Positions 1 to 64,000 of a stretch of 64,000 nucleotides of DNA are shown here, piece after piece. The DNA lies in contig JANTQA010000072.1 in the NCBI GenBank assembly GCA_027625915.1, positions 558,001 through 622,000 on the forward strand. Reading direction: 5' to 3'. Every line of letters starts with the position of its first letter. Within the stretch, counting starts at the first letter, position 1. The translations under genes were made by a program, and so were the position numbers. The stretch comes from Anaeramoeba flamelloides (Eukaryota > Metamonada > Anaeramoebidae). A model generated the notes under the pieces. The model was not told the origin of the DNA. It saw only the letters and a program-made list of their open reading frames with translations, and made no database searches.

Positions 1-55
1 TTTTTTAAAATATTTTTACAATTATTCTTAGGCGATTCTGGATTAAAATATGATA

Positions 56-250
56 CATTTGGTTTCACTTTTAAGGTACAAACTTCATCGAAATTTAAGG
101 CACAATATTAATTTCAAATTAAGGCACAAAATTCAGATTCTAGTAAAATAAATTGTAAAAAAAAAATTACAAATTTTGTACCTTAATTTGAGATTTTTAT
201 TGTGTCTTAAATTTCGTTGAAAGTTTGTGCCTTAAAAGTGGAAATGGCTG
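56..250. mobile_element. M1 MITE, diverged copy a
   Basis: An imperfect palindrome of about 195 bp. Its left arm carries the block TTTCACTTTTAAGG followed by AAATTTAAGGCACAA, and the same blocks return inverted at the right end near 215-246. TA dinucleotides lie at 54-55 and 251-252, the target-site duplication seen in better copies at 45.1-45.5 kb. No coding capacity, so a non-autonomous Tc1/mariner-type element is inferred. Confidence 0.7.
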
Positions 251-340
251 TATTTATTTGATAAAAAACCCACGGTTGTCTTAAAAAAGTTATATATTTC
301 ATTGAGAAAATCTAAAAAAATTATTAAATTTACATAAAAC

Positions 341-440
341 CAGTTTCACTTTTAAGGTCAAAACTTTCACCGATAGTTAGTGCACAAAAAAAAAATGTCA
401 AATTAATACACAAAATTCAAATCACAGTAAAAAATTTGTG
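341..440. mobile_element. M1 MITE, partial copy b
   Basis: Only one arm of the M1 family is recognisable: CAGTTTCACTTTTAAGG at 341, then diverged versions of the two following repeat blocks. No matching right arm is seen before about 500, so this is a truncated or decayed copy lying about 90 bp from the better copy at 56-250. Confidence 0.5.
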
Positions 441-674
441 TAACTAAAAACCCAAACAATTTTCTTTGATTTGGGTTTTTATTTTTTTCTTAAATTTTGT
501 TTGAATTTTACCTATCTAAAGTGTAACTAACTGTAATAACTTTAACTTTGCTATAATATTTTTAAAGTTATTTTCGATAGAATTTTTAAGATTTTTTTTC
601 TTGTATGATTTTTTTTTTTATTGAATAAAGCTCAAAAAATGTATATCTCAAGTATTAGGATTTTTAAGAATCTA

Positions 675-1259
675 AACTATTTTTCATAAATTTTGACTCA
701 CTTTATAATGTTAATGGGGGTTGTTTTGAGGGTTTATTCCAGTATTCTTTAACACAAAATATTTTCAGATTTTTGGATCAGAATCATTTTTTCTAATTTT
801 GCAAATTTTAGTTTTGCTTTTTCAAATTTTTGTTTTTCTTTTTCTTTTTTTTTTTAAAAATTTTTCTTTTTTTTTCTTTTTTTTTTTTTTTTTTCAAAAG
901 ATCATGTGGAAAAAAAAAGAGATCTTCGAAAAGACAAATAATCATTAAGAAAATTGAGAATGTAATGTCTTTGAAAATGTATTTAATTATTCATAAAAAA
1001 TATTGTTGTTCAACTTTTTTTCAGTGAAAGTTCAGTAATAAAAAATGGGTAATGCTCATTTCAAAAATTGTGACTCACTTTTTTTTAGTTTTTGGTTTTA
1101 TTTTTTTTAATTTTTAATATATCAGGCTTTTATATATTTAGAATGACTTAAAAGTGAATTACAAATCATATTTAGTTATTAATTGTTATTGAATACTAAA
1201 GGATAAATTTTTTTTTCAATTTATTATTTCGGGTGAGTCACAATTTTTGCAAAAGAGTT
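675..1259 (+). mobile_element. M2 TIR element, copy a
   Basis: A 585 bp element with inverted ends. The left end starts AACTATTTTTCATAAATTTT and leads into GACTCAC; the right end read inward starts AACTCTTTTGCAAAAATTGT and leads into GACTCACC. TA lies on both sides (673-674 and 1260-1261). A second full-length copy sits in opposite orientation at 39636-40191, with colinear interior (T-rich block near 840-895, then a block ending in GACTCAC at about 1060-1080). There is no transposase. This fits a non-autonomous Tc1/mariner-like element. Confidence 0.75.
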
Positions 1260-1574
1260 TAGTTTGGTTCTTTGGGTCAAATTATTAATTGTTAGAAAAA
1301 AAAATAACTAAAGTGATTACTTTATCCTGTCAACCTTAAAAATTGAATCAATTGCTTTTCTTTGTTACCATACAATGTATAAATTTTAATATTTTTTTTC
1401 ATCTTGAAATAATAACAATCTCTTTTATAATAAAAATAAACATTCGATTCTTTTTACAAAGAAAATGATAGAAAAAAAATCATTTTAAAAGAATTTAGAT
1501 AGAAGAATTAAAAGAAAAAGGAAAATTTATAAAAAAAATATTCATTGTTTTTACAAGGCCAATATATGTAATTT

Positions 1575-1799
1575 TTTAATTTAACAAACTCAACACTAAC
1601 CTTCTATCAAATATCAAAAAAAAAAATTTCTGATCTAAAAAAACAGATTACATAATTGTAAAATAGGAAATAAAACCAAAATAAAAAGGAGAAATAATAA
1701 AATAGTTTCTAAAATCAAAATTATTTCCAAATTAATGTAAAGTTTATTAAAGTTATTCTTTCAACTGTTAAAACTGTTTACAAATTGTTGGAATTTAGT
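1575..1799 (-). repeat. M3 repeat, copy a
   Basis: Reverse complement of a block found at 16390-16618. Shared landmarks in order, read on the minus strand: AAATTCCAACAATTTGTA, CAGTTGAAAGAATAAC, TTTGGAAATAATTTTGAT, GTAATCTG and AAGGTTAGTGTTGAGTTT. It has the end that carries the terminal repeat in copy b; the other end is not recognisable. Confidence 0.65.
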
Positions 1800-1944
1800 T
1801 TCGTTTTCCAAGGTATTTCTTTTGTGATTGTCAACTCTAATCTGAAGTTTATTATTTCTCTTATTTCTAAACAATCGTATGTTGGTTGGTTCTTAATAAA
1901 ATAAATTTTTCATTTTTCACTTGTCCTCTTTGAGTGAAATGGGG

Positions 1945-1956
1945 TATATATATATA

Positions 1957-1993
<37 letters not shown>
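1945..1993. repeat. (TA)n microsatellite
   Basis: An almost pure TA dinucleotide tract, interrupted once near 1959-1961. Nothing else is recognised between it and the gene ending at 2469. Confidence 0.9.
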
Positions 1994-1995
<2 letters not shown>

Positions 1996-2468
1996 AATTT
2001 AAATTTGATATATTTTTTAATATTAAATTAAGTGCCAACACATTTATCTAAATTATTAATTATGAAACAAACACATTGCCAAGGTTTTTTTTAAAAAATT
2101 AATAAAAATATAGATCACTAAATACGAATGGATGAAAATAATACATTAACTATTTTTCTTTTCACTTTTTGGAAATTAAATAAAATAATAAAACAGTGGA
2201 ATTCTATTCAAAGGGGCTAATTTTGTTTTTTTTTTTTAAATAAGATCCTAAAGGATTCTCTGTGCGATATGGTTTGTATGTTAAGTGTTCGTGGTGGTCT
2301 CTTTAAAACGTGATTGAATTAAAAAATTTTATCGAATTCAATTTTAGTAAAAATAAAAAACTTAAAAAAACTATTCAAATTATCAAATCATTAGTAAAAA
2401 CAATAATCAATCAATCAATCAGTCAATCGATTAATCAATTGGGTTGTTTATTAGTAATTTATTTTTTT

Positions 2469-4004
2469 TTAATAAAAAAAGGAATTAGAGTCGGATTTCC
2501 AAATATCGCCTAATGTTGACCAATGTATATTCTCATCAAACATTAAGTGATTTTCTGTATTCGAATTATTAAAAGTGATTTCATAAAATCTTTTTTGGAA
2601 TTCGTCCATTTGATCTGATTCTAAAAGATGGAATGAAGAATACAAATCTTCAAGATCCGTCTGCGGTTCAAATGGTTTTAAAAGTTGTCTTTGATAAATT
2701 TTGGAATTTTTTTTATTCTTTTCCAGATCATTAATGTTTATCTTATTGTTGCTGTTTATCTTCTTATTATCATTACCATTATCATTATCATTATTATTAT
2801 CCCCAAGAAGGTTCCTCTTAAATTTATTCTGATCATTTTTTTCAATTATACCTTTTTCATTTTCTATTTGGTTTTCTGTTTTGGTTTTAAATTGTGTTTG
2901 CAGTTCATTTTTGCTTTGCTGTTGGCCTTGAATTCGAAAATTGTTTTCACAGGATTGATCTTTTGGGAAGATCATTTGATTTAATAAAGTGGTCTGGTTT
3001 TCATATTTTGGATAATAGTATGAAAACGATTTTGGTCGTTTGTTAATTTTAGGGTGTCTGTAGTATGAGGATTGATTTTTATTTTTCATAATTTGTTTGT
3101 CGTATTTAAAATTTCTTTTTGTTTTTATCTTGATCATTTCCTCATTTACGTTCACACTTCCATCTCCATTTCCATCTCCATTTCCATCTCCATCTCCATT
3201 TCCATTTCCATTTCCATTTCCATTTCCATTTCCCTTTCCATTCTCATTCCCATTTACGCTTTCAATTTCACTTTCGTTTTCGCTTTGGTTTTGGTTTATG
3301 CTCAAGTTTTTATTGCTGCTCAGATCGAAACTATCCGAAAGGGAATTAAACGAATTAGTTTTTTGTAATTTAGGGCTCGAATTCCTTTTGTTTTCAATGA
3401 AAACGGGCAAGTCGTTGTGGCTTTGCGTGTCACTAATGACTCTTTTTTTTCGTTTTAAAGTTGAAAAGTTTTGGGTTGGTAAAGATTTGTGTTTTATTTT
3501 TCTAATATTTTGTTTATTTAATTTTGTTCTTTTTTTTGTGTTGTTGGTGTTGGTTTTGGTTTTGGTGGTAGTCTTTATGTTGGTTCTGGGTTTTGTTTTA
3601 TTTTTCTTTTCCACCCTGCTTTTACTTTTGCCAATTACTGGCTTTTCCTTTCTGAAAATCATCCACTCCCTCGAGTATTCCCTTGTGTTATACAAATGGT
3701 AAGTTTTCTCAAAAAAAATGGAGAGCCCTCTTTCAATTGATTTTTTCTTTAATTGGGTCAATTCAGAAAGGTATTTGATCACACTCCTTTTCACTTTAAT
3801 TTCTGGTGACATGAAAAACCTTTTGGAGTGCCTTTTGTTACCGCTGTTGCTGATCTGGTTTTGTTCCAATTGTTGGATTGTAATGCCTTCAACACAACCC
3901 GGAATAATTTCCATCAACTTTTGAAGTCGATTTTTAAATCTCCTTATATTTTGGAACTCCTGTTGGAGCTTCTTGAAATACTCCTTGTTTTCTAATTTTT
4001 CCAT
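2469..4004 (-). CDS. Unrecognised 511-aa low-complexity protein
   Basis: A single open frame from ATG at 4004 to TAA at 2469-2471. I do not recognise the family. The first 100 residues are lysine-rich and look helical (M-E-K-L-E-N-K start), with one ordered-looking stretch around residues 35-115 containing several aromatics. Then come a Lys/Thr/Asn tract, a Ser/Asn/Glu-rich linker and a Gly-Asn/Gly-Asp dipeptide run encoded by a hexanucleotide repeat at about 3159-3250. The last 60 residues (Asp/Glu/Phe-rich, ending in Ser-Phe-Phe-Tyr) look ordered again. No signal peptide or membrane segment is visible. Ordered ends around a disordered middle suggest a cytoplasmic or nuclear scaffold, which is only a guess. 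Antisense frames over the dipeptide repeat are shadows. Confidence 0.65.
   Translation of the reverse strand: MEKLENKEYFKKLQQEFQNIRRFKNRLQKLMEIIPGCVEGITIQQLEQNQISNSGNKRHSKRFFMSPEIKVKRSVIKYLSELTQLKKKSIERGLSIFFEKTYHLYNTREYSREWMIFRKEKPVIGKSKSRVEKKNKTKPRTNIKTTTKTKTNTNNTKKRTKLNKQNIRKIKHKSLPTQNFSTLKRKKRVISDTQSHNDLPVFIENKRNSSPKLQKTNSFNSLSDSFDLSSNKNLSINQNQSENESEIESVNGNENGKGNGNGNGNGNGNGDGDGNGDGNGDGSVNVNEEMIKIKTKRNFKYDKQIMKNKNQSSYYRHPKINKRPKSFSYYYPKYENQTTLLNQMIFPKDQSCENNFRIQGQQQSKNELQTQFKTKTENQIENEKGIIEKNDQNKFKRNLLGDNNNDNDNGNDNKKINSNNKININDLEKNKKNSKIYQRQLLKPFEPQTDLEDLYSSFHLLESDQMDEFQKRFYEITFNNSNTENHLMFDENIHWSTLGDIWKSDSNSFFY
3159..3250. repeat. Coding hexanucleotide repeat (CCATTT-type)
   Basis: Tandem CCATTT/CCATCT units inside the minus-strand gene encode alternating Gly-Asn and Gly-Asp. 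The unit length keeps the reading frame whatever the copy number, so length polymorphism would be tolerated. Confidence 0.85.
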
Positions 4005-6901
4005 AAATAAAAAGGTATTAATTTATTTGGAGACAAGCCAAAAAAATAAAAAATGAAGGGAAAATCAAAAAGTAAACCAAAAAATACTTTTCTTCTTTAA
4101 AGTTCAAATGTTGTGTTTAATTTTCTGTCTTGGGTTCTTTTCCATTCTGTTTACTCTTCAAAAAAAGAGTTGACCAAACAGAGTATTTTAACTTTTTTTC
4201 ACTACCAGTTTTCCTTTTTCTCTGCTATATGAAAAAAGTTTTGGGTAATTTCTATCAGATTTAAATGTGTTTTAACCTTTTTAATTGTTACTTGGAATTA
4301 ACTTTAGTATTTTTAAAAATGTTGTATTTTAGCTTTCTTATAAACGTATTTTTCAAGTTTTTGGGTTACCCTCTGAATATTGATGTAATTTTTGATATCT
4401 TCTCATAGACAAAGTGTTAGTTGTTATTTCAACGAGAAATTTTTCTTGTTTTTGTATTCTTTTTGGAACAAATAACTTTCCATAAAAAAAAACATTCTTA
4501 AAATTTTTTCCAAAATTATTACACAATTTTTTTTTTTTCTCAAATTTATTTTTATACATAACTTGCAAAAATTAAGCAGATCGTCAATTTCAAGAAACAA
4601 TTGAATTAAGCGTACAACCATCGTGGTTGTTGTTAAAGACTTTGTGATTTCTGTTCTTCTTTTAAAAGTTTTTAAAAAGGGAAAAGTCATTTTCCTGAAA
4701 ATATTTGACTGTATTTGGTTGTTAAATTTATTCTGAAAATTGTCGAATAAATACAAATCTCAGATCAGGTGCTTTCCAAGACAGACATAGATTTTTGGTT
4801 AACCCTTCGCTCATAAAAATTAGAATATAAATAAAAATTATTGAATTTGGAAAAAACTCGATTTCTGTTGTTCAAGTTTTAGAAATCAATAAATAACCTC
4901 TCATCGAAAATAGTTCTTTGCCCAATAGAATACCCAAATACTTCTAATTCAATTAGCCAAAACATTTAAATCTGTGAGGTACAAAAATTTGTTTTAGACA
5001 AATTTATCCAAAAACCAATTAAAATAAACAACATTTTTTACATTTAATATTTTTTCTTTTTGTAAATGAAATTAGTTCCAAGTCAAACACCCCAAACATA
5101 CTGTACATGCGTTTTTGAGTCTGATTTAATCACAACTCTCATGCTTTATTGTTTAAATGCCAATTTTTAATCTTGAAAATAAGTTGAAATTTTGATCAAA
5201 TTTAGACAAACACTTTACTGTATTTTGAGTTAAAAAAAAAAGAGTTCTTTTCAAAGATTTCGAGTAAACTTCAAGAGTTTGGCTGTTTTAACATTACAAG
5301 TTAAACAAATTTCTCTGAAAAGGGCAAAGCAAATAGTTCATTTCACAAGAATGATAAATTTTAAATGTGCTTTATAACCTGAAGACACATAAGAAAAGTA
5401 AGGGAATTGGTGACTTCAAATCTAAAACCCTCAAAAAAACTCGTCTCCTTTTTCTATTGACTCAGGTTGACTCAATAATGGTCTTTATTTAATTAATGGT
5501 TAAAAAATTTCATTTTCCTTTTCCTTTTTCTTTTCCTTTTTCTTTTCCTTTTTTAATCGAGATCACAAACACCAACCTCCTTTTTACAAAAACAATTTGA
5601 AAGTGTGTAAGGTGAAAATTACCCACTTTTTATTTGGCAAATACCAGTATTGTACTTTTGAGATAAAATTTCCTTTTTTTGAATTCGAATTTTTGAATTA
5701 CACCAAGTGACATAAATATGTGAAAAATTTTTTTAATAGTTATTTTTCGAATACACTTTCAAAAATGTTTTCTGAAACAATCATATTTTTATAAAAAAAA
5801 AAAATGAAAAATTCAGAAATCATTTGTGTTCGGGTGTTGATAACCTAAAAATAATTAAACTTAATAATTTAATAGCAAATTTAAAAAAAAATTACTATAT
5901 GTTGAAATTGAAAAATTGTGGAAAAATATGTTTACTAAAAGAGTAAACTTACTTTTAAAGCCATTTTACGAAATGAATTATTGTTTTCAAAGTTTGTTCC
6001 ATTTTTCATAGTTTGAGAAAAAATTCAAAATTCTACAGATTTCCCGAATATTTCAAAAAAAAAAAATCATTTTCTTTGAAAGAAGGAGGAAATCTTAGTA
6101 TCTATGAAGGAATTGTCCAAAAATAAAGCTTTTTAAATTAAAACTACCAAGTTCTAAAATTTGTAAACAAAATCATCTTTATTTTAAAAAAAAAATAACA
6201 ATAATTATTGTTAAATTTGAATATATATAATCTATTGATTCAAATAAACAGTTTGATTCAATTTCTTCTTCCCGTACAAGAAAAAAACACCACTAAAAAT
6301 TACCAAGCCATTAAATTAAAAACATCACCAAATACTTTTTTAAAAACCTGGAAAATTCAGCTTATAACCTAAAGAAATACTTTTTTAATTGGTTATTTTG
6401 AACCAATAATTAATAACACCTAGCTTAATTCTTTCAGTGATCCAGTAATAATACACAGATTAAAAGTACAAATCGTCTTTGCTACTTTTAACTATTTTTT
6501 AACTATTTTCAAACAAATAAAACCCATTCCAATTGATCTAATACTAATAAAATATTAATAAATATTTTCAAATAATTATTAAAAGTACTAGTTTGTTATT
6601 TAACTCTTTATATTTTTTTTAAAAAATATATACAAATCTTATAAATTTCCACAAATTTAATCAATGTTAGTAAAAAGATGATTAACTTTTCCTGATCTTC
6701 AAAGATTCAAATATTTTATTAATTTATCTTGCATTTTTAACATAAAAATAAATTTTAAAGCTTATTTCTTAGTCCAAATGAACTAGAAAAACTCAAAGAA
6801 ATAGTTCATATAAATAAATTAAAAAAATAGAAACTTTATTTTTTTAATTTTCAAACAACCCACCCAAAATAATAGTATTTTTAATTACCAAACCAAAAAA
6901 A

Positions 6902-6936
<35 letters not shown>

Positions 6937-9900
6937 ATTATTATTTAAGGGAGGAGTTATTGACCCCTTTTATTTACCCGAATTCCTAAATTTTTATTTA
7001 GGAATTTAATTAAAGACTCAAAAATAAGTTTATTACCCACTAAGGCTAATAAGCAGTTTGAATCCTTTTTTATAATAATATTAGAAATATTATTATTATT
7101 TAATATATTCGATATATTAATTTTTTTTAATTCAGATATCCAGATTTTGCGATTATTAAAAAAACATAAATATATTATTTCGGTAATTTTCTTATTATTT
7201 TTTTATTTTACAAGTTCAGTTGCATTTCCCCAATATAAAAAATATTAAATATACATAGCCAAAAGTTAAAATTACAATATTTAAAAAATATACTTTATAA
7301 ATCCACAATATAACTGTTTAAATGCACTTGTGTTAAGAGCAAGGCAACTGATTTAAAACATTAGGCAATTATCTTCTACAATACCCCCCCCCAGTTAGAA
7401 CCACTTCTCATCATTTTTTTTTTGGATAACAATCCTTCATATTTTTTCTGATATATGGTGGTGGATGTTCGAAATAACTCGACTGTAAATAATCTATTTT
7501 GTTTTCGATATTCATTTACAACTTCTACCATATCTGAAATTTTGGAAAACACTTAATATTAATCCGAGATTCGAGATTTTATAAATTTATCTTTGTGTAA
7601 AAAAAATCAAAAATATTAGTAAATAGAGAAAAAAAAAACATAACAATTTAAAATTTAAGAAGGCCAAACAAATGTAAAAAATAGTAAACAATAGATATCC
7701 GGAGCAAAAAAAAATAATATAAATATATTAGATAATGATAATATTCTAGTTGTTATTTCATTAAACATTTATCATTTTTAATGTAATTAGTTAAGAATAA
7801 ATTTACATTTAATTCTTTAACCAAACTCATAAATTGTAATTTATATATTCTGATAAACAAGAATATTTAATACCCACCCAGCACATTCAATAAACCTTGT
7901 AATAATAAAAAGTAACGATTTTTTTAACAATTATAATTGTTAATTCTTCAAAATACCACCACTTTAGCTACTTTTTATTTATAAGAATATTTTTAAAATC
8001 AAACACTTTCCAAAGTTTGATTTAATTTAATATGTTGGAAAAAATTTTCTAACTGGAAATATGTCCAAACATCTTTATTAATTATTCATAAGATAAAAAA
8101 TATTTTCCAATTGATTACTTATTTGTTTTTGTTTTGAAAATTAATATCTGGAAATTAAAATTATATACCTTCTCGAACAATAATTAAATGAATTATACTT
8201 GTTAAAAATAATATTTAATCAATCAAAAAAAAAAACAAAGAATAATAATTGTCATTAACCAAACTAATAACAACCCCCATAAAACTTACAGTTTAAACAA
8301 AAAATAGGTAGACCTAAACCCTGTTTCAAAAAATTTATACACCTCTCAAATTATCAATACCTTTGGATTTGATTGTTAATAAAATAATTGCTTATTGGTG
8401 ATTTTCATTTTAATTATTCATTTTTTTCAATTTTTTGTTTTTTTTGTTTTATGAATATTTAAAAGTTGGAAAAAGAAAAAAACAAGATAATAAGAAATAA
8501 ATTTGGAAATAATCAACTGGTATAAAAATGGAAACAATTTAATTTTGATTTCAAATGAACTAGATATAGGAATTAAGAAAGACCATTATTAGTTTGATGT
8601 ATTTAACAAAGGAAAATTTAGTAAAAAATCATTCCAAAAAATACCCAGATGATTTGTAACTTATATTGAAAATGAAACTTTAAAGAAAAATGGTTTGACA
8701 TATAAAGGGTTATCAATAAAATATAAAGAACTTTCCTCCCATTTACCATGTTCAACAGTTTTTATTGATTTTATAATTTTTTTGTCTTTACAATTTACTA
8801 TATAAGAGATTTGTCATTTCAAATAAGTGTTCACATCTATTTTTAAAAGATTTAATTTTAATTTTTATTGTTATGTCTTATTGTGTTTTAAATGTTCAAT
8901 TGGGTGTTTTTTGATGTTTTAAAGAGTTTCATATATTTTAGAATGATACTGCGATTAATTTGATTCAATTATGAATAATTCTTGAAATTAACTGTGCCCT
9001 TTTATTTGAAAAAGAGTTTACATATATGTTATCAAAAAAAAAAAAAAAAATATGTATTCTATATATATATATATCTCCCATGCTAATGAACTCTAGGTAG
9101 ATTTATTACCAAGTTTATTAAATGTTTATTTGTTTCTAAAAAGGTTTTGATTTTTAATTTCTTCAAGTACACAACAATTTTACTAATAATTACAATTAAA
9201 AATCATACTAAGACTTATTTTATATATGATTTTTTTTTAAAAACTTTAAATGGATAGAATTTATTATTTTTAGATCATAAAAAACATTTAAAAAAGAGTA
9301 TTTTGAATATAAAGTTTTTATTATCATTTTAGATTTGTTGTTACTGATCTTTGTATTTTAAAAGGGAAAAATTTTCACTTCATTTTAAATTTAGATTTTA
9401 TAAATAGAGCTCACAAATTATAGCATTCTCCTTTGAGAACTCATATTTAGTAAGAGAAAAATAAGGAAAAGGAAGTGAAAATGTTATCGCATTTATTCTG
9501 CACTTTACAGTATTAATAATCTTTGAAAAAAGAAAGAAAAAAAATGGTGAAAAAAGTTTTTTATGTTAATTAACTTTGCTTCGACTTAAAATTTCATCCT
9601 TAAATTAAAGATCAGAATTATTTTCATTTGGCAAACAAGTCACACAGTGTATAAAAGTCAAATGTTCAATTAATTTTTGTTAATAAGGCTTTTAACAACT
9701 TTAGGATAACAGCTCCTTCAGCAAAATACTTTATTATTTTTTTTAAGAAGGTTTTATCTAGCTTAAAAACGTTTTGGTAAAGAGAATATATTCCATTCTC
9801 GAATGAAAAATGTTTACTTAGACTCTTTGACCACAAACCAATTATCAGTAAAAAAAATTAGTATTTGCTAACAAAATAACTGGATACAAAAACAAAGAGA

Positions 9901-10094
9901 AATCTGAACTGTAAAATAATTTTTTCAACCCAAAAGTTCCATCAAAATTGTTCCCCTTGAATGTATTCAAATTCACTTTTTATTAATAGTAATTTTATCA
10001 TTTTTTTTCATCGTTTTCTTGTTTTTTGCTTTTATTTATTTCCTCCTTTTCTCTCTCTTGAAAAAGAAAAAAGAAAAAAAAATCAAAACCCGAA
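4005..10094. other. Gene-free interval of about 6 kb
   Basis: No gene supported. Contents: possible promoter region of the minus-strand gene just above 4004; a pyrimidine microsatellite of TTTTCC/TTTTTC units at about 5509-5556; a TA tract running into ATT units at 6904-6945; the repeat fragment at 6962-7165; a run of nine C at 7384-7392; and a weak relative of the M6 inverted repeat at about 9362-9478 (TTTTCACTTCATTTT facing GAAGTGAAAA). A 110-codon minus-strand frame at 4424-4756 has no protein-like composition and is not called. Confidence 0.6.
6962..7165 (-). repeat. Coding-type repeat fragment, copy 1 (C-terminal end of an unknown element ORF)
   Basis: Read on the minus strand this block is open for about 60 codons: Lys-Ile-Trp-Ile-Ser-Glu, ..., Asn-Ile-Ser-Asn-Ile-Leu, ..., Leu-Gly-Ile-Arg-Val-Asn-Lys, then a stop. 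The block at 42543-42782 encodes the same peptide with many substitutions and no frame break. Conservation at protein level between two intergenic copies means both derive from the end of a mobile-element ORF. The longer copy has a His-Phe-Leu-Trp-Asn-Cys motif upstream, reminiscent of the tail after the reverse transcriptase in LINEs. That family assignment is tentative. Confidence 0.5.
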
Positions 10095-12105
10095 ATGAAT
10101 GTTTTCAAAACAAAACCAAAAACCTACCAACAAGACTTAACTTTGTCGACTGGAGGACTAATTGACGATTTTGTTAAAGAGTTGTTAATTTCAATACCCT
10201 CACAAGATGTTCAAGTACAACAATATATGCTTAGCTCACTTCAAGATATCTGTAAACATCAAACACAGCTGGTTCTATCTTCACTTTTGGATTATTTGCT
10301 AAGAGCAGAGCTTCCAAAGGATCTCAAGCCAAGACTTATTTCAACATTTTCTATTATGGTTGAGCAGAACATTGATGAAATTTCGTCTGGGATCGGAATC
10401 AAGATAATTCAATTTTGTATTAACAAGATTGTGAGTGAAAAAGTAATTGTTTTCTTCTTATCCTTTCCATCATATTTAAAGCAACCTTTCCAACACATTT
10501 AAAACAAGCTCACCAACAATAAAAAAAACCCTTCTTATTTTACTTTCCAATCTTCTTTCAATCAACCTTTCCAACCACAAAAAAAACAAAAACCCCACTT
10601 CTTATCCTTTCCAACGATCTTTTTATCAACATATTTAAAAACAACCATCTCAAAAACACAAAAAAATAATACTTTTAAAAACACAAAAGGTACCAAAAAA
10701 ATTAGAAACAACGCCAACGTGTAAAATAATCATTGCACTTGGGAAGAAATTTGCAAGGCCAATTCAGGAAACGTTAATTGTGCGTATCCCGATCCGTGAA
10801 ATACCAAATTTCCAATTACTTCATCTCTTAGGAGAATTTGTTGTCCACAATCCACTTCAAACAATCCCGCTCATCGGAGATTTTCTCAAGCGGATTATCT
10901 TATTGTTTCCCAAAATTAAAAAGGATTACCAAAGGGTTGTTGTTGCGAGGGTCATTGGCCAGCTGGCAGACGGTTTACATCACTATTTGATAAACAAAGA
11001 CTTGGCAGAAGATCGCTCTATTACGGAGCTAAGTTATCAGTCTGATTTCCAGTCTTCGTGTGACCTGTTAATGAGCGGCTATATCTCAAGAAAGAATTCG
11101 AAATTAAGGTGTGAGTCTGCAAGTGCGTTAGGATCCATCACATTAATTCTCAACAAAATGATGTTAGAAAAGAATTTGAATAAAATTATTCAGAACATTA
11201 TCAAACTCTTGGTCTCAGATCGGAAAAACGGATACAGCACAAAGAGGTACTCGGAATCTTTAAATAAGATTCTTGAAGCCATTTTCGCATGTAAGGCGAA
11301 ATTAAATAATGACTTATTTAATGTCATTTTTAAAACCTTACATAGCTTCCTGTTAACGGGCGCGCCCCCCGACGCATCCATTAACCCCGACGGCTATTCG
11401 GCTTACAAAAGCATCTTGGAGTGCATCACGTTTTTAGCCAAGATCAATATAAATTCCATTTTGAATTTGGCCTTTAACAAATTGGAAGACAAATCCATTG
11501 GCTCCAAGGTTGGCGCAATCTTAATTTTAAAGCACATTGTCACTCATTGCGACAAGAACATTTCAACCTCGAAACAATTGGTGGTGACCACCTGTAAAAA
11601 GGCATGCGAAAATGTACAGCAACCGTTAAGCTTCCAATATTCGCTCATAGATTTGATCGTCACAATGGGCAGCAATGATTATTTGCAATTGAGTGGAGGC
11701 AATGTTCTGATCGACTTTTTAATGAAGGGAGCTGCCACATCTGCAAAGGTGATCAACAAATACAAAATGGAGCAACAAAAGACAAAAAAAAAAAAACGAA
11801 ATAAAAAAAACGATCCCAATCAGCCAGCTGAGGTTTCTCCTTTACAATTTAAAAATTATTGTGGGAGAGCTCTGACTTTGATGTCGCGTTCAATTTCTGA
11901 GGTTGAAGATATACTGTGGCCCAATATTTTGGAATTTATGGCAAAGCAACAATATTCTGAGGCCTTACCGATTATTTTTAAATCGAGCAAATTTTTAATT
12001 GACAAAAAAATTGAAAATTTTGAAAAAGAAGAAGAGGAAGAAAAGGACAAAGAAAAAGAAAATAAAAAAGATAACGGAAATGAAGAGGAAGAAAACAATC
12101 AAAAA

Positions 12106-12137
<32 letters not shown>

Positions 12138-15100
12138 GAAGAAAAAAAAAAGCAAAATGAAGAGTTATTTAATAGACTTCAAAAGCTTAGTGAATTTGCC
12201 AACACCGCAATTTATTTTAATTCGAATTTTATCATATGTCAGTGCCAATTGTGTTGATTGCATTGAAGGATTAAATGTATTGAAATCCATTTCAATAATA
12301 TTACATAAATCGATCGTAGATCTTTGTAATCAAGAAATCCCAAAATTAATTAATTATCATAACCAAAATAAGTATGATTTAAATCTCAGTGAATGGATGA
12401 CTTTAATTGAGCAATTTTTTTCAAAATTAATTATTCAAATAGATGAGAATCAATATACCCAAAAATTATGCACAACATTACGAGAATTTTATATTTATTG
12501 TGAAAACAGAGAAGAATGGAAGTTAAAACAATCGATAACAAGATTATTTGGCCTCGCGCTTCAGCATTCAATTACTAAAAATTTAATTTCAGAATTTTTA
12601 TACTTTATATATACTAATCAAATTCCAGAAATCGGACACGACCACAGTGCATTTGCTAAATGTTGCGGATATATCAGTGCAAAGCATCTATCTAAGGTAC
12701 ATGAAACTTTATTACAAATAGCACGCGACGAGGTATTAAAAAAGGGCTCTCGACTCATTAAAAGTAAAAAAAAATTAAGGGGCATTGATCAGACTGGTGT
12801 CCGAGGGATGGTTTTAATTTCCCTGGGCGAGGTGGCAAGAAACGGGCAAGTAAGATCTGTTTTTTCAAATTACAAACTTGAAATATTGCAATTAATAATG
12901 CCATTAATTAAGGGAACTCGGGATTTTGTCTCACAGATACGAATAATAAATTTTTTAAATAATTTAGCCATCGCCTTTAAGCAGTTAAACAATGATACTA
13001 ATTATAAATTTGAAGAAAGAAATGATTACATTTTATTGCTAATAAATTATTTAAATGAAAATAACATTAAAAAAAATATCGAAAATTCCATTAATATGAT
13101 CAATACCAAATATTATGGCAATGGCAACAATTCAAAAAATAACAATAATAACGATAATAATGATGATCAATATGGCTATGAAAACGAAATTAATTCAGTA
13201 AATCAATTTAAATTGAATTGTGTGATTGCAATCAATTCTTTAATTCAATGTGTACCACCGTTAGGTAAAACCGAAAGGAAAGCTTTGATAAATAAATTAA
13301 TTGAATTATGGGATATCGGCACCACTCTTGAACTAACTAACCAAGTATTTAGTAAAAAATTAAGGAAAATTAAAATACAGCAGGCACAAGAAAAGCAAGA
13401 GTTATCTTCAAATAAAAATTTGCAAAATATCGATAATATAAATAATATTAATATTGATACCACCACCACCAACATCACGACCAGCAGCAGCAGCAATAAT
13501 AATGGTAGTACCAATTCTAATAATCAAAAAGACGAAGTCAATACATTAATTAATAATATTAATTCGATATTTATTTCAATTTTAGAACAGGAAACCAAAA
13601 TAAGAATGATCAAAAACTTTTTCAATTTAATAAAGCACCATTTCTTATCTTCCATTACTCTTCATAGGAAAAGAAGTCTAAATTGCCTATTAAAGATAAT
13701 ATTGGAATATCAAAATATTAAATTCCAACGGAGCGAATTACGCAAATTAAACCCCAAATTTCAATCCAAAAAATTTAATGGTATTGGATTGATCATGGGA
13801 TCAGTCCTATCAAAATTATTTGATCCTGTACATGAAATACGTAACTTGTCCTTTGAAATCTTTTGGAATTTATTTTATCTTGATTTCTTAACAAGAAAAA
13901 ATTCTACAAAAACCAAACAATTATTCGAAAAGGACGAACCACCAGAGCCATTACAAACCTTGAAAAAATTAAAAGAGCACTTACATTTAGACTTTGAGCA
14001 AGATAAAAAATCAATCAAGCATATTTGTAAATCAATTGCGAAATTCTTATCCATTTTATTATCACCAGATGAATTTATCGATTGTATGCAAACCTTAATT
14101 GCTGTGGGAATTTCTGATAAACACCAATCAAGCTCTTATTGCGCGTCGCTAATATTAAACGAATCTTTATTAGCGAAGGGGAAAGAGAAAATGGGAAACA
14201 ACGTTCTTGACTTGTTTGAGAGGCTATTGAAAAAGTTTTCAGATGTTGAGCATTTTGGTTCGAAAAAAATTATTTTATTAACAGTACAGACAATGGCCTC
14301 ATATAACCAAGCGCCAATATATAGATTGCTATTATCCAACAAGCCACCGTTAACAAAAACTTGCACAGACTTCATTATTTCAATCATTTCAAACCAAGAT
14401 TTGCTTCCAAATTTCTTTTTACAAATCACGAATATAATTAATAATTCGGAGCCAATCGAAACTATAAATCAAGAAGATCAGAAGAAATCTTCAAAAAAAA
14501 ACAAAACAAAAAAATCTTCAAATAATAATAATAATAATAGTAGTAACATTGAAAAGCAAATTTTAACAACCCGTGCGTCGGTTTTACCACAGTCTTCCAT
14601 TTGCGCCTTAAAAATACTAATTAGTAAAAGTGATGGCGAATGGCTAAATAAAAATTATGCACGTTGTTTATGTTCAATATTATTTAGAATTGGCCTATGC
14701 TCAAAATTGGTGGAAGAAAATAAATTAATGGGATTGGCGTCGCCAATTAATCAAGCAATTGAAACGCTAAAGCAATTTGCACAGTCTACAGAAGATACAG
14801 AAATAATTAGAGATTTAAATTTAAATTTAACAAATGAAGGCAAGCATTTGATTGAATTGCACAATCATAAAAAAAAAATTATTCAAGATAATGAGAATAA
14901 GAATGAGGATGAGAACGAAAATGAAGAAAAAGATGATGAGGACGAGGACGAGGACGAGAATATTCAAATATATGAGCCCGAGGAATTTAAATTCGGGTTA
15001 ACGGATGGATGGAAATTATTGAATTCAGATTTTTTTGAAAGAGGAATAGCAATAATTATCTCTTCAATTGCCAATCAAAGGCCAGAGAAATTAATTAAAA

Positions 15101-16056
15101 TATGTGAATTTGTTTATCCGCATTTAACCAAAACACAAGAAATCCACAGGAGAATCGCAACCGCAATCTTTGCAGAATTGGTCAAGCATATGGGCAATAA
15201 TTTAAAACTGTTGAGTAATATTTTAACCTGCTTGTATACGTGCCAATCCGATCCATGCATTAAGGTATCCACGGAATCGCTCAGGGGGCTGGGCCACATT
15301 TGCTTTGTCGAAAACAAGGAAGCCCTCGATAAATTCGTCGGATCGATCTTCGGTGTCCTAATGCCAACTTTAGAGCATAAAAAGCCCCTGATCGTATTTG
15401 AGGCAATGACCAATATCAAAAGATTATTGAATGTGCTGTCCGTGGATTTGGTGTCTTCCCATTTGATCTCAATGTGCATGAGAGTTTCGAATATCTTTAT
15501 CAGCCAAGATCCGAAAATGAGAATCGCCTCTTTGGAACTGTTTGCTTCATTGGCCAGATACGCCAAGGACAGCGAAAAAGAACAGCTCGCACTCGCAGAG
15601 CAATTCCATCGAAATTTTGTTTTGTTAACATTATTGCTAAACGACATAGAACCTACTGTTCAAAAGGCAGCCAAATACGCTCTCAAAAAATTCGCCTTCA
15701 CAACAAATAAGAAATCTTTCATAGATTTCGTGAAAACAGATATTTTCCAAATAAACAGAAATGTTGACTATGAACTCATGCTCGATAAATTAACTTTGAA
15801 TTCAATCAACTCATTCCCCAACAAAATTTCGGCTAATTATGTCACTATATTGGATTATTTCACAGATAATAATGTACAGTTTAGAGCCAGCTCATCTTTA
15901 TTATTTGTTTTCTTTTTAAGAAATTTACCTAAGGATTTGAAAAAGCAAATAAATACAGGGCAAATTTCAGAAAAATTAATTAATTTATTAAAAGATAAAG
16001 AAAAAAAAGTTAAAATTTTTACTTCAAGAGCAATGTCATTATTATATGATTGGTAA
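10095..16056 (+). CDS. MROH1-like HEAT-repeat protein (two exons)
   Basis: Joined from exon 1 (10095-10442 or 10095-10430) and exon 2 (10690-16056), giving about 1,900 residues; human MROH1 is about 1,640. Alpha-helical HEAT-like repeats run throughout. Recognisable MROH1 landmarks are an N-terminal block on repeat-rich helices, the stretch Ile-Leu-Trp-Pro-Asn-Ile-Leu-Glu-Phe, the later Asn-Leu-Pro-Thr-Pro before a helical block, and a conserved C-terminal array starting near the Arg-Pro-Glu-Lys-Leu segment at about 15080. Extra length comes from Lys/Glu-rich inserts (12020-12155), Asn/Thr/Ser-rich inserts (13120-13165 and 13430-13520) and an Asp/Glu run (14884-14966). MROH1 relatives are linked to lysosome and late-endosome biology in animals and Dictyostelium; that role here is inferred. 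No membrane segment or catalytic motif is visible. Confidence 0.85.
10443..10689 (+). other. Intron in the MROH1-like gene
   Basis: Starts GTAATT and ends AAAAG, phase 0, 247 nt. It has in-frame stops and is rich in C/T/A with CTTTCC-type words, unlike the flanking codons. Downstream codons resume MROH1-like protein at 10690 (Val-Pro-Lys-Lys-Leu). An alternative donor GTGAGT at 10431 is also phase 0 and nearer the usual consensus; it would remove four residues (Val-Ser-Glu-Lys). Confidence 0.75.
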
Positions 16057-19000
16057 TGAGAATTTTTTTTTGTTTTGTTTTTTTTTTTTTTATGATTCCT
16101 AATTAGTAATGTTAATTGAAAAATTTTTTTCTTCTTTTTATTTATTATTGTTTTTTTTTTATTTTTGATTTTTATTCATTTTTTTTAAATTCTTTTTAAG
16201 AAATAAATTTTTTATAATTAATTATTTTTAAATTATCTAGAATTTAGATTTTTATTTTATTTCTAAAAAGACAAAATCTTTTCAAATTATAATTTTTTTT
16301 TTTTTTTTGTTCTCAATCAAAATTAATTTTGTACTATTATCAGTCAAAATAAGAATACCAAACCAAGTTAACAATAATAAACAATAATAAACTAAAATTC
16401 CAAAAATTTGTACACAGTTTAAACAGTTGAAAGAATAACAATAATACTCTTTACATTCAATTTGGAAATAATTTTGATTTTAAAAACTATTTTCATTTTT
16501 TATCTTTTCGTTTTTGTTTTCATTTCCTTTTTTTCTAGATACGTAATCTGTTTTGTTAGATCTGGTAATTTTTTATTGATGGTTGATTGAAGGTTAGTGT
16601 TGAGTTTCTTAAATAGAAAAATCACATACAAGTAGTCTATGGTGTCTTATCATTTGATCTGGAAAACAATTGTTGGTGAAATTTCAACAACTTTAGCAAT
16701 ACATTTTTTGTTCCGTTCCTTGAATTATTTTGGACATATTGTTTTTTACTTTTTCTTTTTATATTTTTTTCTTTTATTTGGATGAAAATAATTACTTATT
16801 AAAAAAATAATACTCGGATACTTAAATGTATTTTTATATTACGTGTGAAAAAATATAATGAATTGGGATTTTTTTTGACTATTTGTGATTTTGGGTGTGT
16901 CCAAATTTTTGGAATAAGTTTTACATATTTATTTTTAATACTATTTGACAATTATTAAAGAGCTATCTTTAATTTAATACAAATGATATAATATTATTTA
17001 TCCAGAGAAATTTATTTCGTGATAAATTTAAAAAATAACTCATTTTACATTTTTTTTTTAAAAATAAAAGAGTGTTTGTTAGAGTTAGAAAAAAATGGAA
17101 TATTAAATAGCAGAGGTATATTTTTTTATTTAAAAATACAATTTCTAAATATTATTATAAATAATTAATAAAAGAAAATCTTCAAACATGGTTTTTTTGT
17201 TTAATACATAAATAATTTTCATTTTATTGTTCTTTAATTTTTTTATCATATAGACCAAAGATTTTTTTAGAATAAAGTGTTTTTTTTTTTCTCTAATTAA
17301 AGTTCAAATTGAATCCAAAAAATATCTGGATTAACTTTTTTTTTGTTATTAATTATTATTTTAATATTATTAGGTATGAGTGATATAATGTTAAATTTAT
17401 ATATATTTAGTCATTATAATTACCTTTTTTTAAAAAGTTCATCATATACTCAATTTTTTTTTTATTTATTTTTATTTTCTCCAATTTTTAAAAAAAAAAA
17501 AAATTCTAACTACTGCCAAATATCAAATTATAAACAGTTCTCTGTTAAGAGTATATATAGAATTTTATAAACTACTTTATAAAATTTAATTTCAAAAATT
17601 AAATCACCTTTATGAAAACTCCTACTGAAACCTTGAGGTATTTCAAAGATATTATTTTTTAGGACATTTATTGAAAAAGGTAATTAAATATTGATTTTCC
17701 AGCCTTTTTTAAAATTCTTTTAGGATTTTATCTTTCTTAATTCAAAATTATTAAGATAGTGTTTTCAAAAACAATTGAAAAATAAAAAACCTCAATACCT
17801 CTTCTATTTCTGAAAATTGATGAATTTCTATAAATTTCTTATTTTCCAATCTAAAAAGTCTAGTAGCAAAAAAATCCAAGGACTGATAATATTCAGTAAT
17901 TAAAATATTTGACCAAATTAAAGTCTAATTTCCATTAGGATTTGTAATTTATAACAAATTAAAATAAGAATTAAATCATTTTGTTATCATTGATATTTTT
18001 TATTTTAATGATCAACAATTCCAAATCATTTTTTTCCTATAAACAAGTACCAAAATTATTTTTGACCATGTTAATGAAAGAATATAATAAATAAAAATCG
18101 GGGAATAATATCAAATGATATTCATCACGTAACATACCTTTTTTACCCAAATGTCATAAAGTTGAAATCAAAGATAGTAAAATGATAGTAATATACAAAT
18201 ATTTGTTATTTGTATATTTGTTTTTAATCCAGATCTTGTAAGATAAAATTTTAATCTATGGCCGTATATTCGATAATAAAGTTTATTTTATTTCTAGATT
18301 TAATATAATTAGTAATTAAAAAAATAATAAAAATTTGTAAAAAAAAATCAAATATTAATCTGACTCGAACTATAAGGTCAAAAAATTTAAAAATTGAAAA
18401 AAAATCTTGTCCAAAATATTCACAAACTTTACAACAAAAAAAAATGTAATTTTCAATTTTTTAATTTTAATTTACATTTTTTTTTTGTTTGAAGAATTAT
18501 TTATAATCTTATATATATTTCTTGGTATTGGATGGTAATCAAAAGATAAAACAAATTTTCAATGTGATATCAATATATCTTATGTTATGTATAAATATTA
18601 TTTGATGAAGCATTGTAGGTCATACTGGGGGTACAGATGGCCTAAAAATATTTACAGTATGGTTTGATGTGTTTTAATCAAATAAAACTCAGAGGTTTTT
18701 GATGTCTAGACAAACCTTACAAAAAAAAAAAAAAAAAATTATTTTTTGACCAAATTTCTTTTAAAAAATAATGAAATCACAATAACCAAGGAAAAAATTT
18801 CAAATGTTGAAAATCTTTTTCAAGTTATTTTTTTTTGATTTAAGTCTACTTTACAATTTTCAATTATTAAATTTCTTTTCGTTTTAATTGTTTATCAATT
18901 CTATATCTAAGAATCTTCCCAGAACAATTATAATTAAAAAATTTATTCCAAAGGCAATAAGATTAATAGTGGTTCAAGAGATTTATTCATCAAATTTTAC

Positions 19001-20102
19001 TCAAAATTAACCCAACCAAAAAATGAAAAATTCACTTTTTAAGTATCAACAAACAATTGCCTAGAAATAAGGAAAATAATTAGATTCCGAGTAAAGTTGA
19101 TGTTCACAAAAGAAATACCTGAACAAACTATAAAAGTTTCAAAAAAAATTTTAAAAAAATTTTTTAGGACCAAATCATTGAAATCTCAATCAAAATTTCT
19201 CAATTAGTTTGGACAATTAAATAGTTGATAACAAGATTTTTACTAATAATTAAATTCATTTCAAAGAAATTTCACAGCTTCAATTTTCTTAAAGTTAATT
19301 TGGAATTTTAAAATATTTTATTTTCAATTGACTTTTTTATAAATAAATAAAAATAAAAGCAAAAAGTAAAAAAAAATGAAAATGAAAAGAAAAAAAAAAA
19401 AAAAAGAAAAAATAATATGATCAAAAACTTGAAAAAATGATTTGATCTAAAAATTGAAAATTTATTTTGAGAAGAATAATAGATTAAACCCAGAGAATAA
19501 GTCATATTTCTTCTATAAAACTGGGTAGCTTTTAACCGAAAAAGAGTTTAATTATCCAATTAATAACAATAATTTCAAAAAAAATGAAAAAAATAATTTT
19601 ATGAAAAAAGGTATTTTTGCCGAAAATCTCCTAATGTATTAAATAAAAAATTACAATTACATATTCGAATTCAAAATTAAAGTTTTTATACATTAACAAT
19701 TGAAAATTTTTTCGAGTTGGTTTTTTTAAGGAAATATTCTTTCAAAAAGAAGTTTATTTTTGTTTTTACATACCTAGTATAACTTTAAAGTAATCTTCAT
19801 CTAATACCAACTTGTAATTAATTCCAAGTATACATATTGTCTAATTGATGCAAGAGATTAAGATTTTTTATTATTGATTATTTTATTAAACTTTATATTT
19901 TTAATATTTTTCTGTTAATTTTTTGTTTTTATTTGGTTTCATTTGCTGCTCTATTTAAGATTTATTTCTCAAAATACTTTGAATTTTCTTTTTCATTATA
20001 CTAACTTAATTGTATATATATATATATAAATTATAATCTCAAAATTATCATTTATTAACAAACAAGAATAAAAAAATAAAAAAAAAAGAGGGAGAAGTTT
20101 TT
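16057..20102. other. Gene-free interval of about 4 kb
   Basis: Convergent 3' flanks of the MROH1-like and CH/PH-array genes. It contains the M3 element at 16390-16920, several homopolymer runs, a short palindrome around ATACAAATATTTG near 18195-18225, and an inverted A/T repeat at about 18434-18488 that could fold as a hairpin. Frames at 17343-17570 and 19308-19505 are homopolymer-driven and not called. Confidence 0.6.
16390..16920 (+). mobile_element. M3 TIR element, copy b
   Basis: The left end reads AACTAAAATTCCAAAAATTT followed by GTACAC; the right end read inward is AACTTATTCCAAAAATTTGG followed by ACACACC. TA precedes the left end (16388-16389); the right flank is less clear. Its first 230 bp match the minus-strand copy at 1575-1799, and a shorter match lies at 61535-61640. 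About 530 bp, non-coding. The terminal sequence resembles Tc1/mariner ends. Confidence 0.6.
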
Positions 20103-23100
20103 CTAATTTTTCATAAATCTATGTTTTGCTTCAACAAGATAAGTATTAAAAATTATTAAATCGTGATTAGAATAAAATTTAAAAAAAAATGAATCAATTT
20201 TGTTAGAAAATAATATTATATTATTGTGTTCCTTGTTGGTAAACATTTGGTAATTGTGGAAATTTTCAAGTATTGTATCTTTTCCATCACCAGCATAGTC
20301 AATTAATGTTAATAAATCTGATACCAATTTAATTATAATGGATCCCTCTGTGTTTGATTTATGTTCTCTAATATATTCGATATTGATTACTTTAATTTTT
20401 TGAAATATTATTGATTTGGTTTGATTTTGATTATTTTGATTAAAGTGGGATTTATTGTTGGTTTTTATTTCTTGTTTTTTTATTAATCGCTTTGATTGGA
20501 AATCATGAATTTTCTTTTTTCTTCTTTTAAATGCATCTCTATAATAGATCATAATGTTTTTTTGAAATTTATTTAATAAAAATTGACATTTTTTTCGTTT
20601 TTTTTGAGAATTAAATTTAATCAAGAATTCGTGTTTATTAAAATTTTTAATAATCGCCACACTTTCGTCTGACTCTAAAAATGAAAAACGTATTTCATCA
20701 GAATCTTTTATTATTGGTGTTTTCCATTGAGTGTTTGTTAGGATTATTTTTCTACTTGTGTATTCGAAATATAAAGAACCATTTGAAATGGTTTTGAGAT
20801 CAATATTTAAAAATTCAATATGAAATAAATCCCTTAGATAATTCGATTTCTTATGGCCATTATCGTTAATATTTTCATTATTATTTGTATTGGAATAATT
20901 AATGTTTAATAAGGTATTATTATGTAATATTTTTGATTTTTCATAAATATCCTTTTTATAATCTTTATATTTTTTTGAAGATTTTAATTCCTTTAGCCAA
21001 GTAATTAAAGAATAAAATTCTCTTAAAAATTCAAAATCTGAAAATAATAATATAAAATATTTATTATTTTTGAAATTTAATAATAGTTTATAATGCTTTA
21101 AGTTAGCTTTCTTTTTTCTTCCCCTTTTGCTATTTAAATAGAAATTGTAAGAATTATTTATATTTTCAATTTCATTTTTTGTTAAAAATTCATTCCCCGT
21201 TATTGAAATATCAACATTACTATACAATTCTTTAATATAAATATTTTGATTAATAATTTTTAATGATTTTTCTGAAAGCTTTAATAAAACTGCGATTTTT
21301 TCATTTTCCTTTTGCTTAAACAATTTAACGTAATAAGTATAAATATGATTCGTAAAAATTTGATTTGATAAATTTTTATATTTGATAAATTTCCAGATGA
21401 AATGTAATCGGTGTTCAGGATTTTGAAACGAAATAAAATTAACCCTTCCAATTTCCTCATCGCCATTTTTTTTCATATCCATGTTCATACTCGTGTTCGT
21501 ATTTGTATTGGTGCTCCTCTTCATCTTCATTTTCACTTTCTTTTTGTTTTTCATTTTCATTTTTGTTTCTGTAGAATCAAAAATTAATTCCAATATTTGG
21601 TGGTTAAATGGACAAAATTTGACAAACACTTGAGAAATTCTATAAATGCTTTCATAATTTTTATCAAAAGAAAAAATTAAGCCCTCTAAATGTAAAGAAA
21701 TAATTGCCTCCTTTGTATATGTTTTTGTAGAATATTGTTTATGCAGCGAAATTCTAAAATTATCAATAGATTCTGGGTAACTTTCCCAAATTTGATTATA
21801 CTTTTGATATAAATTGAACGAATTTGGGAAACAATAGGAATTGCCTAAAGAAATGTTATTATAGTAATTCATAAATCTGGTAGAAATACTTTCCGTGTGA
21901 AAGACTAGATTGATTTGTTTTTTATTTTTAAATTGAATATTAATCTGAGAAAATTTATTCTTTCCATTTTTTATTGCATTGACCTTTGAATTCAAAGTGA
22001 AATAGCGTGAAATATAAATTTCCTTTTGATCATTTATTATTTGATTTTTTTTATTTTCAATTACTGTCAAAATTTTATTTGAGATAATAATCTTTGAATT
22101 ATTATTTCTCATTTGATTTTTTTTTCTTTTCACGTGTCTCGTCTGATTTTTCTTATTAATAGAATCAATATTTGCAAAAAAGCTTTTCATTGGGGAATTC
22201 AATGAACAGCTCAAAAATCTTTCTTGTATTTTATTAAACCCCTGAACAAAATTTTTAGCTTGGAATTTGTTTACAAAGGCCATTTTTAAATTGCCATACC
22301 CATTACCTAAAATTAAATTAACAATTTTATCTTTAAATTCGATTTCATTTGAAGACAAATATTCAAAGGAATGAAACAAAGTATTTTTCACTTTAATTGA
22401 AAATTTATCAGAGCAAAGTAAGATCTTGCCATTTAATTGATTGTTTCCATTTATTGTATGTATTTTAATGCTATATTCTGACTTTGTCTCAATTCTATAT
22501 TTTAAATATATATTTTTTTTTTTCTCAAATTCATGAATAAATAAGGCCTTTAAATCGTTGTTTGGAAACGAAATAATAACAAATGTATTTTCATCAATGT
22601 GAAATCTAAGAAAGAGATCCATTGATTTGTTATTAATAATTTTTGAATAATTAGAATAATATCTTAAAAAGGTTAATTGATGATAATAAAGTTCGAAATG
22701 ATCTTGGAATAATATTATTTTGGTTTGCCCAACAAATTCATCAATACTGTTTAACAGCCCGACATAGAATTGAATTGAATTTTGATCAATTTCGAGATCC
22801 TGTTGCATTTTCCGCCCAATCCCAATTCCACGCAATTGCTTTTGTTTTTGATTTTGTTCATTGCTTTTGGATTTGAATTTTTGTGAATTATTTGATTTTA
22901 AATAATTAAAAATGGAATTTATTTTTTTTTGAAACAAAAGTTTTGTTAATATTTTTTGTGGTGAAAATATTGGTAAATTTATTTTTAATTTATTATTAGT
23001 AAGCATATTCTTATTTTCTTTTTTAATTTCACCATAGTCACCGTCACCGTCATTATTACTATATGGATATTTATCCTTCTTCAAATTATTTTTTTTTTTC

Positions 23101-25481
23101 AGATTAGAGGTGCAAAAAGAATTAAATAGTTGGAAATAATTAAAAAGTAAATCACGTTGTAAGGAATCTTCACAGCGAAAAATTAATTTTTTTTTATTTT
23201 TTTCAGAATCTAAATAAATAAACAAAATTAATTTTAAATTAATTGCATGCAAAAAAACTTGTTTGAACTGTGAGTAAATATCTGAAAATAATTCTTCGTG
23301 GCCAGATTCATTAAAAAGCGAAAACTGTATTGAAGATAAAATTATTAAACGCCTTTTTGATAAGATTATTCTTTTTGTTTGCGATTCTATTGTGGTTATT
23401 TGATGTATATAGAATTTTTTGTTAAGATCAGGATTAAAATTTTTAATTAGTTTGATAATTGCTTGATCAATATTGGTTCTTTTTTCATTTCTAAGTATTA
23501 TTGGTGTAAAGATTGGCAATTCAAACCACGGTGGTATACTGATCTGACTTTGAAATATTGGGGCCATCCCATAGGAATCAAATATTGCAAAAATGTGATT
23601 TTTTCTTTTTTTTGGTTTTAGCTGTGGCCTATTTAGGATGGAAATGGGGATATTCACTGTTGATAAACTCTTTGAATTTTGAAAAAATTTTACTTTTAAT
23701 TGCCGTGTTTCAATGAAATTTGATTCATCTTTGGATATTAATTTATTATACAAATTTTCATCGTTAATCTTTTTATTACCATTATAATCATAAATGTTGT
23801 AATTTTGGTTTAATATGATTTTTTTCTGATTTTGATTTTGTTTTTGTTTTTGATTTTGTTTTTGTTTTTGCTTTTGATCTTGTTTTCTTTTTAAAACAAG
23901 ATTATTAAATTTCGAACTAAATTCTATTAAACACCTTTGAATGAGTTCCCTATTTATTGAATCAAAACATTTTATTTTTAAATTTAAAGTTAAAATTAGA
24001 TCTTCAAAATTTATTTCAAGGGTTTTTTCTTCTTGTAAGTTAATAAAAGTTTGAATATTAATTTCGTTCCAATGGATAAAGGTTGAGCTTAAATTATTAT
24101 CACGCTTCTTTGTTTTTTGAAAACTAATTTGTAATCCTTCTTCATTTAATTTTAGAATTGAATTAACCCAACACTGCTTTTTAAAATAATATATATCGAC
24201 TTTAAATTTGGCTTTTTTTTTTTTGATACATCTTTGAACTAAACAAAAGATTTCTGCTTCAGAGTTTAATATTAATCCATTGATTTTGTTTTGTTCTGGT
24301 GAGTAGCCATGATATGTTTGAAAAAATGAAAAACAATAATAGATTAAATCACACTCATTATTCGTTTTTGTAATTAATTTGTATTCGATGATTTTCTCTT
24401 TTTCTTTTTTGTTTTCTTTTTCTTTTTCGTTTTTTTCCCTTTCATTTTCTTTTTCTGTTTCTGTTTCTTTTTCTTGTTCTTTTGTTTCTCTCTTTTCCTT
24501 TTCCTTTTCCTTTTCTTTTTCCTTTTCATTAACATTGTCATTACCACCTTTAGAAAATAAAATTAAAGTTCTTGAATTTTGTTTTGATTTCTCTAATTTC
24601 CAGATTGAATTTTTTTCAAATCTTTTTTTTAGAAATAATTGTTCTTTTGAAAATAATGAAAATTCTTTTTCATTTACAGTCAAATTTAAACAAATTAAAT
24701 TGTTTGTATATTTTGTTGCATAGTAAACTTCGAAAGTTGCATTCCCTTCAGAAAACAAATATTCTATTTGTTGTTCGAAATAATTTGGTTGGTATAATTT
24801 CAGATTTGTTCCATGATGATCCTTGCCTTTTACGATTTTGTTTATTGGCTGAAAAAATGGTAACTGAACTAACCTTTGGCTAACTATATTTGACAAAGGA
24901 ACTGTTAGTTGTAAGGTGTCCATTTCAGTTTTTGATCCAATTTTTTTGTCATTTCTTTTCTTTTTGGAGAAGGAAAAAATTAGATTTAATAGGGGATAAT
25001 ACTGATTCTGTTTGATGTAATTCTCAATTTCATTAATTTTTGAGAGTTTAATTTTTTTTAAAACGAAGTAGTCAAGAATCGATCTTAAATTTTTTTGTGG
25101 TTGCTTACTTTTACATGTTTTTAATATTTTTTTTTTTTTGTAATTGTAAAGAAAAAAAGAAAAAGGTTGGATTAGGTTTGATATTATTACGAAAGGAGTT
25201 GTTCATATTGGAGAGAGATTACTTGATTGGATCCCTTATTTTAAAACCAAACAATTGTTTCATAATTTTACACGAGTACAAGATTGCAAGGTCTGTAGTT
25301 AAAATGGTCGAGATCTTTATTTGGAGAACTTGTTCCATCCAAGCAATTATTTTTGTTTCTTTTTGATCTTTTGATCCTATAGCATTTTCAAGAAGAAAGG
25401 TTGGTTTTATTAAAAATTTTTATAAGGGTAAACATGAAGAAATTTCACAAATTTATGGTTTTTACTCATTTTTCGTTCCAT
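20103..25481 (-). CDS. CH-like domain plus tandem PH-like array protein (three exons)
   Basis: The main frame (20103-25107) encodes about nine units of 100-150 residues. Each has several short hydrophobic strands and a closing helix with Phe near its end, the pattern of degenerate PH/GRAM-like folds; clear units start near 23350, 22710, 22430, 22010, 21700, 21290, 20795 and 20335. The frame stays open above the internal ATG at 24923, so I add exon 2 (25223-25376) and a short exon 1 (25466-25481, ATG at 25481). This gives 1,724 residues with all junctions in phase. The added N-terminus reads like a calponin-homology domain: a Trp-Met-Glu-Gln-Val-Leu start, Asp-Leu-Ala-Ile-Leu where CH domains have their Asp-Gly helix, and a late Asn-Glu-Ile-Glu-Asn-Tyr helix. 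CH domains bind actin or microtubules and PH-like folds bind lipid or protein, so a membrane-cytoskeleton scaffold is inferred. Exon 1 is the weakest part. Stop is TAG. Confidence 0.75.
25108..25222 (-). other. Intron 2 of the CH/PH-array gene
   Basis: Minus strand: donor GTAATC at 25222, acceptor AAAAG ending at 25108, 115 nt, phase 2. The interior is pyrimidine-rich followed by an A run. Only this acceptor keeps the frame between the CH-like exon and the PH array. Confidence 0.65.
25377..25465 (-). other. Candidate intron 1 of the CH/PH-array gene
   Basis: Minus strand: donor GTAAAA at 25465, acceptor CTATAG ending at 25377, 89 nt, phase 1, with a pyrimidine stretch before the acceptor. 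It connects a five-codon start (ATG at 25481) to the CH-like exon, whose own frame has no ATG before a stop near 25425. Plausible but unproven. Confidence 0.45.
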
Positions 25482-25810
25482 TAACTTGAAAACAATAGTT
25501 GATTAAAAAATAAAAAATGACATTTAAATTTTTGTTAATTGGAGGTTTTTTTGAGTAAGATTATACTTTGTGAATTTAAAGATATTAAAAAAACTTTATG
25601 ATTCGTTCTTCTATATTTGTTTTGAATTTAAACAACTCTCCAAAATATTTTAGAAATAGATAAAAAAAGTTAAATACTAAAAAGTTCCAAACAATTTTTA
25701 ATCAGGAACCTTAATAGAATCACATGAATCACATAAAACTGAAAACGAAAAGTAAAATCAATTAAATAATGAAAAAAATTAACTGGAAAGAATAATTCAA
25801 TACTGGTGTT

Positions 25811-25955
25811 TGAATTCTAAATGGGAAAAAAATTGTCACTTCATTTTCCAGATTTTTTTCAATATTGATTTCTCAAATAAGTAGGTTGTAATTTAAAAAC
25901 ACTATTTGAAAAAGGAAACTGAAAATGAAGTGAAAATTTATCCCATTTAGAATTA
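25811..25955. mobile_element. M6 short inverted-repeat element
   Basis: About 145 bp with arms of roughly 40 bp. Both arms, read inward, begin AATTCTAAATGGGA, then an A/T stretch and CACTTCATTTTC. The palindromic AATT at each end could be terminal sequence or target duplication. Weaker relatives of the core CACTTCATTTT occur near 9375 and 62297. Confidence 0.6.
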
Positions 25956-26119
25956 AAATATTGATATATTATTTTCTATCAAATCAACCAAAAAGATTTA
26001 GATCTCTTTGTTTATCAAAATAGATGAGTGGTTTTCGGTAATCTCTAAAATAGTTATTTTCAACATAAAATTGTGAACGATATATTAACCAAAGAAAAAA
26101 CACAAAATTAAAGAGAGTA

Positions 26120-26998
26120 TAGCCAGTTTCGCTTTTAAAGCACTCACTTGGAACCAAATTTTAGGCCAAAAAATATCAAATTTAGGTTCTAATCATTTAC
26201 CATGGATTTGCCCCAGATCCAAGGAGTCACATGAAAACCAAAAAGGGTATTGCGAAATTGCCCTTCTTTTGAATAATTAAATTCAAATAACAAAAAAATT
26301 TCAGTGAGGAAATCATTGGCAAAATATTCAATTAACAAAAAAAAAATTTATAAAAGTATTCTCAATTTCCAAAAAACCCAAATTTGAAAAAAAAAATCCA
26401 CTTGTTTCTTTTCTTAAATTTCCAAATTGTTAAATTTCTTCAATTTAAAACAAATTGTTTTCTTTAAGTACACAGCCAGTTTGATTCAATTTAATCTAAT
26501 TTGATTTTATTCTGTAACTCTTTATATTTTACTAAGTAAGGATTTTCTTGAATTCTTGGAAAATAATAACTTATTTGAGAAATGAAAAAAAATGAAAAAT
26601 AACAATCTTTGAGATCCCATAAAGTACAAAAAGTTGACACTCCGATACCAACATAGTTTTTTTCAAAAATATAATATTCACAACCATTCAAATTGGAAAT
26701 TGGGTGTCACTTTTGATACTTTTTTCTCAAAATGTCCTCTTTTTTGATTGCTGATTTTTGAAATCAATTCCATATCACATATTGATTGGTTTTTGATTTG
26801 TTTAAAGGTACTCATAAAAATTACAATTTTTTTTTATTAATATTTCAGAAAATTATTGTTAACCTTAATAATTAGTTTCGTAAGTATAAACATTTCCGTA
26901 TTTTTGTTTATTTAGTACACAAATTATTATAATAGAATTTGTAATTTTATGGTTTATTTCGGAATTTTTGTTTTTTGGCTTAAAAGTGGAAAGGGCAG
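26120..26998. mobile_element. Candidate element with M1-like ends enclosing an R1 repeat
   Basis: The left end GCCAGTTTCGCTTTTAAAGC and the right end (GGCTTAAAAGTGG then AAAGGGCAG) resemble the two M1 termini, with TA at 26118-26119 and 26999-27000. About 880 bp. The interior holds the R1 copy at 26195-26830. The right arm matches M1 less well than the left, so this could be two unrelated decayed M1 arms. Confidence 0.4.
26195..26830 (+). repeat. R1 interspersed repeat, copy a
   Basis: One of three same-orientation copies (others 27740-28225 and 50970-51615). Landmarks in order: TTCTTCAATTTAAAACAAAT, TTTAATCTAATTTGATTTTA, a block with AGTACAAAAAGTTGA, CACAACCATTCAAATTGG, and TCCTCTTTTTTGATTG. 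It carries a 66-codon minus-strand frame; copy b is broken in that frame and copy c matches it only loosely, so no gene is called. Confidence 0.75.
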
Positions 26999-27739
26999 TA
27001 TTAATAAAATTTTTTAAATATTTAAATTCTTCTATTGGACTTTAAACATTTATTTTTTCTTTTATTAATAATTCTTATATTTTGATTTTCTTTTTCAGCA
27101 AGTTATCCAATTCAAAATTTCCTTGAATTTTTTTACAGGTATCAATTTTTTTTATAAATGATTAGTTTTGGTTTAAAATTGTTTTCTTTATTCTATATCA
27201 AAAAAAAAAAATATTTAATTTTTAGGATATTATGGTTTTTTTACTGTAACTCTTTAGTTATTAAAAAGGGAATAAGAGATTATTTCTCTTTTTTTTTTTT
27301 TTTTCAATATATAGACAAATATTTATTTTTGAAGTTCAAAAAAATATTCTTAAGAAAAAAATAATAATCTAAAAATGAAAAATTGATATTGTGATGAAAA
27401 TTGGAAAGTATTTTCGATTTTTCACTCAATTCAAAAAACAAAATTTTTTTTTTTTTCTTTTTCATTTTTATAAATTATACTTACAGTTGTGGAAAAAAAG
27501 TGAAACTGGAATAACCTGAAGATTTTTTCTAAAAAGTATCGAAAATTTCACAAAAAATTTTTCCTGAGATTTCAGTCCTAGTACATAAATTTGTTACATA
27601 CTCAAGGTATGACTCCATCATCAAAGAAGGTATTGAGAAACTGAACTTATTTTGGTCCACCGTGTGGAAATAACAAAAACAAATATGAATAATCTTCAAT
27701 TCAAACAATTTCATTTAGATTAAAAAAGTCTAACAAAGA

Positions 27740-28225
27740 ATTCTCATAAAGAAAAAATTAAAATTTGAAAAAAAAGGTGATCTTTTCTTATTTTATCTTT
27801 CCAAAGAGTTAATTTCTTCAATTTTAAAACAAATTATTTTCTAAAAATTAAAAATCAATTTAATTTGATTTAATCTATTTTTTTTTTTTATTTTGTAACC
27901 CTCTATATTTAACAGAGCACGGATTTTAAAATATTTTACTTTGATCAAAATAATCATCAAAAACAATTAAAAAATAAAAAAATGAAAAAATCAATCTTTG
28001 ATATCTCATAAGGCACAAAAAGTTGATACTCCTAAACGAACTCAGTTTTTTTAAAAATTATAATATTCACAACCATTCAAATTGGAAATTGAGTATTGAT
28101 CTTTGGTACATTTTTCTTAAAATACCCTCTTTTTTGATGAATATTTTCGGAGATCGATCGTACATCAAAGGTTGGTTTTTTTTTCATTGGTTGTGTTCAC
28201 TCATAAAAATTGCTAAAACTTTTTT
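27740..28225 (+). repeat. R1 interspersed repeat, copy b
   Basis: Same order of landmarks as copy a, including CACAACCATTCAAATTGG and the preceding GCACAAAAAGTTGA block, with scattered substitutions and small indels. It lies about 640 bp upstream of the RhoGEF start. The stretch just upstream (27485-27510) has a short palindrome CAGTTGTGG...GTGAAACTG. Confidence 0.75.
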
Positions 28226-28867
28226 CCCTATCAAAAAAGTATTTTTTTTCAAAGTAATGAATCAACCTTTAACTTTTCCGAATGATGTTATTTGCAAAAT
28301 AACGCCAATGATTTACATAAGTAATATTCGTGTTACAGATTAACAATATTATCTCGGTTGTGTATTGTATTCAGATTAAAATCAATTCTGATAAATTTAA
28401 AAAAAAATCAATAAAATTTTTACTTCATTTTTACTTTTTTTATTATTAGCTACATTCTACTTTCATAACATCACTTTTCCAGAAAGATTTCCAAAATCAA
28501 CTTCTTTTTTTTTGATTTTTAGATTTTGAAGGTTGAAAATTCTTTTTTCATCTTATTTCCCTTAAAGTTAAAAAAAGTTAAAAATGTTGTTTGTACGAAA
28601 AAATAATGCAAGATTTTTAGAGTTAATCCCTTGGTTTTAAGGAAAAAATTTTTAGAATTGGATAAAAACCAAGAAAAGTATAATTACTGAATAACTTTTT
28701 CATATCAGCAAACATTCTTTTACATTTTTTTTATTTTATTTTTTGAAATTTGACTAATACTTTTAAATCGCTTTTTGATCTGACCACCAATATTTTTTTG
28801 TTCCAACTTTCCGAGTTTGAATTGTGACTTTTTTTTAAAAAAAAATACAAAAGAAAAAAGAATCTGA

Positions 28868-31483
28868 ATGACAACAGAAAGAACAAATTATAAATTTAAA
28901 AGTAAAAATACAAATCGAAAGTTATTTAAGACTAGTGGATCTTCGAATAAAGAAGTTCGAACGCTTTTTCGATCCAAAACTAGTAACACTCGTGCAAAAG
29001 ATAATACAAAATTAAAGGCCCCAAACACCAACACAAATCCAAAACCAAAAACAAATCCAAAACCAAATAACAACCCAAAAGCAAAAATAAAAAAGAAAAA
29101 TCCAAAAACAAAAACAAAAACAAAAACTCAAACAAAGAAAATATTTAGCCAAGAACAACAACAAAAAAAAGAAACAAGTGGAGAAGGGAATTCCCACGGA
29201 TTGAATAATGAAAAAGTCCAAGAAATTCAAACTGAACATAAAAACAGCGAAATTGAAAAGGAACTAAGACAAATCGAAAAGTTAACCTCAAGCCAATTAC
29301 AAATAAAAAAATTAAAAAATTTAATAATCAAGAAAGTAAATGAGTATGAAAACCAAATTGAGGACAAAAACACAGAATTAGAAATCTTGACCGAGACAAT
29401 TGAAGACTATGACACTGAAAAAGAAAAAACTAAAGAAAGAATTGAAAAATTACGAGCCGAAAGGGGTGAATTAGCTGAAATGTTCAAGTCAGCAGAAACG
29501 TTAGTGAAAAACAAAAATAAAAAAATTGAAGAAACAAAGAAAGAGATCGTAGATCTGAAAGAAAAATATTTTAAACAAAAAGAAGAACTCAAAAAGCAAA
29601 TAAGTGATAATAATGAATTAGTCGAAAAAAAAACTCAACTCGATGAACAAAATGAAAATTATGAAAAAAGTAAAAATGAATTTCAAAAAATTGAAAAAGA
29701 GTTAATTCTCAAAAATGAAGAACAGGAAAAAACGATTTTAAATTTAAAAAAAGAATTTGAAACACAGAAAAGCGAATTCAATCATTTAAGCCAAACTGAG
29801 ATCTCCAAAATTGAAAATCAATATCAAATTAAAGAAAAAGAAATGAAAGAACAATTACAAAATTGTGAATACCAATTTAATGAAAAACTAGTACAAGAAA
29901 AACAATTATTTGAGAAAAAAATCGAGGAATTAAAATCAAACGATGGTACACAATCAAAAGAAAAAGGCACCAAAATTGGAAAAGAAAAAGAAATAATCCA
30001 GGAATTGAAAAAGGAAATTGAAAATTTAAAAAAAGAAAAAGATTTGATTCAACAAAAAATGGAAAAATTAGAATTAGAAAAGGATAAGGATAAGGAACAA
30101 GAAGAGGAAAACGGAAAAGAAATGGGAAAAGGAAAAGAAGAAAAAGAAAAAGAAAAAGAGGAAATAAAAACGAAATCAAAAGCAGGAAATCCTTTAGAGA
30201 GTTATCAAAATTATTTAAGTAATGAAGGGGATAATTTCAAATCAAATGAATTGAATACATTAAAAAAAAAATTGTTAAATTTTAAAAAAGAGAACCTCCA
30301 ATTTAAATTAAAAATAAAAAAAAACGAAAACCTTTTTAAACAAATGAAACAAAAATTCGAAACGGATCTTGCAAATAAGGAGGATGAATTAAAAGAAAAA
30401 ACCAATGGCATAACAAAAATGGAAAAATTAAATACCAAATTACAAAAAAAAATACAATTAAATCAAAAATCTAATTTAGAGTATCTGGAAAAACTAGAAG
30501 AATTGGAATTAAAACAAAAAGAAAATGAAAGCTATATTTCACAGTTAAAAGATTACAATAATAAACTTTTAGAAAAAAATAATTTGTTAACAAATCAAAT
30601 AAAGGATAAAATTAATCAAAGAGTTAATAATATTAATAACTACGATGGTGTTGGTAATGATGATGACAATGATAATGATAATGATAATGATAATGATAAT
30701 GATAATGATAATGATAATGATAATGATAAAAAAAAAAAAATTGAAGCTATCGAAGAAACTCATCTTTCTGAAAATAATAATAAAGAATGCAATAGTATTG
30801 ATATTAGTGAATATGATGAGATTATTATTATTAAAATTCAAAAATTATTAAAAACTTATACTCAAAAATATATATATATAATGGCTATTGAGCAAAAAAA
30901 TCTCTTAAATAGTACTTCAAAGTCAGAAATTGAATATGTTTCCCAAATGCATTTTTTTGTTGATGAATATTTAAAGCCTATTCAAGAATTAAATGTCATG
31001 GATGACACTTTAATAAGCCACTTATTAAAAATATTAGAAAAAATGACTTCTTTAAGTTCAAAAATTACTCGAGATTTGACAAATATCATCCAAAATTATA
31101 ATACTAATTCCCATTTAAAAAATGAAGATGAAGAATGGAAAGAAAAATCCGTCTACAATAATTTTATTGATTACTCTAATGAAATGATTATTTATATCAG
31201 TTATTTTAAAGATATAACAAAATTTAATTCGATATTGAAAGTAAAATTATCTGAAGAAGATACAATAAAACAATTATTTTTAAATAAAAAAAAACTTTTC
31301 CCTACAAAATTAAATCTTTTTGAATTCGTAATAATCCCATTAAAAAGATTAACAGTTTATTATCGTTTTTTTAGAGATTTGTCAAAAACTATAAATAAAA
31401 ACAATATTGATTACCCCAATATCCAGAATTCTTTGATAAGAATAAGGAAATATAAATCATCAATAAAAAAAAATCAAAAATAA
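28868..31483 (+). CDS. Coiled-coil RhoGEF (DH domain) protein
   Basis: One exon, 871 residues, ATG at 28868. Residues 1-95 are basic, with Asn-Pro-Lys and Thr-Lys repeats. Residues about 95-600 are a long Lys/Glu heptad coiled coil. An Asn-Asp dipeptide run (encoded at about 30655-30729) acts as a hinge. Residues about 660-850 look like a Dbl-homology domain: the first conserved helix contains Glu-Tyr-Val-Ser-Gln-Met and Tyr-Leu-Lys-Pro-Ile, and the signature helix contains Pro-Leu-Lys-Arg-Leu-Thr-Val-Tyr-Tyr. DH domains exchange GDP for GTP on Rho-family GTPases. The usual adjacent PH domain is missing; the protein ends about 25 residues after the DH. The coiled coil probably dimerises or localises it. 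Substrate GTPase unknown. Confidence 0.75.
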   Translation: MTTERTNYKFKSKNTNRKLFKTSGSSNKEVRTLFRSKTSNTRAKDNTKLKAPNTNTNPKPKTNPKPNNNPKAKIKKKNPKTKTKTKTQTKKIFSQEQQQKKETSGEGNSHGLNNEKVQEIQTEHKNSEIEKELRQIEKLTSSQLQIKKLKNLIIKKVNEYENQIEDKNTELEILTETIEDYDTEKEKTKERIEKLRAERGELAEMFKSAETLVKNKNKKIEETKKEIVDLKEKYFKQKEELKKQISDNNELVEKKTQLDEQNENYEKSKNEFQKIEKELILKNEEQEKTILNLKKEFETQKSEFNHLSQTEISKIENQYQIKEKEMKEQLQNCEYQFNEKLVQEKQLFEKKIEELKSNDGTQSKEKGTKIGKEKEIIQELKKEIENLKKEKDLIQQKMEKLELEKDKDKEQEEENGKEMGKGKEEKEKEKEEIKTKSKAGNPLESYQNYLSNEGDNFKSNELNTLKKKLLNFKKENLQFKLKIKKNENLFKQMKQKFETDLANKEDELKEKTNGITKMEKLNTKLQKKIQLNQKSNLEYLEKLEELELKQKENESYISQLKDYNNKLLEKNNLLTNQIKDKINQRVNNINNYDGVGNDDDNDNDNDNDNDNDNDNDNDNDKKKKIEAIEETHLSENNNKECNSIDISEYDEIIIIKIQKLLKTYTQKYIYIMAIEQKNLLNSTSKSEIEYVSQMHFFVDEYLKPIQELNVMDDTLISHLLKILEKMTSLSSKITRDLTNIIQNYNTNSHLKNEDEEWKEKSVYNNFIDYSNEMIIYISYFKDITKFNSILKVKLSEEDTIKQLFLNKKKLFPTKLNLFEFVIIPLKRLTVYYRFFRDLSKTINKNNIDYPNIQNSLIRIRKYKSSIKKNQK
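30655..30729. repeat. Coding (GATAAT)n repeat
   Basis: Hexanucleotide tract encoding alternating Asp-Asn between the coiled coil and the DH domain. Copy-number change preserves frame. Confidence 0.9.
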
Positions 31484-34400
31484 TTTCAAATAAATATATT
31501 ATTCTTAGTTTAAAAGAAAGTAAGAATCATAATAATTTTAATGAGAGAAATTAACTCAAATGGATTATTATTATTATTTTATCAAAAAAATTTATTATTA
31601 ATTAAAAATAAAGTTTCTTAAACATTCAAAATCAAGATTTTAATCGATCTTGAAATATATAAATAGATATATATATATATATATACCTCTTTTTACTTTT
31701 TTTTTTTTTGTGATATTTATTTATTATTTATTTATTGATTGATTTTAAATATTTTTTGAAAAAAATACATTTTTAAACGGTATTTTTACATATATATATA
31801 TATGTATTAAAAGTTTTTTACGGAATAAAATAATTTTTTTTTTAAAAAAAAACAAACATATCATTTTAATTTTTAATTTTAATTTCTATCAAAAAAATAT
31901 TTTAACTACAAATTCACAAAACTAAAAAATTAGAAAAAATGTTTTTTTAGAAAATTGAAAATAAAAAAAAAACAACAATTATTTCAATTGATGTTACCTT
32001 TTTATAAAAAAATTTGTTACTGTCGTTTTTACAGTATTTTTCACAATTGTTTTACGACTCTGAAAATAAAATTTACATTTTTTATAATTATTTTTCTTCT
32101 TCTCCTTTTTCTTATTTTGATAAAGTTTCTTTAATTACTCCTTGGTCTCAATTAATAAATCAATAGAATTCACATTTTTTGAGACACGAAATTAAATTAG
32201 ATTACTGAGTCAAGAAATTTTATTCACACCAATCTCACAAATATTAATTGTGTTCTAGATCATTTGGAATTAGGGTTCTTGTTTTGTAAATCATTTTGCA
32301 AGATATCATTATCAAAACAAATTCAACAAAAAATGATCTAATCTATTAAAATATCAAAAAAGTTCATTTGTTTGTTTTTTTCCTGTTTTTCACTTCTAGT
32401 TATCATGATAAATGGAAGCGGGACTCCAAATCGCAAAAAAGTCTGGTGTTTTATTGGTAATATTGAGATTCTAAAATCTTACTGTGTTTTTTGTTGGGGT
32501 ATAAAAAGAAAAAAGGTCACCTTATCAAGGCATAATAAAAGCAAATAAGATTAAAAAGAAAAAAATAAATTACCAGAATTAAACAAATAGATTTGAAAAT
32601 GAACTTTTATTATCAAATTAAACAAAATTAACTAAAATTATATTTTATATTTTTTTGGTGTTCTTCCCTCATGGATATTTATTATTATTTTTTTTTTTTT
32701 TTTTTTTATCAATTAAGAAGAAGCTCTTTTCAAATATTTCTTTCTTTCTTTTTTTGTCATTTTTTTTTTAAAAAATATTAAAATTATTTGGTTCTGAACT
32801 TCTAATATTTAATGAAATTTAGATTTTAGGATTAATTCCCAACTCTTGGATTTAATTTAAAGGGCTTTCAAATGTAATTTACACTTCTTCAATCAAAAAA
32901 AAAATAAAAAAAAAAAATAAAATAATGATTAATTTGTTTTTATAACATATAAAATGGATGGGTATTCAAAAAAAAAAAAAAGATAATTTCATAAAATTAA
33001 ATTTTAAACTATTATCGATATTAAAAATTAGCAAATTCAATCATTTATGGTTTAAATCAAAGGATATTTTCTGAAAAAAAAAAGACTTTTGACTCAAAGA
33101 ATTATTCATTAGTAACCCATAATATTGAGATATTAAAAACAAGATAAATTCTTTTTTATGAATCAATATTAATTTAGTATTAAAATCCACAATTAACTAC
33201 TGTTAGCACTCTCACCTTTATTAAATTTTCGAAAATATGTATTGAGAAATGATTAGATCTCCCACTGAAATGATTAAAATTAAAGTATGTTATTATTGAA
33301 CGCAAATCACATTTGTTAACCATTGTTTAAATGTCTCTAAAAAATTCAATTTGTAAATTATTCCAATTAGTAATTAAAAAAATAATCTGATTAATGTAAT
33401 CAGATCCGTAAAATAGTAAAAACCCGAACAATTTTCAATAAAAATATACCTTTCGATATAATTTTAAAAGTTGATCCATCGATTATCAGACTACAAAGTT
33501 TCAAAATATCTTTCTTAAATGTTTTTAAAAATGTCGATTAGTAGTTAGTAAATTCAATTTACAAAAAAAAAAAAATAAATAATTGACTCTTGAGATTATT
33601 TTGATAAATTATTTTCACAAATTATTTCCACATATTGGAAAGATATTGATATTAATACTTGCTTTTGAAAGGAATCAAAACTAATTAATCTTTAGGTTTT
33701 TAGGTTTATAAGTTTTCTATAAATCTTGAACTGAAAAAAAAATCGAAAAAATATTTACTTTTAGAAGTTCTAAATTAGAATTATTAGATACTATTATTTG
33801 ACTTTCTTTCTTTAAATTTTGATAGGTAAAAAAGTGAAAATTTTCCCAAAAATAACTTATTTCTAATTATTTTCAGTCTACAAGAGTAAATATGGATTGT
33901 TGTATAAATTGTTTTCTTACACTTTTCGAGATAATTAAATAGTTATATATATTTATCCACATTTTGGCAAAACTAAACAAAACCACCTTTTTGATTTTTG
34001 AGCTTAAAAGGATTTTGAATATAAAATCGTTTGGTAAATACCAATATTTGTTTGAATTTTTTTTTTTTTAAAATTGAACTATTGGTTATTTTCAAACGAT
34101 TATTTCATTAAAATTAATATTAGTCTTAAATATAATCCCATATTATATTTATTATAACAAATTATTGGTAATGGTATATGACTCTTTATTTATCTCTAAA
34201 AGTGTAGAAACTCTATTTTTTACAACATCTATATTTACTCTAGTGTACAAAACGATCTGAGACTTTATTATTTTATCATTATTTCAATGATTTTTTAAAA
34301 GTTATGTCATCAATTTTACCATTAATCTCATTGGTACACGATTAAATATCCAATACTAGAAGAACCTATTGAGATGTTAATCCCTTAAAGAGAATAACAG

Positions 34401-35402
34401 CTTTTAATTAACATCTTTAATACCACTCATTTCAAATTAATAAAAGTATTTTTTACAATTTCCAAAATCACACCTAACAGAAATAATAAAAAAACCCTCC
34501 CAAACCAATTAAAAAAAAAATTCTTTGTTGATATTACGTCTTTCTCATTCTACCTTCAAGACAAGATGATTAATTTCATTATAATAGGAATATTCAAATA
34601 TATTCCGAAGAAATTTTACTTTTTTAGCTGCAAACCCAGAACAATAAAACAAAATTAAATTCTTGAAAGTATCATCGACCACACTATTATTACTTTGAAG
34701 TCACACTATATAAAATCCAAAATCAAAAGAAAGATTTACAATTGTTAAATTCTTGAAAAAAAGTATTTCTTAATTAAAAAAAAGTACATTATCACTTGTA
34801 CTTTAGTACTATTAATTGAAAAATAAATCGGACAAAATTTTCATTTATCTTTCCAAAATTAAATTATGATTTAAAAAATCCTTTGAATACAGAATTTTGA
34901 TAGTCCCGATCCTCTAACCACGTTAAACACGTTATATGGTTGAAAAATAATTCGATTTTCAAAGATTATTTCAAAGATTTTTTTTGGAACGATGAATGAA
35001 AATTTTGTCCGATTTATTTTACAATTAACAGTAAGTTCAACAACTTGAGTTGAAACAAAAACAAAGTATTAATTATCGTGATGTTTCGACGATCAATCAT
35101 TAGTAACCATTTGGTTGCCAGAAAAGAACATTTAAAAAAAAATCAAAATCTTTGAGTGTTTGAATAAAAACACCTTAAAAAAAGCTTGGTCATTTGGCAA
35201 TATTCAATGAAGTATCTTGTTCATCATAAAAAAGTATTTAATTTCAAAAAAATCACTTTACAAATCATTTTTTGTCATCTATTGGGTTGTCTCATTTTTG
35301 TAAAACCCAAAAAAAAAGACACAAAAATGCTTCGACCTTTTAAGAAATATTTCAAAACAGAACCTGTTTTAGATTACAAAAGTTCAGTATCAAATAACCA
35401 AA
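31484..35402. other. Gene-free interval of about 3.9 kb
   Basis: 3' flank of the RhoGEF gene, TA tracts near 31665-31685 and 31793-31803, numerous A and T runs, and the M4 element at 34809-35031, which ends about 370 bp before the glycosyltransferase start. No gene or RNA is supported. Confidence 0.55.
34809..35031. mobile_element. M4 MITE, copy a
   Basis: 223 bp with near-perfect inverted ends of about 50 bp (about four mismatches). Both arms, read inward, contain TTAATTG, then AAATAAATCGGACAAAATTT and TCATT. TA flanks both ends (34807-34808 and 35032-35033). Non-coding. A diverged second copy lies at 54041-54260. Confidence 0.85.
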
Positions 35403-38400
35403 ATGATGAAGAAAATTTCTCAAATCATCCCAAAATATTCCTCAAGCGATGACACAACCAAAAAATTTGTGCAAATATTGATCTTTGTAACCTTTTTGGT
35501 TCTTGTTTCGACATTCTTTATCAAAACAGATCCAAGTTTTGAACCAGGTATAAGCATAAAGAATTTTCAGCACAGCTACCAAAACACAACGTGTCGAGGC
35601 AGGATCTTATTATTGCATTTCACTGTGCCATTATTTGATCGCAAGGGATCTGATTTACGCTTTTCGCATTTAATAACTGCCCTCAGATCTGAAGGCTATT
35701 CGATTGTCTATTTGTCGTACCAAAAGGAAAGGGTGCAAAGGAGGTATCATTTAAAGTATTTAAAAGAAGAATTTGGAGCTGAAGTGTATATTAGGCCAAC
35801 GAATCTACAGAGCATTAAGGGCTACGAGTCTATTGAAAGGGCAGTCTTCTTTTTTTAGCCCACAATCAAGTATTGGGAATGGCTAAATGATTTTTTAAGG
35901 GAGCTGAAACAAAGCTCTCCAAATTGCGAAATCATAACCTTAATCGACAAGTTGCATTGGCAAAGGTTCAAGCACTTATCCGAAAAGGGTGCAAATTTAA
36001 AAAAGGATTATGGTTGGCTCCACCCCTCGTGGCAATTAATCAAATATGGCACATTAAGGATCCTAAGGGAATCTGACAAATTAGCCTTTTTTTCACAAGA
36101 AAATCTCAAAGATATCGAAAAGGAATTGCCACACCGCAAAAAGGACATGTCCATTTTGCCATATGTGGTCATACCAAAAGAAAAGCAAAATTTAAATACG
36201 AAAAACAAAAATAATAATTTAATCAAATACAACCCCAATTTCAAGAAGGAGAGGCAATTAATTGAAATTAAAAATGCTTACCAAACCGATCCGTTGGTCT
36301 TGCCATTTGAAAAAAGGAACGGGTTTATTTTTTTCAGTTACAACAACCCAGAAATTGTCGGGCCATTTGCATGGTTTATCGAAAATGTTTTTGATAAATT
36401 GCCTAACAACCAAGACAAAATTTTCCACGTTGCCGGTAGTATTTGTAGATCATTAAAATCAAGATATTCGCAGAGTAAGGACATTATATTACATGGCATC
36501 GTTTCTGAAAATAAACTGTCCCAAATGCTGTCTTCTGTTAAAATGATGATCAACCCCTCAATCGGAGTTGGTGGCATTTCGACGAAAAATCTGCATTCAA
36601 TGGAAAGAGGCCTGCCCTTTGTTTTCACTTTTGATTCGATGAGGGCAATTAATCTGGATTTGAAGATTATTGAACCTCAAAAATTACCCATTTGCAATAG
36701 TTATGATAATGAATGCTTTCATAAATTTACTAATTTATTATTAAACGACAAGCAATATTGGGAAACGATCTCAAAAATTGCATATATCCACATCAGAGAG
36801 AAATTTCAAATGAACAATTTATTAACCGCTATTCATTCTTTATCAAGTTCAAAGGATAATAATAATGATAATGATGATAATGGTAATAATGATAATAAGA
36901 ATGATGATGATGATCGTAATGATGGTAATAGTATTGGTGGTAATGATGATAAAAGATATTTAGTTATTTTGATGATAGGTGAAAATGTTAATAATGATTT
37001 AAATTTATTTAAAAGTAATTTAAAAGTGCTAATAAAAAAATTAAATATGAAGGGGATCAAACTGGATATTAATATTTTAATAGTTGAAGAAACGAATATT
37101 AATTTGGAAAATAATAATAATCAATATCTCCAATCTGGAAAGAAAATTGAAGCATATTTAAAAGAAATCAATGGTATTTTCTCAATACGCTTAATTCTTT
37201 CAAATAGAATTGAAAAAATCAAAAGTCATTATAATTTATTAAAAATTAATTCAATAATTGAAAACCAATTAAATTTAAATCATAAAAAAATTTTATTAAT
37301 ATTTGATCAAATTATTAATAAAAACGATATTAATAATTTAATAAATTATTCTAAATTTACTGATTTATATTGTTTATCCATTTTTAATAAACGTGGTGAA
37401 ATTGGTGGTAGTGGTGGTGGTCGTAGTAGTAGTGATTTCGATTTGGATTTCGATGATAATGACGATGATTTTGATAAGAATGATGATGGTATAATAATTG
37501 ATAACAACAATTATATCATTGACATTAAAACGGGCAAAAGGATGCTTTTGAAAAGTGAAACTGACGGATTGCAAAAAGAAAGAAATCTAAATTTATTGCA
37601 AGTTTTTACATGCAATTCGCCAATAATGTTAATTAACTCAAAACCGTTTCTTTATGAAAAAATTAAATTTCGAACCCCAAATGAATTTGAAAAATCGATT
37701 AATATTCCGATGAATTCTTTATTGTCAATGGATCTATGGAAATACAAATATCAAAAAAATTATATTGATTTAAATTATCAGGATGAATATGACCATGATT
37801 ATCATTTGGACGGGCGAACTCTGAATGATATGCAAATGAGTTTAAAAGAAAAGGCAGTGGATTACCCGCCTATTCAAATCGAGATTTGTAAGGGCAATAA
37901 ATTGGATGATTGTAAATATATCAAAAATCTAATCAAGCAAACCATTGGCTTAATTGGTAATTTGTTTGAGTCGGTAGATATCGCAAAAAAAAACAAACAG
38001 TTGTCGAATGTAATCTATAATAAAATGTCAAATCAATTTGAATTATTGACTTTCCCAAATGATAATGCAGACCCTAGGAATATTTTTTATGATAACGACG
38101 AACTTGGGTTTACTAAAAGTTTCAAATTTTATAAAAAGCAATCATTATCTTTGGGTTTAATGATCGATTCCACATTCCCGCCTTCATTTGAATCCCAATT
38201 ACAACACATAAAAAGAGCTTTGTTATTCCATTATTATTACGGTTCTTTGCCAAGCTGTTGTGTCGCGCAAATAAATAGCAACTATGACGAAATTTGGGTA
38301 AACCATGATTACTTAAAGGGTGTCTTAATGAAAGATGGTGTTGCTAATTCAAAAATCCAAACTATCCATCCATTAATTAATGATTATTATTTTTCAGATC

Positions 38401-39260
38401 AAGTTCAACAATTGAAAAGTGAGAGTGATTCGGTGACTTTTCTTTATTATGGAGACTTTTCGAAACAATCCGGAATAGATATTTTAATCGATGCCTTTTT
38501 ACAGGCCTTTTCGCCAAGCAATATCAATAAAATTAATAACCGTTTTAAGGACAACAAAGATAATTATAATGATAATGAACCTCAAGTGCATTTGAAAATA
38601 ATTTTAAAAGTTGTAACAAATCTTAATTTGTATTTAAATCCAAAATATTCAAAAGCGGACAAAGATGATCTGTATAAATATTCTTATAAATATTCAAATT
38701 CAAACCCAAATCCTAAGCAATTTGCTTTTGATTTATTGAAAAGGATCAATTACCCAAAATATTTTAAAAGAGATCACCAAATTGAAATTATTGATGATTT
38801 TAATCCCCAATCACATCGAGAAATTGCTCAATTGTTGGTTAACGCAGATTGGTTGATTTCCCCTTTCCGTAACTTTCCAAAGGATAATTTACTTTCGGAA
38901 TCTCTAGCTGTTGGTACCCCTTTAATTACGACTCATGCTAATGGTCTATTTGCGGATATGGTACCGCCAGAGGTTTCTTTATCAATACAATCTTCGTTGG
39001 TAAAATGTGAAAACTTCCCTTGTAATAATCCTAAAAATTGTATATGTGTAAATGAAAGCTGCTTATTAACTAATAGCGAGTTAACTTGGTTCGATCCAAA
39101 TGTTAAGTCCTTACAAAGTGTGATGGAAGACGCATATTTAAAATATCAAAAAAAAATTGATTACCTTAAAATTAGAAAATATGTTCAAGATTTGGAAAAA
39201 AAAAATCAAATTCATTCTGAAAAGATTTTAAATGAGCTATTAAAAGTTAAATTCGGTTAG
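35403..39260 (+). CDS. Membrane-anchored tandem GT4-type glycosyltransferase with in-frame TAG
   Basis: ATG-ATG start at 35403; 1,285 codon positions to TAG at 39258-39260, interrupted by TAG at 35856-35858 (codon 152). A signal-anchor (about residues 22-40, Phe-Val-Gln-Ile-Leu-Ile-Phe) follows a short cytosolic tail, so a Golgi/ER type II enzyme is likely. The first GT-B-like domain (about 60-460) has the donor-site motif Gly-Val-Gly-Gly-Ile-Ser-Thr-Lys and Met-Glu-Arg-Gly-Leu-Pro. A low-complexity, partly ordered middle follows. The second GT4-like domain (about 905-1270) has Tyr-Gly-Asp-Phe-Ser-Lys-Gln-Ser-Gly and Glu-Ser-Leu-Ala-Val-Gly-Thr-Pro. Sugar and acceptor are unknown. Sequence on both sides of codon 152 is protein-like and in the same frame. 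A frame overlapping the start (35326-35452) also looks partly coding, so the N-terminus may be longer. Confidence 0.7.
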
Positions 39261-41992
39261 TTTTTTTTTGGATTTTTTATCTATATGTTTTTATCGGATT
39301 TTAACGATCAAAATATTTCTTGTTTAGATTCCTTTTTTGTGGTTTTTTAATTATGTATGTAATAATTAACTTTTTTAACGAAATTTGTTTTTTTTTTTGA
39401 TTAAAAAAAAAAATTGAAGATATTACTTTTATTCGTCTATAAATAAAACAAATAAATATTTATTTTTGAATTGCTAATTTTTGGTCTTTATCGGATTGAA
39501 AAAAAAAATAGTAATTTTGTAATCGCTTGATCAAAAAAATGTAAAAGAATTAGTAAAGTTAAGCATAATGTTTTCGTGTGGGTTGGTAATTATTAAATAT
39601 TAAGATGTGGTTATTAACGTTAAACTTTATTTATAAACTCTTTTTCAAATATTGTGACTCGCCTGAAATAATAAATTGAAAAAAAAAATTATCCTTTAGT
39701 ATTCAAGAACAATTAATAACTAAATCTGATTTGTAATTCAATTGTAAGTCATTCTAAATATATAAAAGCCTGATATTTTAAAAAGTAAAAAAAATAAAAC
39801 CAAAAACTAAAAAAAAGTGAGTCAGAATTTTTGAAATGATGATTTCGGATTTTTTATTACCGAACTTTCACTGAAAAAAAGTTGAACAACAATATTTTTT
39901 ATGAATAATTAAATTCATTTTCAAAGACAGTACATAGTATCAATTTTCATAGTGATCATTGGTATTTTCGAAGATTTCTTTTTTTTTACAAGATCTTTTT
40001 TTAAAAAAAAGAAAAAGAAAAAAATACCAAAAGACAAAAAAAAGAAAAGCAAAACAAAATTTTGCAAAATTAGAAAAAATGTTTCTGATCCAAAAATTTG
40101 AAAATATTTTTTTGTTAAGAATATTGGAATAAACCCTCCAAACAGCTTCCATAAACATTATAAAGTGAGTCAAAATTTTTGAAAAATAGTTTAATTTATT
40201 ATTTGTTTAATGTCATTTTTTTGAAAAATCTTTAAAAGATTTGTTTAAAAGATTCTGTGAATATTTAAATAGTTTTGTGAATACCAGATATGAAATGGTC
40301 AATTAATATATCTATTGAATTAAAATAGTTATATTTCCCTTTTTTTAAAAATTTGTTACAGGATTTTTCATAAAAAAAAACATTTTTTTTTTATCTCTAT
40401 AATTTCATTTTTAGAATTAATAAATAAAGAAAAAACAGAAAACTTTTTTTTTTTTTTTTAAAAATTAATAAAATAAGAAATTGTTCGATTTTATTTAATG
40501 AAAGAAGTTTTTTCCTATATTTCTGTGATAGTGAATAAAATCATAATAATTTAATAACAAGAAAAGTAAAAAAAAAAATATTTTTTTTATCAAATATTAA
40601 GTTTTGAAATACAAAAAAGTGTGTTCAAAGACTTAATATATATTGAAAAATAATCAGTTTTTTTTTTAATCTATGTGTTTTTTATTAAAGAATAAAAATA
40701 GGCAATAATTTTTTTAACAAAGTTATAACTAGTTATAAAATGAAGATTACTAAAAGTTAAATTACAATCCAGTAAAACATCATTCGTTGGATATCTTAGA
40801 ATGTATGGCAACTTTTCTAGACAGATTTAAAGTGGATTTTTATCCAAAGTGCAAGTCTTTGGATAACGTTTTACCTTCTTATATCTTATATTTACATTTT
40901 TTTTTTTTTTTCATTTGGGTTTGAAGTAAAATGAAGGTGGCAAGCGGGGATTGAAAATAAAAAAAATGTTAACGGGGGGGTGAAACGTTGGTTCTATGTT
41001 CCCAGTGTGGGTACCAAATATAATATATAATTGGTTTAATTTAAATATGGGATAGCTAATAGGTGAAAAACAGAAATTAAAAAGTGTTAATTCATCTTTT
41101 CCATTCAAATACAACAAAAAAAAACAAAGAACTTGTGGTAGAATTATAAAAATCAAAAAGGGAAAAAATTAAGGGACTCTATCAATGTATTCTTTGCATG
41201 TGTTACTAGAGTGGTTAGCAGTACATTTATTACATTTAAAAAAACTTACATCAAATGGTAATGATAAAATTTAAATTTTTGGATTATTTTTACAAAATTA
41301 GGAAATGTATCAAAAACTATTGTATACTTTGTAAATTTGATCTAGTTTTGAAACTTGAAATCTTTTGTTTCTCTTACTGTATATTCACTACACTTATTTA
41401 AAAAAATAATACTGTTTTATAAATAGTATAAATATACTGAGATTCGGATAATAAAAGGGAAAATTTTTCATTTTGTATATCTTTTCTTATATTCAAACCA
41501 AGATTTACAATAAATTTATTGTGATCTTTATTTTTTTATTTGGTACTTTCTTTCCATGATATATTTTGGGGTAAGGAGATAATAATACATGAAAGGGTAA
41601 TAATTTTATGATTGAAAAGTGATAAAATCAGTTGAAATTTTGTAATGTTTAAATTCCAAATATAAGTCGAATAAAAAAAAAAAAAAACAATAGAAAATAA
41701 GTAAAGTATTATGTCAAACAAAATTGATCATGTTTTAGTAAACATAATAAAAAGAACAAATTTTCATTCATATTTTCGAAAAAAAAAAAACAACAATATA
41801 AATAAATGATAATTATCTAACATTCCAAAAGGGGAAGAATAATCAAATCTTCACCTTTGGAATAAAAAAATAATTAGTTTCTCTGTTTTTAAAACCTTTT
41901 TTTGGAAAGCTGAAGGAAAGGACCATTCCTTTTAACTGTTCACGGATTGTAATTGTTCTTTAAATTGTTCTAAAATTTCATAAAAGTCTATA
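39261..41992. other. Gene-free interval of about 2.7 kb
   Basis: 3' flank of the glycosyltransferase gene, the M2 element at 39636-40191, then A/T-rich sequence with one G7 run (40974-40980). An 81-codon minus-strand frame at 40911-41156 has no recognisable content. Confidence 0.55.
39636..40191 (-). mobile_element. M2 TIR element, copy b
   Basis: 556 bp, inverted relative to the copy at 675-1259. Its ends read inward start AACTCTTTTTCAAATATTGT (left) and AACTATTTTTCAAAAATTTT (right), each followed by GACTC. TA lies at 39634-39635 and 40192-40193. The interior is colinear with copy a, including the subterminal GACTCAC block at about 39818. Confidence 0.8.
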
Positions 41993-42458
41993 CTGTTGAG
42001 AGAAAAATGTTGGACACAGAAAAATGGTTGGACAGCATTTTTAATTGGGAAGATTAGTAAAATTGAAAATCAAATCCTATTGATAACTAAGTGACTTTTA
42101 TATAAATCCAAGCTTAAATGTGTTACAAGTTCATTAATATGTGGTTTGTGTAGAATACTCATTTGAATGGTTGATAACTAAAGTAGATCATGCTATTTTA
42201 ACAAAAAACCAAGTTTTAGTAAAGTTTACTATTAATTCCAAAAATAATAATTTTTAAACTTTCTTTAGATTATAAGAGAGAAGGTTTTGAAAAAGTAGAA
42301 TTACATTAGTCCTTATTCTAATAAGTAGATTATTGTTATTTTCTTTAGTTATTTCACAAATGATTGAAATTAAAAACCCATTTTCAGTTTCTCTTAATGT
42401 TCAAAATTGAAATTGCTGTCCAACTATTTTTCTCTTTCCAACATTTTTCTCTCAACAG
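41993..42458. mobile_element. M5 TIR element
   Basis: 466 bp with inverted ends of 43 bp (three mismatches). Both begin CTGTTGAGAGAAAAATGTTG and then GA; the inner part carries GGTTGGACAG or GTTGGACAG. Flanks are TA on the left and TT on the right, so a TA duplication with one change is likely. Non-coding, no second copy in the window. Confidence 0.8.
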
Positions 42459-42542
42459 TTAGATCAATGTGTTGTATTTCTGATTGGAATTTCAATTCAA
42501 AAAAAAGAAATATTTTTTTTTTATTATTTCCCAGAGGAGTTT

Positions 42543-42830
42543 TTAATTCATCTTATTTACCCGAATTCCTAAATTGTGATTTAGGAATTTTGTTAATAAC
42601 CCAAAAATAAATTTTTTATCCACTATGGCAAATAAATGTGATGAATCTCTATTTCTAATAATATCAAAAAGAGTAATAATATTATTTTTTAATATATTAG
42701 AAATGTTAAATTTTTTTGATTCAGATATCCAGATTTTAAGATTATTTTCATAGACTAGGCAGTTCCAGAGAAAATGATCCAAATCTTCAAAAAAAAAGAA
42801 ATATGCCTTTAGTGCCCGATTCCTGTTTCA
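42543..42830 (-). repeat. Coding-type repeat fragment, copy 2 (LINE-like tail?)
   Basis: Minus-strand frame open for about 90 codons, ending in a stop near 42543. Its last 60 codons are the homologue of the fragment at 6962-7165. Upstream, Glu-Asp-Leu-Asp-His-Phe-Leu-Trp-Asn-Cys-Leu-Val-Tyr resembles the His/Cys tail found after reverse transcriptase/RNase H in some LINEs. No reverse transcriptase motif remains. The block sits between the M5 element and the piggyBac relic. Confidence 0.5.
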
Positions 42831-42978
42831 ATCAAAAAAAAAAAATTTTTTTTTTTTCGCGATTTTACTATAAATTGAGTTTAAACTCAAACGAGAAGAA
42901 AAACCTTAAATTTTGATTACATATTCACCAAAAAAGATAAAAATACAAAGAACCTATTAAATTTTTTATTTTAGTTAA

Positions 42979-42980
<2 letters not shown>

Positions 42981-43051
<71 letters not shown>
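42981..43051. repeat. Compound (TA)n(GT)n microsatellite
   Basis: About 19 TA units followed directly by about 16 GT units, just below the C-terminal end of the piggyBac relic. Alternating purine-pyrimidine sequence of this kind is prone to slippage. Confidence 0.95.
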
Positions 43052-43054
<3 letters not shown>

Positions 43055-43079
43055 ATAATAAAAATAATATAAATTATAA

Positions 43080-44862
43080 TTATTTAAATTTTGTTGTATT
43101 TTTAATGCTAATCTGATGTTTTAAGGACCAATGTAAGGTTTCAAAACACTTTAAATGTAGATGCATTTTACATTCAAAACAATGAAATGGTGTTGATGAA
43201 CTTTTTTTCAGTTGTTTTCTACAATAAAAGCAATCTGTCCTGTGATTCACTCTTTTTAAAATATGAATTCTATCAGATATTTTTGAGTTTTTCCCAACCA
43301 ATTCTTCGGCCAATTTTACTAAAAAAATATTTTGTTTCTTTAGTATTAGTTTTTTTTCAAATGTTCTTCAGTATTGTTTTTTCTGTAGATTACTTGGGTG
43401 TTGTGCATGATAATTTTAAAAAAATAAAAAAAGTAGGACCCTTTTCCAACTTTTATTACGATGATTAAATAAACAAGTATGTATATTTTGATTAGCTTTG
43501 TCTACGTAATCCATTTCTTTTGAATATTGATCACATAATTTTGGTTTTATTTTTGTTGGTGATTTTTTTCTTTTACACTCAACAGGGCTATCGTCATAAC
43601 AATTTGAAACTAAACAAACATCATTTGACCCATTTTTTTTCTTCTTTTTTATCTTTAAAAAAAAGTCGCAACAACTCTTTTTGTTTCTTTCTTTTCTAAT
43701 GGTGAAACTATTTTATTATCTAAATTATTTTTCTGAATCTCTTTACATAATAACAAATTTTTTGTGGAAAATTGATGTAGTAACTGAATTGCCGAAATTA
43801 AAAGTTGTAGTTTTATTTCGATTAAAATTAATTTGATTCCCAAGATCTTCTAAAATAGAATTTTCTTCAGTAATTCCTAATTCAAAATCACGATAACAAG
43901 TCCTCCATTTTCCATTTTCAACCAATTTCCCTAAACTATTTTTAAATATCTTAGAGGTTCTATCTTTCCTACACATAAGAGTGAAATTAACACCAAGATC
44001 TAAAAGTTCTTTAACAGATTTAGTTGATCCAAAATAAGCATCTGCAATAACTTTAAAATAAAATTTGGGGGTATTTTTCAAGAGGGAGATGTTTTGTCAA
44101 TTTTAATAATGTTTCGTGGGTAGTTTCGTATTGTCCCGAATAAAGATCCCAACAATAATAATAATTATCAGAATCCGCTAAAACCCAAATTTTCAAGCCT
44201 TGTTTTTGTGGTTTTCTCGGCATTCTGACAATCATTTTACATCGACATTTTGTTTTGATCAATGTTTCATCAATTACAACTTGGTTGCTTAATTCCCAAT
44301 TTTCCATGCATTTTTTTATTTTTTAATAATCTTTCTTACTTGATCAAAACTTGTTTTATTATTGAACCTCCAACATCTATGTATTGCTTGAAATCTTCCC
44401 CTAGACATAGTATCTTTGATCCATTTTGTCTCTAAAATTGAATTTTTTTTTCCAATGATCCGAGATATCAGTATTGGGATGTATTCCCATAGCAATAAAA
44501 CAACTTAGATAATTAAACAAATCTTTTTTTAAAAACTTTTTGTCGATTGGTAAACCTTTTGATTTCAATTGAACATCATTCAGCCTTCTTACCCTCTCTT
44601 CATTCAGTACATTTAGTAAAATTGTAATCAATTCTTGATCGAAAAAACTTTCAAAAATATCTAAAATTTTTGTTTTTTCGATTAAATTTTTGGTTGGGCA
44701 GCCTTTAAATTCCGGAATAATTTCTATATTTTCAATTGTTTCTGATTTAATTTCTTCTGATTGATTATCGGGAAATCGATTATCAAGTAAAATCCAATTT
44801 TCTCTTTTTAAAAAATTCTTAATTCTTAAGGCTTCTTTTTCTTTTTTTCTTATTTGTTTTCA
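43080..44862 (-). pseudogene. piggyBac transposase relic
   Basis: Read on the minus strand, successive blocks follow piggyBac order. An N-terminal segment (44862-44401) contains Phe-Phe-Asp-Gln-Glu-Leu-Ile. Next come Ser-Arg-Gly-Arg-Phe-Gln-Ala-Ile (about 44390), the first catalytic Asp in Val-Ile-Asp-Glu-Thr (about 44270) with Pro-Arg-Lys-Pro-Gln-Lys-Gln-Gly-Leu-Lys-Ile-Trp, and the second Asp in Ala-Asp-Ala-Tyr-Phe-Gly-Ser (about 44041). The third Asp is probably in Ser-Asn-Asp-Val-Cys (about 43620), then Met-Asp-Tyr-Val-Asp-Lys-Ala, and a Cys/His zinc domain at the C-terminus (about 43150-43260). The blocks lie in different frames, with at least four or five breaks, several at A/T homopolymers. 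The element is therefore inactive, though all three Asp positions survive. Terminal repeats and TTAA target sites were not identified. Confidence 0.85.
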
Positions 44863-45094
44863 TTTAACTATTTAATATATGTATCTATGAATAAGAATAA
44901 AAATATATTTAAAATATACAAGTTTAATAAAAAAACTGAATTAATCGCTTTAAAAAATTTTAAAAAAATATTTGAAAAACATGTGTCCTAATAAAAAAAA
45001 TCAAAATAATTTTGTTCTTTTTCGTATTTTTTTTCTGTTGGGGGGGGTCCGAATTAAACTAATTGTTTTCTCAGAAATTGATTTAATTTTGATA

Positions 45095-45495
45095 CAGTCA
45101 GTTCCACTTTTAAGAGACCCAAACTTTGAATGAAATTTAAGGAACTGAAAAAAAAATCTCTAAATTCAAGTACAAAATTTAGAATTTTAGTAAAATAATA
45201 CAGTCAGTTTCACTTTTAAGGCACAAACTTTCAACGAAATTTAAGGCACAAAAAATCTCAAATTAAGGCACAAAATTTGCAATTTCATTTTTTACAATTT
45301 ATTTTTACTAGAATTTGAATTTTGTGCTTTAATTTGAGATTTTTTTTGTGCCTTAAATTTCGTTGAAAGTTTGTGCCTTAAAAGTGAAACTGACTGTATG
45401 TAAAAAATAAAATTCGAAATCTTGTGCCTTAATTTGAAATTTTTTTGTGCCTTAAATTTCGTTGAAAGTTTGTTCTTTAAAAGTGAAACTGACTG
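45095..45495. mobile_element. M1 MITE, copy c, split by another M1
   Basis: Outer copy begins CAGTCAGTTCCACTTTTAAG at 45095 and ends AAAGTGAAACTGACTG at 45495, flanked by TA at 45093-45094 and 45496-45497. Its middle is interrupted by a second complete M1 element (45201-45396). Without the insert it would be about 200 bp, the usual M1 length. Confidence 0.85.
45201..45396. mobile_element. M1 MITE, copy d (inner, near-perfect palindrome)
   Basis: 196 bp. Left arm CAGTCAGTTTCACTTTTAAG, then GCACAAACTTTCAACG; the right arm is its almost exact complement, ending at 45396. TA at 45199-45200 and 45397-45398 is the duplicated target inside the outer copy. The low divergence between its arms makes it the youngest-looking element in the window. 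Confidence 0.9.
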
Positions 45496-45499
45496 TAGA

Positions 45500-48400
45500 A
45501 AACCAGATATTTTTTTCAATTTTTCTTTATTACATAGAATTAATTGTATTTATTTATTTACTTTGATTTTATAATTTTTGATTTTCGATTAAAATTGAAA
45601 AACTCAAAATAATTAAGAACTCGGGGATTTTTTAAAATCATTTTAGTTTTTTTTTTTTTTTTTTTTTGAATAACTTAGTCTGTTTTTTTTTCTCGAATTC
45701 CCCCCTTATGTTAATTTTTGAAAAAGTATATTTTATTTGGGCTGAATTTGATAAAAATATTTAAAAAGGGGTATTTTGAAACCAAATTTGTCACAATAGG
45801 TTTTGAAAAAAAAATTAAAAATATTAATATTATTTTTTCAAAAATTCAGGATTATCATTTTTCTAGACTCATCTCAAATTAATAAGATAAAGAAATTATC
45901 TTCAAAAAATATAGTTTTTTAATTTTTTTATTATTTCTTTGATTTAAACAAATTTATTTCAATGTATGATCTTTTTTTACTTTCAAAAGGATAATAATCG
46001 TCTCAAAAATATACTTTAGGGGTCTATTTCCAGGTTTTCTGTTTGATTAATTTTATTCATTTTGACCAAACTCAACTCTTGATTCAAAACCAATTTTTTC
46101 AATAAAAAAAATTTCAAAAATTGAAAAATTAATGATTCAGCTCTGATTAACTTGTATTTTTTTGTGGCAAAAAGTGGTCTTTTGGGATCAAATTATCAAA
46201 ATTATTCGAGAATTAAAATAAATTTTAATTTAGCAGTTAGCTCTTCTTAAAGAAACTCTTCTAAACCTGGTTAACTTAATCTACTCAATGACCAACCTTA
46301 AATTTCTTAAAAAAAAAAACAAAGCAAAATTCTCAAGATTCAACTCTGATTTGCTTTAATTCTTTCAACTAAAAAAGTAATAAGGGGTATGATGGGTTCA
46401 AAAGTAGAATATCATAAGAAACTCAAAAAGTATTTTTTTTTCAGTAATGCACCCTTAATTAAAAGTTATAGAAACGAAAAAATAAACTCCTTCATCAAAT
46501 CTTATAAATCTTTAAAATGATTATTTATCAATCCTTTCTATAAAATACATTACTCGAACAATTCATTTAGGAAGTTTTTTAAAAAATTTTTTTGATTAAA
46601 ACCGGTAAAAAACAAAGAATAAATTTTGAATCAATTCAATTGTCTCTTGATGACCAAATAGTAAAAAGGGTTTCTCAAAAAATTCTCTAAAGTTGTAATC
46701 CTAGAATATAAATCTTTTAATTAATTTGTAAAAATAGAAAAAAAGTTGAGGTTGTTTTTGTTAGAGAAGTTCTTGAATCAGAAAAAAACAAATTTGTGTG
46801 TTTTAACAACGAAAAAAATCAAAGTGTGAATAATAAAAATAAAAATTGAACGTATGTGGGATTTTCATTTAAAACGTATATTCAACTCAGAGGAAGTGTT
46901 TTCTTACTTTTTTTAAATCGGACTGTATTATTTTTGATTAAAATTGTGTTTTCAATAAGTTTTTTTACCCATTAGATTTTGAAAATTATAATTTATCATT
47001 TTGAAAAACCACTGCTAAAGATTAATTGGAATTGTTATTTCAATTTATAATGTTGAACGCTCAAATCATTTCGAAAAAAAATGTAATAAAAAAAAAGAAA
47101 AGGAAAAAAATTACAAGTATGAAAATACGTTAAATCCTTAGTTGAGTTCCTATTGAAATAATCGTAAAAATCAAAAATAATTAAAAGGGTGATGTTAAAT
47201 GTATACAGACAAGGAAATAAGACTTACTTGAATTAGCTAATTTTTTAAAAAAATGGTTAGAAATTTTAAATGTTTTTTATTAAAAAAATAAAGTGGATTT
47301 GATAGAGAAGGTAAAGTGTACATGACAAATATTTCATTATAAGTGATAAAAAATAAAAAATAATAAAATAATTTTCATTAGGAGTAAACAGGAATCGGTC
47401 TCGAAAGTAAAAATAACAATATTTTTTGAGGGTCAAAATTTAAACTTTTTTTTACTCCAAAAATAATTGTACTGTGTGAAACTTGTACTTATTTGACTTT
47501 CAAAAGGAAAATAATAGATAACTCATAAAAATATTTTCTAAAAATTCCAAACAGGATTTGGCTATAAGGAAATATTTTGTAATTATTTGATTTTCATCAA
47601 AAAGAGTCTCTCTGAAACCATGTTTTCTATTCCCAATACTCAATTTTAATTCTCACCAAATGTCTATTTTTAAATCATTAGATCTTTTTTTTTTTTTACT
47701 TGGATACCAAAAATGGAAATATTTTGGTTTTCCTTAATCTATAAATTTACAAACCATTTTTGATGCCAAACAGACTGCACTCCAGCCCACCAAGAAAGGA
47801 AAATTTGGATAGCACTTAAAGATCTTCAGTTTTTATGAAAAGTAACAAATTAATAGGATAGCTTTTGTTGAGTATTTTACTTTCTTAAACAAAATAGGTT
47901 GTTGTTTAATTGTGGAAGTTTGTGAACGAAAAAGGGTTTTAATTTTGTCTTTTGAAATTTTCAAATAATCTGAAGCTTACCTTGAAGTATTTCGATTCTA
48001 GATCAATAATTCGATCACACTAAAGTGAAAAAATTTTAAAAGGGTTCCAAAAGAAGTAATTTAATTCCAATTTTCAAAATACTGAAAATTTCTAAAAAGA
48101 AAATTCTTTAACCCTGTAATAATTTAAATCGTTGTTTTGTTATTCCTCTTTATTTCATTTTTCCGTTTTCGAGAATTTTGGTTTTGAAATTTAGAGGTTA
48201 CACATTTGGTTACTTCATTTGTTGTTGAGAAACCTTCTTTTTTATTGCGATTGGAGAAATTGCTTTTTTGGAAAAATGGGTAAAACAAATCGAAGAATAG
48301 ATTTCCTATCATGAATAATCACTTTGTTCCTCTGGAAGGTTCTGTAACTTTCAGAGAATATTATTGTTTAAATTTTTTTGTTTTTTTGTAGAATGACTTA

Positions 48401-48649
48401 TTTTTTCTAAAAAATTTGAATGACGTAATTTTGAAAAATTTCCGTTGAGAAATTGAAAGAAAACTGGTTTTCTTGGTATTGTTAGTCAAGGTTTTTGAAA
48501 AATTTAATTATTTTTAAATAATTCTCAGAATTTGTTGTTTAAAAATGGCTGAAAACGCTTGAATTTTTGTTGAATTTGCTGTTTAGTAAATTAAATTTAG
48601 GGAAAAAGAGTTGGTTTGTTGAATCATTTTTTTTTAAAAAACTCTTAAA
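45500..48649. other. Gene-free interval upstream of EF-1alpha
   Basis: About 3.1 kb of A/T-rich sequence without a supported gene. It includes an 18-T run near 45648-45667. The part close to 48649 probably holds the EF-1alpha promoter, but no TATA-like or initiator element can be singled out in this base composition. Confidence 0.5.
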
Positions 48650-48668
48650 GTATGTTTTTTTCATCTTT

Positions 48669-48707
<39 letters not shown>

Positions 48708-48825
48708 CATATTTAAAATTTTTTTAATAATTGACATTTTGCTTTTTTTTTTTTTTTTTTCTTCTTTTTTATTTACTTTATTTTATTTTTTTTTAAAAAA
48801 AAAATAGTTATAAAATACATTTCAG
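48650..48825 (+). promoter_or_regulatory. EF-1alpha leader: candidate 5'UTR intron and T-tract
   Basis: A consensus donor GTATGT at 48650 and an acceptor ACATTTCAG ending exactly at 48825, the base before ATG, define a possible 176-nt 5'UTR intron. Inside are a T run of nearly 40 (48670-48708) and another of 18 (48743-48760). If not spliced, the same stretch would be a T-rich promoter/leader. The TTTCAG-ATG junction is what favours splicing. Confidence 0.5.
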
Positions 48826-50166
48826 ATGGGTAAAGAAAAACAACACATTAATTTAGTTGTCATTGGACATGTTGATGCTGGTAAATCCACCACCACCGGA
48901 CATTTAATTTACAAATGTGGCGGTATTGATAAAAGAACCATTGCCAAATACGAAAAAGAAGCCGACCAAATGGGAAAAGGATCTTTCAAATACGCTTGGG
49001 TATTAGATAAACTCAAGGCCGAAAGAGAAAGAGGTATCACAATTGATATTGCTCTCTGGAAATTCGAAACCTCCAAATTCTACTTCACAATCATTGATGC
49101 TCCAGGTCATAAAGATTTTATCAAAAACATGATCACTGGTACCTCCCAAGCCGATGTTGCCTTATTGGTCATTGACGGAACCCAAGGTGGTTTTGAAACA
49201 GGTATCTCCAAAGGAGGACAAACAAGGGAACATGCACTTCTTGCATCCACCCTTGGTGTCAGACAAATGATCGTTCTTGTCAACAAGATGGATGATAAAT
49301 CTGTCCAATACTCTCAAAAGAGATACGAAGAAATCAAAAAGGAAATCCACAGATACTTGAAAAGACTTGGATACAACCCAAAGAAAGTTCCAGTTGTCCC
49401 AATCTCCGGTTTCCAAGGTGATAACATGACCACAAAATCCACAAACATGAAATGGTGGAAAGGACCAACACTCTTAGAAATCCTCGATACTGTCATCCCA
49501 CCAAAAAGACCAACTGACAAACCACTCAGACTCCCATTACAAGACGTCTACAAAATCTCCGGTATTGGTACAGTCCCAGTCGGTAGAGTTGAAACAGGTA
49601 TCCTCAGACCAGGTATGGTTGTTACCTTTGCTCCAGTCAACATCACCACTGAAGTCAAATCCGTCGAAATGCATCACGAAACCCTTAGCGAAGCCTTCCC
49701 AGGTGACAATGTTGGTTTCAATGTAAAAAACATTTCCGTTAAGGACATCAGAAGAGGAATGGTCGCCGGTGACTCCAAAAACGATCCACCAGCAGCCGTC
49801 CAAAACTTCACCGCTCAAGTCATCGTCATGAACCACCCAGGTCAAATCAAGGTCAACTACACACCAGTTCTTGATTGTCATACCGCTCATATTGCCTGTA
49901 AATTCACCGCTCTCGTCAAAAAGATGGACAAAAGATCAGGTGAAGTCCTCGACGAAAAACCACAATTCATCAAAAACGGAGACTCCGCTATCGTCACACT
50001 TGAACCAACCAAACCAATGTGTGTTGAAGCTTATACTTCATACCCACCTCTTGGAAGATTCGCTGTCAGAGATATGAGACAAACAGTCGCCGTCGGTGTC
50101 ATCAAGGCCATCGAAAGAAAACAAGTTTCCGGAAAGGTCACCAAATCTGCCTCCAAAAAGAAATAA
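48826..50166 (+). CDS. Translation elongation factor 1-alpha
   Basis: 446 residues, ATG at 48826, TAA at 50164-50166, no coding intron. A GTPase that delivers aminoacyl-tRNA to the ribosome. The G domain has Gly-His-Val-Asp-Ala-Gly-Lys-Ser (14-21), Asp-Ala-Pro-Gly-His (91-95) and Asn-Lys-Met-Asp (153-156). Domains II and III follow, with Gly-Arg-Val-Glu-Thr-Gly and the C-terminal Gly-Arg-Phe-Ala-Val-Arg-Asp. Length and motifs are normal. The C-terminus ends in a Ser-Lys-rich tail. Codon choice differs sharply from every neighbouring gene: many codons end in C and the protein has no low-complexity insertions, as expected for a very highly expressed gene. A candidate AATAAA lies at 50333-50338. 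Confidence 0.98.
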
Positions 50167-50969
50167 ATTTATCTATCGATCATCTTGAAAATTTTGTTTG
50201 GATTAATTGCACTTTTTGAATTGATACTGCCTTTTTCCTTCTTTTTGATAAGTGTCTGTTTTTTTGAAAAAAAAATTTTCTTTTATTTTTCTGCTTTCAT
50301 TTTTATATTTTCTTTTTAAGTTTTAGATTATAAATAAATGTTCTCATTACTCTACATGGTTAATACCTGCACGCCTTAATTTTTTTAACATTTTAATTTT
50401 GATATTATTTTTTTTTTTGAATTTTACTTTGTTTGGAATTTAATGAAGGGACCAGTTTTTGATTACAATAGAGAAAAAGATTTAATTTTGATATCGATGA
50501 TATTCGGTACTTAAAACATTTTTTCTTATAAAGTACCAAAAAAAATAGGACAAGTAAAAAAAGGTAACTATAAAACATGAGAGAAGTATTCCTGCTTAAA
50601 AATTGAGACAAGTTTTTTAGTTCACTGAAAAAAAGTAAAACCTTCGGCAATTAATTCAACTTTTTGAGATTTCTCTTTCGGCAAACAAGAACTTTGAAGA
50701 AAATAAATTCACAAAACAAATAATATCCTATCTTTGATAACAGAAATATTATAAATAATTACCACATATTACATTTTTAAAAGGATATTTTCAAGTCTTA
50801 AATAAAAAAATACAGCGAGGATCTAACAAAGTAAATTTATTCAGCAATCCTTTGGTAGAAAATAAGAGCTTTACACTTTTTGCCATAACTACATAAAAGA
50901 AATTTACTACTTTTAAGGACTTGCCATTTACTATTGGATTTCTCTTTACTCAATTAAGTGACCTACCAT

Positions 50970-51615
50970 GGAAAAGTATATTCGGAAATTGCACTTCCAG
51001 AGTCAATAAAATTCAAATAACTAAAAAAAAATATGTTAGTGTCATTTTAAACAAAACATTTAAATAACAAAAAAAAGTTCCAAAAGAATTCAAAATAACA
51101 AAAAATTCAATTAAAAAAAAAATTTAAACAAGAATTCTAAATTCCTAAAAATCAAATTTACAAAAAATAAATCAGCTGAATTCTTATTTCAATTTACAAA
51201 AGGGTTAAATGTCTTCAATTTAAAACAAATCGTTTTCTTTCAGTGTAAAATCAATTTAAATTCTGATTTAATCCAATTTGTTGTTATTTTATAACCTTCT
51301 ATATTTGACAAAGTAAAAATTTTGGAACATTCTTGAGAAAAAATCAACTCATTAGAGAATAGAAAAAAATGAAAAAAAAAAAAAACTTCGAGATCTATAA
51401 AAAAGACAAAGAGTGGCACTTCAAAACAAACAAAACTGTTTTCAAAATTATATATTCTAACCATCCAAATGATAAATTGAGTATCTTTGGCGTTTTCTTT
51501 TCTACAAATGTCCTCTTTTTTGATAGTTGATATTATGGAATTGATCACTTTTCACTTATTGGTTAGTTTTTGATTTGATATTAGCCACTCAATAAAAAGT
51601 CTCAAATTTTTGTTC
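50970..51615 (+). repeat. R1 interspersed repeat, copy c
   Basis: Matches copies a and b in the same orientation: TTCAATTTAAAACAAATCG, TTTAATCCAATTTG, a TCCTCTTTTTTGATAG block and TTATTGGTTAGTTTTTGA. The part before 51180 aligns with copy a only (AAATTGC...AAATTCAAATAAC), so a and c are the longer forms. Confidence 0.7.
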
Positions 51616-54040
51616 TGTTTGAAAAAAAATTTTTTAAGAGTAATGATTGTTCCCATAATTTTTATTTTTCTTTTTTAAAATTAAATAAAACCTTTCTTCT
51701 TTTTCCAATGCAACCCCCAATTCACTACCCAGTAGTATATCTAATATAAAATCAATTTATGGAGTAAACTACTTAAGTTTATTTTAAATTTGGAATTGGT
51801 TTTTTTTGAAAAGTTTTCATAATTTTCTCATTTTTTCTTTATTTTATTGCTTTTTTATGACTAGAAATTTTCACAAGAATTTACTCTATTTTTTCAAAAA
51901 AATTTCAAATTTGATCCTTCATTTTTTGAATTAATTTTTTAATAATAGAATTTTTAGGAAATCAATACTAGATATAGTTTAAAGTTTACTACCATAACCT
52001 TTACTTGACTAATGTATTAGACCTTATAGAAATAAGAACCCCCCTTTTTATTTTGTAACAAGGATTAAACTTTTCTAAATATACTGTTTTGACAACAACA
52101 CAAAAAACGAAGAACGTTGTTTGCAATTAAAATTCAAATTAAAATGTGTTTTATCTTGGTTTGGGGGTTGACAATTCTAACAAATAATTATCATTTTAGA
52201 TTTAAGAAAAAAAAATGCTCACATTTTCCCCATATTCAACCACCCTTATAGCATTTCTTGGAAACGAAGATTGCGAATAAACAACTTTTTGAGAAAATTT
52301 CTTCCTATTTGAAAATATCATATCGTAATACCTTTCTAAGAATTTTAGAATCAATTTTTCTATGACAGTATAATACTTGAAAGGCTATATATTTTATATA
52401 AAAGCTCAAAAGCGAGAAAAATCAGTAACAGATTTGAAATTATCATTTATTGCTTTTTTGTGTGGTTAAAAGTGATTAAAAGATTGCGAAAATACTTGGT
52501 TTTATATAAAATTCACTAAAATCTTATTCTCAAAAAAGAAAGATCATTTTTAGTCAGCGAATAAATTATTTTTTATATACGAAAAAACCAGTTAATTTTC
52601 ATAAAGATAGTTTTTGGGTACAAAAATTTCGCTCCTAACCTTCCACATAACAACAAATAAATCCAAATTTGTCTTTAAACTAACAATTTTTTTTATATTA
52701 AGCATTACAAACAAAAAAATTCACAATGAAAATAAACCAAATGTTTTGAATATTTAGTAATTGAGATTCTGTTAAAAATACCAAATAGAGTAAAGACAAT
52801 CTAAAAAAGCAGTGTTGTGAACTTCAATCCAAGAAAAACCCAAAAGAATACAACAATTAAAAAACAAAGATAAGTATCAAACCCTATCAATTCTAGGAAT
52901 TATTATGATTTATGAGAACAAAGGAAACAGACCAAGTAACTAAAAGGTCAAAAATCAAGACAATACAATCGACGGTAAGTTAGCGCTATTTATTGAAAAT
53001 TTCTGAAAATGGTTGTCATTTTTCAAGTTTCAAAAATAGAGACTATTTTTTTTTTATATTCTTGTATTTACGAATAAGCTTGTAAAAGTTTATATATTTA
53101 GAAAAATAACTAATTTATTTTTCATAAAAAAATATACACATAATGATTTTTTGATCCAAATTTGGTGAATATTTCTATGAACATAACTTTTTAATTTATT
53201 TAAGATTGGATTAACACCCTTTGAGATAACTTGGCAAATTCCCAGGGTAGAAGTTAAATTCCTTTTTGTTGAGAAATTTCCTGAGAGTTTTTACAAAAAA
53301 TCTTTCACAACAAATAAAAATAGCTTCTAAAAATTAAAGTTAGCCTAACCTGAATTTTGGTTTCAGTTATACATCACGGATAATTTATTTTTTTTCAAAA
53401 TTATGATAATTTTATTCAATTAAGAAAAGATAGCTATTAAATTCATTAAGATTCAAAGATCCCCTTTTCCAAAATTCTCGATTTTTTGAAAAAAAATCTA
53501 TTTTAAGGGCATTTTTTTTTCTTTGAAACAAGTTAGAAAATATAAACTTTATATTGAACATTAAAAAAGAAGAAATAATAAATGGTAAAACAATTTTGAG
53601 AAAAAAAAACAGGGAATATAGATAGTAAAACCCAACCATGAAAAAAACTAAAATAATTAAAAGATATTCTCAAAATCAGTTTTTCAATCTAATTTAGCAA
53701 TATGTTTTGAAAGAAATATTTTATTTTATTTTAAATTGAAAAATCTAATTTTTTTTTTAGGCTATTAAAATAATTGATTAAAATAATCTCTCCATAAAGT
53801 CATATAAAAATATTAAATATTTTATATATAAAAATGAAAAAAATATTACAAAAAACTTTCATTTTTTTTCAATTCCCATCAATATTTAATAAAACAATAA
53901 ACCCTTTTCAAAATCGTATGGTATAATAATATTAATTCATCAGAGTATATTTGAAAAATACAAAATTAGGAGATTTTTTTTCTGAAAAAAAAATTTCCAA
54001 GTTATGTTATGTTTTATTTAAAAATAACGTTTTTCAAATA

Positions 54041-54260
54041 CTATTTGTTGCAAAATAAATCAAACAAAATTTTCATTCAACTTTCTATTAAAGGTTTTAT
54101 AGCCAGGTAAAATTTCTAATTTCACTTTCTAAAAACCGGGCTAATTATTTATTTACTCTTTTGGAATTTGACTTTTGAAAATTTGTTTTAATTCTTGAAA
54201 GTGTGATTATTTTGGAAAAGCTGAATGAAAATTTTGATCTTTTCATTTTACAATTAAAGG
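54041..54260. mobile_element. M4 MITE, copy b
   Basis: 220 bp, older than copy a. Left arm contains AAAATAAATC and CAAAATTTTCATTCA; right arm read inward contains TTTAATTGTAAAATG and CAAAATTTTCATTCA. TA at 54039-54040 and 54261-54262. Confidence 0.75.
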
Positions 54261-55592
54261 TAATGTGTTTGTGTTTAATTGGATGCCAATTTCTAAATAT
54301 TGATAAAATTTTTTATTTATTTTAAAATTGATTATTAAATGATATTAAACGACTTTCAAAAATAAAATTCAAAATCAAAAAGATGGTGAAAAAAAAAAAA
54401 ACATAAAAAGTTCAAACAAATTGAGCATTTCCAACATTTTGTGAATGTATATTTTTGAAATAAACCAGCCACAACTTTATGATTTAATGTTATTCGAAAA
54501 ATTCGCTACAACTATAACATAATCAATTCACATACTTTTAAACTTTCTAAGAAAATTTCAAAACCTGACAAAAGGCTATATTAGAAGAGGTAAATCGAAA
54601 ACTCTGTAAAAATCCTTCATGTGAGAACATTTAAAAATCAGGAGTTGCTCTGGATTTAAAATAGAAATAACCCCTATCTTCTAAATAGTAATAATCAAAA
54701 AATGGGATTTAAACAAACGATTCCTGTCACTCCAATTTCAACTACCTTGATTCTCAATTAGTTGCTTCTACTGGAAAAAAATTTGTTATACTGATAAATT
54801 CAAATAAATATCAGAATATTTTTACTTCATTATCCATTGTATGAATTTTTTTACACAAGCTTTGAAGAAAGCATTTTATTCTTTTTAATGTTAAAAAACC
54901 ATGTAAAATTGGTTGTACTTCAAAAGGCACTTTCTCTCGAGTTGTTTTGAAAGTTGAGATATGAGATTACAAAATGGGAAATTGAACTAAAAATTATATT
55001 AAACATATTTGAATTTATCAGTATTAAAAAGATTTTGAACAAGTGATGTTAATTACTCTTTTATGACCTACCAAAAAATACTTTGACCTGCACCGTTAAA
55101 TACCGACAAAAATAAATTGTTTTTTGGCAATTTTGCAACTTGGCTCAAATACTTTTTTAAATTTTGGCGACTTATTCTTGAAAATGAAATTAAGAACAAT
55201 TTTTATATTTTGTTTGTTTCTGAAGAGTTTTGTCAAGTATTTATAAAAGGACTTCAAATATTGAAATTGACCATTTTAAGTTCCACTTTAGGAACTTCAA
55301 GTCGGAATTATTTTTCCAACTTCTATGTTTCTGGAAAGGAAAAAATTATTATAAAGTTAAAATTACAAGAATTTATCATTTTACCTTTTTTTTTCAAATA
55401 TTTTGCAATTTTTTTTATTGGTACAGCTTTACAATAAAAAATTCAAAAAACGCACCACCAATAAATAATTGGGAAACACTCTCGTTGTCGAAAAATCAAA
55501 AAATTATTCTTCTTCTTAATTGATTTTCCAAATTTTTTGTTTTTTTTTCACAAAAAAAAAAAAAAACATACAAAACACCACCATTTTTGATT

Positions 55593-58500
55593 ATGAATAA
55601 ACAATTAACGATCCAACATTACAATTTGTTATCGAAAGAAATTGGAGAGGAGATATTGTACAAATTAGAATGCCGCCGATCACAAAAAACGTATCTTTTA
55701 CTTTTAACGCCCTCAAGGCTATCAGTAATCCAGCAGAGTAAGAACAGGGGCAACCTCTCGTTTAAAAGATCCAAGCACCTAATCAGCCAAAAGCAGTTTT
55801 TGTCAAATTGCCACCATTTATATGATCTCTCGTATATCGAGTCCACGAGCATTTTAGACATCTCGTTCCATTTTCGAACGGGCACTGTACGAGTCGAAAC
55901 CAACCAGTCAGACAAACTCATTGAGCTTGTCTACCAGGTGTTTCGATCCATTACCTATGGCTCCAACGCAAGTAAAAAAAAAGGATCTGGGCCAATACTT
56001 GAGGTGCTTGTGCAACCAGAAAAAAGGCAGCTCAGGATCAAGAAACTGCTCTCCAAAATCGAGCACAGAACAGGCCATTTGAGGAAACACGGGCATGGGT
56101 TTCTGAACAGTTACAAGGCGTGGTGTACGTTTTTCCATTGCATGGCGAACCAGAAATTTGTCAAGGGCATCGAAAGGCGATTTCAGCAGACGAAATCGAA
56201 CAAGAGAAGGAAGACAATCAAAATATGCCCCAAGGAGATTTATGATTTTTATAATCCCAAATTACAAAAACAACAGCAGCAGCAGCAACAGGCAAACTTC
56301 AAACCGATCTTTAACACACTCAAGCATAACACTTGGTTTGAAAATTTAGTTATTAAAAACATGAGCAATAACAAAGAAATAATTCCCTTGCTTTCACAGG
56401 TCCTGCAATATAACCAATCGATCAAATCGTTAATTTTGAACAACACATACGCGTCAGGAGAATTATTAATAGAGTTTGGCAATAAAATTGTAGACAATGC
56501 CAATTCTTCATTAACAGGTATTGAATTGGTTAACATTAAAAATATCAGCGAAAGTGGCTTGCTAAGTATGCTGGGGCAAATTGGAAGCTCACGATTTTCA
56601 ATTAGAAAAAAAAAAAAAATTGGCAAATATTTTAAAGTAATAAGATTGAATTCGATTGGTTTCCATGGCAAAATTGGAAACGTTTTCCAAGTATTAATGA
56701 AACCTGCATTTTCCAAAATAAATGTTCTTGATTTAAGTGGGAACAGATTTGGACATTTCTGTTGTCAAGCGTTATTGAAATGGATTGAAAAAAATAATTC
56801 TCCTCAGAAAAATGATAAAAAAGTAAAAAAAGAAAACAATAATAACATTGTCAAAAACAACAATATCAACAATAGTACCACCAACACCACCAATAGCGAC
56901 GACGACGACAACAACAAAAACAACAAAAATAACACCACCACCAATACCAACAACAACACCAATACCAATAATAAGGAAGAAAACACAGAAAAAGAAAATA
57001 ATAAAATAATTAAATTAAAATCTTTAATCTTAAAAGATTGTAATTTAATAAAAATTGATTTACTAATTAAGGTCTTATTTAATAATACTCTTCACTGTTT
57101 ACAACATTTAGATTTATCTGGTAATAAAATCACTTTTAAAGATAGTAAATTAATTGGCAAATTTATTGAAAACAGTAAACACATGAATGAATTAAATTTA
57201 GAAAATTGTAAATTATCTTTAGATTCTTTTAAAAACATCATTTTATCAATTAAAAATGAGAACAATTCTTTGAAATCTTTAAATTTGAACTTAAGTAAAA
57301 ATGATTTAGGGCCTGAAGGTTGCCATTTAATAGTATTAAATTTATATGACTCTGAAATCTTAAAATCATTAAAATTAAATGAAGTGAAATTCACTGATTA
57401 TTCAATGGGGTTAATTATTGCAAGTTTTAAAAATAATAGTAGTTTATTAAATTTATCTTTAGCGCGAAACATTCAAGCAAATGAAGAAAATGGAATAACC
57501 ATTAAGGAAATTTGCTTACTATTAGAAAATAAAAGGTCTAATTTAACAAGTTTAGATATTTCTGGCGATAAAAATAAATATTCTATTGGGTCAAATTTAT
57601 CAAAAATATTTAATTCCCTATTAAAAAATGATAAATTGACATCCTTAAATATTTCAAACAATCATTTGAAAACCCCTGATATACAATTACTTTACAATAT
57701 TTTGAAAGAAAACAAAACAATTCGGAAATTAAATTTTTCTGGCAACTTAATCACAAATACTTCAATCGAATATTTTGCTAATACACTAATGATAAACAAT
57801 ACTTTAATTAAAATTTATGATCTAATTGAAGATTTCAAATCACAAAACCCTCAAAAAAAAAATGAAAAAAAAAATAATTTGATTTTCAAATTAATTGAAA
57901 AAAAAACAAGAGAGAATAAATTCCTTTTTTATTCAAAAAAGAAGATCAATAAAAAAAAAAAAAAGAAAATTAAATCTCTCAAATTAAAAAAAAAATTTTT
58001 AAAATCTTCTGATTATTCTTCAAATCAATCCGAATCTGAAACATCTGAATCAAATATATTTAATGAAAATCAAAATATTTTTATTAATAAAATAAACAAT
58101 AACGTGGATAATACTGAGAACAATAATGAGAACAATAATACTGATGATGACACTGATACTGATACGGATACCGACAACAACAACAACAACAACAATAACA
58201 CAGCCAGTAACAACAAAGTAAAGGTTAAAAAAAAACAAAATCTAAAAATTAATTTACATAATATTATTACTAATAATGATGATGATGAAAATCAAAAGTT
58301 AAAAAAGAATAAGAGTGATGATATCAATTTTCAAAGGATTAATAGGAAAAAAAAAATTAGAAGTAACTCTGTTTTGATATTATCTGGCGACGAAGATTAC
58401 ACTGCCAATAATATGAACAAAAGTAAATTTAAATATAAAAAATTTGAATCAAAAACACCAAGAATTCGAACAATAAGAAAAAAACTCGGCAAAAAACAAC

Positions 58501-59078
58501 ATAAAACCAGATATGGGTTTACAAAAAAAAACAAAAAGAAACATAAAAAAAAAAAAAAAGAAACACAAAAAAAAGCAAGCTATTTGAATATTTGGCAAGA
58601 AATCAAAGATCAAGAAGAAAAAAAATTTTTAGAAAATCAAAGAAATCAACGAAATAATATTAACAATATTGAAACAATTGAAATGAATGAAGAACTAATT
58701 AAGGCAATCAAAAAAAAACATTTGGAAAAAATTAAAAAATTATTTCAAAAAAAGAAGGCCAAAATCAATATGATCGATCCAAAAGATAAAAGTTCTATTT
58801 TGCATTATGTTTGTCTATGGGGCAACCCAGAAATACTATCCTTTCTATTAAGTATCGAAGGAGCCAAGGAATTATTGAATTTAAAAGATAAAATTGGCAG
58901 GACACCTTTGCATCGGCTGATGCAAAAGGGGATTAATATGGACTGTGTGCAATTATTGAGTGATTATGATGTAGACTGGAATGTTGTTGATGCCTCTGGT
59001 TCGAACCCTTTGCAGACTTTAGTTTATTCAGTGCAGGGGAAAACAAAATATTTAAATTCTATTGAACATAATTTTGAA

Positions 59079-59117
<39 letters not shown>

Positions 59118-61172
59118 AATAGAAATTATAATAATAATTATAACGATAATGAAATGCAAAAAAATGATCACACAATACATCCTGAAAATAAAAATATTGT
59201 TAATCAGGGAAAAAACAGAAAAATTAACTCTGAAAATAAAGATATTAGCAATAGTAACATGAGTAAGTTTAGTATTATTAGAAGTAGCAGCTACAGCGGC
59301 AGCGGCAGCAGTGGTTTAAGCATCAACCGTAGCAATAGTAGCAATAACAACATTAACAACAACAAGAACAACAACAAGAACAACAATTCTGAAAATAATT
59401 CCGAAATAATTAGTCAATACTTGAAGAGATTGAAAATACTCGACTTTTTATTGTCGCAAGAATGTAATTATAACTCAATGGACCTGAAGGGCAACACAGT
59501 ATTACACGTTGCAGCATCAAAGGGGCTATTTAAAATAGTATCCAGGCTGCTTGAAATACCGGATTGTAATATTAATACACATGACTCAAAGGGTCTAACA
59601 CCATTACACAAGGCCAGTCGAAATGGCTATTCCCAAATAGTCAAAATATTAATTGAGAAAGGTGCCAATATTTCTCTATTAGATCACAACAAAAAATCTG
59701 CACTAGATATGGCAAAAATGTATCAACAAAATAAATGTGTTGAAATTTTAAAAGAATTTATCAATAAAAATAAAAATTTAATTAATACCACCAATGATAA
59801 AAAGAATGACGATAATATCAATAATAACGATGATGAAAGCAACATAACAAATCTAGTCGACATTAGAATACCATTCCAAATACAAGGAATTGTTGAAGGG
59901 TTCCCAAAATCAAAAACATTTAAAATATGTGTTTTAGGAGCAGAAAAATCTGGCAAGACAAAATTAGTTGATCGGTTTATATATAGAAATTATTACCCAC
60001 AATATTTGCAGGGCATTGAGAACGTTCATCATAAATTTATTATTGTCGAAGGAAGAGAAATGTTATTGCATATATATGATGTTTCCGGTGAACAAATTTA
60101 TGAACTATTTTTAGAAAAATGGATCAACGAATGTGATGGCTTTATTCTAAATTATTCAATTGACCAAGCAGAGCAATGTGTCGATAGCCTGGAAACAAAA
60201 TATATCCAAAAAATTGTCGACTTAAAAAAGAAGCAAAATTATAACGAAATACCATTTGTCATCACTTCGAGCAAAAATGATTTGAAAAATAGCTGCCAAC
60301 AAAATGAACAATTATTCAAGCAAAGGGCCAAAACGCTCTCTGAAAAATTATCTTGTAGCTTTGTTGAAACCTCGGCTAAAAATAATATGAATATTAATAC
60401 GACATTCGTTTCAATTGTTAAGCAAATGTACAATTTATTAAATAGAGACGAAATAATTAAAAAAGAAGAAAAGGAAAAAAGACAAGCGGAGGAAAGGGAA
60501 AACCAATTGAAAGTGAAAAAAAGAGAAGCTAGGAAAATACAAAGAGAAAATAAAAAAAATAACGAAGACTCCAATGAATTAGAAAAATCTAAAGTCCATT
60601 TCACCAAGCTCTTTAAAAATAAAAAACGCAATAAAAGCAATAATAATAAGTATAATAATAATCAGAACAACAACAACACCAAAAACAGCAGCAGCAGCAA
60701 CAACAACAGCAGCAGTAACAACAGCAATACTAAAAATAACAAAACGAATAACGATGAAGAAAAATTTGATTCACAAAAAATCATTCCTTTTAAAGATATT
60801 ATCGAAGACGAAATTTTGTTTATGATTTTTGAACAATATTTGAAAGATCAGTATGCTGAGGAAAATTTACTCTTTTATAAGGAAGTCAAAAAATTTCAAA
60901 AAATCCATCCCGAGGAAACAGGGTTAATTGCCTATTATGCAAAACGCATCTTTAATAATTACGTTTCTAACACTTCAGAATTTGAAGTCAATATCGAAGG
61001 CAATATTAGAAAAGATATTTCTTTAAAAATTGAGAAAACGTCTTTCCATCCTGATATGTTTAATAATGCTTTGAAATCAGTTGTAGCTATTTTGTCGACA
61101 GATAGTTATAATGGGTTTATCGAAAGCAAATATTATGCAAAATTATTAAAATTATTATCACAAGATAATTAA
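55593..61172 (+). CDS. CARMIL-like PH/LRR - ankyrin - Ras-like GTPase - RGS fusion protein
   Basis: One exon, 1,859 residues from ATG at 55593 to TAA. In order: a PH-like N-terminus (about 10-125) resembling the CARMIL PH domain; leucine-rich repeats (about 236-740) of the long RNase-inhibitor/CARMIL type; a Lys/Asn/Asp-rich linker; ankyrin repeats (about 1056-1390) split by an Asn/Ser-rich insert; a Ras-like GTPase (about 1443-1615); and a C-terminal RGS domain (about 1732-1855). The P-loop is Gly-Ala-Glu-Lys-Ser-Gly-Lys-Thr (1449-1456); G3 is Asp-Val-Ser-Gly-Glu-Gln (from 1496), G4 Ser-Lys-Asn-Asp, G5 Thr-Ser-Ala-Lys. The Ras Gly12 and Gln61 positions are both Glu, so intrinsic and GAP-assisted hydrolysis is probably altered. 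The RGS keeps Ala-Glu-Glu-Asn-Leu-Leu-Phe-Tyr. RGS domains normally speed hydrolysis by heterotrimeric G-alpha. CARMIL's C-terminal capping-protein region was not seen. A link between G-protein signals and actin is inferred. Confidence 0.85.
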
Positions 61173-63273
61173 TTTGAAAAAAATTTAATCATTTATAATA
61201 TATTATTTTGTTATATTACACCAGAATATTAATGTATTTTTTTATTTTTATTTTTTTATTTTTTATTTTGATTTTTATCTTTTAGATTATTTATTATATA
61301 CGATTATTTATTATATTATATTATTTACTATTATTATTATTAACAAAATTAGAATTAATAATATTTTATCCACATAATCAATTTACAATAATTAAATTAT
61401 TCAATTATTTTTTTTTTTTAATTTGTTGAAATTATTTTTCAGTTATTTGCCTTATACATTTTAAACACTACTGATAGATCCTTGAAACGCTATAATGGTT
61501 ATATTAGAATTAAAATACAAAGATTTTGACACGGATAAAACTGTAAAAATATTAACAATAATACAATTTCATTCAAATTGGAAATAATTTTGATTTTTCA
61601 AAAATATTTTTTTTTTCTTTTTGAGTTTTTTTTTTGATTCCATTTTTTTTAATGATTTAATTGTTTTTGTTGAATCCAAAACATTTTTTTGAAGAATTGA
61701 TATTTGGTTAAAGTCGAGTTGCTCATTTAAAAAGATCAACTTAGATAAAATTGGTTTTTGGTATCTTAGATTTGATCAATAAATATTTGTTTATAGAAAT
61801 TTCAACAAATATATCAAAAAAATTTTTTAAATATGTTCGCTTCAGAATTTTTGACACCACAGATAGGATAATTTTTTTAAACTGGAAAAATAAAAAGAAT
61901 CTACCAATTCCATACTTTGCCAGGGAGGATAATAAATAGTTTTTTTCGAAATTACCCTTTTAATTTTCAAAATTTCTTTATTAATTTGGGTACATCTCCA
62001 AAACTATTAATGACTAAAACTAAAAAAACAAATAAAGTTAATTAAAAATTTTTTGATAATGATAAAAATCATTTTTTTTATTTATTTTATTTGTAACTTA
62101 AAAAAAAAAATTACACTCAAATTTCAACTTGAAAATTTTTTTAATTTAATAAAATACTTCAAAGAATAAACTTTCTTATTGATCACAAAAAAAAAAAAAA
62201 AGTAAAAACAAAAAAATATATTATATTCTGTTGAAAAAAAATATATAGTTATCAGATTCGTTAATTAAACGTTATATGTGGACTGGGTTGAAATTTTCAC
62301 TTCATTTGTTAATTTATTTTCTCTATCCCTGTTAAAGTAATAAATATTATGATAGAACGAGCGTATGTTCTAAAGAAGTAATAATTAATTCTTTTAAAAT
62401 GAAATTGATTTAAGGTAAGAACTTATTACCCAAATGCAGCATAATTTGAATTTATTTCCACAATATAACAATTTAAAATAAAAAAAAACAAAAAAATATT
62501 TTCCCAAGGATAAAAAGTATCAAAAGTTATTATAGTTTGATTCAATATTATTTGCTTTTTTCAGAGAAAAAAATATATAAATTTTTTACTACTATTATTT
62601 TTACCAAAATTAACCATTCGAATTTAAGAGAATAGGAACTCTTATTTATTTTTTTAAGGAGTAAAGTATGATATTTAATATTAAAATATACAATTAAACC
62701 TGATAAAAAACACCATTTATCAAATTTAGAGAAATAAGTGATTATGTTTAAAATATTTCATCTTATTCAATTAAATTTGCAGTAAAAAGATATATGTTCT
62801 TTTTGTTTGGATTTGTCGATGAAAAATAAAAATAAAAAAATTCATAACATTTTTATTTTTTGAAATAATACTTTTTAGTAATTTCAGAGAGTTAGGATGA
62901 AAAATTCATTTGGGAACTTTAATATTATTTTCTAAATACAAAAAAAAAAAAATACATCAAATTTTGAACCCTTGAAGATTAAAAAAAATTGAGCTTATAT
63001 TGTATTTATAAATATTTATTAAATTTCTTGAAATTTAAAAGATTGAGTAATATCCTTTTTCAATATCAAGATTCTAAACTTTGAACTGTTATAATTAGAA
63101 TTAGATATTTGGAAATATATGTTATTTTTTATTTAATAGAATTATTAATTTGAATTGAATTTTTTTTTTTTTTTAAAAAATTTAAAAAATTGAGAAAACA
63201 TGATACATCTATTGACAATTTTAACCCTTTGTATTATTAATAGCCCACTTTTTTTTTTAAAGTGGATTCATAA
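61173..63273. other. Gene-free interval with partial M3 match
   Basis: A/T-rich 3' flank. At about 61535-61640 a stretch matches the M3 family (AACAATAATACA..., then TTGGAAATAATTTTGATTTT); its ends are unclear. A 62-codon frame at 61751-61939 is not protein-like enough to call. Confidence 0.5.
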
Positions 63274-63510
63274 CTATTTATTTGAAATAATCAAATGTAA
63301 AATATTTTCTATAGTTTTGTGTTGCATTTTACATGTTTTAACAAAGTATTTTTGATGAATTTTTAATTGTATGGTTTCATTTTTTTCTCTGATATTTTCG
63401 GCTAAAAAAAAAGTTTCAATTGATTCAAAATGTTCTCTGTAATAAAAAATTAGATTTTCTTCAAGTTTAACATCATTATTTTTTTTTTTTGAAATCAAGT
63501 AGATTTTTTT
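63274..63510 (-). pseudogene. RGS-domain-like fragment
   Basis: Minus-strand frame open for 79 codons, with no ATG at its start. The peptide has Leu-Glu-Glu-Asn-Leu-Ile-Phe-Tyr-Tyr-Arg-Glu, then a spaced Ile-His-Gln-Lys-Tyr-Phe and Lys-Thr-Ile-Glu-Asn-Ile. That is the order and spacing of the first half of an RGS domain; compare Ala-Glu-Glu-Asn-Leu-Leu-Phe-Tyr in the fusion gene ending at 61172. No second half is found downstream on that strand. It may be a decayed partial duplicate or an internal exon of a gene with other exons beyond 64000. Confidence 0.4.
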
Positions 63511-64000
63511 TTATTGGTTTAATTTAATACTTATTTGTTATCTTTTTAATATTTATATTTGTGTATATTTCCTTTAAGAATAATAAGATTTCTTTCTTCT
63601 TCAAAGAATATATTTATTTGAAATTAATTTGAAATAGGTTATAATTTAATTGTTTCAATAATAGTAAAAATGGGTTAAAATTTTAATAACAATAATTCAT
63701 TTCGGAAATATCTTTGAAAGTAAGTTTGGTATTTAAGTCATCATATTATTCAGTTATTTTTCAATTTGAAGACACCTTAAATATTATTTGAATTTACGAT
63801 TAAATTAACTAAAAGATTTTTTTTTTATGCTTACAAGTTCCTTAAAAAAAGAAAAATCAAATATTATCATTTTTGGGTAATATAATATAGAAATTTTCTT
63901 AATTTTATTTTTATACTATTTTGATTGTGGATAGACTTAATAATTCATATACAATTATATACAGTAATAAAATAAAAATATTTTTTCACTGATTATCTTT
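63511..64000. other. Window end, nothing recognised
   Basis: A/T-rich sequence with homopolymers. If the RGS-like block is an exon, upstream exons would lie here or beyond the window, but no further coding sequence is evident. Confidence 0.4.

Follow-up and report, generated by a model that had tools for sequence, protein, structure and literature searches.

A Single Uninterrupted Frame Encodes Four Modules

The initial annotation assigned a CARMIL-like PH/LRR region, ankyrin repeats, a Ras-like GTPase, and an RGS domain to one protein, which raises two questions: are these modules encoded in a single gene, and what does a Ras-like domain do when it is joined to an RGS domain? The gene lies in a window of 64,000 nt (the whole stretch of DNA analyzed) from the very AT-rich genome of a protist, probably an Anaeramoeba, and all features described here are on the forward strand. 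An open frame at positions 55524–61172 comprises 1,882 codons in the standard code and has an in-frame ATG at position 55593; the coding frame of 1,859 aa from this ATG to a TAA (55593–61172) was assigned on the basis of frame analysis, Pfam domain models, and dN/dS against a duplicate. Among the Pfam families listed for this protein down to an E value of 1 or less, Ank_2 (2.7e-41), Ras (3.7e-25), and RGS (1.1e-19) each exceed their curated cut-off, and a domain search had been set as a test for Ras and RGS beforehand. Together with the CARMIL-like LRRs, which were identified by profile search and structural modeling, these matches confirm that all four modules are contained in one uninterrupted frame, in the order originally proposed, and seven other loci carry the same order in one frame. 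We infer that the whole frame is transcribed as a single mRNA. In the literature searched, we found no description of a CARMIL-like front combined with ankyrin repeats, a Ras-like domain, and an RGS domain and no paper in which "CARMIL" and "RGS domain" occur together.

The gene has a duplicate on another contig (C64, locus L014) whose product shares 87% amino acid identity with the protein, and BLASTN analysis revealed DNA similarity over positions 55335–61614 within the stretch compared. dN/dS between the two copies is 0.165 over 1,831 codons. By part, it is 0.150 in the PH-like domain, 0.098 and 0.128 in the two LRR blocks, 0.030 and 0.060 in the two ankyrin arrays, 0.158 in the Ras-like domain, and 0.075 in the RGS domain, and the range over all parts, linkers included, is 0.03–0.35. 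Because dN/dS is 0.165 overall and 0.03–0.16 in the domains, we consider the gene to be constrained and reject a chance frame or a pseudogene; the seven other loci with the front, ankyrin, Ras-like, and RGS modules in the same order and in one frame likewise argue against chance. It has also to be considered that two adjacent genes, one CARMIL-like/ankyrin and the other Ras–RGS, or a pseudogene, were read as one frame. This reading is favored by a near relative at C24:6335012–6340106, in which the front and the Ras–RGS part occupy separate frames of 965 and 856 aa, respectively, but it is scarcely credible given that eight members including the present gene hold all modules in one frame and that dN/dS is well below 1 in every part. 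An intron could account for the split at C24:6335012–6340106, as could a frame break or the presence of two genes.

The N-Terminal Region Is CARMIL-Like and Is Followed by Ankyrin Repeats

The AlphaFold2 model of residues 1–777 (mean pLDDT 73.1) begins with a PH-like domain of seven strands and a C-terminal helix (approximately residues 19–121; positions 55647–55955), identified from the modeled secondary structure and Foldseek, and continues with a mostly helical linker (approximately residues 137–230; 56001–56282). A first LRR block, recognized by alignment and profile search (approximately residues 233–402; 56289–56798), starts with N-T-W-F, a stretch that all eight aligned members share unchanged and that resembles the N-Q-W-F of CARMIL. 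A low-complexity insert rich in Asn and Thr, modeled with a pLDDT below 50 (approximately residues 404–470; 56802–57002), separates it from a second LRR block (approximately residues 474–765; 57012–57887) that is apparent in the model, the profile search, and Foldseek. The LRR models of Pfam remained below cut-off (the best given is LRR_6, 0.0042). However, when a profile of eight family members was compared with PDB sequences, CARMIL was the top match (7.1e-39 and 7e-38) followed by ribonuclease inhibitor (1.1e-31), and a Foldseek search with the model placed CARMIL chains in the first five positions (E values 9.6e-22 to 1.9e-19) ahead of NLRP14 (3.6e-14). The best CARMIL match in this structural comparison spans 811 alignment columns, suggesting that the PH part is included. 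With a profile restricted to residues 1–286, the match to CARMIL was confined to the vicinity of the first LRR (0.0011), and tropomodulin chimeras came next (0.023). Because CARMIL ranks first by both routes, sequence profile and predicted structure support a CARMIL-like front, as the initial annotation had it, with a long LRR of the CARMIL type.

Like CARMIL (LRRC16A; PDB 4k17 and 9ec0), the protein would combine a predicted PH-like domain, a helical linker, and a long LRR of the ribonuclease inhibitor type. It differs from CARMIL in that ankyrin, Ras-like, and RGS domains come after the LRRs and in that Carm_PH is absent from its Pfam matches at an E value of 1 or less. In the same genome, Carm_PH matches one place, on contig C51 (1.9e-4, above cut-off), rather than this gene, and comparison of the front end with that locus gave a probability of 7%. 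A further difference concerns the capping protein interaction motif, which we scored in the form that we take to be that of CARMIL: in the eight members tested it does not rise above the level of shuffled sequences (the best site in this gene has three of seven positions and the shuffled mean is 3.1). We therefore rejected assignment as a plain CARMIL, and the suggested link to actin is weak. Six stretches at two loci of the genome encode capping protein alpha.

Downstream of the LRRs, a Lys-rich low-complexity linker (57888–58697), evident from the sequence and the duplicate comparison, has a dN/dS of 0.35. It leads to a first array of ankyrin repeats (approximately residues 1036–1160; 58698–59072), an insert rich in Asn and Ser that is apparent from the sequence and divides the array (59073–59402), and a second array (approximately residues 1275–1400; 59415–59792). 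Both arrays match Pfam.

The Ras-Like and RGS Domains Are Inherited as a Unit

Ras followed by RGS in the same frame occurs at at least 31 loci in this genome. Among at least 151 Ras matches, 34 rows with frames of at least 600 aa (33 loci, one of which is split) were paired by strand, frame length, phase, and distance with 31 RGS rows that were picked by eye as candidate partners out of 150; the Ras loci at C64:2559777 and C13:7962924 have no RGS partner. Fifteen of the 31 loci are preceded, on the same strand and at a distance of no more than 15 kb, by a match to the N-terminal module. Twenty loci, selected for long frames rather than at random, were fetched, and 18 of these contain ankyrin, Ras-like, and RGS domains, seven of them with the CARMIL-like front as well. 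The alignment of 19 rows comprises the present gene and 18 others; L023 and L026, which have an RGS but no Ras domain, were excluded. In these 19 members the Ras–RGS spacer proper is 45–150 aa, whereas the distances of 46–545 aa obtained across loci are counted from where the Ras match stops; in members with an insert, this match covers the first half of the domain. Because pairwise distances for the Ras-like and RGS domains are correlated across the 19 members (Mantel r = 0.91, p = 0.0001), the two domains are, as judged from these sequences, inherited as a unit. In viral contigs, 18 stretches fit a search pattern and none is a relative.

The Ras-Like Domain Lacks Residues Expected of a Cycling Switch

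The Ras-like domain (residues 1444–1613; 59922–60431) was delineated by Pfam, model, Foldseek, and motif counts. It scores 88.8 bits against PF00071 (cut-off 21.6) and also exceeds the Roc cut-off, although with a lower score (35.4 bits versus 27), and the best Foldseek match of its model is K-Ras (2.6e-12). At Gly12, Thr35, Gln61, and Asn116 of Ras, which we take to be the catalytic and switch positions, this protein has Glu, Gly, Glu, and Ser, respectively. Neither Gly12 nor Gln61 occurs in any of the 19 aligned members, and Thr35 is present in ten, i.e., in 10 of the 11 outside the branch of this gene and in none of the eight within it. All 19 retain Gly10, Gly15, Lys16, Ser/Thr17, Tyr32, Asp57, Gly60, Lys117, and Lys147, whereas Asn116 is found in 4/19 and Asp119 in 18/19, two counts affected by the uncertain alignment of the second half of the Ras domain of L016, a locus excluded from alignment A1. 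Ten stand-alone Ras proteins from this genome all have Gly12, Thr35, and Asn116, and six of them have Gln61, which is thus missing even here from four (counted by eye); the Ras tree includes these ten, which were drawn from the genome's Ras matches and are no sample of all Ras, and it carries a long-branch warning.

The conserved residues of the nucleotide site and the dN/dS of 0.158 indicate that the Ras-like domain is under selection; binding of GTP by this domain is quite plausible, and an unusual mode of switching is conceivable. In the original proposal, the domain would be a functional internal switch passing heterotrimeric G protein input, received through the RGS domain, on to a CARMIL-like actin scaffold. 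We regard this as unlikely: the P-loop nucleotide-binding residues, Asp57, Gly60, and Lys117 are invariant, Thr35 persists in just over half of the members, and capping protein alpha is available in the genome, but the universal loss of Gly12 and Gln61, the loss of Thr35 in this gene's own branch, and the scarcity of Asn116 make an internal switch doubtful, and the capping protein motif at shuffled level speaks against the actin scaffold.

The RGS Domain Retains Presumed G-Alpha Contacts

A charged helix and a disordered linker, together 119 residues by the model and spacer measurement (60432–60788), connect the Ras-like domain to the RGS domain (residues 1733–1851; 60789–61145), which is supported by Pfam (PF00615, 71.4 bits versus a cut-off of 23.9), model, PDB profile, and alignment. 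Glu87, Asn88, Asn128, and Asp163 (RGS4 numbering), presumably contacts with G-alpha as is residue 167, are retained in this domain and in all 19 aligned RGS domains. Residue 167, an Arg in RGS4, is Gly in seven and Asp in one of the eight members of this gene's branch and Lys in the other 11, and therefore affinity for, or choice of, G-alpha may differ. Possible partners are numerous, as 121 scored of 889 candidates yielded 124 G-alpha stretches in the genome, many of which are incomplete or contain stops.

Might the RGS domain instead act on its neighbor, supplying in cis what the Ras-like domain lacks? In G-alpha, RGS domains stabilize the switch residues Gln and Thr, and the Ras-like domain lacks Gln61 and, in this branch, also Thr35; moreover, the many G-alpha genes of the host would offer ordinary targets. 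The fixed Ras–RGS order, the co-inheritance, and the bounded spacer in the 19 members are in its favor, as is the increase in LRRK2 GTPase activity by RGS2 that is reported in the available text of two reviews (PMC6337361, PMC6320773), which describe direct action of RGS2 on the Roc domain of LRRK2 as unproven. On balance, we consider a cis-acting GAP very unlikely. The broader proposition that the RGS domain regulates the Ras-like domain of its own chain, or that the state of the Ras-like domain is determined when the RGS domain binds G-alpha, is also quite improbable. If true, one polypeptide would unite a small GTPase of incomplete catalytic equipment with the domain that assists it and would directly bridge the heterotrimeric and small GTPase systems. 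Any interaction of the two domains would provide a natural test of whether GTPases of the Ras-like or Roc-like kind can be acted on by RGS domains, a point under debate for RGS2 and LRRK2.

Proposed Function

The function that we infer, and to which we give about an even chance, is that of a cortex-anchored RGS GAP for G-alpha that carries a noncycling Ras-like module. The product would be a single large RGS protein that acts inside the cell and belongs to a family expanded in this lineage; its CARMIL-like PH–LRR front and the ankyrin repeats would serve in placement at the membrane or cortex and in partner binding. The C-terminal RGS domain would make at least one of the numerous G-alpha subunits of the host hydrolyze GTP faster and thereby end signals locally. 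The Ras-like domain, rather than being an ordinary cycling switch, would be a module with poor GTP hydrolysis, either latched or a pseudo-GTPase, and could provide a binding or regulatory platform beside the RGS domain. Expression, location, GAP activity, partner choice, and the role of the Ras-like domain are all predicted. An unusual small GTPase domain has been joined to the off-switch of heterotrimeric G proteins, and the fusion is present at at least 31 loci beside many G-alpha genes.

Comparison with Known Multidomain GTPases and RGS Proteins

Roco proteins (LRRK1, LRRK2, and the Dictyostelium Rocos) also combine LRRs and a Ras-like domain in one chain, to which LRRK1/2 add ankyrin repeats, according to the available text of PMC6337361. 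The present protein differs in its order of LRRs, ankyrin repeats, and Ras-like domain, in the RGS domain that comes last, and in that COR and kinase domains are absent from its Pfam matches at an E value of 1 or less; lacking a COR behind the Ras-like domain, it was rejected as a Roco member. RGS12 and RGS14 likewise place an RGS domain in a multidomain chain that touches Ras signaling, and among PDB sequences the one that matches this RGS domain best is RGS12 (1.6e-11). RGS14, however, carries tandem Ras-binding domains (PMC2655719, available text), whereas the present chain contains the Ras-like domain itself and has no match to a Ras-binding domain at an E value of 1 or less. The RGS-RhoGEFs of Naegleria and Entamoeba, as presented in the available text of PMC9283941, are similar in that a protist RGS domain is part of a multidomain regulator, with putative N-terminal LRRs in the Naegleria protein, and differ in having DH–PH exchange factor domains where the present protein has ankyrin repeats and a Ras-like domain.

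Domain Composition of the Window Protein

The open frame at 55524–61172 on the plus strand comprises 1,882 codons and, counted from the ATG at 55593, encodes a protein of 1,859 residues, in which the initial annotation had recognized a CARMIL-like PH/LRR part, ankyrin repeats, a Ras-like GTPase, and an RGS domain. A Pfam search recovered the last three at significant levels, namely ankyrin repeats (E 2.7e-41), Ras (residues 1444–1613, E 3.7e-25, 88.8 bits), and RGS (residues 1733–1851, E 1.1e-19), but not the front end, for which the LRR models stayed under the cut-off and Carm_PH was absent among the Pfam families listed for this protein. The Roc model also exceeded the cut-off, at a score (35.4 bits) lower than that of Ras. 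In the AlphaFold2 model of residues 1436–1859 (18 sequences, mean pLDDT 76.9, pTM 0.57), a Ras fold whose switch I is uncertain is followed by a long charged helix, a disordered stretch, and an RGS bundle modelled with confidence. The top structural match of the Ras-like part is K-Ras (2.6e-12), and by sequence the RGS domain is closest to RGS12 among solved structures (1.6e-11).

For the front end, a profile from an alignment of eight family members spanning residues 1–777 placed CARMIL at the top of the PDB matches (7.1e-39 and 7e-38), with ribonuclease inhibitors behind (1.1e-31). In the corresponding AlphaFold2 model (eight sequences, mean pLDDT 73.1), a PH-like fold leads through a helical linker into a horseshoe of LRRs, and CARMIL chains make up the five best Foldseek matches (9.6e-22 to 1.9e-19), ahead of NLRP14 (3.6e-14). 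Query TM-scores against CARMIL are moderate (0.52–0.54) and the rmsd is large (8.2–8.8 Å), so the LRR arcs of the two proteins differ in shape. The annotated likeness to CARMIL is supported for the front end by profile and fold. Sequence does not secure the PH part by itself: for a profile of residues 1–286 the CARMIL match was confined to the vicinity of the first LRR (0.0011), with tropomodulin chimeras at 0.023, and comparing it with the one Carm_PH locus of the genome yielded a probability of 7%. Unlike CARMIL, the eight aligned members have no capping-protein motif beyond the level of shuffled sequence; capping protein alpha is encoded at two loci of the same genome.

Relatives in the Genome, Selection, and Descent

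We searched the genome (254 Mb, 76 contigs) for relatives. The window Ras-like domain as a query gave 151 matches (150 scored of 508 candidates), the RGS search scored 150 of 472 candidates, and at 31 or more loci Ras is followed by RGS within one frame, a count drawn from Ras matches in frames of at least 600 aa and RGS partners chosen by eye. Ankyrin repeats, Ras, and RGS are all present in 18 of 20 fetched loci, which were selected by frame length (Pfam); ankyrin scoring covered the fetched loci, and 12 of the 31 Ras-RGS loci lie outside that set. In seven of the 18 loci, and in the window gene, this frame also includes the CARMIL-like front. Upstream of 15 of the 31 loci, in the same orientation and no more than 15 kb away, lies a match to the N-terminal module (chance expectation about 0.001 per locus); at seven of these 15 it is in a separate frame, which is compatible with separate exons. 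Half of the N-terminal matches (18/36) lie away from the Ras-RGS loci, and hence the front module (or at least the LRRs in it) occurs independently as well; these 18 isolated N-terminal/first-LRR matches, seven of which sit in frames 381 to 901 aa long, may represent simpler forms related to the front end.

The remaining two of the 20 fetched loci are RGS fusions of other kinds. A 1,247-aa frame without Ras (L023:3092–6835, contig C57) joins a pyridine nucleotide-disulphide oxidoreductase (2e-38), with weak flavodoxin and rubredoxin-like matches, to a C-terminal RGS domain (4.9e-20), a redox enzyme fused to RGS; in L026:4103–7699 (contig C24) an RGS domain precedes DUF547 in a single frame.

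Similarity between the window gene and its duplicate L014 (contig C64) spans 55335 to 61614. Over 1,831 codons their dN/dS is 0.165; the named domains have 0.03–0.16, the helical linker 0.18, and the low-complexity linkers 0.13–0.35. Across the window gene and the 18 loci (19 members), pairwise Ras and RGS distances are correlated (Mantel r 0.91, p 0.0001), and one branch separates the 19 fused Ras domains from 10 stand-alone Ras (support 100/100) in a tree limited by long branches and by the choice of the stand-alone sequences.

In the literature searched, mostly without subscription papers and without bioRxiv, we found no paper mentioning both CARMIL and an RGS domain and none in which most terms for Ras, RGS, and metamonads came together, which does not establish absence from print; the main text of one Anaeramoeba study (PMC11550330) never mentions RGS or CARMIL and does not use the word heterotrimeric. 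Naegleria fowleri is described as having 79 further RGS proteins in addition to seven-transmembrane ones (PMC9283941).

Residue Conservation and a Proposed Role

The fused Ras-like domains are 168 to 628 residues long (170 in the window gene); in some members (L009, L010, L016, and others) insertions reach as much as several hundred residues and mostly lie just ahead of the strand leading into the NKxD motif. With residue numbers and roles as in Ras and RGS4 work, Gly10, Gly15, Lys16, Ser/Thr17, Tyr32, Asp57, Gly60, Lys117, Ser145, and Lys147 are invariant in the 19 members. None of the 19 has Gly at position 12, and at position 61 there is Asp in 11 members, Glu in four, and Lys in four. Asn116 is retained in four, and Thr35 is retained in 10 members and in none of the eight in the window's branch. 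The 10 stand-alone Ras all have Gly12, Thr35, and Asn116, and six have Gln61 (counted by eye). This residue pattern predicts that the fused domain, which may bind nucleotide, hydrolyzes it poorly and that the window's branch lacks the usual nucleotide sensing. RGS contacts Glu87, Asn88, Asn128, and Asp163 are kept in all 19 members; at residue 167 the window gene has Gly.

The heterotrimeric G-protein set of this genome is very large, with 124 G-alpha stretches beside the scored RGS matches. The G-alpha stretches come from the 121 candidates scored among 889, and many of them are incomplete or interrupted by stops. The best-supported reading of the window protein, whose activity, location, and expression we infer, is that it would be anchored at the cortex, that its RGS domain would act as a GAP on G-alpha, and that its Ras-like domain would be a non-cycling module.

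Genomic Surroundings

Anaeramoebae are reported to have A+T-rich genomes, and A. flamelloides an assembly almost six times the size of that of A. ignava and over 1,100 genes for ribosomal proteins (PMC11550330). GC content in the window is 18–35% in 2-kb steps, and ribosomal protein S23 is found in 26 stretches of the genome that pair as 13 two-part loci. Together these features are compatible with an anaeramoebid host, though no proof of one. The window also holds, on the plus strand, a 1,758-codon frame at 10780–16056, in which MROH2B-like HEAT repeats score 2.7e-43 and a CH-like match is weak, and elongation factor 1-alpha in one frame at 48826–50166.
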